A DNA stretch of 49,302 nucleotides from an uncultured Bacteroidota bacterium (GTDB lineage: Bacteria; Bacteroidota; Bacteroidia; 2-12-FULL-35-15): the NCBI GenBank assembly GCA_903911435.1, contig CAIWDF010000090.1, forward strand, positions 1 to 49,302, written 5' to 3'. Position 1 is the first letter of the stretch, and the number at the start of each line of letters is the position of its first letter. Shown one piece after another: positions 1-49,302 of this stretch. Both the position numbers and the translations under genes were made by a program. The notes beneath the pieces were generated by a model. The model was not told the origin of the DNA. It did not search any database and saw only the letters and a list, made by a program, of their open reading frames with translations.

Positions 1-38
1 GGGGATAGGGGTGCTTAGTGTTTCTACAAATGGTTTTT

Positions 39-68
39 GAGATTTCTCACTGTGTTCGAAATGACAGG
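39..68 (-). repeat. Dispersed intergenic repeat, inverted copy
   Basis: Read on the minus strand this begins CTGTCATTTCGAACACAGTG and ends in GAGAAATCTC. It is the same pattern (GTCAT-CGA/GAGCG-AGNGAG-ATCTC) as the copy at 143-170, in opposite orientation. From memory, sequences of this type are widespread in intergenic DNA of unrelated bacteria; their function is unknown. Confidence 0.5.
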
Positions 69-85
69 GTTCATGGGGGAATTAA

Positions 86-127
86 GGGAAAATCAAGGCG
101 GCTATGCCGCCTTGATTTTCCCTTTTT
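86..127 (+). terminator. Strong intrinsic terminator
   Basis: A perfect 17-bp stem (86-102 pairing with 106-122, loop TAT) is followed by a short T run. It lies between the two opposed dispersed repeats and probably ends a plus-strand gene left of the window. Confidence 0.75.
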
Positions 128-142
128 CTAACTGAGTGAGCT

Positions 143-170
143 TGTCATCCTGAGCGCAGCGAGGGATCTC
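143..170 (+). repeat. Dispersed intergenic repeat, direct copy
   Basis: It contains GTCATCCTGAGCGCAGCGAG followed by GGATCTC. It is the opposite-orientation partner of the copy at 39-68, with the terminator hairpin between them. Confidence 0.5.
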
Positions 171-175
171 TTTTT

Positions 176-231
176 AGCCACTAGCCACTAGCGACTAGCG
201 AACAGGAAATAGCGTCTAGCGACTAGTGAAT
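176..231. repeat. Heptamer tandem array (7-bp period)
   Basis: Eight consecutive 7-mers with consensus AGCGACT (variants AGCCACT, AGCGAAC, AGCGTCT, AGTGAAT and a poor AGGAAAT) keep an exact 7-bp register. No coding function is evident. A 14-bp array begins 28 bp further on. Confidence 0.8.
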
Positions 232-258
232 CCAGAAGGGTCGGGAAAGTTGAAGTCT

Positions 259-328
259 AACAACTAACAACCAACAACTAACAACCAACAACTAACAACC
301 AACAACTAACAACCAACAACTAACAACC
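259..328. repeat. 14-bp tandem array (two heptamers per unit)
   Basis: Five near-identical copies of AACAACTAACAACC; each unit is two related 7-mers, AACAACT and AACAACC. The flanks carry degenerate copies (for example 352-372). A minus-strand reading frame runs through it but only encodes low-complexity sequence. Confidence 0.85.
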
Positions 329-526
329 AAAACGAGTGCCTTAATGGTGAAACCCAACAACCTAGAACTAACAACAAAATGTGTTCTTGTCATTGTTTCT
401 ACTACACCAATTTCATAGCTTGTACTATTTCGTAGTTTTTTTAACCTCTCTACCTTTGTGCCGTTAATTGTTTTTAGTACTACCAATAAATTTAAAGATT
501 GATTTAGAAAGGTTAGTAAATGAATA

Positions 527-640
527 ATGCTAAAGTTTTTTTGTTTTTTGCTTTGTATTCTAGTTGCAAGTCCTAAGGGGTTGGGACAAACAACAACTAA
601 CTTTTTTTATTACGGTCGAAGTGGTAAAACGACCACCTAA
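527..640 (+). CDS. Possible secreted micropeptide (37 aa), or 5' remnant of a secreted protein gene
   Basis: This short frame starts at an ATG with MLKFF, has a hydrophobic core rich in F, L and C, and reaches a plausible signal-peptidase site at GLGQ/TTT. The mature part would be only about 16 residues, rich in T and Y. A GC-rich hairpin follows four bases after the stop. The signal-peptide-like start could be the surviving beginning of a larger secreted protein gene, like those common in this phylum. I recognise no family, and chance is possible. Confidence 0.3.
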   Translation: MLKFFCFLLCILVASPKGLGQTTTNFFYYGRSGKTTT

Positions 641-643
641 AAG

Positions 644-668
644 CCTCCTCCTCATTGTGAGGAGGAGG
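644..668. terminator. GC-rich hairpin
   Basis: Perfect 11-bp stem (CCTCCTCCTCA with its complement, loop TTG). There is no T tract on the plus strand; on the minus strand it is followed by CTTTT. It may end transcription of the frame at 527-640. Confidence 0.45.
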
Positions 669-731
669 TGAAGTAGGGTTCTAAGCCTAATGAATTTGAT
701 TTCCTAAAGTTTTCTCGAGAATCTACAACGT

Positions 732-766
732 ATCGCTACGCTATATAATATAGTGTAGCGATTTTT
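732..766. terminator. Terminator hairpin downstream of the giant T9SS gene
   Basis: A 15-bp stem (732-746 with 748-762, one G-T wobble) is followed by T residues on the plus strand. It lies immediately beyond the stop codon of the minus-strand gene ending at 768, so it probably ends that transcript as well. Confidence 0.55.
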
Positions 767-767
767 G

Positions 768-3700
768 CTATCGAATAAGGGTAATCTTCCCTTTCCGTTT
801 CATTACATTTCCAGGGTCGTTGTTCAGGGCGAACGAAATAACATAAACATAAACATCCTCTTGCGCCATCCAGTCGCTATGCGACCAGCCATTCCAGCCA
901 ATCGTCAAGTCAGTCGATTCGAAAATCAATTCACCCCAGCGGTCGAAGATGCGCATATCGAAATTGTTCTTCGAGATACCCGTTCCTTTTATCATAAACA
1001 CATCGTTGATGCCATCGTCATTTGGTGAAAAGGCATTTGGAATAAAATAGGTGGAGATGGTAGCAATGTCAACCAGTTCCGAAACGGTGTCGCTACACAC
1101 TCCATTGTTCGCCACCAATATTACTGTATACGTTCCAGCCGAAGGGAAGGAGTAGCTAGGGTTTTCAACGGTGGATGTACTTCCTATTCCGAAGTTCCAT
1201 AGCCAATTGGTAGCATTTTGCGATAAATTATTAAACGCTACGGAAGGGTTAAGCTCATTCACATTGTCGGTATTGTAGGTGAAAGCCGCCACAGGCATAG
1301 GAGTTACATTCATGGTAATACTCGGTGCTGCTATGGTAGCCGGTGTGGCACAAGGTGCATTCGATGTCATAATCACCGTCACCACATCGCTGTTCGATAA
1401 ACCTGACGTAATAAAGATAGGTAGGTTGCTACCTTGATTGGCACCATTTACTTGCCATTGATAGTTAGGAGTTGTGCCTCCATTAATAGGAGTGGCAGTA
1501 AACGTCACACGGGTACCTGCACAGATGGTGGTGGCATTGGCAGCAATGCTTACACTTGGTATCACTATCGGATTCACCGTAAGGGTGATGGTGTTGGAAG
1601 TGTCGATGGCAGGCGACACACAGGTGGCATTCGAAGTCAACACTACCGATACCACATCGTTCGAGATAAAAGTACTTGCATTATAAGTTGACGAATTAGG
1701 CCCTGTATACAAACCATTTACTATCCATTGATAACTAGGCGAAGACCCTCCATTCACAGGAGTAGCTGTAAAGGTAACGTTGGTTCCAGCACAGATAGTG
1801 GTAGCACTCGCGGCAATGGTAACACTTGGCACAAGTATCGGATTCACGGTCATTACAATCGGTGTAGCGCTCAAGCTTGTAGGCGAAGCACACAAGGCAT
1901 TGGAGGTTAATACCACTGTCACACTATTGTTATTGGCAAAAGTAGAAGAAGAATAGGTAGTCGAATTGGTCCCAACATTGGCACCATTCACCTGCCATTG
2001 ATAGCTTGGGGCAGCACCTCCATTGGTAGCCACAGCTGTAAACGTTACGGAAGTTCCAGCACAAATAGTAGTATCGGTGGAGGAGATGGTGATAGTAGGC
2101 ACTTGAAGCGGATTCACCGTCATCAAGATATAGGTTGAAGTGTCGTTAGCAGGTGCTACACAAGTAGCGTTCGAAATCATAATCACCGTCACCGAATCGT
2201 TATTCGCCAACGTTGTACTTGAGTAAGTAGCCGAATTGATGCCAACGTTTACCCCATTTACTTGCCATTGATAAATTGGGCTTGCTCCTCCATTGGTAGG
2301 ACTTGCAGTAAATAGCACGGAAGTACCCGCACAAATAGTAGTAAGTGAGGCCACCGTAGTAACGCTTGGTACAAGGATTGGATTCACGGTCATCACGATG
2401 GCTGCTGAGGTATCAATACTCGGAGCAACACAAGTTGCATTCGAAGTAAGGATGGCTGTCACGGTATCATTATTTACTAGCGCTGAAGTAGTAAATGTAT
2501 TTGAATTGGTACCTACGGCTGTACTATTTACAAGCCATTGATATGTAGGGCTCGCTCCTCCATTGGTAGGTGTGGCTGTATACGTTACCGAAGCACCCGC
2601 ACAGATAGTGGTAGTGGTGGCCACAATGCTTACACTTGGTATCAAAATCGGAGTTACAATCATGGTAATGCCAGTCGAAGTAACCGTAGCAGGCGAAACA
2701 CAATTTGCATTAGAGGTCAAGGTAACCGTTACCACTTCACCATTGGCTAGCGTAGAGGAGGTGTATTGATTTGAATTTGTTCCCACATTGGTTCCATTCA
2801 CTTGCCATTGATACGCAGGAATGGTACCTCCATTGGTAGGACTTGCCGTAAAAGTTACGGAGGTTCCAGCACAAATGGTAGTATCGGTTGACGAAATGGT
2901 AACAAGTGGAACAGGCATTGCGTTTACGGTAATATAGATGGCTGAAGAAGTATCGGTGGCAGGCGACACACAGGTAGCATTCGAGGTAAGTACCACTGTC
3001 ACCGAATCGTTATTGGTTAAAGTAGAGGTGGTAAAAATATCAGAATTGGTTCCACTTGCTACTCCATTCACATACCATTGATAGCTTGGTGTACCGCCAT
3101 TGGTAGGTGTTGCAGTAAAGGTCACTGAAGTATTGGCACAAATGGTGGTGCTCGATGCTACGATGGTTACTTGTGGCACCAAAACAGGATTCACTGTAAT
3201 ACTTATACCACTAGAAACAGCAGTTAATGGTGATACACAGCTAGCACTTGTGGTCATTTCTACTGTTACATTATCATTGTTTGCTAAAGTAGAAGTGGTG
3301 AATGTTACCGAATTAGCTCCAGGAACAGCCACTCCTCCAATATACCATTGATAACCGGGTGTTAGTCCACCATTGGTAGGAGACGCAGTAAAGGTAATTG
3401 GGCTGCCAGCACAGATGGTGGTGGAGGAGGCAACGGTTGTTACCGCAGGTAAAGCAGCAGGTGTCACCGTCATCACAATGGTATTCGATATCGCAGAATT
3501 CGGAACCACACAAGGAGCATTGGATGTTAATACGGCAGTTACCTGATCGCCATTTGCCAATGTGGTGGTGGTATAAGTAGGCGAACCGGAAGAAACAACA
3601 ACTCCATTTACTACAAAAACGTACGATGGAGCACTACCTCCGTTGGTAGGTGTGGCAGTAAACGTTACCGAAGTGCCCGCACAGATGGTGGTGGTAGGGC

Positions 3701-5084
3701 ATGTAAGAGTTAAAGTAGGAGGGCTAACCACAAATCCTAATTTGAAATAACCCACTCCATTTTGAATGTCGGCATAAGGAACCGAGAAATAAATTTGTCC
3801 TCCAGTGGCGCTATATCCTGCTGTTGGCACATAAGTATGTTCTCCAGCCGAACCATCAGCAAACGAATTATTATCATCCACCATCAATTTCACATCGGCA
3901 TTATTGGCTGTGCCTAAGCCCGAAGGTCCTTGAAACATAGTCATATCAATAGCGATGACGACATTTCCAGAAGGAGTTCCTGTTTTTTGAGTTCTCCATA
4001 CTCTTCCCCATGTAGCATTGATAGGAGTTACAGGCCCACCATGCGAAAAGTTCTGACAAGTAGAAGTAAAGGGTCCGTTATTGTGTCCCCAAACCAAGTA
4101 TTCGCCATCGGCTAATGATACAGGTGCAGCAAAATTGCCATTCGCCATAATAACGGCATCTGCAGGAGTATTGATGGAATGCGATTTGGGTTGATTCAAT
4201 GCTTCTAGTATCATATCGTTTCCGATACCTGCCACATCGTTGTGAAACCCTGTACCAGCAGCCCAAATGGTGGTTCCGTTCGGACTAGTATAAAACAAAG
4301 TAGCCGAACCATTACCACCCAAAGTGATTCCATATTTAATTCCAAGATACGATTCAACTTTATTGGCTTGCACCGCGGTGATAGCACCTGAATATGCAAT
4401 GATTTCACCAACCGGTCCTAACCAATCGCGAGCTCTACCATCGAATACAGGTGCGTTATTATTTTGCCCGCCCATGAACACGTTGGTAGAAACAGCACTT
4501 CCTCCCAATGCCGTGATGATGTCGAACTTTCCACTATGTGGCGTATTGTAACTAATGCCTGTTGCTGTTCCATTTTTTCGCCAAACTCCTGCTGCTTGAA
4601 AGGTGCCATTACCATATCCTAATTCGTGGTATTGAGCCACTACACCACCATTTGCACCACCATGTATAGGGCATCCATTGCAAGGTTGACCTAAAGTAAC
4701 TCCATCGTAAGTAGCAAGGTGTGTGCTTGGTCGCGAAAGATTACTCAATTGCGAAACCCAAAAGAAAGATTGAAAAGTATGAGTAGGAATATGAAGGTAA
4801 TCGCCTCCTGTGGCACCACTCATGGTCCAATTGATATAAGGATTATAATTATATCCAACAGGTATTAAATCAGGACTTCCAAATACTGAGACAGCAATTG
4901 GTGCAGGACTTTGATCTTGCCAGCCAGTAACGTTCACTCCAACCGTTGTGGTACCAACATTGGCTTTTAACCACAATTGTAAACCTGTGGAAATTCCTCC
5001 TGGAGATTGAGCCTCGGCAGATAACGACCAAACGATGGTGACTAAAAAAATAAATCGTAAAATTTGGAGTGCTCGATGATTCAT
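768..5084 (-). CDS. Giant T9SS surface protein: lectin-like N-terminus, nine Ig-like repeats, PKD, CHU_C
   Basis: A cell-surface or secreted protein of 1438 residues. It has a signal peptide ending near AEAQ. An N-terminal LamG-like or DUF8202-like region follows (about 30-255: LQLWLKAN at the start, VESYLGIKYGITLGG at the end). Next come nine tandem Ig/PKD-like repeats of about 90 residues, each opening with TTICAG and containing TNGG, YQW and LTSNA.C. A PKD domain (GTYTVILVANNG) leads into a C-terminal CHU_C domain (IPNAFSPNDDGINDVF, then FDRWG), the gliding-motility-associated module of T9SS clients. The role is probably adhesion or matrix binding. Repeats of about 270 bp are long enough to recombine. 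Domain calls rest on motifs; ligand unknown. Confidence 0.88.
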   Translation of the reverse strand: MNHRALQILRFIFLVTIVWSLSAEAQSPGGISTGLQLWLKANVGTTTVGVNVTGWQDQSPAPIAVSVFGSPDLIPVGYNYNPYINWTMSGATGGDYLHIPTHTFQSFFWVSQLSNLSRPSTHLATYDGVTLGQPCNGCPIHGGANGGVVAQYHELGYGNGTFQAAGVWRKNGTATGISYNTPHSGKFDIITALGGSAVSTNVFMGGQNNNAPVFDGRARDWLGPVGEIIAYSGAITAVQANKVESYLGIKYGITLGGNGSATLFYTSPNGTTIWAAGTGFHNDVAGIGNDMILEALNQPKSHSINTPADAVIMANGNFAAPVSLADGEYLVWGHNNGPFTSTCQNFSHGGPVTPINATWGRVWRTQKTGTPSGNVVIAIDMTMFQGPSGLGTANNADVKLMVDDNNSFADGSAGEHTYVPTAGYSATGGQIYFSVPYADIQNGVGYFKLGFVVSPPTLTLTCPTTTICAGTSVTFTATPTNGGSAPSYVFVVNGVVVSSGSPTYTTTTLANGDQVTAVLTSNAPCVVPNSAISNTIVMTVTPAALPAVTTVASSTTICAGSPITFTASPTNGGLTPGYQWYIGGVAVPGANSVTFTTSTLANNDNVTVEMTTSASCVSPLTAVSSGISITVNPVLVPQVTIVASSTTICANTSVTFTATPTNGGTPSYQWYVNGVASGTNSDIFTTSTLTNNDSVTVVLTSNATCVSPATDTSSAIYITVNAMPVPLVTISSTDTTICAGTSVTFTASPTNGGTIPAYQWQVNGTNVGTNSNQYTSSTLANGEVVTVTLTSNANCVSPATVTSTGITMIVTPILIPSVSIVATTTTICAGASVTYTATPTNGGASPTYQWLVNSTAVGTNSNTFTTSALVNNDTVTAILTSNATCVAPSIDTSAAIVMTVNPILVPSVTTVASLTTICAGTSVLFTASPTNGGASPIYQWQVNGVNVGINSATYSSTTLANNDSVTVIMISNATCVAPANDTSTYILMTVNPLQVPTITISSTDTTICAGTSVTFTAVATNGGAAPSYQWQVNGANVGTNSTTYSSSTFANNNSVTVVLTSNALCASPTSLSATPIVMTVNPILVPSVTIAASATTICAGTNVTFTATPVNGGSSPSYQWIVNGLYTGPNSSTYNASTFISNDVVSVVLTSNATCVSPAIDTSNTITLTVNPIVIPSVSIAANATTICAGTRVTFTATPINGGTTPNYQWQVNGANQGSNLPIFITSGLSNSDVVTVIMTSNAPCATPATIAAPSITMNVTPMPVAAFTYNTDNVNELNPSVAFNNLSQNATNWLWNFGIGSTSTVENPSYSFPSAGTYTVILVANNGVCSDTVSELVDIATISTYFIPNAFSPNDDGINDVFMIKGTGISKNNFDMRIFDRWGELIFESTDLTIGWNGWSHSDWMAQEDVYVYVISFALNNDPGNVMKRKGKITLIR

Positions 5085-5237
5085 GTTCTTTTATAATTCC
5101 TCATTTGATGAGAAAGTGAAATTTGATAACAACTACATCAAAATGTATTCAGGGTTGGGTTACTGTTTCACCACATTTTGAAGGGATAAAGGTATAAAAA
5201 AATAGAAACACAAATAAAAAAAATTTTTACGGTAAAA

Positions 5238-5726
5238 TTACGATTTGATACGGCTTTGTTCCATTACCTTTTTGAGTTCTTTCAAATAAGTCTTCATCTC
5301 ATGCTGAACAGACAATCGAATCAAGAATTTTGGTAATCCAATACCAAGCGCATATTTTACCATTTCTACATCAAACACATATTGGTAATTTACACAAGTG
5401 GTGCGGTTATCAAGAGCAACTACTTCACGGGTGTTCTTCGAATAGAATGGCTCTTCGGGCAAGGACTCCGTTCTCACTTGTTTATCTTTTTCAAATTCGG
5501 TACATATGAATGAAGAGGTGAAGCTAGGGTACTTGCGCGATAAAAATATTGTTTCTTTCATCACGGTGTTTTTCTCCACATGGGCAGTGTTCATAATAGT
5601 TTCCTTCACAATGATTCGCCAATATTTGTCGTTGGTATAATTCGAAATAAAATCAAACACATCCGATAGTTTGCAAGAAATGTGTATGCTATCGTTAATT
5701 TTAATAAGTTGTTTCTTGTCTTTCAT
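5238..5726 (-). CDS. SRPBCC-family (START/Bet v1-like) protein
   Basis: A 162-residue cytosolic protein with no signal peptide. The start is placed at MKDKKQLIKI because the longer frame begins with low-complexity residues inside the divergent promoter region. The order of elements (IHISCKLSDVFDFISNYTND, then a mid-protein strand-rich segment, then a C-terminal helix with LKELKKVM) fits the helix-grip fold of polyketide cyclase/dehydrase-like proteins, which bind hydrophobic ligands. No catalytic residues can be named. It is divergent from the gene at 5798 with a 71-bp shared upstream region. Function unknown; family assignment moderately sure. Confidence 0.7.
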   Translation of the reverse strand: MKDKKQLIKINDSIHISCKLSDVFDFISNYTNDKYWRIIVKETIMNTAHVEKNTVMKETIFLSRKYPSFTSSFICTEFEKDKQVRTESLPEEPFYSKNTREVVALDNRTTCVNYQYVFDVEMVKYALGIGLPKFLIRLSVQHEMKTYLKELKKVMEQSRIKS

Positions 5727-5797
5727 TTCATTTTTATTTAAAATTGTTGTTTCGAAATTAGTGTTTTTTTTAGATAAAATTGTATTATTGCAAAAAT

Positions 5798-6202
5798 ATG
5801 TCAGCAGACAATACATCCAAGATTATTGAAACCACTCGTGTTGGCATTTTCACTCATTCCTTGAGGGAAGATGGTATACTTGAAGTATTTGTCTCAGGTG
5901 ATGAAGAGATGACCGTGGAAGGATTGATAGAGTCAAATTCCATGGCAAGTCAAATGATGAATTATAAAAGAACTCCCGTACTTATTACGTTTGATAGATT
6001 TGCGTTGCCAAGTCTTGAAGTAAGACAATATTGGGCAAAAGCTGAAGTGGCTCCATTTACCAAAGCGGAGGCATTTTTAGTGAATTATTTAGGACATAAA
6101 TTAATGGTCGATTTTTATCATAAGGTAAACAAGCCAAAACGCCCAACAAAAATTTTTACCGATAAGTGCGAAGCCATTGCTTGGCTCAAAACATTTTTAT
6201 AG
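5798..6202 (+). CDS. SpoIIAA/STAS-like hypothetical protein
   Basis: A 134-residue cytosolic protein. The start is set at MSADN rather than the in-frame TTG 18 bases earlier. It resembles a Bacteroidota family with a SpoIIAA-like alpha/beta fold: a strand-rich N-terminus, a central VLITFDRFALPS segment and the characteristic ending KPTKIFTD..EAIAWLK (here RPTKIFTDKCEAIAWLK). Such proteins are usually unlinked to anti-sigma factors and their role is unknown. It is followed 117 bases later by the helicase gene. Confidence 0.7.
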   Translation: MSADNTSKIIETTRVGIFTHSLREDGILEVFVSGDEEMTVEGLIESNSMASQMMNYKRTPVLITFDRFALPSLEVRQYWAKAEVAPFTKAEAFLVNYLGHKLMVDFYHKVNKPKRPTKIFTDKCEAIAWLKTFL

Positions 6203-6319
6203 TTGTAAGATTCTACTGCGATATCTGAAAATCAGCCCTTGCAGCGAATTAATGCGTACCTTGCGCCAAAATCATTAGAACGGAAGTTCTCAACTCTCAC
6301 ATTTATTCAAATTTAAACC

Positions 6320-7582
6320 ATGTTATTTAAATCATTAAATATTATTGAACCCATCCTGAAAGCTGTTGAAGAAGAAGGATATACCACACCAACACCAATT
6401 CAAGCACAAGCCATTCCTATTGTTTTACAAGGAATCGACTTATTAGGTTGCGCACAAACAGGTACAGGAAAAACGGCAGCCTTTGCTATTCCTATCCTTC
6501 AGCTTTTGTCGGCAAATAAAGTGTACGACAAAAAACGAAAAATCAGAAGTCTAATTGTTACTCCTACCAGAGAGCTTGCCATTCAAATTGGCGATAGTTT
6601 TAATGCTTATGGTCGACACACTGGGCTAAAATCTACTGTTGTATTTGGAGGTGTTAATCAAAATCCACAAACATCAGCCGTTCAGCAAGGTGTTGATATT
6701 TTAATTGCTACACCGGGACGTTTGCTCGACTTGATTCATCAAGGATTCATCAGCCTCAAAGATGTTGAATTGTTTGTATTGGATGAAGCTGACCGCATGC
6801 TCGATATGGGATTTATACATGATGTAAAGAAACTCTTAGCGTTGTTGCCTAAAAAACGTCAATCACTTTTTTTCTCGGCCACTATGCCTCCCGAAATAGT
6901 AAAACTTGCGAATACCATTCTAATCAATCCTTCAAAAGTTTCGGTTACTCCTGTGTCATCCACAGTTGATATTATCCAACAAAAAGTTTATTTTGTTGAT
7001 AAAGGAAACAAGAATGGTTTACTCATCGAATTATTGAAAGACAAAAATATCAAAACAGCTTTGGTATTCACTCGTACCAAACATGGTGCCGACAAAGTGG
7101 TGAAAATATTGATTAAACACAATATCAAAGCAGAAGCGATACATGGCAACAAGTCGCAAAATGCTCGTCAACGCGCATTGACTAATTTTAAGGCACAAAC
7201 TACACGCATCTTAGTCGCCACAGATATTGCCGCACGAGGAATTGATGTTGATGATTTGGAATACGTAATTAACTACGAAATGTCGAACATCCCAGAAACC
7301 TATGTTCACCGCATTGGTCGTACAGGTAGGGCAGGGGCTAAAGGCACAGCGCTTTCGTTTTGTGATGCCGAGGAAAAAGAATATTTGCGCGATGTAGAAA
7401 AGTTAATAGCCAAGAAAATTCCTGTAATTGATAATCATCCATTCCCACTGATGGATCATAACCCTGTGAAAGCTCCTAAACAAGAGCAAGGACGAAGAAG
7501 CTCGGGACATGCTCGACCGAAACCTCCTACAGGAAACACGGGAAAGAAAAAATGGTTTGCTCGACCTAATGGTTCGAGATAA
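6320..7582 (+). CDS. rhlE: DEAD-box RNA helicase, RhlE type
   Basis: An ATP-dependent RNA helicase of 420 residues, cytosolic, acting in RNA remodelling, ribosome assembly or decay. All core motifs are visible: Q motif TPTPIQ (24-29), Walker A AQTGTGKT (45-52), PTRELA (82-87), TPGR (131-134), DEAD (155-158), SAT (186-188), ARGID and HRIGRTGR (330-337). A short basic tail rich in K, R and G follows (about 385-420), typical of the RhlE subgroup in Bacteroidota. The NYN-domain gene follows 40 bases downstream, so the two may be co-transcribed. RhlE is favoured over DeaD or CsdA because there is no long RNA-binding C-terminal domain. Confidence 0.93.
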
Positions 7583-7622
7583 AACCTTGAAGACAATATA
7601 ATAGACCTTAAGGTCAGAACAA

Positions 7623-8387
7623 ATGGAACACAAAAAAGAATTAAAACTTGCCGTGCTGATAGATGCCGACAATGTGCCGTATGCCAATGTCAAAGAAATG
7701 TTCGAAGAGATTGCAAAGTATGGAACGCCCACCTTTAAACGCATTTATGCAGACTGGACCAAACCAACGGTATCAGGTTGGAAAAAAGTATTATTAGAAA
7801 ACGCAATTACACCTATTCAACAATATAGTTATTCTACAGGCAAAAATGCTTCAGATAGCGCTTTAATCATTGATGCAATGGATATATTGTATACTGGCAA
7901 AGTAGATGGTTTCTGCATCGTGTCGAGTGATAGCGATTTTACGCGACTAGCAACTCGTCTTCGTGAAGCAGGAATGAAAGTAATTGGAATTGGCGAAAAG
8001 AAAACACTGAATCCTTTCATCACCGCTTGCGACAAATTTATTTATATCGAAATACTCAAATCAGAAGCTATATCATTAATAGAACCTGATGATAACAAAG
8101 AGATAAAAAACACCAAATCTCCAGCTAAGAAGCCTTTAAGTAATATCGATCCGAAAATTATTAAACTATTTACAGATAGCATCACCGACTTAGCAGATGA
8201 AAATGGTTGGGCTTTTTTAGGAGAGCTCGGGAATTTAATGTTGAAGAAGAAACCTGACTTCGACCCAAGAAACTATGGGTTTCCAAAGATGTTACCTTTA
8301 ATAAAGAGCATCAATAAATTCGAAATTGACGAACGAGATACTGGCAAGGGTAATATCAAACACATCTACATTCGTAAGAAATCGTAA
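7623..8387 (+). CDS. NYN-domain (LabA/DUF88-like) protein with C-terminal OST-HTH/LOTUS domain
   Basis: Predicted RNA-binding or RNA-cleaving protein of 254 residues. The N-terminal NYN (PIN-like) domain shows the acidic positions expected: LIDADN (12-17), KNASDSALIIDAMD and VSSDSDFTRLATRLRE. The C-terminal part (about 170-250; IIKLFTDSITDLADENGWAFLGELG ending HIYIRKK) fits the OST-HTH/LOTUS winged-helix module that often pairs with NYN. Retention of the Asp residues suggests nuclease competence, but that is family-based inference. Its position 40 bases after an RNA helicase supports a role in RNA metabolism. It converges on the SUI1 gene. Confidence 0.88.
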   Translation: MEHKKELKLAVLIDADNVPYANVKEMFEEIAKYGTPTFKRIYADWTKPTVSGWKKVLLENAITPIQQYSYSTGKNASDSALIIDAMDILYTGKVDGFCIVSSDSDFTRLATRLREAGMKVIGIGEKKTLNPFITACDKFIYIEILKSEAISLIEPDDNKEIKNTKSPAKKPLSNIDPKIIKLFTDSITDLADENGWAFLGELGNLMLKKKPDFDPRNYGFPKMLPLIKSINKFEIDERDTGKGNIKHIYIRKKS

Positions 8388-8411
8388 AAAGATTAAAGAA
8401 AGAAAAGTAGT

Positions 8412-8750
8412 TTATCCTCCGGCTTTCTTTGCTTTATAATTGGCATCCATCAAGAGCTTTAATACTTTTTCTCGATGGTCACCTTGTAGTAATATTTCTT
8501 CGTTTTTCACACTTCCTCCTACTCCACATTTCTGTTTTAGTAGTTTACCCAATGCTTCTAAGTCGGATTCATTTCCAATGAATCCCGAAACGCGTGTTAC
8601 TAATTTTCCTCCACCTAATCGATCTAAATAGATTTTCAGATTTTGCTGGTTTGCAGGTAACGATTGGATAGGTGTATTGTTAACTGGTTTTAGTTCTAAA
8701 TTACGGTTGGTTGAATAAACCAAGCCTCCGTTTTTATTTTTATTACTCAT
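8412..8750 (-). CDS. yciH: SUI1/eIF1-like translation factor (YciH)
   Basis: A 112-residue homologue of eukaryotic eIF1. The SUI1 domain occupies the C-terminal 75 residues, with LGKLLKQKCGVGGSVK, then EILLQGDHREKVLKLL and a C-terminal AKKAGG, all typical of bacterial YciH. The short N-terminus holds the conserved GLVYSTN segment. In bacteria YciH acts on initiation fidelity on the 30S subunit; direct function here is inferred. It lies 11 bases upstream of the lipid kinase end in the same minus-strand direction, transcribed after it. Confidence 0.92.
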   Translation of the reverse strand: MSNKNKNGGLVYSTNRNLELKPVNNTPIQSLPANQQNLKIYLDRLGGGKLVTRVSGFIGNESDLEALGKLLKQKCGVGGSVKNEEILLQGDHREKVLKLLMDANYKAKKAGG

Positions 8751-8761
8751 ATCTATAAATG

Positions 8762-9634
8762 TTATGGAACAATAATTTTCAAAGATAAGGGATTAACTTT
8801 TACAGTAACCACAGCTCCCGATTCAATTGGCTCACCATCGATATGAGCAATCGTACGCTTTTGCTTTACAGTCACCTCTTTTGCTTTTATAATTTCAAGA
8901 TGTTTCGTTTGGTGTAGCTTTCTGTTGAATAAATGATATCCAACCGACAAGCCATTTCTCCAACTAATTTTTTTAAGAATAGCAATATCCATCAGTCCAT
9001 CCGAAATGTCAGCTGTTGGCGCTATATGAGCATTGTTTCCCCATTGACTTCCATTTGCAAAACTAATTAGAAATGCTTCTTTAAACACCGATTCTCCATC
9101 AAATATCAATTCGTATTTTTCCGATTGATATTGCCTTAATTCGCGCAACACAAGTTTGATGTAAGACGAAAATCCCCGCTTACCATAGTTCGTAAACTCC
9201 CAACCAATTTGTGCATCAAAACCGATTCCTGCAACATTCACAAAATGGGTATCATTGAATTGAATCGTGTCAATTTGGCTCTGTTTGCCAGTATTAATTA
9301 TAGTTAATGCTTGTTTTAAATCCAAAGGGATTTTAAGATGCCTTGCCAATCCATTACCTGATCCTGTAGGTAGCAATGCCATTGCTGTGTTGGTTCCAAT
9401 TAAACCATTCGCAACCTCGTTTACAGAACCATCACCACCCACAGCAACCACAATGTCATAGAGTTCTTCAGCCGCTTGTTTAGCCAGCAATATTGCATGT
9501 TTCGGTGCATTAGTATAAATTATTTTATAGTCGTATTTTTCCATGTCAAGGTAATCGGAAGCTAAGCCTTCAATTACTTTCTGCTTGCCAACACCTGAAA
9601 TAGGATTAACTATAAAACAAATTTTCTTTTTCAC
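8762..9634 (-). CDS. Diacylglycerol kinase-like lipid kinase (DagK/YegS family)
   Basis: A 290-residue soluble or membrane-associated lipid kinase that phosphorylates diacylglycerol, a sphingoid base or a related lipid with ATP. The signature GGDGSVNEV (66-74) and the PTGSGNGLAR loop (89-98) are intact, as is NPISG at the N-terminus. The C-terminal beta domain contains GLMDIAILKK and HIDGEP. The start codon is GTG: no in-frame ATG lies between it and the upstream in-frame stop. It sits between yciH and the LtaS-like gene in one orientation. The substrate cannot be told from sequence. Confidence 0.92.
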   Translation of the reverse strand: MKKKICFIVNPISGVGKQKVIEGLASDYLDMEKYDYKIIYTNAPKHAILLAKQAAEELYDIVVAVGGDGSVNEVANGLIGTNTAMALLPTGSGNGLARHLKIPLDLKQALTIINTGKQSQIDTIQFNDTHFVNVAGIGFDAQIGWEFTNYGKRGFSSYIKLVLRELRQYQSEKYELIFDGESVFKEAFLISFANGSQWGNNAHIAPTADISDGLMDIAILKKISWRNGLSVGYHLFNRKLHQTKHLEIIKAKEVTVKQKRTIAHIDGEPIESGAVVTVKVNPLSLKIIVP

Positions 9635-9674
9635 CTCTAATGTATTTAAACCTCAACTTATAATTTGTAGAGTT

Positions 9675-11570
9675 TTATTTCATTTTATTGTTTATCAAAC
9701 TTTGTTGATAGGTTTGAATAATGGCTTTTGCTTTCTTTTCCATCCCTCTTGCTATCTCCTGCTTTTTGAGTATTAAATTTTCTTTAAGTAAACTATCCGT
9801 ATAATAATTGCAGAGCTCGTTCGATTTTTCTCCATCGAATTGCAAAGTGTATTTGTTCTGAATAAATTGAAAAACATCATTATTGATGTTCAATGCAAAA
9901 TGTTCTGCCGTTGTGTCGAATACAGATGTACCAAAGGCAAAGTAATTATCTGGATAATTCAAGTAATCAAGCACCGAAGGCATGATGTCGATATGTTGAG
10001 TTGTGGTACTATCAAACTTTTTTAAGTCACTGTTTGGTAGATAATAGATGATGGGAATGGAGTAATTCCCGATTCTGTTGATATAATAAGCATCATCAGT
10101 AATTCCAGTATGGTCAGCCGATAGCACAAACAAGGTGTTTTTATACCATGGCATCTTTTTAGCAGTTTCAAAAAAACGTCTCAGTGCATAATCGGTATAA
10201 CTAATCGACTTCTCTATTTCCAAATGTCCTGCTTTAAATTTGTTTGCATATCTTTCGGGCACAGCATAAGGGTGATGAGAGGTTAAAGTAAATAAAGTAG
10301 CGAAAAATGGTTGTTGTTTTGTGTTTATCGTATTAGCGGTGTATTGCATGAACTCCTCATCCCAAATTCCCCAATTTCCATCGTAATCTTTTTCGTCATT
10401 GTATTCCTTTCTACCATAATAATTATCATATCCTGCAAAACTAGCGAATACATCAAAGCCCATGGTCCCATTATCTCCGCCATGAAAAAAGGCAGAATAA
10501 TAGCCATGTTTCTTTAGCAAGCTTGCAAGACTATTGATTTGGTTACTTCCATATTGCGAAAAGATATAAGGTTCGTTAGACCATGTTGGAATGCTAGCAA
10601 CAATAGCTGGAATTCCTTCAATGGATTTTTTTCCATCCGAAAAAGCATTCGTACAGGTAAAACTTTCTTGCATCAACGAATCGAGAAAGGGAGTATATCC
10701 TGTTTTTCTCCCATTCAGTTTACCAATATACTCTTTCGAAAAACTCTCGAGTGAAATTACAAATACATTTAATTTCTTGAACCCTTCCTTTTTACTTTTA
10801 TGGTAAGGACTATAAATAGCAGCAAGTTCGGTTTCGTTTGAAAAATATTTTTTTGGCTCAATTCCTTCAACATCTAATGTTTTGAGAATAGTGAAGGGAG
10901 TGTTCACAAGCACAGGGATGTATTTTACGGTGGTGTATTCCACTGCATTCACTGTGGTGATAGGCTTCAGTTGCCATCCACCTCTATATCCAATGATGAA
11001 AACACCGATGCAGAAACAATAAATAAGGAATTGAAAGAGGTATTGTTTGCCATCCCAAATCAACTTCAATGGTTTTTCGGTTTTCTTATAGATAAGGTAA
11101 ACTGCCCAAGAAAACAAAGCCCAAAGTAGAAATACATACCAATAATCTTTTAGAAAAGTAGGGAGAAGTCTTCCTAAGTCATTACCCTTACCCCCTCCAA
11201 AAAAATTGAACACATCAGATGTGGTGCGTTTCATGGTGAATTTAAAATAAGCAAAGTCGACAGAATTTGCCAACATAGCGATGCTATTCACCATAATGAA
11301 TAACCACTTTAGGAAGGATTGGTAGATCCTGTTTTCACGGAAAGGGAATGGTAAAAGAACTAATAAAAGAAATATAGAATTGGAAAGAATAACAACAGAA
11401 ACATCGAATCGTATTCCATTAAATAATAAAAGGAGAAACCCACCAATACTTAAGCCTGAAAAAAAAGTGTGGTTGAACCAGAAAAATAAAATACGACAAA
11501 CTGAATAAAGAAGTAGAAGTAAGGCGAGACGTTTGGTGAGAATGGTTACTGGCTTGAGATACTTATCCAT
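9675..11570 (-). CDS. LTA synthase-family membrane sulfatase (phosphoglycerol/phosphoethanolamine transferase-like)
   Basis: An integral membrane protein of 631 residues with about five N-terminal membrane segments (roughly 10-215) and a large periplasmic alkaline-phosphatase-fold domain. The domain shows SLESFSKEYIG, the nucleophile region SDGKKSIEGIP, HGGDNGTMGFD, TLTSHHPYAVP and LFVLSADHTG, the metal-binding elements of the LtaS/sulfatase superfamily. A Gram-negative has no lipoteichoic acid, so the likely role is transfer of a phospho-head group to an envelope glycan or lipid. It has its own promoter and no tight partner. Family sure, substrate unknown. Confidence 0.9.
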   Translation of the reverse strand: MDKYLKPVTILTKRLALLLLLYSVCRILFFWFNHTFFSGLSIGGFLLLLFNGIRFDVSVVILSNSIFLLLVLLPFPFRENRIYQSFLKWLFIMVNSIAMLANSVDFAYFKFTMKRTTSDVFNFFGGGKGNDLGRLLPTFLKDYWYVFLLWALFSWAVYLIYKKTEKPLKLIWDGKQYLFQFLIYCFCIGVFIIGYRGGWQLKPITTVNAVEYTTVKYIPVLVNTPFTILKTLDVEGIEPKKYFSNETELAAIYSPYHKSKKEGFKKLNVFVISLESFSKEYIGKLNGRKTGYTPFLDSLMQESFTCTNAFSDGKKSIEGIPAIVASIPTWSNEPYIFSQYGSNQINSLASLLKKHGYYSAFFHGGDNGTMGFDVFASFAGYDNYYGRKEYNDEKDYDGNWGIWDEEFMQYTANTINTKQQPFFATLFTLTSHHPYAVPERYANKFKAGHLEIEKSISYTDYALRRFFETAKKMPWYKNTLFVLSADHTGITDDAYYINRIGNYSIPIIYYLPNSDLKKFDSTTTQHIDIMPSVLDYLNYPDNYFAFGTSVFDTTAEHFALNINNDVFQFIQNKYTLQFDGEKSNELCNYYTDSLLKENLILKKQEIARGMEKKAKAIIQTYQQSLINNKMK

Positions 11571-11606
11571 TAATTTCTTTCAATATTGATTTAGCTGAAA
11601 AGTGGT

Positions 11607-11639
11607 CAAAAGTACTAAAATAGAATTACTGAAAACAAA
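11607..11639 (-). promoter_or_regulatory. Bacteroidota-type promoter of the LtaS-like gene
   Basis: On the minus strand TTTG (11639-11636), a 21-bp spacer and TACTTTTG (11614-11607), matching the phylum consensus. Predicted start of transcription near 11602, about 30 bases before the ATG. Confidence 0.7.
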
Positions 11640-11640
11640 A

Positions 11641-11664
11641 AAGTCCCGCAGAAATGCGGGACTT
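11641..11664 (-). terminator. Terminator of the first DUF5011 lipoprotein gene
   Basis: AAGTCCCGCA pairs perfectly with TGCGGGACTT (loop GAAA). On the minus strand a T-rich run follows. The hairpin lies 25 bases beyond the stop codon at 11689. Confidence 0.85.
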
Positions 11665-11688
11665 TTATTTAATAATAAGCTAAAATGA

Positions 11689-12348
11689 TTATCTAGCGTA
11701 AGTATCTCTAGAATGAATAGTCGTTCCATTCGTTACTTCTGTAAATGTGATAGAAACCGAAGGAGTTGAAGTGGTGCTAATAGTTCCTGATCCACTAAAA
11801 GTTCTGCTTGCAGAAGGATTACCACACGAAACTGTTTGTGAAGGAACAGTTAAAGCATTAGGGCTAGTCATATTGAAATAAACACTTCCACTTGTATAAT
11901 CAGCAAATTTGGTAAGGTCAACTCTTCCACTTCCTGTATTTGACAAATGCATTGTTTCATTATAGTTACTTGGTGTTACACCTACAGTATCAGGGCTGTA
12001 ATCTAAAACAGTAGCATAGTATCCATCAATGTCAACAACGTTAACAGTTCTAGTTGCTGTTGTTTGATTACCTGCTTTGTCTTTTGAAATATAAGTGATA
12101 GTGTAAGTTCCTGTAGCGCTCATCAATGGGCTGTCAGAAGTTTGTGCTAAAATTGTTCCATCAACATCATCAGATGCAGTAGCTCCTGGATCTGACCATA
12201 CAGTTGATTTTTGAATGTAATAAGGATTTGAACCAACTACCGTGATTACAGGTTTAGTGGTGTCGTCTGTTCCTTTTTTACATCCTGTGTTTACTATAGA
12301 TAATGCTACTAAAGCAATTGAAGCTGCTCCTAAAATTTGTTTTTTCAT
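11689..12348 (-). CDS. Lipoprotein with DUF5011/HYR-like Ig domain (paralogue 1)
   Basis: A 219-residue lipoprotein. The start is placed at MKKQI, giving a lipoprotein signal ending SIVNTGC (lipid Cys near residue 23); the longer frame would precede the promoter-proximal region. The Ig-like domain (about 30-105) has the DUF5011 hallmarks TKPVITVVGSNP, WSDPGATASDDVDG and GTYTITYISKDKAGNQTT.TRTV. A strand-rich C-terminal domain of about 110 residues follows. It is a paralogue of the protein at 12897-13571, with the same architecture and spacing. Probably on the outer membrane or periplasmic side; binding partner unknown. Confidence 0.88.
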   Translation of the reverse strand: MKKQILGAASIALVALSIVNTGCKKGTDDTTKPVITVVGSNPYYIQKSTVWSDPGATASDDVDGTILAQTSDSPLMSATGTYTITYISKDKAGNQTTATRTVNVVDIDGYYATVLDYSPDTVGVTPSNYNETMHLSNTGSGRVDLTKFADYTSGSVYFNMTSPNALTVPSQTVSCGNPSASRTFSGSGTISTTSTPSVSITFTEVTNGTTIHSRDTYAR

Positions 12349-12388
12349 TTTGTTTTTAATTTTTAATGGTTGATTTAAAATTCGGGTG

Positions 12389-12396
12389 CAAATATA
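12389..12396 (-). promoter_or_regulatory. -7 element of the first DUF5011 lipoprotein gene
   Basis: TATATTTG on the minus strand matches TAnnTTTG, 41 bases before the chosen ATG and downstream of the longer-frame start, which supports the shorter start. Confidence 0.5.
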
Positions 12397-12424
12397 CATA
12401 ACTTTTGTTAAATGGAAGTCTTTT

Positions 12425-12457
12425 TTTGTTGTTCCACTAAAATTAGTACTACTTTTG
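12425..12457 (+). promoter_or_regulatory. Promoter of the small charged lipoprotein gene
   Basis: TTTG (12425-12428), 21-bp spacer, TACTTTTG (12450-12457). Predicted start near 12462, leader about 27 bases. Confidence 0.7.
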
Positions 12458-12488
12458 CAGTCGATTAATCAATATAAATAACAAAAAA

Positions 12489-12815
12489 ATGAAAAAAATT
12501 TTTACACTAGTTGCCGTTGCAGGAATGTTTACATTCGTAGCTTGCGGTCCATCTGCTGAAGAAAAAGCAAAAATGGAAAAAGCAAAACAAGATTCAATTG
12601 CTGCTGTTGAAGCTGCTAAAGCTGCTGAAGAAGCTGCTAAAGCACAAGCAATTGCTGACTCAACTGCTAAATTTGCTGAAGAAGCAAAAGCAAAAATGGT
12701 AGCTGATTCTACTGCAAAGTACGAAGCTGACCACAAAAAAGCTGCAAAACCTGCTAAAAAAGAAGCACCTAAAAAAGATGCTCCTAAAGTAAAAGCTGGT
12801 CAAGGAAAAGGATAA
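12489..12815 (+). CDS. Small Ala/Lys/Glu-rich lipoprotein
   Basis: A 108-residue protein. The signal peptide MKKIFTLVAVAGMFTFVAC ends at a lipobox (VAC, Cys19). The mature part is almost entirely low-complexity A, K, E and D with repeated AKAKM and ADSTAK motifs, likely a long charged helix or coiled coil, then a K/P-rich tail. Similar small lipoproteins are common in Bacteroidota; function unknown, perhaps a periplasmic spacer. Its own promoter lies upstream and a bidirectional terminator follows. It sits between two paralogous lipoprotein genes on the other strand. Confidence 0.85.
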   Translation: MKKIFTLVAVAGMFTFVACGPSAEEKAKMEKAKQDSIAAVEAAKAAEEAAKAQAIADSTAKFAEEAKAKMVADSTAKYEADHKKAAKPAKKEAPKKDAPKVKAGQGKG

Positions 12816-12840
12816 TCTTTAATTCCTTAACAACAAAAAA

Positions 12841-12868
12841 GCCTCGAAATATTTCGAGGCTTTTTTTT
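12841..12868. terminator. Bidirectional terminator
   Basis: The perfect palindrome GCCTCGAAATATTTCGAGGC has A residues before it and eight T residues after it. It serves the plus gene ending at 12815 and the minus gene ending at 12897. Confidence 0.9.
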
Positions 12869-12896
12869 GTGCTTAATTCTAATACCAATGATTTTA

Positions 12897-13571
12897 TCAC
12901 CGATGGGTGAAAACTGCTGTTCCTTGTATTAGAGAATCGATGGAATTGATTTCTTTAAAGTGGAAAGTGAGTTTTAATTTATCAGTTCCTATTCCCATTC
13001 CACTAATACTACCTTGCCCTTCAATTTGGTCTGTTCCTCCACTAGCGGCAGGTTGATTTAATACCGTGATGCTAGTTCCCATAAAAGAAGTTATAGCAAT
13101 GTTAGCCGGGCGTCTAGCGAAATTACTTATTGTTAAATCATAGTAGGTAGGAATGTTGATGGCTGTAACTATTGAGGAATCAGGGTGAGTAGGAACAGTA
13201 TTTCTAGATGTATCGCTACAAGAATATTGCACCAAATCATATTTTCCATCAAAATTCACAACTTTTACTGTTCTGCTTGCCGTTACCGAGTTTTCTGCTT
13301 CATCTTTTGCAGTATATATTATAGTGTAGGTACCAACAACGTCAGGGTTCACATTTCCAGTACTTGTTACGGCTACCGTTCCATCTTTATCATCGTTGGC
13401 CGAACAACCCATATCAGCATAAGATTTTCCTTGTTGCCAATACATGGTGGTTGGACCATACATTGTTAAGATAGGACTAGTGGTGTCTTTCGGATCTTTT
13501 TTACAACTACTGACAAATAAAGAAGATGACAGCAAAGTAATACATGATAATAGAATAAGATTTTTCTTCAT
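12897..13571 (-). CDS. Lipoprotein with DUF5011/HYR-like Ig domain (paralogue 2)
   Basis: A 224-residue lipoprotein with start at MKKNL and lipobox SLFVSSC (lipid Cys near residue 23). The Ig-like domain carries TTSPILTMYGPT, YADMGCSANDDKDG and GTYTIIYTAKDEAENS, then TASRTVKVVNFDGKYD, colinear with the paralogue at 11689-12348. The C-terminal domain shares the YDLVQYSCSD/ITSF arrangement and the QIEGQGSISG segment but is diverged. The longer frame upstream is rejected because it would begin upstream of the -7 element. Likely surface or periplasmic; role unknown. Confidence 0.88.
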   Translation of the reverse strand: MKKNLILLSCITLLSSSLFVSSCKKDPKDTTSPILTMYGPTTMYWQQGKSYADMGCSANDDKDGTVAVTSTGNVNPDVVGTYTIIYTAKDEAENSVTASRTVKVVNFDGKYDLVQYSCSDTSRNTVPTHPDSSIVTAINIPTYYDLTISNFARRPANIAITSFMGTSITVLNQPAASGGTDQIEGQGSISGMGIGTDKLKLTFHFKEINSIDSLIQGTAVFTHR

Positions 13572-13601
13572 CTGTTTTTTTATTTCAAGATAAGTGAAGC
13601 A

Positions 13602-13609
13602 CAAAAGTA
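13602..13609 (-). promoter_or_regulatory. -7 element of the second DUF5011 lipoprotein gene
   Basis: TACTTTTG on the minus strand, 31 bases before the chosen ATG; predicted leader about 26 bases. Confidence 0.55.
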
Positions 13610-13751
13610 TAAAAAAATACCATCGAAATAAAATCATACCTATTTTAAAAGTTAATCAACTCATTTTTTGCGTTGACCATTCAGGATTCACAAATTAAAT
13701 TAAAGTTTGAGATGTTTTCAAAAAATGTTTTCCCATTCAAGAAATAAAATC

Positions 13752-13759
13752 TATTTTTG
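13752..13759 (+). promoter_or_regulatory. -7 element of the MgtE-like/NRAMP operon
   Basis: TATTTTTG matches TAnnTTTG; no clear TTTG lies about 21 bp upstream. It predicts transcription from near 13765 and an unusually long leader of about 135 bases. Confidence 0.55.
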
Positions 13760-13765
13760 CGCGAT

Positions 13766-13899
13766 TTTTATCAGGAATAAACAATAATGGACGAAGGCCC
13801 TACGTATAGTAAAATAAATAAACCACAGTAAAGCGGGCGGCATTCTGATTTTCTTTCAGTCACTGCTTCCTTCTTCACTACAAAAGATAGGAGGCAAAA
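13766..13899 (+). promoter_or_regulatory. Candidate structured 5' leader with a perfect Shine-Dalgarno
   Basis: The region between the -7 element and the sensor gene has no reading frame. GACGAAGG (13790-13797) can pair with CCTTCTTC (13869-13876), one mismatch, closing about 70 bases that contain a small hairpin CTGA-TCAG (13843-13860 area). A perfect AGGAGG (13889-13894) sits five bases before the ATG, rare in this phylum, and its AGGA could instead pair with TCCT at 13868-13871. That gives two mutually exclusive folds. It matches none of the metal riboswitch classes I can recognise. Inference only. Confidence 0.35.
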
Positions 13900-15174
13900 A
13901 TGACTTCACAAATAACATTTTATTTAAGCCGTTTAATTGGTACCAAATGTGTTGGACTCGATGGTAAAACCATTGGTATCCTTAAGGATTTGATTATTGA
14001 AAATCAAACTCCAATACATCCAGATAACGAGCCTATTCGCCCTAAAGTAATCGCTTTTCAAATAAAACACAAAAAGCAAATTCGTTATCTGAATTCTCAA
14101 TTCATACAGATTCAAAAGAAAAACGATAACTATAAAATCATTTGCGAAAAGATAGAACACCCCGCTGTGGATGTGATTCATCACTCCCTTTTCTTGGTGG
14201 ATAATGTACTCGACAAACAAATTGTCGATATTAATGGTAGAAAACTTGTTCGAGTAAATGATATAAGGTTAGTTTCTATTCCCTCTGGCATCTATGCTGT
14301 GGCTGTAGATGTTGGGGTAGAAGGCCTGTTGAGACGATTAGGTGTTGCTAAAAAGATAACTACTTTACTTAAACCATTCAAAGTTTCAATTCCTTCAAAG
14401 TTCTTTCTTTGGGATGATATTGCAGCGGTTGATTATGGCCATTCGGGAATAAAACTTTCTAAAACAGTGGCGAAATTGGAAACTCTTCACCCATCTGATG
14501 TAGCTGATATTATCGAAGATTTTGGTAAGTACGAAGGTTCACGAGTGTTCGAAGCTTTGAATGATGAACATGCAGCCGATGTATTGGAGGAACTTGAACC
14601 TCATGCACAAGTGCAAATCATCGAGAGTCTTTCAGTTGAAAAAGCTGCTGATGTACTCGAAAAGATGCCTGCTGATGAGGTTGCCGATTTGTTAGAAGAA
14701 CTTGGTGAAGAAAAAGCAGAGGAGTTGCTCATGGAGATGGACAAGGAGTCTTCGGAAGAAGTACGTGAACTTCTCGAGTATCCAGGACATTCGGTTGGAA
14801 GTATTATGAGTACTGATTACCTTTCGTTTAAAGAAAACACAAAAGTGAATGATGTACTCATTTTTCTGCGTGAACAAAAGCCGGAGGCAAATACTATTTA
14901 TGCTCTCTTTGTAATTGATCAAACGGACAAATTTCTTTCATCCGTTACTCTTCGCGACATCGTGGTGGCTCATCCCGATTCAACAATGAAAGACATTATG
15001 AAGAAAAATCCTGTGACGGTGTTTGATGATGATAATATTGACGAACTAGGAGAAATTGTTTCGAAATATAATTTATTGGCTGTGCCTGTTATTAATAAAC
15101 AAAAGCAATTGGAAGGCATGGTGGTGATAGATGATATCGTTGAAGATTTGCTAAATAAAGGTAAAACCAAATAA
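13900..15174 (+). CDS. Soluble MgtE-type Mg2+ sensor: PRC-barrel repeats, MgtE N domain, tandem CBS, no membrane domain
   Basis: A 424-residue cytosolic protein. Residues 1-80 and 100-180 are two PRC-barrel-like units (LIGTKCVGLDGKTIGILKDL; LDKQIVDINGRKLVRVNDI). Residues 193-295 form the MgtE N superhelix (LHPSDVADIIEDF and repeats of the type AADVLEEL). Residues 300-420 form a CBS pair (GSIMSTDYLSF; IMKKNPVTVFDDD, ending VVIDDIVEDLL). In MgtE these domains bind Mg2+ and gate the pore; here the membrane channel is absent. The NRAMP-like gene starts 18 bases after the stop, so it probably gates or regulates that carrier. Domain calls are firm; regulation is inferred. Confidence 0.9.
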   Translation: MTSQITFYLSRLIGTKCVGLDGKTIGILKDLIIENQTPIHPDNEPIRPKVIAFQIKHKKQIRYLNSQFIQIQKKNDNYKIICEKIEHPAVDVIHHSLFLVDNVLDKQIVDINGRKLVRVNDIRLVSIPSGIYAVAVDVGVEGLLRRLGVAKKITTLLKPFKVSIPSKFFLWDDIAAVDYGHSGIKLSKTVAKLETLHPSDVADIIEDFGKYEGSRVFEALNDEHAADVLEELEPHAQVQIIESLSVEKAADVLEKMPADEVADLLEELGEEKAEELLMEMDKESSEEVRELLEYPGHSVGSIMSTDYLSFKENTKVNDVLIFLREQKPEANTIYALFVIDQTDKFLSSVTLRDIVVAHPDSTMKDIMKKNPVTVFDDDNIDELGEIVSKYNLLAVPVINKQKQLEGMVVIDDIVEDLLNKGKTK

Positions 15175-15192
15175 TTAAATGTCTATTGTTTT

Positions 15193-16443
15193 ATGGCTTT
15201 ATTAAAGATAAAAAGAAAAAGATTTTGGGCACAACTAGCAGTGTTTGCTGCTGTTCTTGGCCCAGGTATCATTACCGGAAGTGTGGATAATGACGCTGGA
15301 GGTATCACCACGTATTCTGTTGCGGGTGCGCTTTATGGTTATAAATTGGTGTGGACCTTAATACCCTCGTTCATCGTACTTATTATTATTCAAGAGATGA
15401 ATGCTCGGATGGGAATAGTAACTGGTAAAGGGTTGGCTGATTTAATTCGTGAGAATGCTGGTGTAAAGGTTACCTTCTTTATTTTCGTTGGTTTGTTGAT
15501 TGCCGATATTGGAAACACTACCACAGAATTTGCAGGTGTGGCAGGTAGTATGGAAGTGTTTGGAATAAATAAATACATCTCGGTGCCATTGGTGGCTTTT
15601 GGAATATGGGTCTTAGTCGTCAAGGGGACTTATCAGAGTGCGGAAAAAATATTTCTTGTTTTTAGTGTCTGCCTCTTAACTTATATTGTTTCAGCAATAA
15701 TGGGGAAACCTCATTGGGCCGAAATAGGAAATTCCATTGTTCATCCTCAGCTCGACATGACCTCACAAAGCATTGCATTGGTCATTGGTTTGGTGGGTAC
15801 CACCATTGCTCCATGGATGCAATTCTACATGCAATCATCGGTAATTGAAAAAGGACTAAAAATGAAGAACTATAAATATGTTCTCATTGATATACTTATT
15901 GGATGCATCGCCACTGTGGTGGTTGCCTTTTTCATCATCATTGCTTGTGCATCTACTTTGCACGAAAATGGAATCGTCATCAACGAAGCCAAAGATGCAG
16001 CCATGGCCCTGAAACCTTTGGCTGGAGCATTAGCAGGATTTGTTTACGCTTTTGGATTATTCATTGCTTCTATATTTTCGGCTACTATTTTGCCATTGGC
16101 AACAGCCTTTTATGTTTGCGAAGCATTCGGGTTTGAGGCTGGAATAGATAAGAAATGGAAAGAAGCTCCAGAGTTTTATTATCTGTATACAAGCATCATC
16201 GTTATTTCGGCTCTTATTATTCTTATTCCAAATGCACCACTTATCGCTATTAGTTTATGGTCGCAGGTGCTTAATGGTATGCTATTGCCAGTAGTATTAG
16301 TGTGCATGATATTACTTGTAAACAACAAACGCATCATGGGAAAACATGTGAACAAACCTTTAAATAATATTATCGGTTGGTCGGCAGTAGCTGTTTTGGT
16401 AGCCCTTTCGTGCATATTGCTTTTAATGCCTTTATTCAAATAA
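15193..16443 (+). CDS. NRAMP-family divalent metal transporter with altered metal site, possibly Mg2+
   Basis: A polytopic inner-membrane carrier of 416 residues with about 11 membrane segments. TM1 has the family GPG (23-25), but the DPGN motif is DAGG (34-37), so the metal-binding Asn is Gly. The TM6 motif that is normally MPH reads APW (206-208), replacing the Met that favours Mn2+/Fe2+ over Mg2+/Ca2+ in canonical NRAMPs. With an MgtE-type sensor gene 18 bases upstream, Mg2+ is the most likely substrate. That is inference from residue loss and context. A DUF6438 gene follows 13 bases downstream. Confidence 0.9.
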   Translation: MALLKIKRKRFWAQLAVFAAVLGPGIITGSVDNDAGGITTYSVAGALYGYKLVWTLIPSFIVLIIIQEMNARMGIVTGKGLADLIRENAGVKVTFFIFVGLLIADIGNTTTEFAGVAGSMEVFGINKYISVPLVAFGIWVLVVKGTYQSAEKIFLVFSVCLLTYIVSAIMGKPHWAEIGNSIVHPQLDMTSQSIALVIGLVGTTIAPWMQFYMQSSVIEKGLKMKNYKYVLIDILIGCIATVVVAFFIIIACASTLHENGIVINEAKDAAMALKPLAGALAGFVYAFGLFIASIFSATILPLATAFYVCEAFGFEAGIDKKWKEAPEFYYLYTSIIVISALIILIPNAPLIAISLWSQVLNGMLLPVVLVCMILLVNNKRIMGKHVNKPLNNIIGWSAVAVLVALSCILLLMPLFK

Positions 16444-16456
16444 TATACCTTTTATC

Positions 16457-16942
16457 ATGAAAACTCTTCTGTATTCTTTTTTTATTTTGATACTTGCTCC
16501 ATGCAACAAACCTCAACAAACAGCTGTAACTAAGCCTACGAAAGACCTCTCGAAGATAATCATCACTTGCCGACAAACTGCCTGTTTTGGTAAATGTCCG
16601 GTAACAACGTTCACCATCAATGGTGGTACTAAAACCATGACATTTGTTGGACAATTGAATGTTGAACGACTTGGTAGATACACCAAACCGATTACAGATA
16701 AAGAATTGAGTGAAGTGGTGGAAGCCTTTGATAAAGCTAATTTCCTAGGATTCGATAAAGAATACCTTTCGAAAACTTCTGATTTTCCTTCGGTGGTTGT
16801 TACCTATTCGTACGATGGCGAATTGAAATCGGTTACCGATAGACAAGCTGGCCCGCCTGCATTGCAACAACTTGAACTTTTGCTACGCAGCATGGCCAAC
16901 AACTTACAAGGTTGGACGAAAGAAGTACCTGTGGAACACTAG
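16457..16942 (+). CDS. DUF6438-domain lipoprotein
   Basis: A 161-residue putative lipoprotein. The signal peptide ends LILAPC (Cys16). The DUF6438 hallmark follows: ITCRQTACFGKCPVTTFTINGG (around 36-57), with a Cys pair, then a LGRYTKPITDKELSEVVEAF helix and an SVVVTYSYDGELKSVTD segment. Function of the family is unknown. It is 13 bases after the NRAMP-like gene and may be its operon partner, or simply read through. Its TAG stop overlaps the stop of the convergent gene in a shared CTAG. Confidence 0.85.
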   Translation: MKTLLYSFFILILAPCNKPQQTAVTKPTKDLSKIIITCRQTACFGKCPVTTFTINGGTKTMTFVGQLNVERLGRYTKPITDKELSEVVEAFDKANFLGFDKEYLSKTSDFPSVVVTYSYDGELKSVTDRQAGPPALQQLELLLRSMANNLQGWTKEVPVEH

Positions 16943-17421
16943 GCTAATACTCGTTTCTGCCAACTTTCTTTTAATGGCAGTTCCCAAGCTTTTTCTAGTT
17001 CAGCTTTGGTAGTCACCATATTGTTGAACACAATGGTTTCGCTATTCACCTTTCCCGCACTAGCAAGGTTTTTTAGTTCGCTCATGCTACACGATTCTAT
17101 TGTATTTCCCATTCGGTAAGCCACCTGCATACGGTCGAATAAATCAAGTTTTAAGGCAGTGTCCACTTCTTTCATGAAACGGATGGACGAATCGATACTG
17201 CAACCACTAGCCGTGGCTTGACCCTCGTTGACACAGCAAACAATGAAACGATGGTGAACAACATCAATGCAGGCATCCAATTTGGCACCATGTGCAGTCC
17301 AATTTTCTACAAATTTAGCGCCTGCTTCGGCTATCATGTTTACTTCGTTATCGCTCAGTATTCTTTTACTTTGATACACCCATACTTTTGAAGCATCGGG
17401 CATGGTTTCTATGTTTTTCAT
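16939..17421 (-). CDS. Conserved Bacteroidota hypothetical protein
   Basis: A 160-residue soluble protein. It contains KVWVYQSKRILSD at the N-terminus, a central HGAKLDACIDVVHHRFIVCCVNE and GCSIDSSIRF, and a C-terminal FNNMVTTKAELEKAW followed by W. Homologues in this phylum are often labelled ABC transporter ATPase in databases, but no Walker A, Walker B or signature motif is present, so that label should not be used. Conserved His and Cys residues could bind a ligand. It has its own -7 element 16 bases upstream of the ATG. Function unknown. Confidence 0.8.
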   Translation of the reverse strand: MKNIETMPDASKVWVYQSKRILSDNEVNMIAEAGAKFVENWTAHGAKLDACIDVVHHRFIVCCVNEGQATASGCSIDSSIRFMKEVDTALKLDLFDRMQVAYRMGNTIESCSMSELKNLASAGKVNSETIVFNNMVTTKAELEKAWELPLKESWQKRVLA

Positions 17422-17436
17422 TCAAGTTTTTTTTGT

Positions 17437-17444
17437 CAAAGATA
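17437..17444 (-). promoter_or_regulatory. -7 element of the hypothetical gene at 16939
   Basis: TATCTTTG on the minus strand; predicted start near 17432 and a leader of only about 11 bases. Confidence 0.5.
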
Positions 17445-17545
17445 AGTATTTTTCAAGTTTTCATTTCTTTCATTTTGTATTCTGTGTTATTAATTTGAAA
17501 ATTAATTTAAATTCGCAGCATTAACCAAACGAACAACTTGATTTA

Positions 17546-18115
17546 ATGATGCGAAAACTAAAATTACAAATGCAACTTACCATCGATGGTTTTGTTGGAA
17601 CGCCTACTGGCGAAATGGATTGGATGGAATGGAATTGGGACGAAGAACTAAAACAATTTGTTGCCGAACTTACCCAACCGGTCGATTGTATAGTGCTTGG
17701 TCGACAGCTGGCCGAAGGTTTTATTCCGTATTGGGCAACAGTAGCAGCCGATGCGAACGATGCACAACATGAAGCAGGCATCAAATTTACCGATACCCCA
17801 AAAGTGGTATTTACCCGCACGCTCGACCAATCGAAATGGCCCAACACCCAACTAGCCAAAGGGGAACTAGCTGCCGAAATAGCAAGTTTGAAAAGCCAAC
17901 CGGGCGCTGATATCATTGCTTACGGAGGTGCCACTTTCGTTTCGGCACTTATCAAAGCCAACCTTATTGATGATTATTATTTATTTATCAATCCTTCGGC
18001 CATTGGCAAAGGCTTATCTATCTTTTCGCAATACGAAGGCACACTGAAACTAAAACTGATAAACGCAAAACAGTTTGATTGTGGCATTGTGGTGATGCAT
18101 TATCAACGGAGCTAA
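17546..18115 (+). CDS. Dihydrofolate reductase-family (RibD C-terminal-like) protein
   Basis: A 189-residue soluble oxidoreductase-like protein of the RibD_C/YyaP group. Visible: LKLQMQLTIDGFVGTPTGEMDW at the N-terminus, CIVLGRQLAEGFIPYW (the M/LGR motif), KVVFTRTLD, GADIIAYGGATFVSALI (the GG cofactor motif) and LIDDYYLFINPSAIGKG. These are the NADPH-binding and core elements of the fold. The start may be either of two adjacent ATG codons. Stand-alone members are not the riboflavin enzyme and their substrate is unknown. Confidence 0.9.
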   Translation: MMRKLKLQMQLTIDGFVGTPTGEMDWMEWNWDEELKQFVAELTQPVDCIVLGRQLAEGFIPYWATVAADANDAQHEAGIKFTDTPKVVFTRTLDQSKWPNTQLAKGELAAEIASLKSQPGADIIAYGGATFVSALIKANLIDDYYLFINPSAIGKGLSIFSQYEGTLKLKLINAKQFDCGIVVMHYQRS

Positions 18116-18195
18116 AGGCAATTCTGCAATTTTGCAGTAGGCAATTGGTCAATAGATTTACCGCGAAGACACTAAGGCAGAAAGGCTATTAATAA

Positions 18196-18296
18196 GTTAA
18201 TAGCGAATAGGCAATGGTTCAATTGTTCTAGTATTCGCTTATTCTATTGTTCAATTGTTCGAACAAACGAACAGCTGAACATTTGAACAATAGAAT
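18196..18296. repeat. Degenerate heptamers and a 20-bp inverted repeat
   Basis: From 18196, four related 7-mers (GTTAATA, GCGAATA, GGCAATG, GTTCAAT) run in register. Then ATTCTATTGTTCAATTGTTC (18241-18260) is matched by its inverted copy at 18277-18296 with one mismatch. The rest of 18116-18411 holds no gene that I can see, only further low-complexity sequence. Confidence 0.6.
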
Positions 18297-18438
18297 TTCG
18301 AAGTGTAACTATTCATAAAGTTTTTGCAACTGGGACAGGTATCTCTCACTGCGTTTAAAGTACTTAACGTATTGATTTAAACCCTTATTTCTTCTCGAAA
18401 AAAAAGCATTCGTGCAATGCATGGTTACATTCAAAGTT

Positions 18439-18669
18439 GGCGGTGTTGATTTTTTGGACGGTGGACTATATTTTGGATGCAGTGGACTTGATTTTTCGTT
18501 CAGTGGATTTAATTTTGAGTGCGATGGACTAGATTTTGGATGCAGTGGACTTAATTTTGGATGCGGTGGACTCGATTTTGAGAGCGATGGACTCGATTTT
18601 CTGTTCAGTGGACTCGATTTTGAACGCAGTGGACTTAATTTTGAGAGCGATGGACTTGATTTTTGAGCT
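18439..18669. repeat. 21-bp tandem array, 11 units
   Basis: Units start every 21 bp (18439, 18460, 18481 and so on to 18649). The constant part is TGGACTYGATTTT; the remaining positions vary between units (GGATGC, TCGTTC, GAGTGC, GAGAGC, CTGTTC, GAACGC). The first unit is degenerate. The array is open in one plus-strand frame, encoding a GLDF-containing heptad, but this follows from the period and is not taken as a gene. Confidence 0.9.
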
Positions 18670-18885
18670 TTTTTTGGTGTTTTTTGGTGTTTTTTTTGAA
18701 AAAATGGAGTGTGATTTTTTTTTGCGTGTTTTTTTGATGTTTTTTTTGGTGTTTTTTTCTTGATTTTTTTGCTCGATTTTTTTCGTTGTTTTTTTTAAGT
18801 GTTTTTTTTGCGCTTTTTTAATGCTTTTTTTTGATGTTTTTGGTTGATTTTTTTTGTTGAAAAAAAATTTGAGGGCTTTTTGGGT
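18661..18885. other. T-rich low-complexity tract
   Basis: About 220 bases in which runs of six to nine T alternate with short GNTG, GCG or GATG interruptions. It follows the 21-bp array directly. No promoter or gene is seen; the minus strand is correspondingly A-rich and gives only Lys-rich frames. Confidence 0.75.
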
Positions 18886-19060
18886 ATTTTGAGGAGAATA
18901 AAAAAGTGTGTTTTTGCCTTATTTTTCGGGAGAAATGGAAGAAAAAGGATGATGAACTGGAGGTGCGAACTTGACAATTGTCATCATAATGGTTGACGAA
19001 AGTCATTTTATGGATTTATTGGAGGCTCTACTTTTGATGTAAACTTTAAAATAAACTGTC

Positions 19061-19954
19061 ATGAACAAAAAGCAATTAGCCCGCTATAATGCAGATAAAA
19101 GGGCGCAAGATTTCTGCACAAAAAACAATGATGATTTGATAACGGTGGATGAATATGCTGCCGAGAAGTCTTCGTTTGACGAAAAGGTGAAGGCTGTGAA
19201 GATGGCTGATGAAAAACAGGCGAGCGACACGACTGTGATAACGGATGATAAGGCGCTGAAGAAACAGAAGATGGTGGACACGGTGTATAAGTATGAATTG
19301 CGTGGAAACATTAAGGCGCATCAATTGGGGTTGACTAATTTGGAGCTTTTGTTGGATAAACCTAAGTCGTATATAGATGCTGGTGAGGCAAATACTGCAT
19401 GGACAAGGGCTAAGGATTTGAAGGAAATAATGAAGGGTAAAATTAATGTGTTGACAAATTTGAAGGCTGCTGATATTACTGAAATGGAGGGCGTGATTGA
19501 TGACTATGAGGCGATAATGAATGAGAACAAGGAGGCTGTGAGTGAGAAAAAGGCAACTGCTACGGATGTGATAACTCCGCTGCTAGATGAGGCTGATGTA
19601 CCGAAAGGACAGATTGAAAAAATTGTGGCTTCGTATTTTCCGTCTCTTTTGGAGGATTGGATGGTGCAAACCAAGGTGGGCAAAGCGGCTGCCATTAAGC
19701 ATTTGAATTTGGTGGTGAAATATTTTGACTCTGAAACAAATGTGTTGCTTGCGAAAGTGAAAACGATAGCGATGATAGGAGATAAGAAGTTGATAAAATA
19801 CAGCACCAAAAAAGGTTATAGCCGCTATAAAGGCATGGAGCATGGGAATGCGGATGTGGTGAGTGAATTGGCAGGCTATGAGGTGGATAAAAAGACGAAT
19901 GTGGGGATAAGTGATGAAGTGGTGAAAATGGAGATAAAGCTGAAGAAGTTGTAA
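19061..19954 (+). CDS. Unrecognised helical protein of the accessory island
   Basis: A 297-residue soluble protein without signal peptide or membrane segment. It is rich in K, E, D and A, with long predicted helices (NKKQLARYNADKRAQDF; ADITEMEGVIDDYEAIMNENKEAVSEKK), consistent with coiled coils. The C-terminal third has strand-like TKKGYSRYKGMEHGNADVV. I recognise no family. Codon choice (many GTG, AAG, GCG, GAT) looks more G-rich than neighbouring genes, hinting at separate origin. It follows the T-rich tract by about 175 bases and precedes the restriction genes. Coding is likely because of length and balanced composition. Confidence 0.7.
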   Translation: MNKKQLARYNADKRAQDFCTKNNDDLITVDEYAAEKSSFDEKVKAVKMADEKQASDTTVITDDKALKKQKMVDTVYKYELRGNIKAHQLGLTNLELLLDKPKSYIDAGEANTAWTRAKDLKEIMKGKINVLTNLKAADITEMEGVIDDYEAIMNENKEAVSEKKATATDVITPLLDEADVPKGQIEKIVASYFPSLLEDWMVQTKVGKAAAIKHLNLVVKYFDSETNVLLAKVKTIAMIGDKKLIKYSTKKGYSRYKGMEHGNADVVSELAGYEVDKKTNVGISDEVVKMEIKLKKL

Positions 19955-19961
19955 AAAGATA

Positions 19962-19989
19962 TTAGATTTGAGATGTGAGATTTGAGAAC
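19962..19989. repeat. Short heptamer array
   Basis: Four 7-mers in exact register (TTAGATT, TGAGATG, TGAGATT, TGAGAAC) just after the stop of the 297-residue gene. Imperfect ACGAAT repeats follow at about 19996-20030. The rest of the gap to 20171 holds an A/T-flanked weak hairpin near 20030-20075. Confidence 0.6.
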
Positions 19990-20159
19990 TGGTGCTTTAC
20001 GAAATACGAATTGCACGAATGTACGAATGAGGAAAAAATCCTGCTGGGGTGAAACTTGGTGGGATTTTTTTTGTGAGTGATATTAATGGTATATTTGTTT
20101 GTGTGGATTTTTAATCACAAGTAAAGAGGTACAAATAAGAAAATAAGATATTTTTTAAT

Positions 20160-20167
20160 TAACTTTG
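20160..20167 (+). promoter_or_regulatory. -7 element abutting the endonuclease start codon
   Basis: TAACTTTG fits TAnnTTTG and ends only four bases before the ATG at 20172. If used with normal spacing, transcription would begin at or next to the A of the ATG. No clear -33 element. Confidence 0.45.
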
Positions 20168-20171
20168 TACA

Positions 20172-21032
20172 ATGAATAAAGAAGAATTTTTATTAGCACT
20201 ACAAACTGAGGTTGCGGAATACAATAAGATAATTGCTACTGAAAAAGGTGATTGGATTGTTAAAGGCTTTATTGATATTACGAAACGAATTTATACTATT
20301 TCTGTGGATACGAAAGTAGTCTCAAAAGTGATAGAATTACTCCTTATACCTGAGTTTGAAAAATTCGCACAAAAATATGATTTGACATTAGAAAATCAGA
20401 CGAAACAAAACTTCTATCCAGACCTTACTTTTATTTCGAACAAATCAGGCGAAAAGTTTGCGGTTGATATAAAAAGTACTGTGAAAGACACCAAAAATAA
20501 AATTAAAGGAATGACATTAGGTACTTATCAAGGTTATTTTCGCAAGAGAGATAATAAAAGAGAAAGTATTACTTATCCTTACAACGAGTATTCTTCGCAT
20601 GTTGTGTTAGGTGTATTGTATTCACACGCAAATGACAAACCAAATGAGAAATATGTATATTCATTGGATGAATTAGATAAGATAGAATCGGTGATAAGAG
20701 ATTTTCAGTTTTTTGTACAACCGAAATTTAAAATAGCTTCAGCTACAAAAGGAAGTGGAAATACAAGAAATATAGGTTCGACAAAAAGTATTGACGAGTT
20801 ACTTAATGGAACAGGTATTTTCTCGAAGTTAGGCGAACATGTGTTTGATGATTATTGGATGTACTTTGTGGATGAGCAAAGCTCAAAAGAAACGGGTATT
20901 CCTCGACCATATAAAAATCTGAAAAGCTACCTAGAATACAAGGAAAGAGGTATGGAGGTTTTAAATAGGAATAAAGAAATTATTGAGAATTTAAAAGAAG
21001 AGGACGAGGACGAAACCGAAGACAATGATTAA
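20172..21032 (+). CDS. Type II restriction endonuclease, EcoRV family (predicted GATATC)
   Basis: A 286-residue cytosolic nuclease closely patterned on EcoRV. It shares SVDTKVVSKVIEL (Glu55 as the Glu45 equivalent), then YPDLTF with Asp84 and FAVDIKST with Asp99 and Lys101, forming the PD...DxK metal centre. The recognition loop KGSGNTRNIGS (193-203) keeps the Gly, Gly, Asn and Thr residues that read GATATC in EcoRV. The C-terminus has FDDYWMYF. It is somewhat longer than EcoRV (about 245), with an acidic tail. It overlaps the methylase gene by 8 bases and precedes it. Specificity is inferred from conserved contacts. Confidence 0.93.
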   Translation: MNKEEFLLALQTEVAEYNKIIATEKGDWIVKGFIDITKRIYTISVDTKVVSKVIELLLIPEFEKFAQKYDLTLENQTKQNFYPDLTFISNKSGEKFAVDIKSTVKDTKNKIKGMTLGTYQGYFRKRDNKRESITYPYNEYSSHVVLGVLYSHANDKPNEKYVYSLDELDKIESVIRDFQFFVQPKFKIASATKGSGNTRNIGSTKSIDELLNGTGIFSKLGEHVFDDYWMYFVDEQSSKETGIPRPYKNLKSYLEYKERGMEVLNRNKEIIENLKEEDEDETEDND

Positions 21033-21954
21033 AAAAATAGTAATACCACCTATAAAAAGTCAAGGAATTAAAACCAAATTAATTCCTTGGATAATGGAAC
21101 TTGCTCCGAATGTTAAAGGCAAGTGGATAGAACCATTTTTGGGAACTGGTGTGGTTGCTTTTAATTCGGGTTATAAAACGGCAATACTGAACGATACAAA
21201 TCCACATATTATTAATTTTTATAAAGGAGTTCAACAACATGAAATTACTGCTCCTTTGATGAAACAGTATCTTGAGTATGAAGGGGAACTACTGAGCAAG
21301 GCTGAGAATAAAGGATATGAACATTATTTAAAGGTTCGTTCACGATTTAACGGTGGCGAATATTCGCCATACGATTTTATATTTCTTTCGAGGGCAGGAT
21401 TTAATGGAATGATGCGATTTAATGGAAAAGGAAATTGGAATATTCCGTTTTGTAAAAAACCTGATCGATTTGTACAAGCATACATTACTAAAATAACGAA
21501 TCAACTATTAAAAGTTTCGAATATAATACAACCCGAACCGAATTGGGTGTTTCATAATAAATCGTTCGCGGAAATAATTCCATTGGCTACTAAGAATGAT
21601 ATTATTTATTGCGACCCTCCCTACTATGGCCGACATGTGGACTACTACAATGGGTGGACTGAACAAGACGAAGAATTATTATTCAATTTGTTGAGTGAAA
21701 CGAAAGCGAAATTTATATTATCGACTTGGCATCATAACGACTGGCGACAAAATGATATGATTGAAAAGTATTGGAGTAAATTTAATGTGGTGACAAAAGA
21801 CCATTTTTATCATAATGGTGGAAGTATTGAAAACAGGCGAACTGTGGTGGAGGCTTTGGTTTGTAATTTCAATACTGACCATTTTGCATTGCATAACCAC
21901 GGATTGACAGAGAAAATAAAAGTGGAACAATTGGCTTTACATCTTGATGAGTGA
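21025..21954 (+). CDS. N6-adenine DNA methyltransferase, M.EcoRV-like
   Basis: A 309-residue methylase of the D12/alpha class, the protective partner of the nuclease. It shows IPPIKSQGIKTKL at the N-terminus, the S-adenosylmethionine site EPFLGTG (36-42), AGFNGMMRFN, PFCKKPDRFVQAYITKI, the catalytic DPPY (197-200) followed by YGRHVDYYNGW, and STWHHNDWR. These stretches are near-identical in pattern to M.EcoRV, which modifies the first A of GATATC. Many GATATC sites occur elsewhere in the window (for example 3487, 6220, 15133, 29418, 47178), so the host would need this enzyme. Confidence 0.95.
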   Translation: MIKKIVIPPIKSQGIKTKLIPWIMELAPNVKGKWIEPFLGTGVVAFNSGYKTAILNDTNPHIINFYKGVQQHEITAPLMKQYLEYEGELLSKAENKGYEHYLKVRSRFNGGEYSPYDFIFLSRAGFNGMMRFNGKGNWNIPFCKKPDRFVQAYITKITNQLLKVSNIIQPEPNWVFHNKSFAEIIPLATKNDIIYCDPPYYGRHVDYYNGWTEQDEELLFNLLSETKAKFILSTWHHNDWRQNDMIEKYWSKFNVVTKDHFYHNGGSIENRRTVVEALVCNFNTDHFALHNHGLTEKIKVEQLALHLDE

Positions 21955-22079
21955 GAATATTAGCAAGTGTTGAAGGTGGGCAGAATGGATAAATTTGAAT
22001 TGTCTTTGAAAAATCCCCCAATAATATAACATTATAAACACTTCAAACTTTAGGCGACCGGGACTTAACAGACAGAAAC

Positions 22080-22319
22080 GTGAAAAAGAAACCGAAACAA
22101 GAAAGCACTTTAGAAAGGGTTGCGAAAATACCACTTGACGAACTTCATTTGGACGAAATTGACCCAAACGAATTAACACAGGAAGAAGCAAAGCAAGGGT
22201 TCAAAGAATTGGTAGAAAAGTATAAAAACCAGAAAGTAGTAAACCAAAACCCACCTGACTTTGGGAAAGCAACAGTTGACGCATTAAACAGTATTACAAC
22301 AGACACGGAACGCAAGTAG
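22080..22319 (+). CDS. Small hypothetical acidic protein
   Basis: A 79-residue frame with GTG start, charged and helical: LERVAKIPLDELHLDEIDPNELTQEEAKQGFKELVEKYKNQ, no signal peptide. Composition looks coding. It stands 125 bases after the methylase and 51 bases before the next secreted protein start. No family recognised. A small accessory protein of the restriction locus cannot be excluded, but nothing in its sequence shows it. Confidence 0.5.
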   Translation: MKKKPKQESTLERVAKIPLDELHLDEIDPNELTQEEAKQGFKELVEKYKNQKVVNQNPPDFGKATVDALNSITTDTERK

Positions 22320-22370
22320 CTTGAAACAGAAATGACCAGACTACAAAACGAAAGTCAGAGAAAAGTAAAA

Positions 22371-22967
22371 ATGAAATTACGAAAACTTCTTTTCTTTATT
22401 CTTCTTTCAAATGTTATATACGGGCAGAACCTTTCCTATGAAGAAAAAAATAAAAGGGACGCACTCATTGAACATCATAGGGATTCGCTTTGCGAACTTA
22501 ACGCAACTAAATATTTAAACAGAAAGTTTGGAAATGAATTCGTGAAGAAATATTTAATATATAATTCTGTTCATAGAACGCAAAGTGAAAGAGTTGTTTT
22601 CTTTTCAGTAATAGACAGTAAATGCAAAGACGGAAAGAATATTGTTCCAATCTTTTGTAACGCGTTTGAAGTTGACACCATTAAAACAACTGTTGTAAAG
22701 AAACAAATCGTGCGTTGTAAAAAGAACAATCCGAACTGTCCATTTTATTTTGATATGACAACAGCTTACAACATTGGAGTAAAAGCAGGTTTGAAACTTG
22801 TAGATGGAAAATTTTATATTCACTTTGAAATATTTGGTACCGAACCAAAATGGATAATAGAAACAACCGATTATGAAAATGCGAATGGAAAAGGTAGCGG
22901 ACAAACATTAGACATAGACATAAAAACAGGTAAGTATGAACAAGGAATGTGGTCTTCACAATCCTGA
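22371..22967 (+). CDS. Secreted hypothetical protein
   Basis: A 198-residue protein. The start is placed at MKLRKLLFFILL, which gives a clean signal peptide ending VIYGQ; the upstream in-frame ATG would bury it. The mature protein contains YEEKNKRDALIEHHRDSLC and a Cys cluster CKKNNPNC in the middle, then GVKAGLKLVDGKFYIHFEIFG and a Gly/Asp tail. No family recognised. It is followed 13 bases later by the first 92-bp double-hairpin element. Confidence 0.7.
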   Translation: MKLRKLLFFILLSNVIYGQNLSYEEKNKRDALIEHHRDSLCELNATKYLNRKFGNEFVKKYLIYNSVHRTQSERVVFFSVIDSKCKDGKNIVPIFCNAFEVDTIKTTVVKKQIVRCKKNNPNCPFYFDMTTAYNIGVKAGLKLVDGKFYIHFEIFGTEPKWIIETTDYENANGKGSGQTLDIDIKTGKYEQGMWSSQS

Positions 22968-22980
22968 CAACCCATTTACC

Positions 22981-23072
22981 GCCTTTGTTGGTGTTTTTTT
23001 ACCAATGAAACCAAATGAATAGAAAGTAATAATTACCAAATTAAGCTTGTTGGTTAAAACACCAACAAGGGC
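22981..23072. repeat. 92-bp double-hairpin element, copy A
   Basis: It begins GCCTTTGTTGGTGTTTTTT and ends AAAACACCAACAAGGGC. The ends are inverted complements, and each end can also fold alone: left TTGGTG-ACCAA, right CTTGTTGGT with ACCAACAAG (one mismatch). It ends 11 bases before the next gene and has the same length as copy B at 23940-24031. Confidence 0.85.
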
Positions 23073-23083
23073 AAACCCTAATA

Positions 23084-23761
23084 ATGAAAAATAACTTAAT
23101 GTTACTAATATTTATTCTTTCTGCCCAGACAACATTTGGACAAGCCAAAGCATTAAATGCAAATATTAAAGACACAACTTTTGACATCATAGGTTTACAA
23201 ATAAACTATTCTGTAAGTAGTCCATCAATTGCAGGTGGATATGGACAAACAATTAATTTTAAAAATCAAAAATCAATTTTAATAGCAGATAAGATGAAAA
23301 CAAGAAGTGTATATTATAAAAAAGATACCACTTTCTATAAAAAAATAAACATCTCATTTAGCCCAAATAAATTAAAACAAATAGTAAATCAAATATACAC
23401 CAACAGCTTTATTATTAATGTTCCCTTAGCAGACACAATTAAAAAGATAAATATACATAATAAGAAAAAGAACACAGTTAACAAAGATGGTTTTGATGAT
23501 TGCGGTATTGTTACTTGCGAAGATTGCAGCGATTACTATTTAAATTATTATATATATACCAGCAAAGACACAATTAAACTATCCTATGATTTTAGAGATG
23601 ATGAAATGTATATCTGTTCCTCAAGTGTTAAAAGTTTACGTAATTGGTTATTTACTTATGAACTTGTAAATCTTACAACACCAAATAATATTTTCGGTTT
23701 ACGATATTTTGACAAAGGAAAATTAAACGAATTAATAGAATGGACAAAAGAAGTGAAATGA
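23084..23761 (+). CDS. Secreted hypothetical protein bracketed by repeat elements
   Basis: A 225-residue protein with signal peptide MKNNLMLLIFILSAQTTFGQ. The mature part is rich in K, N, T and Y, strand-like, with a Cys group DDCGIVTCEDCSDYY (about 141-155) and a C-terminal FDKGKLNELIEWTKEVK helix. No family recognised. It lies between two copies of the same 92-bp element in direct orientation. This suggests a mobile or recombining gene slot, but no recombinase is present. Codon use is A/T-rich like the flanks. Confidence 0.7.
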   Translation: MKNNLMLLIFILSAQTTFGQAKALNANIKDTTFDIIGLQINYSVSSPSIAGGYGQTINFKNQKSILIADKMKTRSVYYKKDTTFYKKINISFSPNKLKQIVNQIYTNSFIINVPLADTIKKINIHNKKKNTVNKDGFDDCGIVTCEDCSDYYLNYYIYTSKDTIKLSYDFRDDEMYICSSSVKSLRNWLFTYELVNLTTPNNIFGLRYFDKGKLNELIEWTKEVK

Positions 23762-23784
23762 AATAAATATTTTCGCCCCCGTTA

Positions 23785-23887
23785 GGCGTAGCGTCCCGCT
23801 ACGTCCAGTTTAACAAGGCGTCCCGCCTTAAACAAATAAAAAAAGTCCAGAGGACTTGTTGTATATGACGTAGCGAGACGCTACGCC
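23785..23887. repeat. Nested palindromic element
   Basis: 21-bp outer arms at 23785-23805 and 23867-23887 are inverted copies with one mismatch, and each arm is itself a hairpin (CGTAGCG, short loop, CGCTACG). Inside are further hairpins AAGGCG-TCC-CGCCTT and AGTCC-AG-AGGACT. It has the look of a REP/BIME or MITE-type element. Confidence 0.85.
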
Positions 23888-23896
23888 AAACTAAGG

Positions 23897-23936
23897 GAAA
23901 CTGCCTGCCCTAATAGAAAGTAAAACTAAATCTATT
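23897..23936. repeat. 40-bp direct repeat, left copy
   Basis: It begins GAAACTGCCTGCCCTAATAG and is repeated at 24051-24090 with one difference. The pair flanks copy B of the 92-bp element. Confidence 0.85.
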
Positions 23937-23939
23937 TTT

Positions 23940-24031
23940 GCCTTTGTTGGTGTTTTTTCACCAACAAACCTGTTAAATAAAAAAGTAAGATTAATTAAAT
24001 CAAACTTGTTGGTGAAAACACCAACAAGGGC
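23940..24031. repeat. 92-bp double-hairpin element, copy B
   Basis: Same length and ends as copy A. Both hairpins are perfect here: TTTGTTGGTG with CACCAACAAA (loop TTTTTT) and CTTGTTGGTG with CACCAACAAG (loop AAAA). The two hairpins are complementary to each other. The central 40 bases differ from copy A except for an AAAGTAA-like core. The interval 23762-24088 contains no gene. Confidence 0.88.
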
Positions 24032-24050
24032 AAAGGGAAACGAAGAGAGA

Positions 24051-24090
24051 GAAACTGCCTGCCCTAATAGAAAGTAAAACTAAACCTATT
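24051..24090. repeat. 40-bp direct repeat, right copy
   Basis: Second copy of the sequence at 23897-23936 (one T/C difference). It runs into the stop codon of the minus-strand Fe-S gene. Confidence 0.85.
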
Positions 24091-24877
24091 AAAGCCCTTT
24101 AGCTTGCACTATCAATTCGGCAACATCCAGCACTTTCACTTTTTCTTCTTTATTGAAATGCTTCACACCATCCGTAATCATGGTATTGCAAAAAGGGCAA
24201 CCAACAGCAATCACATCAGGGTTTAGAGCCAGTGCTTCTTCGGTTCGTTCTACATTCACTTCTTTGTTACCTTTCTCGGCTTCTTTAAACATTTGAGCTC
24301 CACCAGCACCACAACATAGGCCATCGGCTTTGCTTCGTTTCATTTCCATCAGTTCGGCCTCAAGGTTTATCATCACCTCGCGAGGTGCTTCGTACACATC
24401 GTTGGCTCGTCCAAGGTAACAAGGGTCGTGAAAAGTAATTTTTTTTCCTTTAAAACTTCCGCCTTCAATTGTTATTCTTCCTTTGTTCAGCAAGTCTTGT
24501 ATCAATTCGGTATGATGCACTACTTCGTAATTTCCTCCAAGCGAAGGGTATTCATTCTTTAGTGTATTGTAGCAATGTGGGCAACCTGTTACTATTTTTT
24601 TTACCTCATATCCGTTCAACACGGTAATGTTATTCATTGCTTGCATCTGAAAGAGGAATTCGTTTCCTGCACGTTTTGCAGGGTCGCCTGTGCAACTTTC
24701 TTCGCTACCCAATACTGCAAATTTCACATTAGCATGATTCAATATTTTTACAATTGCTCGTGTAATTTTTTTCGCTCTATCGTCAAAACTTCCGGCACAT
24801 CCCACCCAAAACAATACCTCAGGAGTTTCGCCTTTGGCGAAGAACTCAGCCATTGTTGTTACTTTTAAATCACTCAT
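24089..24877 (-). CDS. CCG-domain Fe-S oxidoreductase subunit (HdrB/LutA/GlpC-like)
   Basis: A 262-residue cytosolic redox subunit with two CCG (cysteine-rich) domains: WVGCAGSFD, ESCTGDPAKR and VTGCPHCYNTL in the first; HDPCYLGRANDVYEAPREV, LCCGAGGAQMF and GCPFCNTMI in the second. These residues bind unusual 4Fe-4S clusters in heterodisulfide reductase B and relatives. It is transcribed after the membrane Fe-S protein (gap 93 bases) and probably forms a quinone-linked electron-transfer complex with it. Its electron partner is unknown. Confidence 0.9.
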   Translation of the reverse strand: MSDLKVTTMAEFFAKGETPEVLFWVGCAGSFDDRAKKITRAIVKILNHANVKFAVLGSEESCTGDPAKRAGNEFLFQMQAMNNITVLNGYEVKKIVTGCPHCYNTLKNEYPSLGGNYEVVHHTELIQDLLNKGRITIEGGSFKGKKITFHDPCYLGRANDVYEAPREVMINLEAELMEMKRSKADGLCCGAGGAQMFKEAEKGNKEVNVERTEEALALNPDVIAVGCPFCNTMITDGVKHFNKEEKVKVLDVAELIVQAKGL

Positions 24878-24970
24878 ACATCACTCTTTTTATCAATTCC
24901 AACTTTTTGGAAATTCAGTTTTAATAATCTAATTTTTATAAACACTCTCATTCAAGTGAATGGTTGTGGT

Positions 24971-26290
24971 TTATTCTTGAGCCCATTTTAATCTATCTGC
25001 TTGGCTAAACTGCCAAGGAGCACCATTGTTCTCGATGTTGGTAAACATCATATTAAGTTCAGTAGGAGCAGAGCTCTGTTCCATCACCATATACCTTCTC
25101 ATTTCAATGATGATACTCAAAGGGTCGATGTTCACAGGGCATTCCTGCACACAAGCGTTGCACGAATTGCAAGCCCAAAGTTCTTCTGGCGAAATGTAAT
25201 CGCCAAGCAACGATTTTCCATCATCAACAAATGCACCTTTGTTTTTATCCATTATGTTACCCACTTCTACCAATCGGTCGCGTGTGTCCATCATTATCTT
25301 TCGTGGCGATAGTAGCTTGCCTGTGATATTTGCCGGACAAGATGATGTGCATCTTCCACATTCGGTACAGGTATACGAATCTAATAATTGTTTCCAAGTT
25401 AAATCCATTACATCTTTTGCTCCAAAACGCATAGGTGCGCCATCACTAGGAGGCACAACAGCATTAGGGTCGAACATTAGTTTTACTTCATTGGTCACCG
25501 ATTCCAGATTGGTGAATTTTCCTTTTGCCAATAGATTGGAAAAATAAACATTTGGAAAGGCCAATAAAATATGGAAGTGTTTTGAATAAGGTAGGTAGTT
25601 TAAAAACCCAAGAACCATCATCACATGTCCCCACCAACCAATACGTTCAACGATATGTAAAGAAGATTCGGACAAAGAGCCGAACAAGATAGGACCTAAT
25701 TGATGACTGATAGCAAATCCAAATGAACCTGAACTTTCGGAAACATGCGACCAACCGTTTCTGAAAAGTACTTCGTCAGCACCATTCATCATAAAGATAA
25801 AACAAATCAAGGTGATTTCGCCCAAAAGAATAAAGTTAGCATCCAACTTTGGCCATCCATTCAATTCGCTTTTTACCAAACGTGGTACTTTCAATAAATT
25901 TCTTCTGGATAGAAAAGCAATGGTTCCAATAAAAGCAAGTATGGATAATATTTCGATGAAGCTAATGATGAAGGTGTAAAAGCCTCCAAGATAAGGCAAA
26001 AACATGCGATGACTACCTGTAACACCATCGGTTACTATCTCAATAAGTTCAATTTGAGTGATGATAAAGGCTACGTATAGGAAAAGATGTAAGATAGCAG
26101 GTATGGGTCTTTCAAACATTTTTCGTTGTCCCAATGCCACGAGTGTCATCAGTTTCCAGCGTTGGGCAGCATTGTCTTTGCGGTCAATTTCTTTGCCAAT
26201 CAACACATTTCGTCTCACCTTTATTACATTCATTGTAAACCATACGGAGCCTGCACCAAACAAAACGATAAAAATAACTATTGCAATCAT
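24971..26290 (-). CDS. Membrane 4Fe-4S oxidoreductase (HdrE/HdrC or NarI-like fusion)
   Basis: A 439-residue inner-membrane protein. The N-terminal part (about 1-270) has five or six membrane segments with His residues typical of NarI/HdrE-type cytochrome b. The C-terminal domain carries two 4Fe-4S motifs, CTECGRCTSSCPANI and CNSCNACVQECPVNI, then an MRRYMVMEQ helix. It probably passes electrons between quinone and the CCG subunit encoded next. It is third in a run amidase, MCE protein, this gene, CCG protein. Physiological donor not determinable. Confidence 0.9.
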   Translation of the reverse strand: MIAIVIFIVLFGAGSVWFTMNVIKVRRNVLIGKEIDRKDNAAQRWKLMTLVALGQRKMFERPIPAILHLFLYVAFIITQIELIEIVTDGVTGSHRMFLPYLGGFYTFIISFIEILSILAFIGTIAFLSRRNLLKVPRLVKSELNGWPKLDANFILLGEITLICFIFMMNGADEVLFRNGWSHVSESSGSFGFAISHQLGPILFGSLSESSLHIVERIGWWGHVMMVLGFLNYLPYSKHFHILLAFPNVYFSNLLAKGKFTNLESVTNEVKLMFDPNAVVPPSDGAPMRFGAKDVMDLTWKQLLDSYTCTECGRCTSSCPANITGKLLSPRKIMMDTRDRLVEVGNIMDKNKGAFVDDGKSLLGDYISPEELWACNSCNACVQECPVNIDPLSIIIEMRRYMVMEQSSAPTELNMMFTNIENNGAPWQFSQADRLKWAQE

Positions 26291-26350
26291 AAGAGGAAAT
26301 TCTATACTTTAATCTAAATTCTAAACCTTCATCAATCAATCAGCTCAACT

Positions 26351-27316
26351 TTATTCTTTATAAGGCTGACGCTTGTTTCGAATGTTGATGTATCTATTAG
26401 GGTTAATGCGAACGTCTTTCAATAATTTATCCAAATCATCAGCAGTTCTGTCAAGTTTTTTGTAAAGACTATCATTGTTTATAAGCATGCCCATGGTGCC
26501 TTCACCTTTGTTAATCTTTGTCATAATTACCGATGCTTGATTTAATGCAACATCAGCATTATTAATAGCCGAAATAAGATTTGATTTAGCAATTGAATCG
26601 CTAATGTTCGAAAAATTACTGATAACATTTCCAAGCTTATCACTGTTATCGGCAAGGGTGGTGGCTAGTTTATTAATTTTAGTGAGGATACTCGAAATTT
26701 TCACTTTCTCGGTTTTCACTAATGTATCTAATCGGAAGGAAGTAGTTTCTAATGAACCTATCGCATCCTTTATGCTTTCGAAACTCTTAGAAAGATTTTT
26801 CTGAGTGTTTTCATTAAAAACTTGTTTAAAAACAATCATCAACGAATCGAGAGAAGCAAGCAAAGCTTGTGCTTTTACTTGTAATGGAGCGATGGTTTTA
26901 TTAACAGCTTGTTTTAAATTGTCTTCTTGCGATGAAAATAAGGTATCGCCTGTTTTAGCTTCTGCAGGTGAATTCCCGAGCAATAAGGAAACTGCTTTTG
27001 AACCCAATAAATCGGAGCTTACCACTTTAGCAACTGAATTAAAAGGAACTTTAACATCGTTGTCAAGCACAAGCCCAACACATATTCTACCGCCAGTATT
27101 GGGTAATATTTTTATTTTACCAATCATACCCACTTTAAATCCATTAATGAGTAAAGGATTAGCTTCTACAAGCCCATCGATATCGTTGTACACCGCATAA
27201 TATTCTCGTTGTGTGGTAAAGAAATTTTTTCCTTTGAGGAAGTTGAATCCAATGATAAGGCATGCTATAGCCATTGTAACAACCACTCCTACTTTAACTT
27301 CTTTTTTTATTTTCAC
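26351..27316 (-). CDS. MCE/MlaD-family lipid-transport protein
   Basis: A 321-residue protein anchored by one N-terminal membrane helix (VGVVVTMAIACLIIGFNFL), followed by the MCE domain (about 35-115: YAVYNDIDGLVEANPLLINGFKVGMIGKI) and a long helical tail with NKTIAPLQVKAQALLASLDSL. MCE proteins ferry phospholipids between inner and outer membranes with an ABC transporter; no permease or ATPase gene is adjacent. The start is GTG; the in-frame stop just upstream leaves no ATG. It follows the amidase gene by 46 bases. Confidence 0.92.
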   Translation of the reverse strand: MKIKKEVKVGVVVTMAIACLIIGFNFLKGKNFFTTQREYYAVYNDIDGLVEANPLLINGFKVGMIGKIKILPNTGGRICVGLVLDNDVKVPFNSVAKVVSSDLLGSKAVSLLLGNSPAEAKTGDTLFSSQEDNLKQAVNKTIAPLQVKAQALLASLDSLMIVFKQVFNENTQKNLSKSFESIKDAIGSLETTSFRLDTLVKTEKVKISSILTKINKLATTLADNSDKLGNVISNFSNISDSIAKSNLISAINNADVALNQASVIMTKINKGEGTMGMLINNDSLYKKLDRTADDLDKLLKDVRINPNRYINIRNKRQPYKE

Positions 27317-27362
27317 GATAGTAACTTAGTTCTATTTTTGCAAAATTAATGATTTATTGTAA

Positions 27363-28649
27363 TTATTTGAGCGGAATTCTTTTTTCGCCTTGCATAGCAA
27401 TCACAAAGGCTTCTTTAAACCCCTTTTTCCTCAATTCATTCTGAAGCTTTACAGCCTCTTGTTTTGTTTTGAAATTTCCTCCTGTGTATTTGAATATTCC
27501 TTTCTCGGTGTATTCTCCTGGTTGACTAACATCTTTAAATTTCTCAGATGTGAGCGGTATCTTTTTGTCTGATGACATTAATTGAACCTTATAAACGATA
27601 TCGTCAGTTTCATTACTAATCTCCTTTTTAGTTTCTTTGTTATCCTTTATTTCTTTTTTGTTCGCTTCTTGCTTATTTTTATTTTCAATCTCTATATCAT
27701 TATGAACAGAAACGGTACTCGTGGTATCAATCGTTTCTTTCTTTGGTTGTTTTTTATTGTTCTCTATTTCTAACGAATCTTCCTTGGTTCGTTTATACGG
27801 AAGTTGTTTTTCAAAATCATCATCATACTTTTTTACACTACCTTCAACATCATCTTTGTAATCGCGAAATGCACGAAATAATCCAGAAGCAACATATTCC
27901 TGTCCTTTGTTAGAACCCAAAAATTGTTCTTCTTCGGCATTTGTTAAGTAACCTATTTCGGTTAGTACAGATGGCATATAAGTTCGCCACAACACCCATA
28001 AACTTGCACGTTTCACACCTTTATCCACTCTACCTGCTTTGCCAGCGTATTGTTTTTGTGCTTTCGAAGCAAAGGCCAAACTCTGATTGAGATAGGTATC
28101 GTTGAACATACTCATGATGATGTATGATTCATCTGAATTAGGATCGAAGCCTTGGTATTTTTTTACATAATCATCTTCCAGCAAAATAGCCGAGTTCTCG
28201 CGTTTGGCAACATCCAACTTACCTTTTTCATTTTTAATACCCATTACATAGGTTTCGGCACCATGTACTTCATCTCTGCACACATCTTTTCTTTTTACTT
28301 TATCGTGTACACAAGCCGAATTGCAATGGATGCAAATAAATAAATCGGCTTTAGCGCGATTGGCAATCATTGCACGTTCTTGAAGTTCAACAAAGACATC
28401 TGTTTTGCGTGTATACACTACCTTTACATCTTTCATGTTTTCTTCGATGTACTTACCTAGTTTAAGTGCAACAGCAAGAGCGATGTCTTTTTCTTTGTAT
28501 TTACTTCCATGGCAACCAGGGTCTTTCCCTCCATGCCCTGCATCTATTACAACTGTCTTAACAGCAAATACTGGCAAGAATTTTGGAGTGAACGAGGTGA
28601 CTAAAAAACAGAAGGAAGAAATAATTATGAAATAAATAAACTTTTTCAC
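27363..28649 (-). CDS. N-acetylmuramoyl-L-alanine amidase (Amidase_3) with C-terminal SPOR domain
   Basis: A periplasmic peptidoglycan amidase of 428 residues cleaving the MurNAc-L-Ala bond. Signal peptide at 1-30. Catalytic elements: VIDAGHGGKDPG (zinc His39), LQERAMIANRAKADLFICIHCNS (Glu and second zinc His) and LTEIGYLTN (catalytic Glu). A low-complexity K/E/N linker leads to a SPOR domain (about 355-428, VYKVQLMSSDKKIP...) that binds denuded glycan at the septum. Start codon GTG, with an in-frame stop four bases upstream. Divergent from lptD; heads a four-gene minus-strand run. Confidence 0.94.
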   Translation of the reverse strand: MKKFIYFIIISSFCFLVTSFTPKFLPVFAVKTVVIDAGHGGKDPGCHGSKYKEKDIALAVALKLGKYIEENMKDVKVVYTRKTDVFVELQERAMIANRAKADLFICIHCNSACVHDKVKRKDVCRDEVHGAETYVMGIKNEKGKLDVAKRENSAILLEDDYVKKYQGFDPNSDESYIIMSMFNDTYLNQSLAFASKAQKQYAGKAGRVDKGVKRASLWVLWRTYMPSVLTEIGYLTNAEEEQFLGSNKGQEYVASGLFRAFRDYKDDVEGSVKKYDDDFEKQLPYKRTKEDSLEIENNKKQPKKETIDTTSTVSVHNDIEIENKNKQEANKKEIKDNKETKKEISNETDDIVYKVQLMSSDKKIPLTSEKFKDVSQPGEYTEKGIFKYTGGNFKTKQEAVKLQNELRKKGFKEAFVIAMQGEKRIPLK

Positions 28650-28736
28650 GCTTTACTTTTTTAGATATTAACCATTTAAAACAATCATTTGTTGGCAAAC
28701 ATTAGAAACAACAAATAAGTGTCTGCTTTTTTTAGT

Positions 28737-28744
28737 TAGTTTTG
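28737..28744 (+). promoter_or_regulatory. -7 element of lptD
   Basis: TAGTTTTG, 43 bases before the TTG start codon. The 138-bp divergent region also serves the amidase gene, for which I see no clear element. Confidence 0.5.
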
Positions 28745-28787
28745 AGCCTTTCAAAACCAACTTATTTTACAAAATTAAGTTTAAAAA

Positions 28788-31313
28788 TTGCGTATCGTAT
28801 TATTTAAAAATATTTTTATCCTCGTTTGTTTGTTAATAACTACACATAGTTACTCTCAGGCTAAAACTGCTACATTCGATACTGACTCTGTTAAATCGAC
28901 CAAGGACACGGTAAAAAAAGCTGTGGACCAAGATTCGTTTCTGAAAGAAAAGGTAACATATGATGCTAAAGATTCGATGTTGATTGATATGGCGAATCAA
29001 AAAGCATACCTTTATAACAATGCTCATGTTGCCTATCAAGATATTAAACTGGAAGCAGGTTACATTGAAATTGATTTTGGTAAGGACCTTGTGTTTGCTA
29101 CCAGTATAAAGGATAGTGCTGGTAAGGATAGTCAATTGCCTGTGTTTCTTCAAGCGAAGGATAAATTTACAGCAGGAAAAATTACCTATAACTTTAAAAC
29201 AAAAAAAGGAAAAATAAACGATGTAATTACTCAACAGAATGATGGGTTTATACATGGTAGAGACATTAAAAAAGATACGAGCAACATTTGCTATGTGGCA
29301 CACGGAAAGTACACTACTTGTGACGCAGAGCATCCTCATTATTACATAGGAGCCAAACAAATAAAGGTAATTCCTGATGATAAAATTGTGACAGGACCTG
29401 CATGTCTTTACATTGCTGATATCCCAACACCGCTTGTAGTTCCTTTCGGTCTTTTTCCGAACAAAAAAGGAAGAGCGTCAGGAATTTTAATTCCAAGTTA
29501 CGGGGAGTCGGCAGGACAAGGGTTTTTTCTGAAAGAAGGAGGTTTTTACTTTGGCAATAGCGAAAAATTCGATTTGGCATTGCGTGGTGATATTTATGGT
29601 AATGGCAGTTTTGGTTTGAGTGCGAACAGTAGTTATGCCGAACGGTATGACTACAATGGCAGAGTGAATATTAAGTTTTCGGAATTTGTAACTGGTCAGC
29701 GTGAATTACCTAATGCCACCATTCAAAAATTGTTTTTCATCAATTGGAATCATATTCAAGACCCGAAATCGCATCCTAGCAGTAGGTTTTCGGCAAGTGT
29801 GAATGCTGGTAGTAGTAAAAATAGTAAATACAATGGAGCACCAACAGGTGATTATTTAACCAATACCTTCTCATCAAACATTGCATATTCCAAGTCGTTT
29901 CAAGGAACACCATTTAATTTTTCAGCCAATTTGAGGCATACACAGAACACTCAAACTAAAAAGATAGATGCTAGTTTGCCTGAACTTTCATTGACGATGA
30001 ATAGAATCTATCCAATGAAAAGCAAAAGCAGCACTACAAATAAATGGTATGAAAAAATAGGTATGAGTGCAGCATTGAGTGCACGAAATGATATATCAGC
30101 TTATGATTCCACTTTCTTTACCAATCGCACTGTGCAACAGATGAAGAATGGGGTTCATTTGGCTATTCCTATTAGCACTTCACTTAATGTATTGAAAGTA
30201 TTTACACTCACACCTTCTATCAATATGGGAAGTAGTATGTACTTTCAAACACTTCATCAACACTACGATTCGAATGTGAATTATGTGTTTCAGGATACGG
30301 TGAATGGTGTTAAACTAGCGAATGATTTTAATTTTTCCACTGCCCTCACAACACACCTTTATGGCGATTATTTTTTCAAAACAAAACATTTGAAACAAAT
30401 AAGGCATGTGGCTACACCTGCTATCACAGCTACTTATCGACCTGATTTTAGTGAAGGACAATACGGTTATTATCATTATGCCGAAGGAGATGTGAATCAT
30501 GCAATGCCTCAGTATTCAATCTTTCAGAATGGAATATATGGTTCGCCTGGAGCTGGTCGTTCGGCCTTGGTAGCGTTCAGTTTGAACAATACTTTGGAGG
30601 CAAAAACCAAACAGCAAAGCGATTCGGGTGTGGTGTTCAAGAAGGTAAGTTTGATTGATAATTTCGGAATCTCGGTGGCTTACAATGCGGCTGCAGCAAC
30701 CAATAAATGGACTACCATCAATTTGAATGGACGTACTCGATTGTTCAAAAAGCTTGACATTACTGCTGGTGCCACACTCGACCCGTACGTGATGAATCAT
30801 GTTGGTGGCGATAGTGCTGCGTATTTGAGTAGTGATGGACATTTCACAAGACTAACTGCAGGTGCTATTTCGTTTAGCACCAGTTTGAGAAGCAAGGAAA
30901 AGCCATCCACACCAAAGCCTGCTTCACCTATAGCTACTCAAGATGAAATGGATTATATACGTATGCACCCCGAAGCGTATGTTGATTTTGATGTTCCTTG
31001 GAGTTTGAACATTTATTACAACTTGAATTATTCGAATACTATTAACAAAACAGTGACTCAATCGGCAACATTTAATGGCGACTTGAGCCTTACTAAGAAA
31101 TGGAAAATATCGCTTACGTCTGGTTACGATTTCACTTCAAAAAAACTTACCTTGACTTCAATTAACATTTATAGAGATTTGCATTGTTGGGAAATGAAAT
31201 TTAACTGGGTACCATTTGGTTTCCGCCAGTCGTATTCGGTTGATATTTTGGTAAAGTCGGCTGTGTTGCGGGATTTAAAATTGAGCAGACGAAAAGATTG
31301 GTATGATTATTAA
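28788..31313 (+). CDS. lptD: LPS-assembly outer-membrane protein LptD (OstA-like)
   Basis: An 841-residue outer-membrane protein that inserts lipopolysaccharide into the outer leaflet. Signal peptide MRIVLFKNIFILVCLLI (cleavage near SYSQ). An OstA/LptA-like jellyroll follows (about 55-230: AYLYNNAHVAYQDIKLEAGYIEID, KTKKGKINDVITQQNDGFIHG), then a long beta-barrel ending SRRKDWYDY. The Bacteroidota form is longer than the E. coli protein's jellyroll plus barrel order suggests, but the order is the same. The start codon is TTG, forced by an in-frame TAA one codon upstream. Divergent from the amidase gene. Confidence 0.9.
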   Translation: MRIVLFKNIFILVCLLITTHSYSQAKTATFDTDSVKSTKDTVKKAVDQDSFLKEKVTYDAKDSMLIDMANQKAYLYNNAHVAYQDIKLEAGYIEIDFGKDLVFATSIKDSAGKDSQLPVFLQAKDKFTAGKITYNFKTKKGKINDVITQQNDGFIHGRDIKKDTSNICYVAHGKYTTCDAEHPHYYIGAKQIKVIPDDKIVTGPACLYIADIPTPLVVPFGLFPNKKGRASGILIPSYGESAGQGFFLKEGGFYFGNSEKFDLALRGDIYGNGSFGLSANSSYAERYDYNGRVNIKFSEFVTGQRELPNATIQKLFFINWNHIQDPKSHPSSRFSASVNAGSSKNSKYNGAPTGDYLTNTFSSNIAYSKSFQGTPFNFSANLRHTQNTQTKKIDASLPELSLTMNRIYPMKSKSSTTNKWYEKIGMSAALSARNDISAYDSTFFTNRTVQQMKNGVHLAIPISTSLNVLKVFTLTPSINMGSSMYFQTLHQHYDSNVNYVFQDTVNGVKLANDFNFSTALTTHLYGDYFFKTKHLKQIRHVATPAITATYRPDFSEGQYGYYHYAEGDVNHAMPQYSIFQNGIYGSPGAGRSALVAFSLNNTLEAKTKQQSDSGVVFKKVSLIDNFGISVAYNAAAATNKWTTINLNGRTRLFKKLDITAGATLDPYVMNHVGGDSAAYLSSDGHFTRLTAGAISFSTSLRSKEKPSTPKPASPIATQDEMDYIRMHPEAYVDFDVPWSLNIYYNLNYSNTINKTVTQSATFNGDLSLTKKWKISLTSGYDFTSKKLTLTSINIYRDLHCWEMKFNWVPFGFRQSYSVDILVKSAVLRDLKLSRRKDWYDY

Positions 31314-31375
31314 TTTTATTAAAAGGAAATTGTAATTGAAAAATCTTTCAGAGACGAACAAATAAAACATATTCT

Positions 31376-31383
31376 TAATTTTG
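31376..31383 (+). promoter_or_regulatory. -7 element of the RidA gene
   Basis: TAATTTTG, 42 bases upstream of the ATG; no clear -33 element. Confidence 0.45.
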
Positions 31384-31424
31384 TCAAAAATTTAAATAAT
31401 CATCTAAAAATTAATAATAAAATC

Positions 31425-31802
31425 ATGAAAAAAATAATTACATCAGAAAATGCACCAGCTCCAATAGGGCCTTATAGCCATGCTGTGAAGGTGGGTAATA
31501 TGCTTTTTGTTAGTGGACAAGTGGGCAAAAATCCGAAGACAGGCGAACTGATTTTGGGAAATGTAAAATCGGAAACCAAACAAGTAATGGAAAATGTGAA
31601 AGGCATACTTACTGATGCAGGAATGAGTTTCGCGAATGTGGTAAAAACAACCATTTTTCTTGCCGATATGAATGATTTTGCTGCTGTGAACGAGGTGTAT
31701 GGCTCTTATTTTACGAGTGATTTCCCTGCTCGCGAAACAGTGCAAGTTTCTAAACTACCGCTTGGGGTGAATGTCGAAATTAGCGTAATAGCTGTTGATT
31801 AA
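31425..31802 (+). CDS. ridA: RidA family enamine/imine deaminase
   Basis: A 125-residue cytosolic trimeric enzyme that hydrolyses reactive 2-aminoacrylate and related imines. Visible: APAPIGPYSHAVKVGNMLFVSGQVG at the N-terminus, GMSFANVVKTTIFLADMNDFAAVNEVY, and the C-terminal FPARETVQVSKLPLGVNVEISVIAVD, which holds the conserved Arg of active RidA and the final Glu. Length is standard for the family. Monocistronic by spacing (111 bases after lptD, 171 before the next gene). Confidence 0.95.
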   Translation: MKKIITSENAPAPIGPYSHAVKVGNMLFVSGQVGKNPKTGELILGNVKSETKQVMENVKGILTDAGMSFANVVKTTIFLADMNDFAAVNEVYGSYFTSDFPARETVQVSKLPLGVNVEISVIAVD

Positions 31803-31913
31803 AGTGCAGATAGAGTAGAGGTAGTTTGATTAGAAAATTCTTTTCTTATTCTTCATATTTTTATCGAAGGAGAATTGTTAATAAAATATTTAACTAATTT
31901 TTTGGTTGAATAA

Positions 31914-31921
31914 TATTTTTG
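31914..31921 (+). promoter_or_regulatory. -7 element of the small membrane-protein operon
   Basis: TATTTTTG, 52 bases upstream of the first ATG of the four-gene cluster. Confidence 0.45.
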
Positions 31922-31973
31922 ACTTACTTAGCAGAATAATTTATTTAACAAATATTAACTTAATTTATTTATC

Positions 31974-32465
31974 ATGGAACAAACAACTACAACAACAGTT
32001 TCGCCAACTAAAAAACCGGCTTTACTCTTTATTATTTCTATATTTAGCTATATAGGTAGCAGCATTTGGGCATTATTCTCATTAATTTTTATGATTTTAT
32101 CGAGTTGGGTAATGAGTTTCCTAGGAATAGGAATGAGTGCGGCCTCTCAGAACGCTGAAGTGATGGAAGGCTTGACTGACGAACAAAAACAAGTATTCGA
32201 ACATGCTTCTGAAACAACAAATGGAATAGCAAATATGGGGACTGCGGCATTAATTGGAATTGGTTTAGTTTCTTTAATTTTAGCAATTTTATCCTTAATT
32301 GGTATTGTTAAAATGGGCCAACTTAAGAAAAGTGGATTTTGGATGTATGCAATTGTTAACATTATTGTTTTAATAACTACGATTTATGCAGGATGGTGGG
32401 TTACTAGCGTGGTTTCTGCAGCATTCATAATAATGTATAGTTTGAATCTAAAACATATGAAATAA
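31974..32465 (+). CDS. Small four-helix membrane protein (paralogue of 33355)
   Basis: A 163-residue inner-membrane protein with four predicted membrane segments and a polar loop (NAEVMEGLTDEQKQVFEHASETTNG, about 60-84). The end, GQLKKSGFWMYAIVNIIV then IIMYSLNLKHMK, matches the last gene of the cluster (MKKSGFYLYLV; VLYAVNLKHLK), showing duplication. Its stop overlaps the next start (TAATG), so they are translationally coupled. No function known. Confidence 0.8.
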   Translation: MEQTTTTTVSPTKKPALLFIISIFSYIGSSIWALFSLIFMILSSWVMSFLGIGMSAASQNAEVMEGLTDEQKQVFEHASETTNGIANMGTAALIGIGLVSLILAILSLIGIVKMGQLKKSGFWMYAIVNIIVLITTIYAGWWVTSVVSAAFIIMYSLNLKHMK

Positions 32466-32827
32466 TGGAAGGGCAAAACATAGAAAAAAGAAGCAGTTTA
32501 TATAGTTTCTTTACATTCAAAAAAATGACAGCTATATTATTTATTCAAATATTATATCCAATAGGTATTTTGGGGATTATTGGATATTATGTAATGAATT
32601 TATATTCTTCATATAAAATTTCATCAATGATGAACTCTTTTAGCTCAGCTTTTTCTAATTCCGAGGGTTTAACATCAGGAGCATCCTTAAGTTTCAGTCA
32701 AATTATTTATGCCTTATTTTCTGTTATTGCACTTAATCTATTATGGCGATTGATATGTGAAGGATTTATAGTTGTTTTTAGAATTCATTCTTCATTAGAA
32801 AAAATTGAAAATAACACACAAAAATAA
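32465..32827 (+). CDS. DUF4282-like membrane protein
   Basis: A 120-residue protein with two membrane segments. The C-terminal LNLLWRLICEGFIVVFRIHSSLEKIENN fits DUF4282, whose members carry W.RI.CE...V.FRI. Second gene of the cluster, start overlapping the previous stop. The family is widespread and uncharacterised. Confidence 0.75.
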   Translation: MEGQNIEKRSSLYSFFTFKKMTAILFIQILYPIGILGIIGYYVMNLYSSYKISSMMNSFSSAFSNSEGLTSGASLSFSQIIYALFSVIALNLLWRLICEGFIVVFRIHSSLEKIENNTQK

Positions 32828-32871
32828 TCATCCTTTTTAATATTAATCGTTGATACTTTAATTACAAAAAA

Positions 32872-33345
32872 ATGATAAATTTAATTTTATTACAATTCAA
32901 ATACAGGAATATCAACGAAGCTGCGGCCGGCACTGCCATTGTTACAATTGGTGTTTTCATTGTCGTTGCAGTTGCATTGATTCCTCAAATATTGTATTTA
33001 TTGACACTACAAAGAACATTAAATGAAGTTAGCACAGAGAATCGTAAAATGCCCCCATCTAATGTCTGGTTATTACTAATACCATTGTTTAATATTGTTT
33101 GGAATTTTATAGTAGTTGACAAACTTGCAGATTCGTTGAAAGCAGAATTTTCTAAAAGAAATGTCAATAATATTGAAGAACGCCCAGGTTATACTATTGG
33201 TTTGGTGTATAGTATTTTAATATGTTGTTGTTTTATTCCTATTTTAAATATTTTTGCTGGTCTTGGCGCAATTGTTTGTTGGATTTTGTATTGGGTGAAA
33301 ATTGCTAATTTTAAAACATTATTAAAACAGAATAATATCAACTAA
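32872..33345 (+). CDS. Small membrane protein of unknown function
   Basis: A 157-residue protein with three or four membrane segments: an N-terminal one (GTAIVTIGVFIVVAVALIP), NVWLLLIPLFNIVWNFIVVDKLADSL in the middle and SILICCCFIPILNIFAGLGAIVCWILYWVKI near the end. The NVWLLLIPLFNIVW pattern is seen in uncharacterised Bacteroidota membrane proteins. Third gene of the cluster, 44 bases after the second and 9 before the fourth. Confidence 0.75.
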   Translation: MINLILLQFKYRNINEAAAGTAIVTIGVFIVVAVALIPQILYLLTLQRTLNEVSTENRKMPPSNVWLLLIPLFNIVWNFIVVDKLADSLKAEFSKRNVNNIEERPGYTIGLVYSILICCCFIPILNIFAGLGAIVCWILYWVKIANFKTLLKQNNIN

Positions 33346-33354
33346 ACAAAAAAT

Positions 33355-33870
33355 ATGGAAAACGAATCTTTCGACTCAATAGTAATGAACGAACGTCCAC
33401 AGTTCTTAAAAGTGATTTGCACCTTGAGTTTCATCATGTGTGGATTGATGATATTAATGGGTTTATTTGGCCTTAAAAACTTGTTTCTTTCGCCCGAAGA
33501 AATTATGGGTAGCAACCCTTATCTTCAAACCATGCAAGACAACAATCCCATGGCTTATCAAGCCATGCTCGATAGTATGCAATACAAAAACATGAATGCC
33601 ATATTCAGTTTGATAACACCATTGATTTCGCTTGGAGGAGTGATTTTGATGTGGAAAATGAAGAAATCGGGTTTCTATCTTTACCTTGTAGGTGAGTTTT
33701 TGCCATATATTTCTATTGCTTTAACTAGCGGAATTAGCGCAATGTACGCTTCGGTAAGCACTTTGGGCGAGCAAGGCACTACTATTATTAATGTGTTTAT
33801 AGGCATGGTGGTGATATTCGATATTTTGTTTGTGGTGCTGTATGCGGTCAATCTTAAGCATTTGAAATAG
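33355..33870 (+). CDS. Small four-helix membrane protein (paralogue of 31974)
   Basis: A 171-residue protein with a cytosolic N-terminal 17 residues, a membrane helix (LKVICTLSFIMCGLMILMGLFGL), a polar loop of about 35 residues (SPEEIMGSNPYLQTMQDNNP) and three further helices. The ending MKKSGFYLYLV ... LYAVNLKHLK is shared with the first gene of the cluster. It ends 28 bases before a 21-bp tandem array. Function unknown; the cluster may encode one membrane complex. Confidence 0.8.
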   Translation: MENESFDSIVMNERPQFLKVICTLSFIMCGLMILMGLFGLKNLFLSPEEIMGSNPYLQTMQDNNPMAYQAMLDSMQYKNMNAIFSLITPLISLGGVILMWKMKKSGFYLYLVGEFLPYISIALTSGISAMYASVSTLGEQGTTIINVFIGMVVIFDILFVVLYAVNLKHLK

Positions 33871-33898
33871 ATGTTGGGCTGATTTATGTATTATGGGA

Positions 33899-34045
33899 GG
33901 CACGGTAGTAAATTGCCTGCGCTCCATAGTACTTAGCCTAGGCTCGGTAGTACTTTGCTTAGGCTCGGTAGTAAATCACCTAGGCTCGGCAGTAAATCAC
34001 CTAGGCTCGGCAGTAAATCATCCAGACATCGATGTAAATCGAAGT
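33899..34045. repeat. 21-bp tandem array, about seven units
   Basis: Units start at 33899, 33920, 33941, 33962, 33983, 34004 and (degenerate) 34025, with core GGCTCGGYAGTAAATCACCT. The two at 33962 and 33983 differ by one base. The repeat is unrelated in sequence to the arrays at 18439 and 48794 but has the same period. The interval 33871-34228 contains no gene. Confidence 0.88.
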
Positions 34046-34194
34046 TGTATCGACTTAAAAATTAGCGCTTTGTTAGTTTGGCAGAGATGGGAATTGATTC
34101 AAAACGAATCTTTAGTGTTAAATATTGACATTAATATTAAGTGTAAAAACGTTGTTTTTTTGTTCGAAAGTGTTTTATGAACCATGTTTTCTGC

Positions 34195-34202
34195 TATTTT
34201 TG
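34195..34202 (+). promoter_or_regulatory. -7 element of the secreted protein gene at 34229
   Basis: TATTTTTG, predicted leader about 20 bases. Confidence 0.45.
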
Positions 34203-34228
34203 ACATCTAAATTTAAAACCTCAATAAT

Positions 34229-35059
34229 ATGAAAAAAACAATCCTTACTCTTACTTTGTTTGCTAGTTGCATCACCGTTTCGATGGCACAAAAGCTCAGA
34301 ACTTATGATAAACTGGTTTACGTAAAAACTCAAAACGATGGATCTGATGTGTCCATAAGCATCGAATCGCCTGTGGCCAACGACAAACAACTCAAGTTTA
34401 AATTAAAAATAGTGAACAAAACCAACGATTATATCGTGTTTAAACCATCGGAATGCAAGCTGATGGTAAACGGCAAAGAGTTTAAACCCAATGCCAAAGA
34501 AAAAGAATTGGTGATAAGTCCGCTCGATAACGATTCGAAAGTAATCAACATCTTTGGCGAAGGCCTTAATGCAGCGCGCTCGTGTACCTTCAACATGGAT
34601 GGTGTGTACAAAGTATCGAGTAAAGAAACTGGTGTTGATGCTGCTGATTTCAAGTTACCTGTGTCGAAGTACGATTTTTCGGCAGGAGCATTTAATGTAA
34701 CTAGTACCAAACTATACAAAGAGTCGGATGCTACCGATGCTCAGTTCTCGGTATCGTATACAGGCGACAAAATGGGGGCTGTGTTTTTTACCAACGCTAC
34801 TGTGCTTATGCCTGATGGCAACGAATATTCGGCTACTAAATCAACCGGGTTATTTGCAAAATCAGGAATGAAAATTATTCAAAAAGGAACTACCGAAGAC
34901 TTTACTCTTCACTGGAATCGTATGGAAGGCGGCAAAGCCATGGACATGCAAAAAGTACCAATGACTATAAAATGGCACAATACTTTTTGTGAAATATCGC
35001 CAAAACCATTGCCAACAGTGGTTCTTAATCTTGAAATTGACGAAACGCTATCGAAATAA
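34229..35059 (+). CDS. Secreted hypothetical protein
   Basis: A 276-residue periplasmic or secreted protein with signal peptide MKKTILTLTLFASCITVSMAQ. The mature part looks all-beta: KLKIVNKTNDYIVFKPSECKLMVNGKEF and TLHWNRMEGGKAMDMQKVPMTIKW, giving two Ig-like halves. No T9SS tail. No family recognised. Own promoter and a strong terminator define it as a single transcription unit. Confidence 0.8.
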   Translation: MKKTILTLTLFASCITVSMAQKLRTYDKLVYVKTQNDGSDVSISIESPVANDKQLKFKLKIVNKTNDYIVFKPSECKLMVNGKEFKPNAKEKELVISPLDNDSKVINIFGEGLNAARSCTFNMDGVYKVSSKETGVDAADFKLPVSKYDFSAGAFNVTSTKLYKESDATDAQFSVSYTGDKMGAVFFTNATVLMPDGNEYSATKSTGLFAKSGMKIIQKGTTEDFTLHWNRMEGGKAMDMQKVPMTIKWHNTFCEISPKPLPTVVLNLEIDETLSK

Positions 35060-35080
35060 TTTTACAATTTGTTTATGTAC

Positions 35081-35117
35081 AAAAACGGTTAGTGCGTGAA
35101 CTAACCGTTTTTTTTGT
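35081..35117 (+). terminator. Intrinsic terminator
   Basis: AAAAACGGTTAGT pairs with ACTAACCGTTTTT (loop GCGTGA) and the T run continues, 22 bases after the stop at 35059. Confidence 0.9.
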
Positions 35118-35157
35118 GAGGAAAATCATATAAAATCCAATGCTTCCCTCCAAGTTA

Positions 35158-35190
35158 TTGTTCAATGTGAAGCATTAATTTATACATTTG
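35158..35190 (+). promoter_or_regulatory. Promoter of yebC
   Basis: TTG (35158-35160), 22-bp spacer, TACATTTG (35183-35190), giving a leader of about 32 bases. Confidence 0.6.
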
Positions 35191-35226
35191 CAATCGTAAA
35201 AAAATAAAAATTCTAAACTAACTTTT

Positions 35227-35934
35227 ATGGGTCGCGTATTCGAAAAGAGAAAATATAAAATGTTTGCCCGCTACGATAAGATGGCAAAAGGATTTACCCG
35301 AGCAGGTAAAGAGATAGCAATAGCAGTAAAACTGGGTGGTGCCGAGCCTCAAGGCAATTCACGTTTACGTGTTGCTATTCAAAATGCAAAAGGTATCAAT
35401 ATGCCCAAAGACCGCATTGATGCTGCTATCAAGCGCGCATCGTCAAAAGATGAAAAAGGGCTAGAAGAAATTGTTTACGAAGGAAAAGCGGCTCATGGTA
35501 TTGGTATTCTAATCGAATGCGCTACCGATAATCCTACTCGTACTGTTGCAAACGTGAGAATGAACTTCAATCGGCATGGTGGGGAACTAGGAAAAACAGG
35601 CTCTCTAGATTATTTGTTCGAACGTAAAGGAGTGTTTAAAATAAAAAATGAAAATGTCAATCTTGAAGATTTAGAATTTGAACTTATTGATTTTGGAGCC
35701 GAAGAAATAGAAACCGATGAAGATGCACTCGTTATCTACACCGCTTTTTCTGATTTCGGAAAGATGCAAAAAGCCCTCGAAACGAAGCACCTGAACATCA
35801 TCAGTTCAGAACTCGAGCGAGTACCTACATCTACAGTTGAACTAAGCGATGCTGAGATAGAAGAAGTGATGGTACTTATCGGTAAATTAGAAGAAGATGA
35901 TGACGTACAAAACGTTTATCACAACCTGAAATAG
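35227..35934 (+). CDS. yebC: YebC/PmpR (TACO1) family protein
   Basis: A 235-residue cytosolic protein of the YebC/TACO1 family, now linked to translation of difficult sequences and earlier annotated as a transcription regulator. Visible: MGRVFEKRKYKMFARYDKMAKGFTRAGKEI at the N-terminus, NIAKAKG.NMPKDRI equivalent (AKGINMPKDRIDAAIKRA), EIVYEGKAAHGIGILIECATDNPTRTVANVR and the acidic C-terminal domain. Length is usual. Monocistronic. Confidence 0.94.
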   Translation: MGRVFEKRKYKMFARYDKMAKGFTRAGKEIAIAVKLGGAEPQGNSRLRVAIQNAKGINMPKDRIDAAIKRASSKDEKGLEEIVYEGKAAHGIGILIECATDNPTRTVANVRMNFNRHGGELGKTGSLDYLFERKGVFKIKNENVNLEDLEFELIDFGAEEIETDEDALVIYTAFSDFGKMQKALETKHLNIISSELERVPTSTVELSDAEIEEVMVLIGKLEEDDDVQNVYHNLK

Positions 35935-35951
35935 AACAAATCAAGTGCATT

Positions 35952-35993
35952 AAAAAAAAGGAGAACAACTCAAGGAGTGGTTCTCCTTTTTTT
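35952..35993. terminator. Bidirectional terminator
   Basis: A 12-bp stem (35960-35971 with 35975-35986, one mismatch) is flanked by A and T runs. It serves yebC and the convergent kinase gene; the T run touches the kinase stop codon. Confidence 0.88.
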
Positions 35994-36849
35994 ATATTTT
36001 GTTTTCTTGGTGATAAAGGCTTAGCCCAGCAATCGGACTTTCGATGATGGTACCCATGGAAATTCCCTTTTTTAAAGCCACTGCACGTAATATATTGCTG
36101 TAATAATAAGCAACCGAGCCTACGCAGTTAAGCGGTAAAGCGCGATGATCGGCCAATTTTAAAATATGTTTTTCAAATAATTCTTCAAAACAATTCGCTA
36201 CTAAATTGACCATGGTTGGTTCTTTCAAATTTTGATATACAAATTTGCTAAACGTTGCCAAATACCTATTGGGGTTTGGTTTTCGATAAACCGTATCGAG
36301 CACAACATCCTTATTAAGTTGAAATCTTTGGTAAAATCTATTCGAAAGTTCTTCAGGTAATTCCTTATTCAAATAGGCAGCAATAAAGGTCTTCCCGATG
36401 TGAGCACCACTACCTTCATCTCCCAATACATAACCGAGTGAAGGGCTGTTTTCAACAATATTCATCCCATCATAATAACAAGAATTGGCACCTGTACCGA
36501 GAATAGTTACTAAGCCATTTTTATTGCCGCAAGTAGCACGAGCAGCAGCAAGCAAATCGCTATGAATAGAGATAGTTGAATCCGGAAATTCTTTTTTCAA
36601 CGCTTGTTTCACAATTTCTTTTTTAGCATCCGTTCCACATCCTGCACCATAATAGAAAATTTGTATGGTGGTATTCAAATTAACGGATGAAAAGCTCTTC
36701 AATAATTCGTTTTTTATGATTGACAAAAAATCATCACTCGACTGAAAGTATGGATTGAAGCCTTGTGTAGTGCATTGATGAATTTGATTAGAATCATCAA
36801 TCAAGCGCCAATCTGTTTTTGAAGAACCACTATCTGCAATTAAAATCAT
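35992..36849 (-). CDS. BadF/BadG/BcrA/BcrD-type ATPase, N-acetylglucosamine kinase-like
   Basis: A 285-residue cytosolic sugar kinase of the ASKHA fold. Visible: phosphate-1 motif ADSGSSKTDWRLID (5-18), ILGTGANSCYYDG (phosphate-2 region), and LGYVLGDEGSGAHIGK with the catalytic Asp. Related enzymes phosphorylate N-acetylglucosamine from cell-wall recycling. It is followed in the same direction by... nothing tight; a cytochrome gene lies upstream with a 41-base gap. Substrate by family inference. Confidence 0.9.
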   Translation of the reverse strand: MILIADSGSSKTDWRLIDDSNQIHQCTTQGFNPYFQSSDDFLSIIKNELLKSFSSVNLNTTIQIFYYGAGCGTDAKKEIVKQALKKEFPDSTISIHSDLLAAARATCGNKNGLVTILGTGANSCYYDGMNIVENSPSLGYVLGDEGSGAHIGKTFIAAYLNKELPEELSNRFYQRFQLNKDVVLDTVYRKPNPNRYLATFSKFVYQNLKEPTMVNLVANCFEELFEKHILKLADHRALPLNCVGSVAYYYSNILRAVALKKGISMGTIIESPIAGLSLYHQENKI

Positions 36850-36890
36850 AGTTGAAATATAGTGGCTAAAGTATAGAATTTAAAGCTAGC

Positions 36891-37208
36891 TTAGTTCAAC
36901 TTTCCTTCTTTCGACTTAATATATTTCACAATCAAGTCCATTTCTTCATCTTCAAGTTTCGCTCGTACCTTCATTTTTGGCATCATTGCATCCCAAATTG
37001 CCGGACTAACTTTGTTGGGCACAAATATTTGATGACATGCTCCACATTTATTAGCATAAAGGGTCAAGCCTTTATTTAATTCATCAATAGTTACTGAAGG
37101 ATATACTGTTTTTGCATACTCAACGTCCGATAGGGTAGGCTTAAACACTGCAGTGGTACACGAAAATAAAAAACAAGAAAATAGGATCAAAAAATAATTA
37201 GTTTTCAT
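36891..37208 (-). CDS. Small monoheme cytochrome c lipoprotein
   Basis: A 105-residue protein. The signal peptide ends LFSC, making it a probable lipoprotein (Cys17). One heme c motif CGACH (55-59); a Met at 75, 76 or 79 (AMMPKM) could be the sixth ligand. C-terminal MDLIVKYIKSKEG helix is typical of class I cytochromes. It lies 12 bases downstream of the outer-membrane-like gene (same strand), suggesting co-transcription and a periplasmic electron-carrier role. Confidence 0.9.
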   Translation of the reverse strand: MKTNYFLILFSCFLFSCTTAVFKPTLSDVEYAKTVYPSVTIDELNKGLTLYANKCGACHQIFVPNKVSPAIWDAMMPKMKVRAKLEDEEMDLIVKYIKSKEGKLN

Positions 37209-37220
37209 AATAGTTATTGG

Positions 37221-38060
37221 TTAAAATTCAAAATCAAGTAAAAGTCTAAACTGGTATTTTTCATACTCATCCAAGTCAAGCGAATTGGGTTGTTCATCCG
37301 TTTTTCTCAGATTGGTGATTTCGGGTAAAAAATTAAGAATGAGTTTATATTCTTTGTCCTTCGAATTAAAAAACAAAGTTGGACCAAGCAGAAGGGCAGC
37401 GTGTTCCAACCCTTTTTCAGTGGTAATTTCATATTGATTTTTAGCTTCGAAACCCAATCCAAAACTAGGTCTGATGTTGTACATATAACCGAGGTTAAAT
37501 TCGATAGGAGTCGCCATCAACTTCATTTTGTTTTCTTGTTCCACCTTTCCATTGATTACTTTCCCCTTGACCTCTTGTTCCCATTCCCATTCTCCAGCTA
37601 TATTGAATGCAATTAAGTGCTTGTCAATCCTCTTATCGAGTATCAATTTCGCCTCTAATTCGAGTCCGGTGCCTGAGATACCTAGTTCCCCATAAACAGC
37701 CGAGCCAATCGTTTGGGTGGTAGCATCCGTGAGCTTTAGTTTCCACTCACTCGAGATGGAAAAGTCAGAGACACTTGTAATTGTTCCCGTAGAATCACCT
37801 TTGGTAGCAAACGATTGGTGAGTCGCATTCAAATAGAGTGAAGTCTGCAAACGGTCGTTAAGTCCAATTTCGAATTCTAGGCGTTCATCTATTCCTCTAT
37901 AAAAGGCTTCTTTGCCCATTCTAACTGTCGACCATATCTCTAGGTCTCGAAATCCTCTGGCCAAGTTTGTGCTTTGATAGGTTTGTGCAAACTGCTTATC
38001 CTGAGCTTTCAGGCCTCCTAGCAGTAATAATGTTAATGCAAAAGTGAGTGTGTTTTTCAT
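37221..38060 (-). CDS. Putative outer-membrane beta-barrel protein
   Basis: A 279-residue protein. Start set at MKNTLTFAL, giving a signal peptide ending GLKAQ; the longer start would lie close to the promoter. The mature protein shows alternating polar/apolar strands (LEFEIGLNDRLQTSLYLNATHQS; AKLILDKRIDKHLIAFNIAGEWEWEQEV; YKLILNFLPEI) and a final YQFRLLLDFEF with terminal Phe, the outer-membrane insertion signal. Resembles small porin-like proteins of unknown substrate. Followed 12 bases later by the cytochrome c gene. Confidence 0.8.
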   Translation of the reverse strand: MKNTLTFALTLLLLGGLKAQDKQFAQTYQSTNLARGFRDLEIWSTVRMGKEAFYRGIDERLEFEIGLNDRLQTSLYLNATHQSFATKGDSTGTITSVSDFSISSEWKLKLTDATTQTIGSAVYGELGISGTGLELEAKLILDKRIDKHLIAFNIAGEWEWEQEVKGKVINGKVEQENKMKLMATPIEFNLGYMYNIRPSFGLGFEAKNQYEITTEKGLEHAALLLGPTLFFNSKDKEYKLILNFLPEITNLRKTDEQPNSLDLDEYEKYQFRLLLDFEF

Positions 38061-38093
38061 GAAATGCAATTTAGAATTAATATAAATAAGGTG

Positions 38094-38101
38094 CAAAACT
38101 A
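38094..38101 (-). promoter_or_regulatory. -7 element of the beta-barrel gene
   Basis: TAGTTTTG on the minus strand; predicted leader about 30 bases. Confidence 0.5.
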
Positions 38102-38196
38102 AGGATTAGATTAATCCCTGCAAGTGTTTTTTTTGTGATATTAATCAGTTATACTCCGTGTCATTTTCAAATTTTCTTTCGACCAAAAACAGAATA

Positions 38197-38229
38197 TTTG
38201 AAATTAAAGTCAATAAGTTATTACCTTTG
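38197..38229 (+). promoter_or_regulatory. Promoter abutting the desaturase start codon
   Basis: TTTG (38197-38200), 21-bp spacer, TACCTTTG (38222-38229). The ATG at 38234 is four bases further on, so the transcript should be leaderless or nearly so. Confidence 0.65.
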
Positions 38230-38233
38230 CCGA

Positions 38234-39235
38234 ATGTTATCAGGAAAAGAACTAATACTCGCAACAAAACCATTTGCAAAAGAAATACGCTGGAAAAGTT
38301 GGTATCATACCATTACAGGATTCTTATTATTAATTGGTGCCATAATAGGCACTTATATTTTCCCCACAATTATGGGAATTCCAGCTATAATTGGAAAGAT
38401 TCTATGTAGTATATTCGCTGCCATCATGCTCTCGAGAGTGTTTATTATCTTTCATGATTATCAACATCATGCCATCTTGCAAAAGTCCATTTTTGCTAAT
38501 TTTCTTTTTACTTTGTTTGGTATTTACATGATTACACCTCCGAATATTTGGAAACGTTCTCACGACCATCATCATAATAATAATGCAAAACTGTTTAGTG
38601 CAAGCATTGGTTCATTCCCTATCATGACTAAGCAAAAATTTATGGATGTCGATAAAAAAGAGAGATTTTATTATCTTGCCGTTCGTCACCCGTTAAACAT
38701 GTTTTTTGCGTATCTAACAACATTTATGTATGGGATGTGTATACAGTCTTTTCTTAGTAATCCTCGCAGACATTGGGACTCATTGGCGGTTTTGATTATT
38801 CATTTTACCATTGCAGGATTTATCGTATTCAATTTTGGATGGTTGGCTTGGTTCATCTCGTTTTTTCTCCCTTTCTTTTTGTCACATATGCTAGGGTCCT
38901 ATTTGTTTTATGCGCAACACAATTTTCCAGCAGCAATATACAAGCCCAACACAGAGTGGAATTATGCTGGAGCTGCACTCGAATCATCAAGTTATATGGA
39001 AATGAATAAAATCGGTCACTGGATGACAGCCAACATAGGTTATCACCATGTACATCACCTCAATTCAAGAATTCCTTTTTATCGTTTACCCGAAGCAATG
39101 GCAGCTATTCCTGAACTCCAACGTCCGGGTAGAACTAGCTTATCACCATCTAACATCATTAAATGCCTACGACTAAAGGCTTGGGATCCTGAGTTAAACA
39201 GAATGGTTGGTTATAGTGAAATGGGATTGGAGTAG
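38234..39235 (+). CDS. Membrane fatty-acid desaturase
   Basis: A 333-residue inner-membrane di-iron enzyme introducing double bonds into acyl chains or modifying a related lipid. His boxes: HDYQHH (74-79), HDHHH (110-114), a QHN segment (YAQHNFPA) and HHVHH near residue 275. Four or five membrane segments lie between. The start at MLSGKEL is chosen because the longer frame (from 38135) begins upstream of the well-formed promoter. Its stop is one base from the convergent lpxD stop. Substrate position unknown. Confidence 0.92.
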   Translation: MLSGKELILATKPFAKEIRWKSWYHTITGFLLLIGAIIGTYIFPTIMGIPAIIGKILCSIFAAIMLSRVFIIFHDYQHHAILQKSIFANFLFTLFGIYMITPPNIWKRSHDHHHNNNAKLFSASIGSFPIMTKQKFMDVDKKERFYYLAVRHPLNMFFAYLTTFMYGMCIQSFLSNPRRHWDSLAVLIIHFTIAGFIVFNFGWLAWFISFFLPFFLSHMLGSYLFYAQHNFPAAIYKPNTEWNYAGAALESSSYMEMNKIGHWMTANIGYHHVHHLNSRIPFYRLPEAMAAIPELQRPGRTSLSPSNIIKCLRLKAWDPELNRMVGYSEMGLE

Positions 39236-39236
39236 A

Positions 39237-40262
39237 TTAGTTTTCTTTTTTACTTTTTTTGTCCAAGGCATCCACTTTCTTTACAAGAGAATCTAAATTT
39301 CGGAAATGAATGTAGGTTTTTCTATATTTGGTTGCTTCAAATGCTGGAGAGCCCATCATTACCTCCCCTTTCTTTGTTATGCTTTTTGAAATTCCAGATT
39401 GGGCAGTAATCATAGTATGATCTGCGATTTCTAGATGACCTATAACTCCTACTTGCCCACTGAACATACAGTTTTTGCCAATCTTTGTTGAACCTGCAAT
39501 CACAACTCCCGCGGCTAAATAACAATTTTCTCCAATTTCAACATTGTGCGCAATGTGAATTAGGTTATCTAGTTTTACTCCTTTCCTCAGTATGGTTGAT
39601 CCTAGCGTTGCTCTGTCAATCGCACAGTTTGCGCCTATTTCAACATTATCTTCCACTATCACGTTTCCAATTTGAGGGATTTTCTGGTTGTCGTTCTGTG
39701 GATTAAATCTAAAGCCATCACTACCAATTACAGTTCCTGAGTGAATCATGCAATCTTTACCTATCACCGTTTCTGAATAAATTTTTACTCCTGCGAAAAG
39801 TGTTGTATTATCTCCAATCACCGAATTCTCACCTATAACTACCTGAGGATATATTTTTACATGGTTGCCTATTTTCACATTATCGCCTATTACTGCAAAT
39901 TCACCAGCATAGATATTTGTGCCGATTTTTGCACTCTCCGAAATGTATGCATGTTTTGAAATCCCAGACTTATTCAATTTTACTTGATTGTACATTTCGA
40001 GTAATTTAGAAAACGCAATTTCTGCACTATCAACTCGAATAAGAGTAGCACTGACGGGTCCTGTCAAAATCAAATCCTTATTTACGATTACCAAAGAAGC
40101 ATGAGTTGAATAAATAAAGTGAGTGTATTTAGGATTTGCTAAAAATGAAATAGAACCTATTTCTCCTTCTTCAATCTTTGATAGTTTCCATATTTTCGCA
40201 TTTGGATCTCCTTCTATTTGACCATTTAACAATCCTGCAATTTGTTGTGCCGAAAACTTCAT
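39237..40262 (-). CDS. lpxD: UDP-3-O-acylglucosamine N-acyltransferase LpxD
   Basis: A 341-residue cytosolic acyltransferase of lipid A synthesis, adding the second hydroxyacyl chain. N-terminal domain MKFSAQQIAGLLNGQIEGDP..., then a left-handed beta helix with hexapeptides (SAKIGTNIYAGEFAVIGDNVKIGNHVKIYPQVVIGENSVIGDN), the catalytic His region LDNLIHIAHNVEIG and a C-terminal helix. Start set at MKFSA: the longer frame starts at TTG inside the rnz end. Last gene of the pyrR-pyrB-STAS-rnz-lpxD run. Confidence 0.95.
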   Translation of the reverse strand: MKFSAQQIAGLLNGQIEGDPNAKIWKLSKIEEGEIGSISFLANPKYTHFIYSTHASLVIVNKDLILTGPVSATLIRVDSAEIAFSKLLEMYNQVKLNKSGISKHAYISESAKIGTNIYAGEFAVIGDNVKIGNHVKIYPQVVIGENSVIGDNTTLFAGVKIYSETVIGKDCMIHSGTVIGSDGFRFNPQNDNQKIPQIGNVIVEDNVEIGANCAIDRATLGSTILRKGVKLDNLIHIAHNVEIGENCYLAAGVVIAGSTKIGKNCMFSGQVGVIGHLEIADHTMITAQSGISKSITKKGEVMMGSPAFEATKYRKTYIHFRNLDSLVKKVDALDKKSKKEN

Positions 40263-40291
40263 ATATATGTTTTTTGTAATTACTTTGTTCT

Positions 40292-41218
40292 TCAATTTGA
40301 ATAATCAATACTTGTACTTTCTCCTTCTATTGCTAATAGAGTGTTCGCAAAAACACTCTGAGCTTCATCTAACAAAGGTTGTAAATCTTTGTATCTTGCT
40401 GAGTAATGCCCAATCATTAGTCTTTTAGAATTCGATTTTACTGCCATAGTTGCTGCTTGTATCGCAGTGGAGTGAAAGGTTTCTTTAGCTCGAGCCTCCA
40501 TATCGCTCAGAAATGTGGCTTCGTGATAAAGTAAATCGACATCTTTTATATGCTCTATTATTCGCTCATCATAACAGGTGTCGGAGCAATAGGCATATTT
40601 CCTAGGTGATAATTTCCTTGTGATCAATTTTTCGTTTGGTACAATTTCCCCATCAGGTGTCAGGTAATCACCACCTTTTTTTATGTCAAGTATTTGATCA
40701 AATGGAATTTTATAGAATGCAATTACTTCTCTCGAAATGTTTGCCAATGGAGGCTTTTCAATAAATACAAATCCACAACACGGAATACGATGATTCAAAA
40801 CAATTGTACGGACTTCAACTTTCTCGTCCTCAAATATCAAATCATAATTGATAAATTGATGAGGATGATAAATGAGTTTGTAATTTAGATACGTTTGCGA
40901 ATACTTGTAATTTACTTCTATAATTTCTTTTAATTCAGGAGGTGAATAAATATGCAGTTCTTCTGTCCGTCCGAGCAAATGCATACTCGACAATAATCCC
41001 AGTAGTCCCAAGTAATGATCACCATGGAGATGAGAAATGAAAATATGATTGATGCGTTGGAATTTTATTTTAAATTTGCGAAGCTGTATCTGTGTGGCCT
41101 CACCACAGTCAACTAAAAAAAAACGCTCAGCAATATTTAACAGCTGAGCGGTAGGATTACGTTTAGAGGTTGGTGTAGCACTGCTACATCCAAGTATAGT
41201 TAATTCGAAATTTTGCAT
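40292..41218 (-). CDS. rnz: Ribonuclease Z
   Basis: A 308-residue metallo-beta-lactamase-fold endonuclease that trims tRNA 3' ends. Zinc motif HLHGDH (63-68) followed by YLGLLGLL, PRKYAYCSDTCYDE with the Asp ligand, LLYHEATF and FHSTAIQAA (His). Length matches bacterial RNase Z. Eighteen bases after the STAS gene; 29 bases before lpxD. Confidence 0.95.
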   Translation of the reverse strand: MQNFELTILGCSSATPTSKRNPTAQLLNIAERFFLVDCGEATQIQLRKFKIKFQRINHIFISHLHGDHYLGLLGLLSSMHLLGRTEELHIYSPPELKEIIEVNYKYSQTYLNYKLIYHPHQFINYDLIFEDEKVEVRTIVLNHRIPCCGFVFIEKPPLANISREVIAFYKIPFDQILDIKKGGDYLTPDGEIVPNEKLITRKLSPRKYAYCSDTCYDERIIEHIKDVDLLYHEATFLSDMEARAKETFHSTAIQAATMAVKSNSKRLMIGHYSARYKDLQPLLDEAQSVFANTLLAIEGESTSIDYSN

Positions 41219-41236
41219 TAACCGTTTTAAAAGTTA

Positions 41237-41584
41237 TCAAACCTTTGAAACAATAACTGCGTCTGCTTCGGATAGGTTATTGGTTATGCTTAAGATTGAA
41301 TCAAGTTGCGAAATTGAAATTAATTTTTTTACAGCATCTTGCAAACCTGTCAATACAAACATTCCTTGGCTGTTTCTACACAATCTGTTTGCTACAAGTA
41401 TAGCACTAAGTCCAGACGAGTCGCAGTAACGAGTATTAGTTAAATCGATAATAATGTTTTTGATGCCATCTGTATTTAATACCACCAATTCTGATTTGAG
41501 TGACGGTGCAATATTACTATCAAGTTTTTCAACTTGAACTTTAATAATAGTGTACTTATCGTTTTTTTCTATTTGGAAATTCAT
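41237..41584 (-). CDS. STAS-domain anti-sigma-factor antagonist-like protein
   Basis: A 115-residue cytosolic STAS protein. Start taken at MNFQIEK. The hallmark IIIDLTNTRYCDSSGLSAIL holds the phosphorylatable Ser (56) after Asp55. No partner kinase or anti-sigma gene is in view. The gene lies between pyrB (gap 72) and rnz (gap 18) in one operon, a placement that suggests a housekeeping role not tied to a stress switch. Role unknown. Confidence 0.88.
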   Translation of the reverse strand: MNFQIEKNDKYTIIKVQVEKLDSNIAPSLKSELVVLNTDGIKNIIIDLTNTRYCDSSGLSAILVANRLCRNSQGMFVLTGLQDAVKKLISISQLDSILSITNNLSEADAVIVSKV

Positions 41585-41656
41585 GCTTTCAAAAAGTTTT
41601 AACAAAAGTAAGCAAACTTTTGTTACAATTCAAAAAAATTTAATTATTCAAATAAA

Positions 41657-42580
41657 TTAGTTTCTTCCTGCAAGTAAAAATAAAACAGCCATCCTTACTG
41701 CAACACCATTTTCCACTTGTTCAAGTATGATACTTTGGTCACTATCTGCAACGTCTGATGTTATTTCTACACCTCTATTTATTGGACCTGGGTGCATAAT
41801 CACTATTTTCTTCGAAAGGGAATCAAGCAAGTTCTTGTCTAATCCGTAAAGCATGGTGTATTCACGTAACGAAGGAAAATATTTGATTTCCTGACGTTCG
41901 AGCTGAATTCGTAACATATTTGCCACGTCACACCACTCTAAGGCTTTTCGAAGGTTATGCTCTATTTTTACTCCCAAACTTCCAATGTACTTAGGTAAAA
42001 GAGTAGTTGGCCCACAAACCATGACTTCAGCACCTAATTTTTGTAAGCAGAAGATATTTGATAAAGCTACTCTTGAATGGAGTATATCACCCACAATTAC
42101 CACCCGTTTACCCTTTATTTCTCCTAGTTTCTCTTGAATAGAGAAAGCATCTAGCAAAGCTTGAGTTGGATGTTCGTGAGCTCCATCACCTGCGTTTATT
42201 ATTTTTGCATCAATGTGTTTTGAAAGAAATACAGCTGCGCCAGGATTCGGGTGTCGCATCACCACCAAATCAACTTTCATAGCTAGTATGTTATTTACAG
42301 TGTCAATCAGGGTTTCACCTTTTTTGACAGAAGAGGAGGATGACGCAAAATTGACAACATCCGCACTTAGTCGCTTTTCAGCCAATTCAAACGAAAGTTT
42401 GGTACGTGTTGAGTTTTCGAAAAATAAATTAGCAATAGTAATATCTCGTAAAGATGGAACTTTTTTTATTTGACGATTGATAACGTCCTTAAAATTATCT
42501 GCAGTATTAAGAATAAGACGAATATCCTCTGAAGTAAGGTCTTTTATTCCAAGTAAATGTTTAGTGCTTAACTTTGTCAT
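41657..42580 (-). CDS. pyrB: Aspartate carbamoyltransferase catalytic subunit
   Basis: A 307-residue enzyme making carbamoyl-aspartate in pyrimidine synthesis. Carbamoyl-phosphate motif FFENSTRTKLSFE (53-65), MRHPNPGAA, GDGAHEHPTQALLDA and MHPGPINRG are all intact. No pyrI regulatory chain in view. Preceded 26 bases earlier by pyrR, so the pair is transcribed together. Confidence 0.96.
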   Translation of the reverse strand: MTKLSTKHLLGIKDLTSEDIRLILNTADNFKDVINRQIKKVPSLRDITIANLFFENSTRTKLSFELAEKRLSADVVNFASSSSSVKKGETLIDTVNNILAMKVDLVVMRHPNPGAAVFLSKHIDAKIINAGDGAHEHPTQALLDAFSIQEKLGEIKGKRVVIVGDILHSRVALSNIFCLQKLGAEVMVCGPTTLLPKYIGSLGVKIEHNLRKALEWCDVANMLRIQLERQEIKYFPSLREYTMLYGLDKNLLDSLSKKIVIMHPGPINRGVEITSDVADSDQSIILEQVENGVAVRMAVLFLLAGRN

Positions 42581-42606
42581 ATAACTCTAAAACTATTTAT
42601 TTTTAC

Positions 42607-43158
42607 TTACTTGTCGTTTTTGGTTTTCGAAAACATGGTTACTCTATCTGCTCCATCTATTTCTTTCCATTCCACTTTCACATTTTCAGAATCAATTGAA
42701 TCTATAGTTTTTCCAATGTACTTGGCTTGGATAGGTAAGTGTCTGCTCCATCTGCGGTCAATCAAAACTAACAATTCCACGTCTGTTGGTCGACCAAAAG
42801 CTAACATTGCATCGAGTCCAGCCCGAATGGTACGTCCAGTAAATAGAACATCGTCAACCAAAATCACATATTTATCTTCAATGATAAAATCAATTTCTGT
42901 GGCATTGGGGATAAGTTCTTTTTTTCGAAAATCATCTCGATAAAAAGTAATATCAAGGCTCCCGCACTTAATTTCTTTTTTCTTTAAAATTTCTGTAAGT
43001 TTTTTTTGAATTCGCTTGGCAAGGTATATTCCTCGGGGCTGAAGACCAATGATGACGGTATTTGAAAAATCGTTGTGAACTTCTATTAATTGATAACACA
43101 ACCGTGTTACGGTAATCTCAAAGTGTTTATCGTCTAAAATGATTCTAGGCTTCATCAT
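42607..43158 (-). CDS. pyrR: Pyrimidine operon regulator / uracil phosphoribosyltransferase-like PyrR
   Basis: A 183-residue PRTase-fold protein. PRPP loop VILVDDVLFTGRTIRAGLD is intact; LQPRGIYLAKRI and VELLVLIDRR also fit PyrR. In Gram-positives PyrR attenuates pyr mRNA; in this phylum the mode is unclear. The start is placed at one of two adjacent ATGs (43158 or 43155), because the longer frame begins with TTG inside the promoter. First gene of a five-gene operon. Confidence 0.94.
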   Translation of the reverse strand: MMKPRIILDDKHFEITVTRLCYQLIEVHNDFSNTVIIGLQPRGIYLAKRIQKKLTEILKKKEIKCGSLDITFYRDDFRKKELIPNATEIDFIIEDKYVILVDDVLFTGRTIRAGLDAMLAFGRPTDVELLVLIDRRWSRHLPIQAKYIGKTIDSIDSENVKVEWKEIDGADRVTMFSKTKNDK

Positions 43159-43167
43159 ATCAGGAAA

Positions 43168-43175
43168 CAAAGGTA
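43168..43175 (-). promoter_or_regulatory. -7 element of the pyrR operon
   Basis: TACCTTTG on the minus strand; transcription would start near 43163, about five bases before the ATG, so the operon is almost leaderless. Confidence 0.6.
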
Positions 43176-43275
43176 TACAAAAACTTGACTTACGAAACGA
43201 TTAGTTGATAAATAATCAATGTCTTTATTTTATGAATACTTTTAGGTTAATATAAACATAACAAGTGTAAATAAA

Positions 43276-43301
43276 AAATGCCCCAATCTCTTGGGGCATT
43301 T
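43276..43301 (-). terminator. Terminator of rpsA
   Basis: AAATGCCCCAA pairs perfectly with TTGGGGCATTT (loop four bases); a T-rich run follows on the minus strand. Confidence 0.88.
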
Positions 43302-43360
43302 CTCTAAAAACCATGGCGTGATTTCTAGATTTCTAACCTTATCGCTAAGGCTTGAAATAG

Positions 43361-45253
43361 TTATTCAGATTTATTTTCTTCTTTGTAAGCGTCAGCCGAT
43401 TTTTTTTCGGTTGCTTCTAAATCTGTTTTCAAATTCGAAAGAACATCCATATCTCCAAGAGTTGTCTTTTCAATACTATCTTTCATCTTTTTTACTGTTT
43501 TTTTAGTAGCTTCTTCTTCTGATTTTTTACCTTCATTAGCAGCAGCTTTTCCAGCATTAACGGCATCTTCTACTAAACGAGTATGCGACACGATAATTTT
43601 TTTCAATTCTTTACTGAATTCCAAAACTTTGAAATCCAATACTTCTTCTACTTTTGCTGGTTTACCATTTTCTTTAATCATGTGACGAGTTGGGCAGAAC
43701 GCTTCAACACCATATGGCATTGAAATGATAGCTCCTTTATCCATTACACTTATGATAGTACCTTGGTGAACCGAGTCAATATTGAAAATGGTTTCGAAAA
43801 TATCCCATGGGTTTTCTTCGATTTGTTTATGACCTAAACTTAATCTGCGATTTTCTCCATCAATATCTAATACCACTACATCAATTTTCTCGCCTACTTT
43901 AGTGAATTCTGATGGGTGTTTCACTTTCTTCGACCATGATAAGTCAGAAATGTGAATCAATCCATCAATACCCTCTTCAAGTTCAACGAAAATACCGAAG
44001 TTGGTAAAGTGACGAACGGTAGCAGTATGTTTAGTTCCTTTCGCATACTTGTTGATAACATCTGCCCAAGGATCTGTGGTAAGTTGTTTAATGCCTAACG
44101 ACATTTTTCTCTCTTCGCGATCAAGTGTTAATATTACTGCTTCAATCTCTTGTCCTACTTTCAAGAAATCATGAGCAGTACGTAAGTGTTGACTCCAGCT
44201 CATTTCCGAAACGTGAATCAAGCCTTCAACTCCTGGTTGGATTTCAACAAATGCACCGTAGTCAGCTATTACCACTACTTTACCTTTTATCTTATCTCCG
44301 ACAGCAAGTTCGGTTTGTAAACCATCCCATGGATGTGCGCTAAGTTGTTTTAAACCTAAAGCAATACGTTTTTTCTCGTTATCAAAATCAAGAATTACAA
44401 CGTTGATTTTTTCATCAAGTTTTACCACTTCTTCTGGGTGGTTGATACGACCCCAAGATAAATCAGTAATATGAATCAATCCATCAACTCCTCCTAAATC
44501 GATAAACACTCCGTATGAAGTAATGTTTTTAACAGTACCTTCCAATACTTGTCCTTTCTCCAATCTCGAAATGATTTCTTTTTTCTGTTGTTCCAATTCT
44601 GCTTCAATAAGCGCTTTGTGCGATACAACAACATTTTTGAACTCATTGTTGATTTTAACAACTTTAAATTCCATTGTTTTTCCAACAAACTGATCGTAAT
44701 CGCGAATAGGTTTCACGTCAATTTGTGAACCTGGCAAGAATGCCTCAATTCCAAAAACATCAGCAATTAAACCACCTTTTGTGCGGCATTTTACGAAACC
44801 TGTGATGATTTCATCATTTTCTAATGCTGCACTTACTCTTTCCCATGATTTCATAGAACGAGCAGTTTTGTGTGAAAGTATCAATTGACCACTTTTGTCT
44901 TCTTGACTTTCAACAAATACTTCTACCATATCACCGATTTTCAAATCAGGATTGTAGCGAAATTCTGATAATTGAACCACACCATCTGATTTGAAGCCGA
45001 TATTTACTACCACTTCTTTATTGTTTTTCCCAACCACTTTACCCATGATTGTCTCGCTTGAAATAACCGATTTAAGGGTTTTTTCATACACTGATTCTAG
45101 CTCTTCACGTTCTTTTTTAGAGTATGAATCACCTTTTTTGCTTGTTGCATCCCAATCGAAAGCTTCGTGTTCTTCGATGTGGTTTCTTTGCGCCACTGGA
45201 GCGGTTACTGTTTGTTCTTCCATCGTTGGTTGAACGTTTTCGTTTTCTGACAT
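43361..45253 (-). CDS. rpsA: 30S ribosomal protein S1
   Basis: A 630-residue RNA-binding ribosomal protein. Start set at MSENENVQ. Six S1 domains are visible in order, from ETIMGKVVGKNNKEVVVNIG through VRHFTNFGIFVELEEGIDGLIHISDLSW to VHQGTIISVMDKGAIISMPYG; domains 3 to 5 are the best preserved. An acidic, helical C-terminal tail (KKSEEEATKKTVKKMKDSIEKT) extends past the last domain. In an SD-poor phylum S1 is expected to matter strongly for mRNA recruitment. Confidence 0.96.
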   Translation of the reverse strand: MSENENVQPTMEEQTVTAPVAQRNHIEEHEAFDWDATSKKGDSYSKKEREELESVYEKTLKSVISSETIMGKVVGKNNKEVVVNIGFKSDGVVQLSEFRYNPDLKIGDMVEVFVESQEDKSGQLILSHKTARSMKSWERVSAALENDEIITGFVKCRTKGGLIADVFGIEAFLPGSQIDVKPIRDYDQFVGKTMEFKVVKINNEFKNVVVSHKALIEAELEQQKKEIISRLEKGQVLEGTVKNITSYGVFIDLGGVDGLIHITDLSWGRINHPEEVVKLDEKINVVILDFDNEKKRIALGLKQLSAHPWDGLQTELAVGDKIKGKVVVIADYGAFVEIQPGVEGLIHVSEMSWSQHLRTAHDFLKVGQEIEAVILTLDREERKMSLGIKQLTTDPWADVINKYAKGTKHTATVRHFTNFGIFVELEEGIDGLIHISDLSWSKKVKHPSEFTKVGEKIDVVVLDIDGENRRLSLGHKQIEENPWDIFETIFNIDSVHQGTIISVMDKGAIISMPYGVEAFCPTRHMIKENGKPAKVEEVLDFKVLEFSKELKKIIVSHTRLVEDAVNAGKAAANEGKKSEEEATKKTVKKMKDSIEKTTLGDMDVLSNLKTDLEATEKKSADAYKEENKSE

Positions 45254-45348
45254 TTTGTTCTTTTTTGTATCCAATTATCTTTTGTTTTTAATTCGATAAT
45301 TGAAGAGGTTAATAATTAATATAAATCTATCCCTTATTTTTGGGGTGA

Positions 45349-45356
45349 CAAAGATA
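45349..45356 (-). promoter_or_regulatory. -7 element of rpsA
   Basis: TATCTTTG on the minus strand; predicted leader about 90 bases, long enough for autoregulation. The 244-bp region to 45518 is shared with the divergent SulP gene. Confidence 0.5.
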
Positions 45357-45518
45357 CATGTTTTTTGATTTAAAAATCCGATTTTTCAAAAAAATGTTTA
45401 ATACCAAGTAAATAATGAATTTATCTTTGGTTATGTTGATAACAAAGGGAGAAACTTAAGTTCCGTTGCCTAATTATATGGCTAGAATTCGTAGATTTGC
45501 CAACTTTAGTAAATCTTA

Positions 45519-47070
45519 ATGAAAAAAAGAATAAGGTATTATAAGCTTTTATGGCTTAAATACGACTTACCTGCAGGCCTCTCAGTGTTTTTAGTAGCCT
45601 TACCTTTGTGCATGGGCATTGCCCTAGCTTCTGGAGCACCATTGTACTCAGGTTTGTTATCAGGTATCATCGGGGGCTTGATAGTATCCTTAGTTAGCGG
45701 TTCACAATTGGCCGTTTCAGGACCAGCAGCAGGTTTAACTACTGTGGTTGCTGCCTCCATTATTTCGCTTGGCAATTATCAATTGTTTCTACTTGCAGTG
45801 ATGGTAGCAGGTCTATTTCAATTGACATTGGGTCTTTTAAAACTTGGTGGGATAGCCAATTATTTCCCTTCGGCTGTAATAAAAGGAATGTTGGCTGCGA
45901 TTGGCATTATTCTTATTTCCAAACAGATTCCCTTAGCTATTGGGTATGACCAACCTGATTTTTGGACCAGTGGTTTAACTCAACTTTTTTCCGATTCGCA
46001 TTTTTTTTTGGAACTTCAAAGATTTTAATCACCATATTACTCGAGGTGCTATTCTTATTACCTTGGTTTCTATACTTGTATTGGTGACTCTTCGGCAACC
46101 TTTTGCTAAAAAACTTAAAGTAATTCCCGCTCCATTATTAGTGGTTGTCATTAGTATCATCACCAATTTAATATTCACCAATGCTGTTTCGGAATTTTCA
46201 TTGAAACCTACACAATTGGTTAATATCCCTAAAAATATTTTCGCTAGCATAACATTCCCTGATTTTTCGGGGTTGTTTTCAAATACTGAAGTATGGAAAG
46301 ACGGCTTAATTATTGGTCTCCTTGCTACACTCGAAACTCTACTTTGTATTGAAGCTGTTGATAAGTTGGATAAGCGTAATCGCATCACACCCGTCAATCG
46401 CGAATTGGTAGCACAAGGTATTGGAAATGTTTTTTGTGGACTACTAGGCGCTATACCGCTTACTGCGGTTGTGGTGAGGGGAGCTGCTAATGTTGATGCT
46501 GGAGGAAGAACCAAACTTTCAGCTTTTACCCATGGTTTATTTCTTTTACTCGCAGTTCTACTTATTCCGTTTTTACTCTGTATGATTCCTTATGCTGCCT
46601 TAGCTTCCATTCTTCTAATTACAGGTCTCAACCTAACAAAACCGAAACTATATGTGAGCATGTGGAAACTTGGTCTGAATCAGTTTTTGCCATTTATCAT
46701 TACCATCATTGTCATCCTATTCACCGATTTACTTATCGGAGTGAGCATTGGGCTTTTGCTCTCTGTTTATTATATCATTCGAAACAATTTTAAAGCAGAA
46801 TACAAAATAACCAAAACGATGGATGGTAAAATCGAAGAACACTATATCAAGCTAAATTCCAATGTTACCTTCTTGAACAAGGTGAAACTTAGAAAGGCGC
46901 TTGATATGATTCCTGAATACAGCATGTTGACAATTGATGGTAGTGAGTGTAATTTTGTTGATTATGATATACTCGAAATTATCAGCGAATACCACAGCAA
47001 GGCTCGATACAAGCACATTGTTGTTCAACTTAAAGGCATTGAACGAGTAAATGTGATGTCTTCACATTAA
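45519..47070 (+). pseudogene. SulP-family anion transporter with C-terminal STAS domain, frameshifted
   Basis: Two adjacent frames make one SulP gene. The first (45519-46028, 169 aa) has [38 protein letters not shown] and membrane helices 1-4. The second (46063-47070) continues with KDGLIIGLLATLETLLCIEAVDKLDKRNR, PINRELVAQGIGN-like PVNRELVAQGIGNVFCGLLG and a STAS domain (MLTIDGSECNFVDYDILEII). Between them is a run of nine T (46001-46009). Deleting one T restores [20 protein letters not shown]. Either a real inactivating or phase-variable slip, or a sequencing error. Substrate sulfate, bicarbonate or similar. Confidence 0.85.
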
Positions 47071-47105
47071 TTCAATAATAAGTATTCTCGTAAGAATTGT
47101 TGATT

Positions 47106-48512
47106 TTATTGTTTCAGGTTTTTCTGAACACTGCCATCGGAATAATAGATGAGTTGCCATCCGTTCGACTCTTGGTTGATATCCTGCCCCAAAAGGTTGG
47201 TTACCTTTAGTATTTTAAAATCTGCTTTCGAATTATCCACTGAAATAATAGAAGATATCACTTGATGTCCATCCGTGTCAATCTGTATCAATCGGTAATA
47301 ATTTAAAGTTTGTTGGGGTTGATAATGGGGAATTTGATAATGTCTCGCTGTGTTCGAATTTCCTGCTCCCGCAACAGTTTCCACGTTATTCCAATTTTTA
47401 CAATCGGTGCTATGTTGAATTAAAAAATGGTCGTTATTGGTTTCGGTAGCGGTTACCCAAGTAAGCAAATTATGCCCTTCGGGTTGTCGTTGCCCTTTAA
47501 AGGTAAGCAATTCAATTGGCAATGGAGTGCAACTCACCGTACTACTTCCATTAAATTGCAAAGGCACTAAGGTAAACACGGCACTCCAGTTAGACATACA
47601 TACTATATATTGTTGTCCAGCAATCACAGGCAATGGAGGTTCGAAATTGGCCGAATCGCCACCGGGTGGTATTACTGATGCTATTCCGGTGCCTCCAAAA
47701 GGTTGATAATTCCAATTGCATCGCACCGGAGGGAAGTTTCCTCCGGGTATCGAGTCGCAAGTGTAAGGATAATAAGGATACATGATCCAGTCGTAAAACC
47801 CCGATTGAGTGCCATTGGCTCCGAACGTAAATTCAAGATTTCCGGTGGTCAATACATTTATTATCATCCATGTAGTGTTGAGTTCTCCACTCATCAAGCA
47901 ACCATAATGATCACTACCCCAAGGGCTAAGGATGGAATCGTAAGCCGTGTATTGAGGATTACCAACGCTACCAAGTGGTGGTATTTCGTAAACATATCCA
48001 AAGCCGCTGGCTTGTACCGAAAAATCGAGGTTAGTACAAACATTAATGGCATTGGCACAATCGCCAGTAATCGAGGGAGGGAGTGGGTTGCCAATACATT
48101 CTATATCCAAATCGATGCACATGGTATCTTGTTCGAGACAAGGAAACATGTTGACTTGAACATTTATATATCCAGTATAAGTGGCCGTGTAGGTAAGACT
48201 CGACATGGGGGCACATCCATCATTATCGTATCCCAAAACAGTGGTTCCTGCGGCATCAAACAGGGTGATTTCCGAATCCCAAGTGCCAGTGCAGGTTGAA
48301 AATACATAATTGTTTCCGGCAATAACCACCACCGACACATAGGCTCCTCCTATCATACAGCCAACGGTGGTAATGCCCGGACAGGTGGGGTCGTAAGTGC
48401 CATAGTTATAGCTACCTAATCCACTGCATTGCGCATTACTTCGGTTGGCAATTAAGCTAAATGAAATGATGAAAAAGGCAATAAAAGTAAATTTTCGAAA
48501 ACGGAAGAACAA
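47106..48512 (-). CDS. Secreted T9SS protein with type-A-like sorting tail
   Basis: A 468-residue protein with signal peptide FTFIAFFIISFSLIANRSNAQ. Cys-rich N-terminal part (CSGLGSYNYGTYDPTCPG; FSTCTGTWDSEITLFDAAG), a beta-rich middle with LEFTFGANGTQSGFYDWIMYPYYP, then the common LPIELLTFKGQRQPEGHNLLTWVTATETNNDHFLIQHS linker, ending GWQLIYYSDGSVQKNLKQ, which resembles the short type-A C-terminal domain cleaved by T9SS. Start codon TTG, forced by an in-frame TAG two codons upstream. Cargo role unknown. Confidence 0.85.
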   Translation of the reverse strand: MFFRFRKFTFIAFFIISFSLIANRSNAQCSGLGSYNYGTYDPTCPGITTVGCMIGGAYVSVVVIAGNNYVFSTCTGTWDSEITLFDAAGTTVLGYDNDGCAPMSSLTYTATYTGYINVQVNMFPCLEQDTMCIDLDIECIGNPLPPSITGDCANAINVCTNLDFSVQASGFGYVYEIPPLGSVGNPQYTAYDSILSPWGSDHYGCLMSGELNTTWMIINVLTTGNLEFTFGANGTQSGFYDWIMYPYYPYTCDSIPGGNFPPVRCNWNYQPFGGTGIASVIPPGGDSANFEPPLPVIAGQQYIVCMSNWSAVFTLVPLQFNGSSTVSCTPLPIELLTFKGQRQPEGHNLLTWVTATETNNDHFLIQHSTDCKNWNNVETVAGAGNSNTARHYQIPHYQPQQTLNYYRLIQIDTDGHQVISSIISVDNSKADFKILKVTNLLGQDINQESNGWQLIYYSDGSVQKNLKQ

Positions 48513-48793
48513 GGACTAAAACGAAGCTAAATAAAAGTTTGAATACTATAATGGAGTAGGGGCTTAACTCCGATTATTAATTTTTGTAATTGATTTTAAA
48601 ATTATTATTGAACCGAATATGGATGCAAAAGTATGAAAATGAGGCGAAACACGAAAGCTAAAATTTGTTATTTCTAGGTTAAACGTATAAGATGGTATGT
48701 TTAAAATACAGTATACACCTCGAAAATAGGGGAGGAAGTAACTCACTTCTCCCATTTTAACAATTTGCAAAAAGTCCCAAGGAGACGATTTAT

Positions 48794-49059
48794 GTCGCAA
48801 ATCGTTCGTGGCGAGTCGCAAATCGTTCGTGGCGTGTCGTAAATCGTTCGTGGCGAGACGCAAATCGTTCGTGGCGAGTCGCAAATCGTTCGTGGCGAGT
48901 CGCAAATCGTTCGTGGCGTGTCGCAAATCGTTCGTGGCGAGACGCAAATCGTTCGTGGCGAGTCGTAAATCGTTCGTGGCGAGTCCAAAATCGTTCGTGG
49001 CGAGTCCAAAATCGTTCGTGGCGAGACGTAAATCGTTCGTGGCGAGACGCAAATCGTCT
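48794..49059. repeat. 21-bp tandem array, 12 full units plus partial
   Basis: Units start at 48794 and every 21 bp to 49046. The constant stretch is AAATCGTTCGTGGCG; the rest varies (AGTCGC, TGTCGT, AGACGC, AGTCCA). All frames stay open on the minus strand, encoding LATNDLR repeats, which is taken as a by-product. The interval 48513-49088 holds no gene. Confidence 0.92.
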
Positions 49060-49088
49060 TCTTCCAAAACAAAATCCCGACCAATGCA

Positions 49089-49302
49089 TTAATTCTGGTT
49101 TGAGTTTAATTTGTTGTAATAAATGTACGAAACAATTAAAATTGCGAATACTACTAACGGAAAAAACGTTTCTCCATTGATGCCGTCCACCGCTCCATGA
49201 CTAATGGTTGCAAATAAGAAATCGAATGCAAAACCTGCATAAGCCCATTCTTTTATACGTTTCGGTATTTTCGGAATAATCAAAGCTAAAACTCCTAGCA
49301 CC
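49089..49302 (-). CDS. DoxX-like membrane protein, C-terminal part (runs off the window)
   Basis: About 70 C-terminal residues of a membrane protein: LGVLALIIPKIPKRIKEWAYAGFAFDFLFATISHGAVDG is typical of the DoxX-like family (four helices, conserved W and G), ending NKLNSNQN. The N-terminus lies beyond 49302. Function of the family is unclear. Its stop is 30 bases from the 21-bp array. Confidence 0.75.
   Translation of the reverse strand, partial: VLGVLALIIPKIPKRIKEWAYAGFAFDFLFATISHGAVDGINGETFFPLVVFAILIVSYIYYNKLNSNQN

Follow-up and report, generated by a model that had tools for sequence, protein, structure and literature searches.

In this study, we analyzed a DNA stretch of 49,302 nucleotides from an uncultured Bacteroidota bacterium (hereafter the window), which contains a two-gene operon for a channel-less MgtE-like protein and a carrier of the NRAMP-related magnesium transporter (NRMT) type. 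We consider it reasonably likely that this nrmT operon combines the carrier and its MgtE-like partner with a Mg2+ attenuator composed of a short upstream open reading frame (uORF) and two competing helices. Beyond the window, we favor on balance that the NrmT operons of Bacteroidota and Firmicutes possess an unreported Mg2+-sensing leader-peptide attenuator, which is unrelated in sequence to the proteobacterial mgtL and mgtQ leaders and, in Firmicutes, would be placed in series with the M-box riboswitch. The leader attenuator is apparently the new part of this system, while the gene pair is known.

All features described here are located on the + strand of the window. At the 5′ end of the leader, TATTTTTG (13752–13759) represents a promoter box of the Bacteroidota type, the −7 consensus being TAnnTTTG, and the same box, TACTTTTG, is present at the same place in the loci L006, L007, and L093. 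Transcription is predicted to start near 13765. The region named in the original prediction starts at 13752 and thus on this box, and therefore takes in the 5′ leader; the prediction was silent on a leader-peptide attenuator upstream of the first gene. A uORF of 14 codons, MDEGPTYSKINKPQ followed by a stop codon, extends from 13787 to 13831. It is conserved in the genus and in Bacteroidota, and a covariance model, in which the window is included, matched it with an E value of 3e-16. Within the genus, the uORF reads MDEGPSSRYLNNLK in L005, MDEGPARNKTIKPQ in L006, and MDEGPTDRILTNPH in L007 and L093, while its start follows the pattern MD[DE][GDY]P across Bacteroidota. Short ORFs starting with MDxxP at most about 220 nt upstream were found in 43 of 71 pair loci versus 14 of 3726 control windows, which were taken from these loci and matched in length, whereby this pattern had been picked after viewing the genus leaders and D2 and P5 are therefore invariant in the survey by construction. 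Independent checks are given by the background rate and by the variant MDESEP in L105, which was found by the covariance model. Free of this construction are residue 3, which is mostly D or E, residue 4, which is G, D, or Y, and residue 6, which is mostly A; the third base is most variable in codons 3–5 of the aligned Bacteroidota leaders. About 40% of the pair loci, including that of the fairly close relative L094, have no MDxxP uORF. Before the canonical mgtE or corA genes of the genus, no conserved uORF was found, a lone MDDPIKFLPDSLPI being present before mgtE in L070. A literature search, which had most subscription journals outside its reach, yielded no description of a leader peptide for nrmT.

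Comparison of the leader sequences showed that the uORF is followed by two mutually exclusive, covarying predicted helices, one of which hides the Shine-Dalgarno sequence of the first gene. Region 1 (13826–13843) comprises the last uORF codon, the stop codon, and the next bases, region 3 (13863–13880) the anti-Shine-Dalgarno strand and a loop, and region 4 (13883–13897) the Shine-Dalgarno sequence AGGAGG of the first gene. Region 3 is predicted to pair either with region 1, as seen with covariation in 33 Bacteroidota leaders, or with region 4, which is thereby sequestered. A small hairpin CUGA...UCAG (13844–13860) between regions 1 and 3 occurs in the genus only (window, L005, L006, L007, and L093). 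In an alignment of 26 leaders, 84.8% of the cells of the 3:4 helix are paired, and the covariation of both the 3:4 and the 1:3 helix was reached in 0 of 500 shuffles; since kinship can lift scores above shuffles, the weight rests on slid versions of the helices, which are also exceeded by the covariation of both, and on a swap test. For the latter, regions were exchanged among the 33 Bacteroidota leaders, resulting in −18.0 kcal/mol for the own versus −12.4 kcal/mol for the swapped 1:3 duplexes and −17.5 versus −12.9 kcal/mol for the 3:4 duplexes (permutation p 2e-4 each), while region 1 with region 4 as control pairing gave no signal (p 0.76). When 296 Bacteroidota genomes were searched with the covariance model, the window was the only strong match (E 3e-15, with the window in the model). 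Ten weak matches (E 0.003–0.05) were at unrelated sites, and the nine that were read lie within or beside other genes; with matches in other loci weaker than about E 0.03 treated as chance, the element was recovered only ahead of these operons. The M-box model RF00380 had no match in 13400–16700 even at an E value of 5, and no Rfam element matched in the window.

In Firmicutes, the uORFs (e.g. those starting with MDGDPYDK, MDTDPDGR, or MDPDPSIE) have a clear Shine-Dalgarno sequence of their own and are located roughly 70–140 nt downstream of the M-box Mg2+ riboswitch (RF00380), behind which a uORF was found in nine Firmicutes operons. The layout of competing helices is present in seven Firmicutes leaders, too.

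The first gene (13900–15174) encodes a protein of 424 residues resembling the cytosolic domains of MgtE. In line with the original prediction of MgtE N and CBS sensor domains lacking the channel, Pfam detected MgtE_N as a superhelix at aa 196–295 (14485–14784; PF03448, E 1e-28; 103.8 bits in the genome search) and two CBS stretches (E 4e-15), which form the CBS pair at aa 304–417 (14809–15150) with the Mg-site acid D412 kept, while the MgtE pore PF01769 was absent from the protein according to Pfam and from the whole genome according to a profile search. The two PRC-barrel-like units, likewise predicted, are barely visible to profiles: for barrel 1 (aa 5–82; 13912–14145), the Pfam match PF05239 is marginal with 21.9 bits versus a cut-off of 21.2, and barrel 2 (aa 96–170; 14185–14409) is below the threshold, in relatives as well, and had no match by profile versus PDB sequences. 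The claim nevertheless holds by fold, as the AlphaFold2 model of aa 1–187 (pTM 0.81) aligns over about 145 columns with CdpB, a protein of tandem PRC barrels (E 9e-5). A weaker match of this model is subunit H of the photosynthetic reaction centre, a component found at the cytoplasmic side of a membrane complex. Barrel 2 holds most of the near-invariant residues in the N-terminal half of the protein. The model of all 424 residues (mean pLDDT 84) matches the MgtE cytosolic structures 8GPV and 2YVY with E values of about 1e-20. Compared with Thermus thermophilus MgtE (TtMgtE), the acids of the N-CBS Mg2+ sites Mg4, Mg6, and Mg7 are retained (E59 as D227, D91 as D259, D95 as D263, and D247 as D412), as in the canonical MgtE of the genus, and the Mg5 site is half changed. 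The protein stops where the plug helix would begin, so this helix is missing and the Mg2 and Mg3 sites are gone. With these acids kept and the plug helix gone, the sensor could still respond to Mg2+ and would have to act on the carrier differently, perhaps through docking by the PRC barrels.

The gene for the carrier follows after a gap of 18 bases (15193–16443). For a survey of the pair, 80 genome loci were drawn from Bacteroidota, Ignavibacteria, Spirochaetes, Omnitrophota, Firmicutes, Myxococcota, Nitrospirota, and others, of which 76 were usable and four were cut by contig ends. The fragment gene adjoins nrmT in 73 of the 76 usable loci and is absent in three; in one family the gene order is reversed with the linkage kept, and no fusion of the two genes was seen among the loci read. 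In the phylum sample of 296 genomes, the PRC-MgtE fragment was found in all 39 genomes with an NRMT (whole in 38; in the 39th it begins and is then cut by a contig end) versus 0 of 257 genomes lacking an NRMT. The predicted pairing is thus strongly borne out. Among the 36 genomes of the genus, PF01769 is missing in four of the five with an NRMT versus one of the 31 others (Fisher p 4e-4, kinship ignored), the single NRMT-lacking genome without PF01769 being 78% complete. As the loss of PF01769 tracks NRMT in the genus, the pair apparently takes the place of MgtE and, judged by gene content, nearly replaces the canonical form there. The mirror-tree correlation of the two proteins (0.68) was uninformative beyond shared descent.

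The split sensor–carrier system that had been predicted is therefore correct with respect to the pairing but not new: Shin et al. 2014 (PMC4072509) reported a NrmT clade, most members of which neighbor a gene encoding the N-terminal cytoplasmic domain of MgtE, and put forward a feedback role for it, so the headline of a sensor beside an NRAMP protein was already known. That the fragment gates the carrier is a proposal, and it is quite possible, if somewhat doubtful, that the fragment serves as an independent Mg2+/Mn2+ sensor, chaperone, or scaffold instead, with no gate and with the carrier working alone. Complementation by published NrmT genes does not need the fragment, and adding it gave no gain; in the sole published co-expression test, the Acidobacterium fragment did not improve Mg2+ rescue, and the pair acted above all as a transporter of Mn2+ (PMC4072509). 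Three loci have nrmT without the fragment, one of them (L165) directly behind an M-box. However, negative feedback would be invisible to a complementation assay, and both the near-obligate linkage across many phyla in two gene orders and the Mg2+-site acids retained in the fragment argue against an independent role.

For the complete system, we propose the following mechanism. The NRMT carrier would bring Mg2+ into the cell, and the soluble MgtE N-CBS homologue probably docks on its cytosolic face and reports cytosolic Mg2+. The mRNA would open with the 14-codon uORF, the nascent peptide of which begins with MDEGP. With ample Mg2+, the uORF would be completed, the ribosome at its stop codon would cover region 1, and region 3 would pair with the Shine-Dalgarno sequence, thereby hiding it and switching the operon off. 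At low Mg2+, ribosomes would tend to drop at the early acidic-proline codons; as a ribosome lost or held at codons 3–6 falls short of region 1, which starts at about base 37 of the uORF, the 1:3 helix could form, the Shine-Dalgarno sequence would be freed, and the operon would be switched on. The leader is thus probably a Mg2+-responsive translation-abortion attenuator, for which uORF translation, drop-off, and the Mg2+ signal are deduced by analogy. The Mg2+-dependent ribosome drop-off in particular is inferred from the mgtL and mgtQ leaders of Salmonella and E. coli. In E. coli mgtL, low Mg2+ favors ribosome dissociation at an early EPDP sequence, the mRNA refolds, and mgtA is transcribed (PMC11282234). 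In Salmonella mgtQ, which is a uORF of eight codons with Asp2, Pro4, and Glu5, an alternative stem frees the sequestered ribosome-binding site of mgtB (PMC8092293). The leader in the window has the hallmarks of this type, namely a conserved short uORF with acidic and proline codons and exclusive stems, one of them masking a ribosome-binding site. Its MDEGP start contains two adjacent acidic residues and one early proline and is weaker than EPDP of MgtL; di-acidic residues alone were reported to be not sufficient (PMC11282234).

A different signal acting through a real attenuator, such as charged tRNA-Pro, polyamines, EttA-type factors, or general translation stress, has precedents, since the Salmonella mgtP and mgtM leaders respond to signals other than Mg2+ (PMC8092293) and completion of MgtL is under EttA control (PMC11282234). 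We regard it as unlikely here, because the early proline codon is mostly single, an M-box Mg2+ riboswitch precedes the uORF in the nine Firmicutes operons, the downstream genes are Mg2+ genes, and the leader is missing from the canonical mgtE of the genus. It seems rather improbable, too, that the leader is a riboswitch-like RNA sensing a ligand, Mg2+ or another, directly and that the uORF is untranslated or irrelevant. Some bases are conserved beyond coding need (GCG at codon 6), and a ligand alone could switch two alternative helices, but MDxxP reappears in different phyla, encoded by different codons, and third positions vary in codons 3–5. Furthermore, the Firmicutes uORFs carry a strong Shine-Dalgarno sequence downstream of a separate Mg2+ riboswitch, and besides the uORF start there is neither an aptamer-like conserved core nor an Rfam match. 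The translation-abortion attenuator responding to Mg2+ is therefore the reading that we prefer.

The second gene, nrmT, encodes a carrier of 416 residues. As had been read originally, DAGG and APW take the place of DPGN and MPH: the carrier has NDAGG at aa 33–37 and TTIAPW at aa 203–208, where MntH-type relatives carry DPGN and VMPH. DAGG (D34–G37; 15292–15303) in TM1 and TTIA in TM6 (site T203–W208, TTIAPW; 15799–15816) agree with DxxG and TxxA, respectively, of the signature DxxG...TxxA/T, which is given for the NRMT clade in the literature (PMC8806188). Searches with phmmer gave an E value of 6e-112 with 44% identity over the whole length for EleNRMT (7QIA) versus 5e-23 or worse for MntH proteins. 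In a FastTree phylogeny, the carrier was placed with EleNRMT inside the NRMT clade, while MntH proteins (DPGN/MPH) and a separate NRAMP outgroup (DPSG/TISPY), both of which occur in the genus, were outside. By its sequence, the carrier is a typical NRMT and far from MntH. The Mg2+ transport that had been predicted is well supported by clade and motifs, by the near-constant linkage to the fragment, and by the Mg2+ riboswitches in Firmicutes. The same genome encodes one MntH-like NRAMP (DPGN/MPH) and one CorA; given this CorA, the pair is probably not the only Mg2+ route. That the carrier mainly imports Mn2+/Fe2+ appears very improbable, for although Acidobacterium NrmT rescued a Mn2+ mutant fully but a Mg2+ mutant poorly (PMC4072509) and Mn2+ was located by X-ray in the EleNRMT site (PMC8806188), a distinct NRAMP of the MntH type (DPGN/MPH) is encoded in the genome, MgtE has nearly given way to NRMT in the genus, and sister operons carry Mg2+ riboswitches.

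The Bacteroidota form of the pair has no M-box, and no Mg2+ control of its expression was found described; the leader attenuator is a candidate answer. If true, Mg2+ sensing by ribosome drop-off would extend from enterobacteria to two more phyla, a riboswitch, a leader peptide, and a sensor protein could be stacked within operons as three possible Mg2+ checks, and intrinsic ribosome destabilisation as a Mg2+ sensor would have arisen repeatedly or be ancient.

Compared with known systems, the first protein shares the N superhelix and the CBS pair with T. thermophilus MgtE (2YVY/2ZY9; TM-score 0.85 on the target 2YVY), including the Mg4, Mg6, and Mg7 acids. It differs by the absence of plug helix (Mg2/Mg3) and channel, by two additional PRC barrels, and by the exchange of the Mg5 residue D226 to N and of the ATP-stacking F227 to L, both as in the canonical MgtE of the genus. 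With archaeal CdpB (PDB 8QZO), which has no MgtE or CBS domains, the fold of the N-terminal 170 residues is shared at 12–14% identity. The carrier has site motifs identical to those of EleNRMT (NDAGG and GTTIAPW; PDB 7QIA), the accessible description of which treats the carrier alone and mentions no regulatory partner or leader (PMC8806188). The Clostridium acetobutylicum Ca_c0685 operon (Shin et al. 2014, PMC4072509) shares the carrier clade, the adjoining channel-less MgtE-like partner, and its proposed feedback role; it has an M-box riboswitch, which the window does not, and the accessible text on it mentions no leader uORF, competing helices, or two PRC barrels. From mgtQ and mgtL (PMC8092293, PMC11282234), the operon in the window differs in phylum, sequence, and transporter family. 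Its leader is located at the 5′ end of the operon, while mgtQ is intergenic, and apparently acts at the level of translation, while mgtL acts via Rho. Common to all three is a short uORF with early acidic and proline codons ahead of a Mg2+ transporter, and with mgtQ the leader in the window shares a ribosome-binding site predicted to be freed by an alternative stem.

The nrmT gene for the NRMT carrier was found without the MgtE-like fragment gene in the loci L165, L162, and L166, showing that the carrier can exist alone; in L165 (3118–3284), it is located directly 3′ of an M-box, a Mg2+ riboswitch. In locus L127, the fragment gene occurs twice, once on each strand (1689–3094 and 6302–7708), and both copies have a leader uORF and an attenuator of their own. 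In family f18 (L039–L062), the gene order is reversed with nrmT first, the MDxxP uORF is absent, and a conserved block, GCCAGATTGACNGGT, is present upstream of nrmT in its place. In the Clostridia loci L128 (2104–2240) and L143 (941–1074), a hairpin that resembles a terminator and carries a T run comes after the uORF; this arrangement suggests a transcriptional version of the same attenuator.

Downstream of the pair, low-complexity repetitive ORFs were observed in the window (18412–18666) and in locus L005 (2869–3210), reading GLDFxCSGLNF... and ETCNLLNETYHLL...; apparently, both consist of short tandem repeats with differing units. On the minus strand of the window, two small secreted paralogous proteins are encoded (11689–12399 and 12897–13637), both with a domain reading DTTKPVITVVG... 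that, judged by eye, is Ig-like of the DUF5011 type. The ORF between them is short and lipoprotein-like, with a high content of Ala, Lys, and Glu.

The genus also has an MntH-type NRAMP, whose open frame of ~625–645 aa (G000:C244:1582–2649, locus L002; L017–L033) exceeds the usual length by ~200 aa, implying a terminal extension. A third NRAMP type with the motifs DDDPSG and GTTISPY (L009–L016) is present in ~10 genomes of the genus, with no MgtE-like neighbor in the loci read. It shares ~30% identity with the NRMT and is similar to what the literature calls the "Nramp outgroup".
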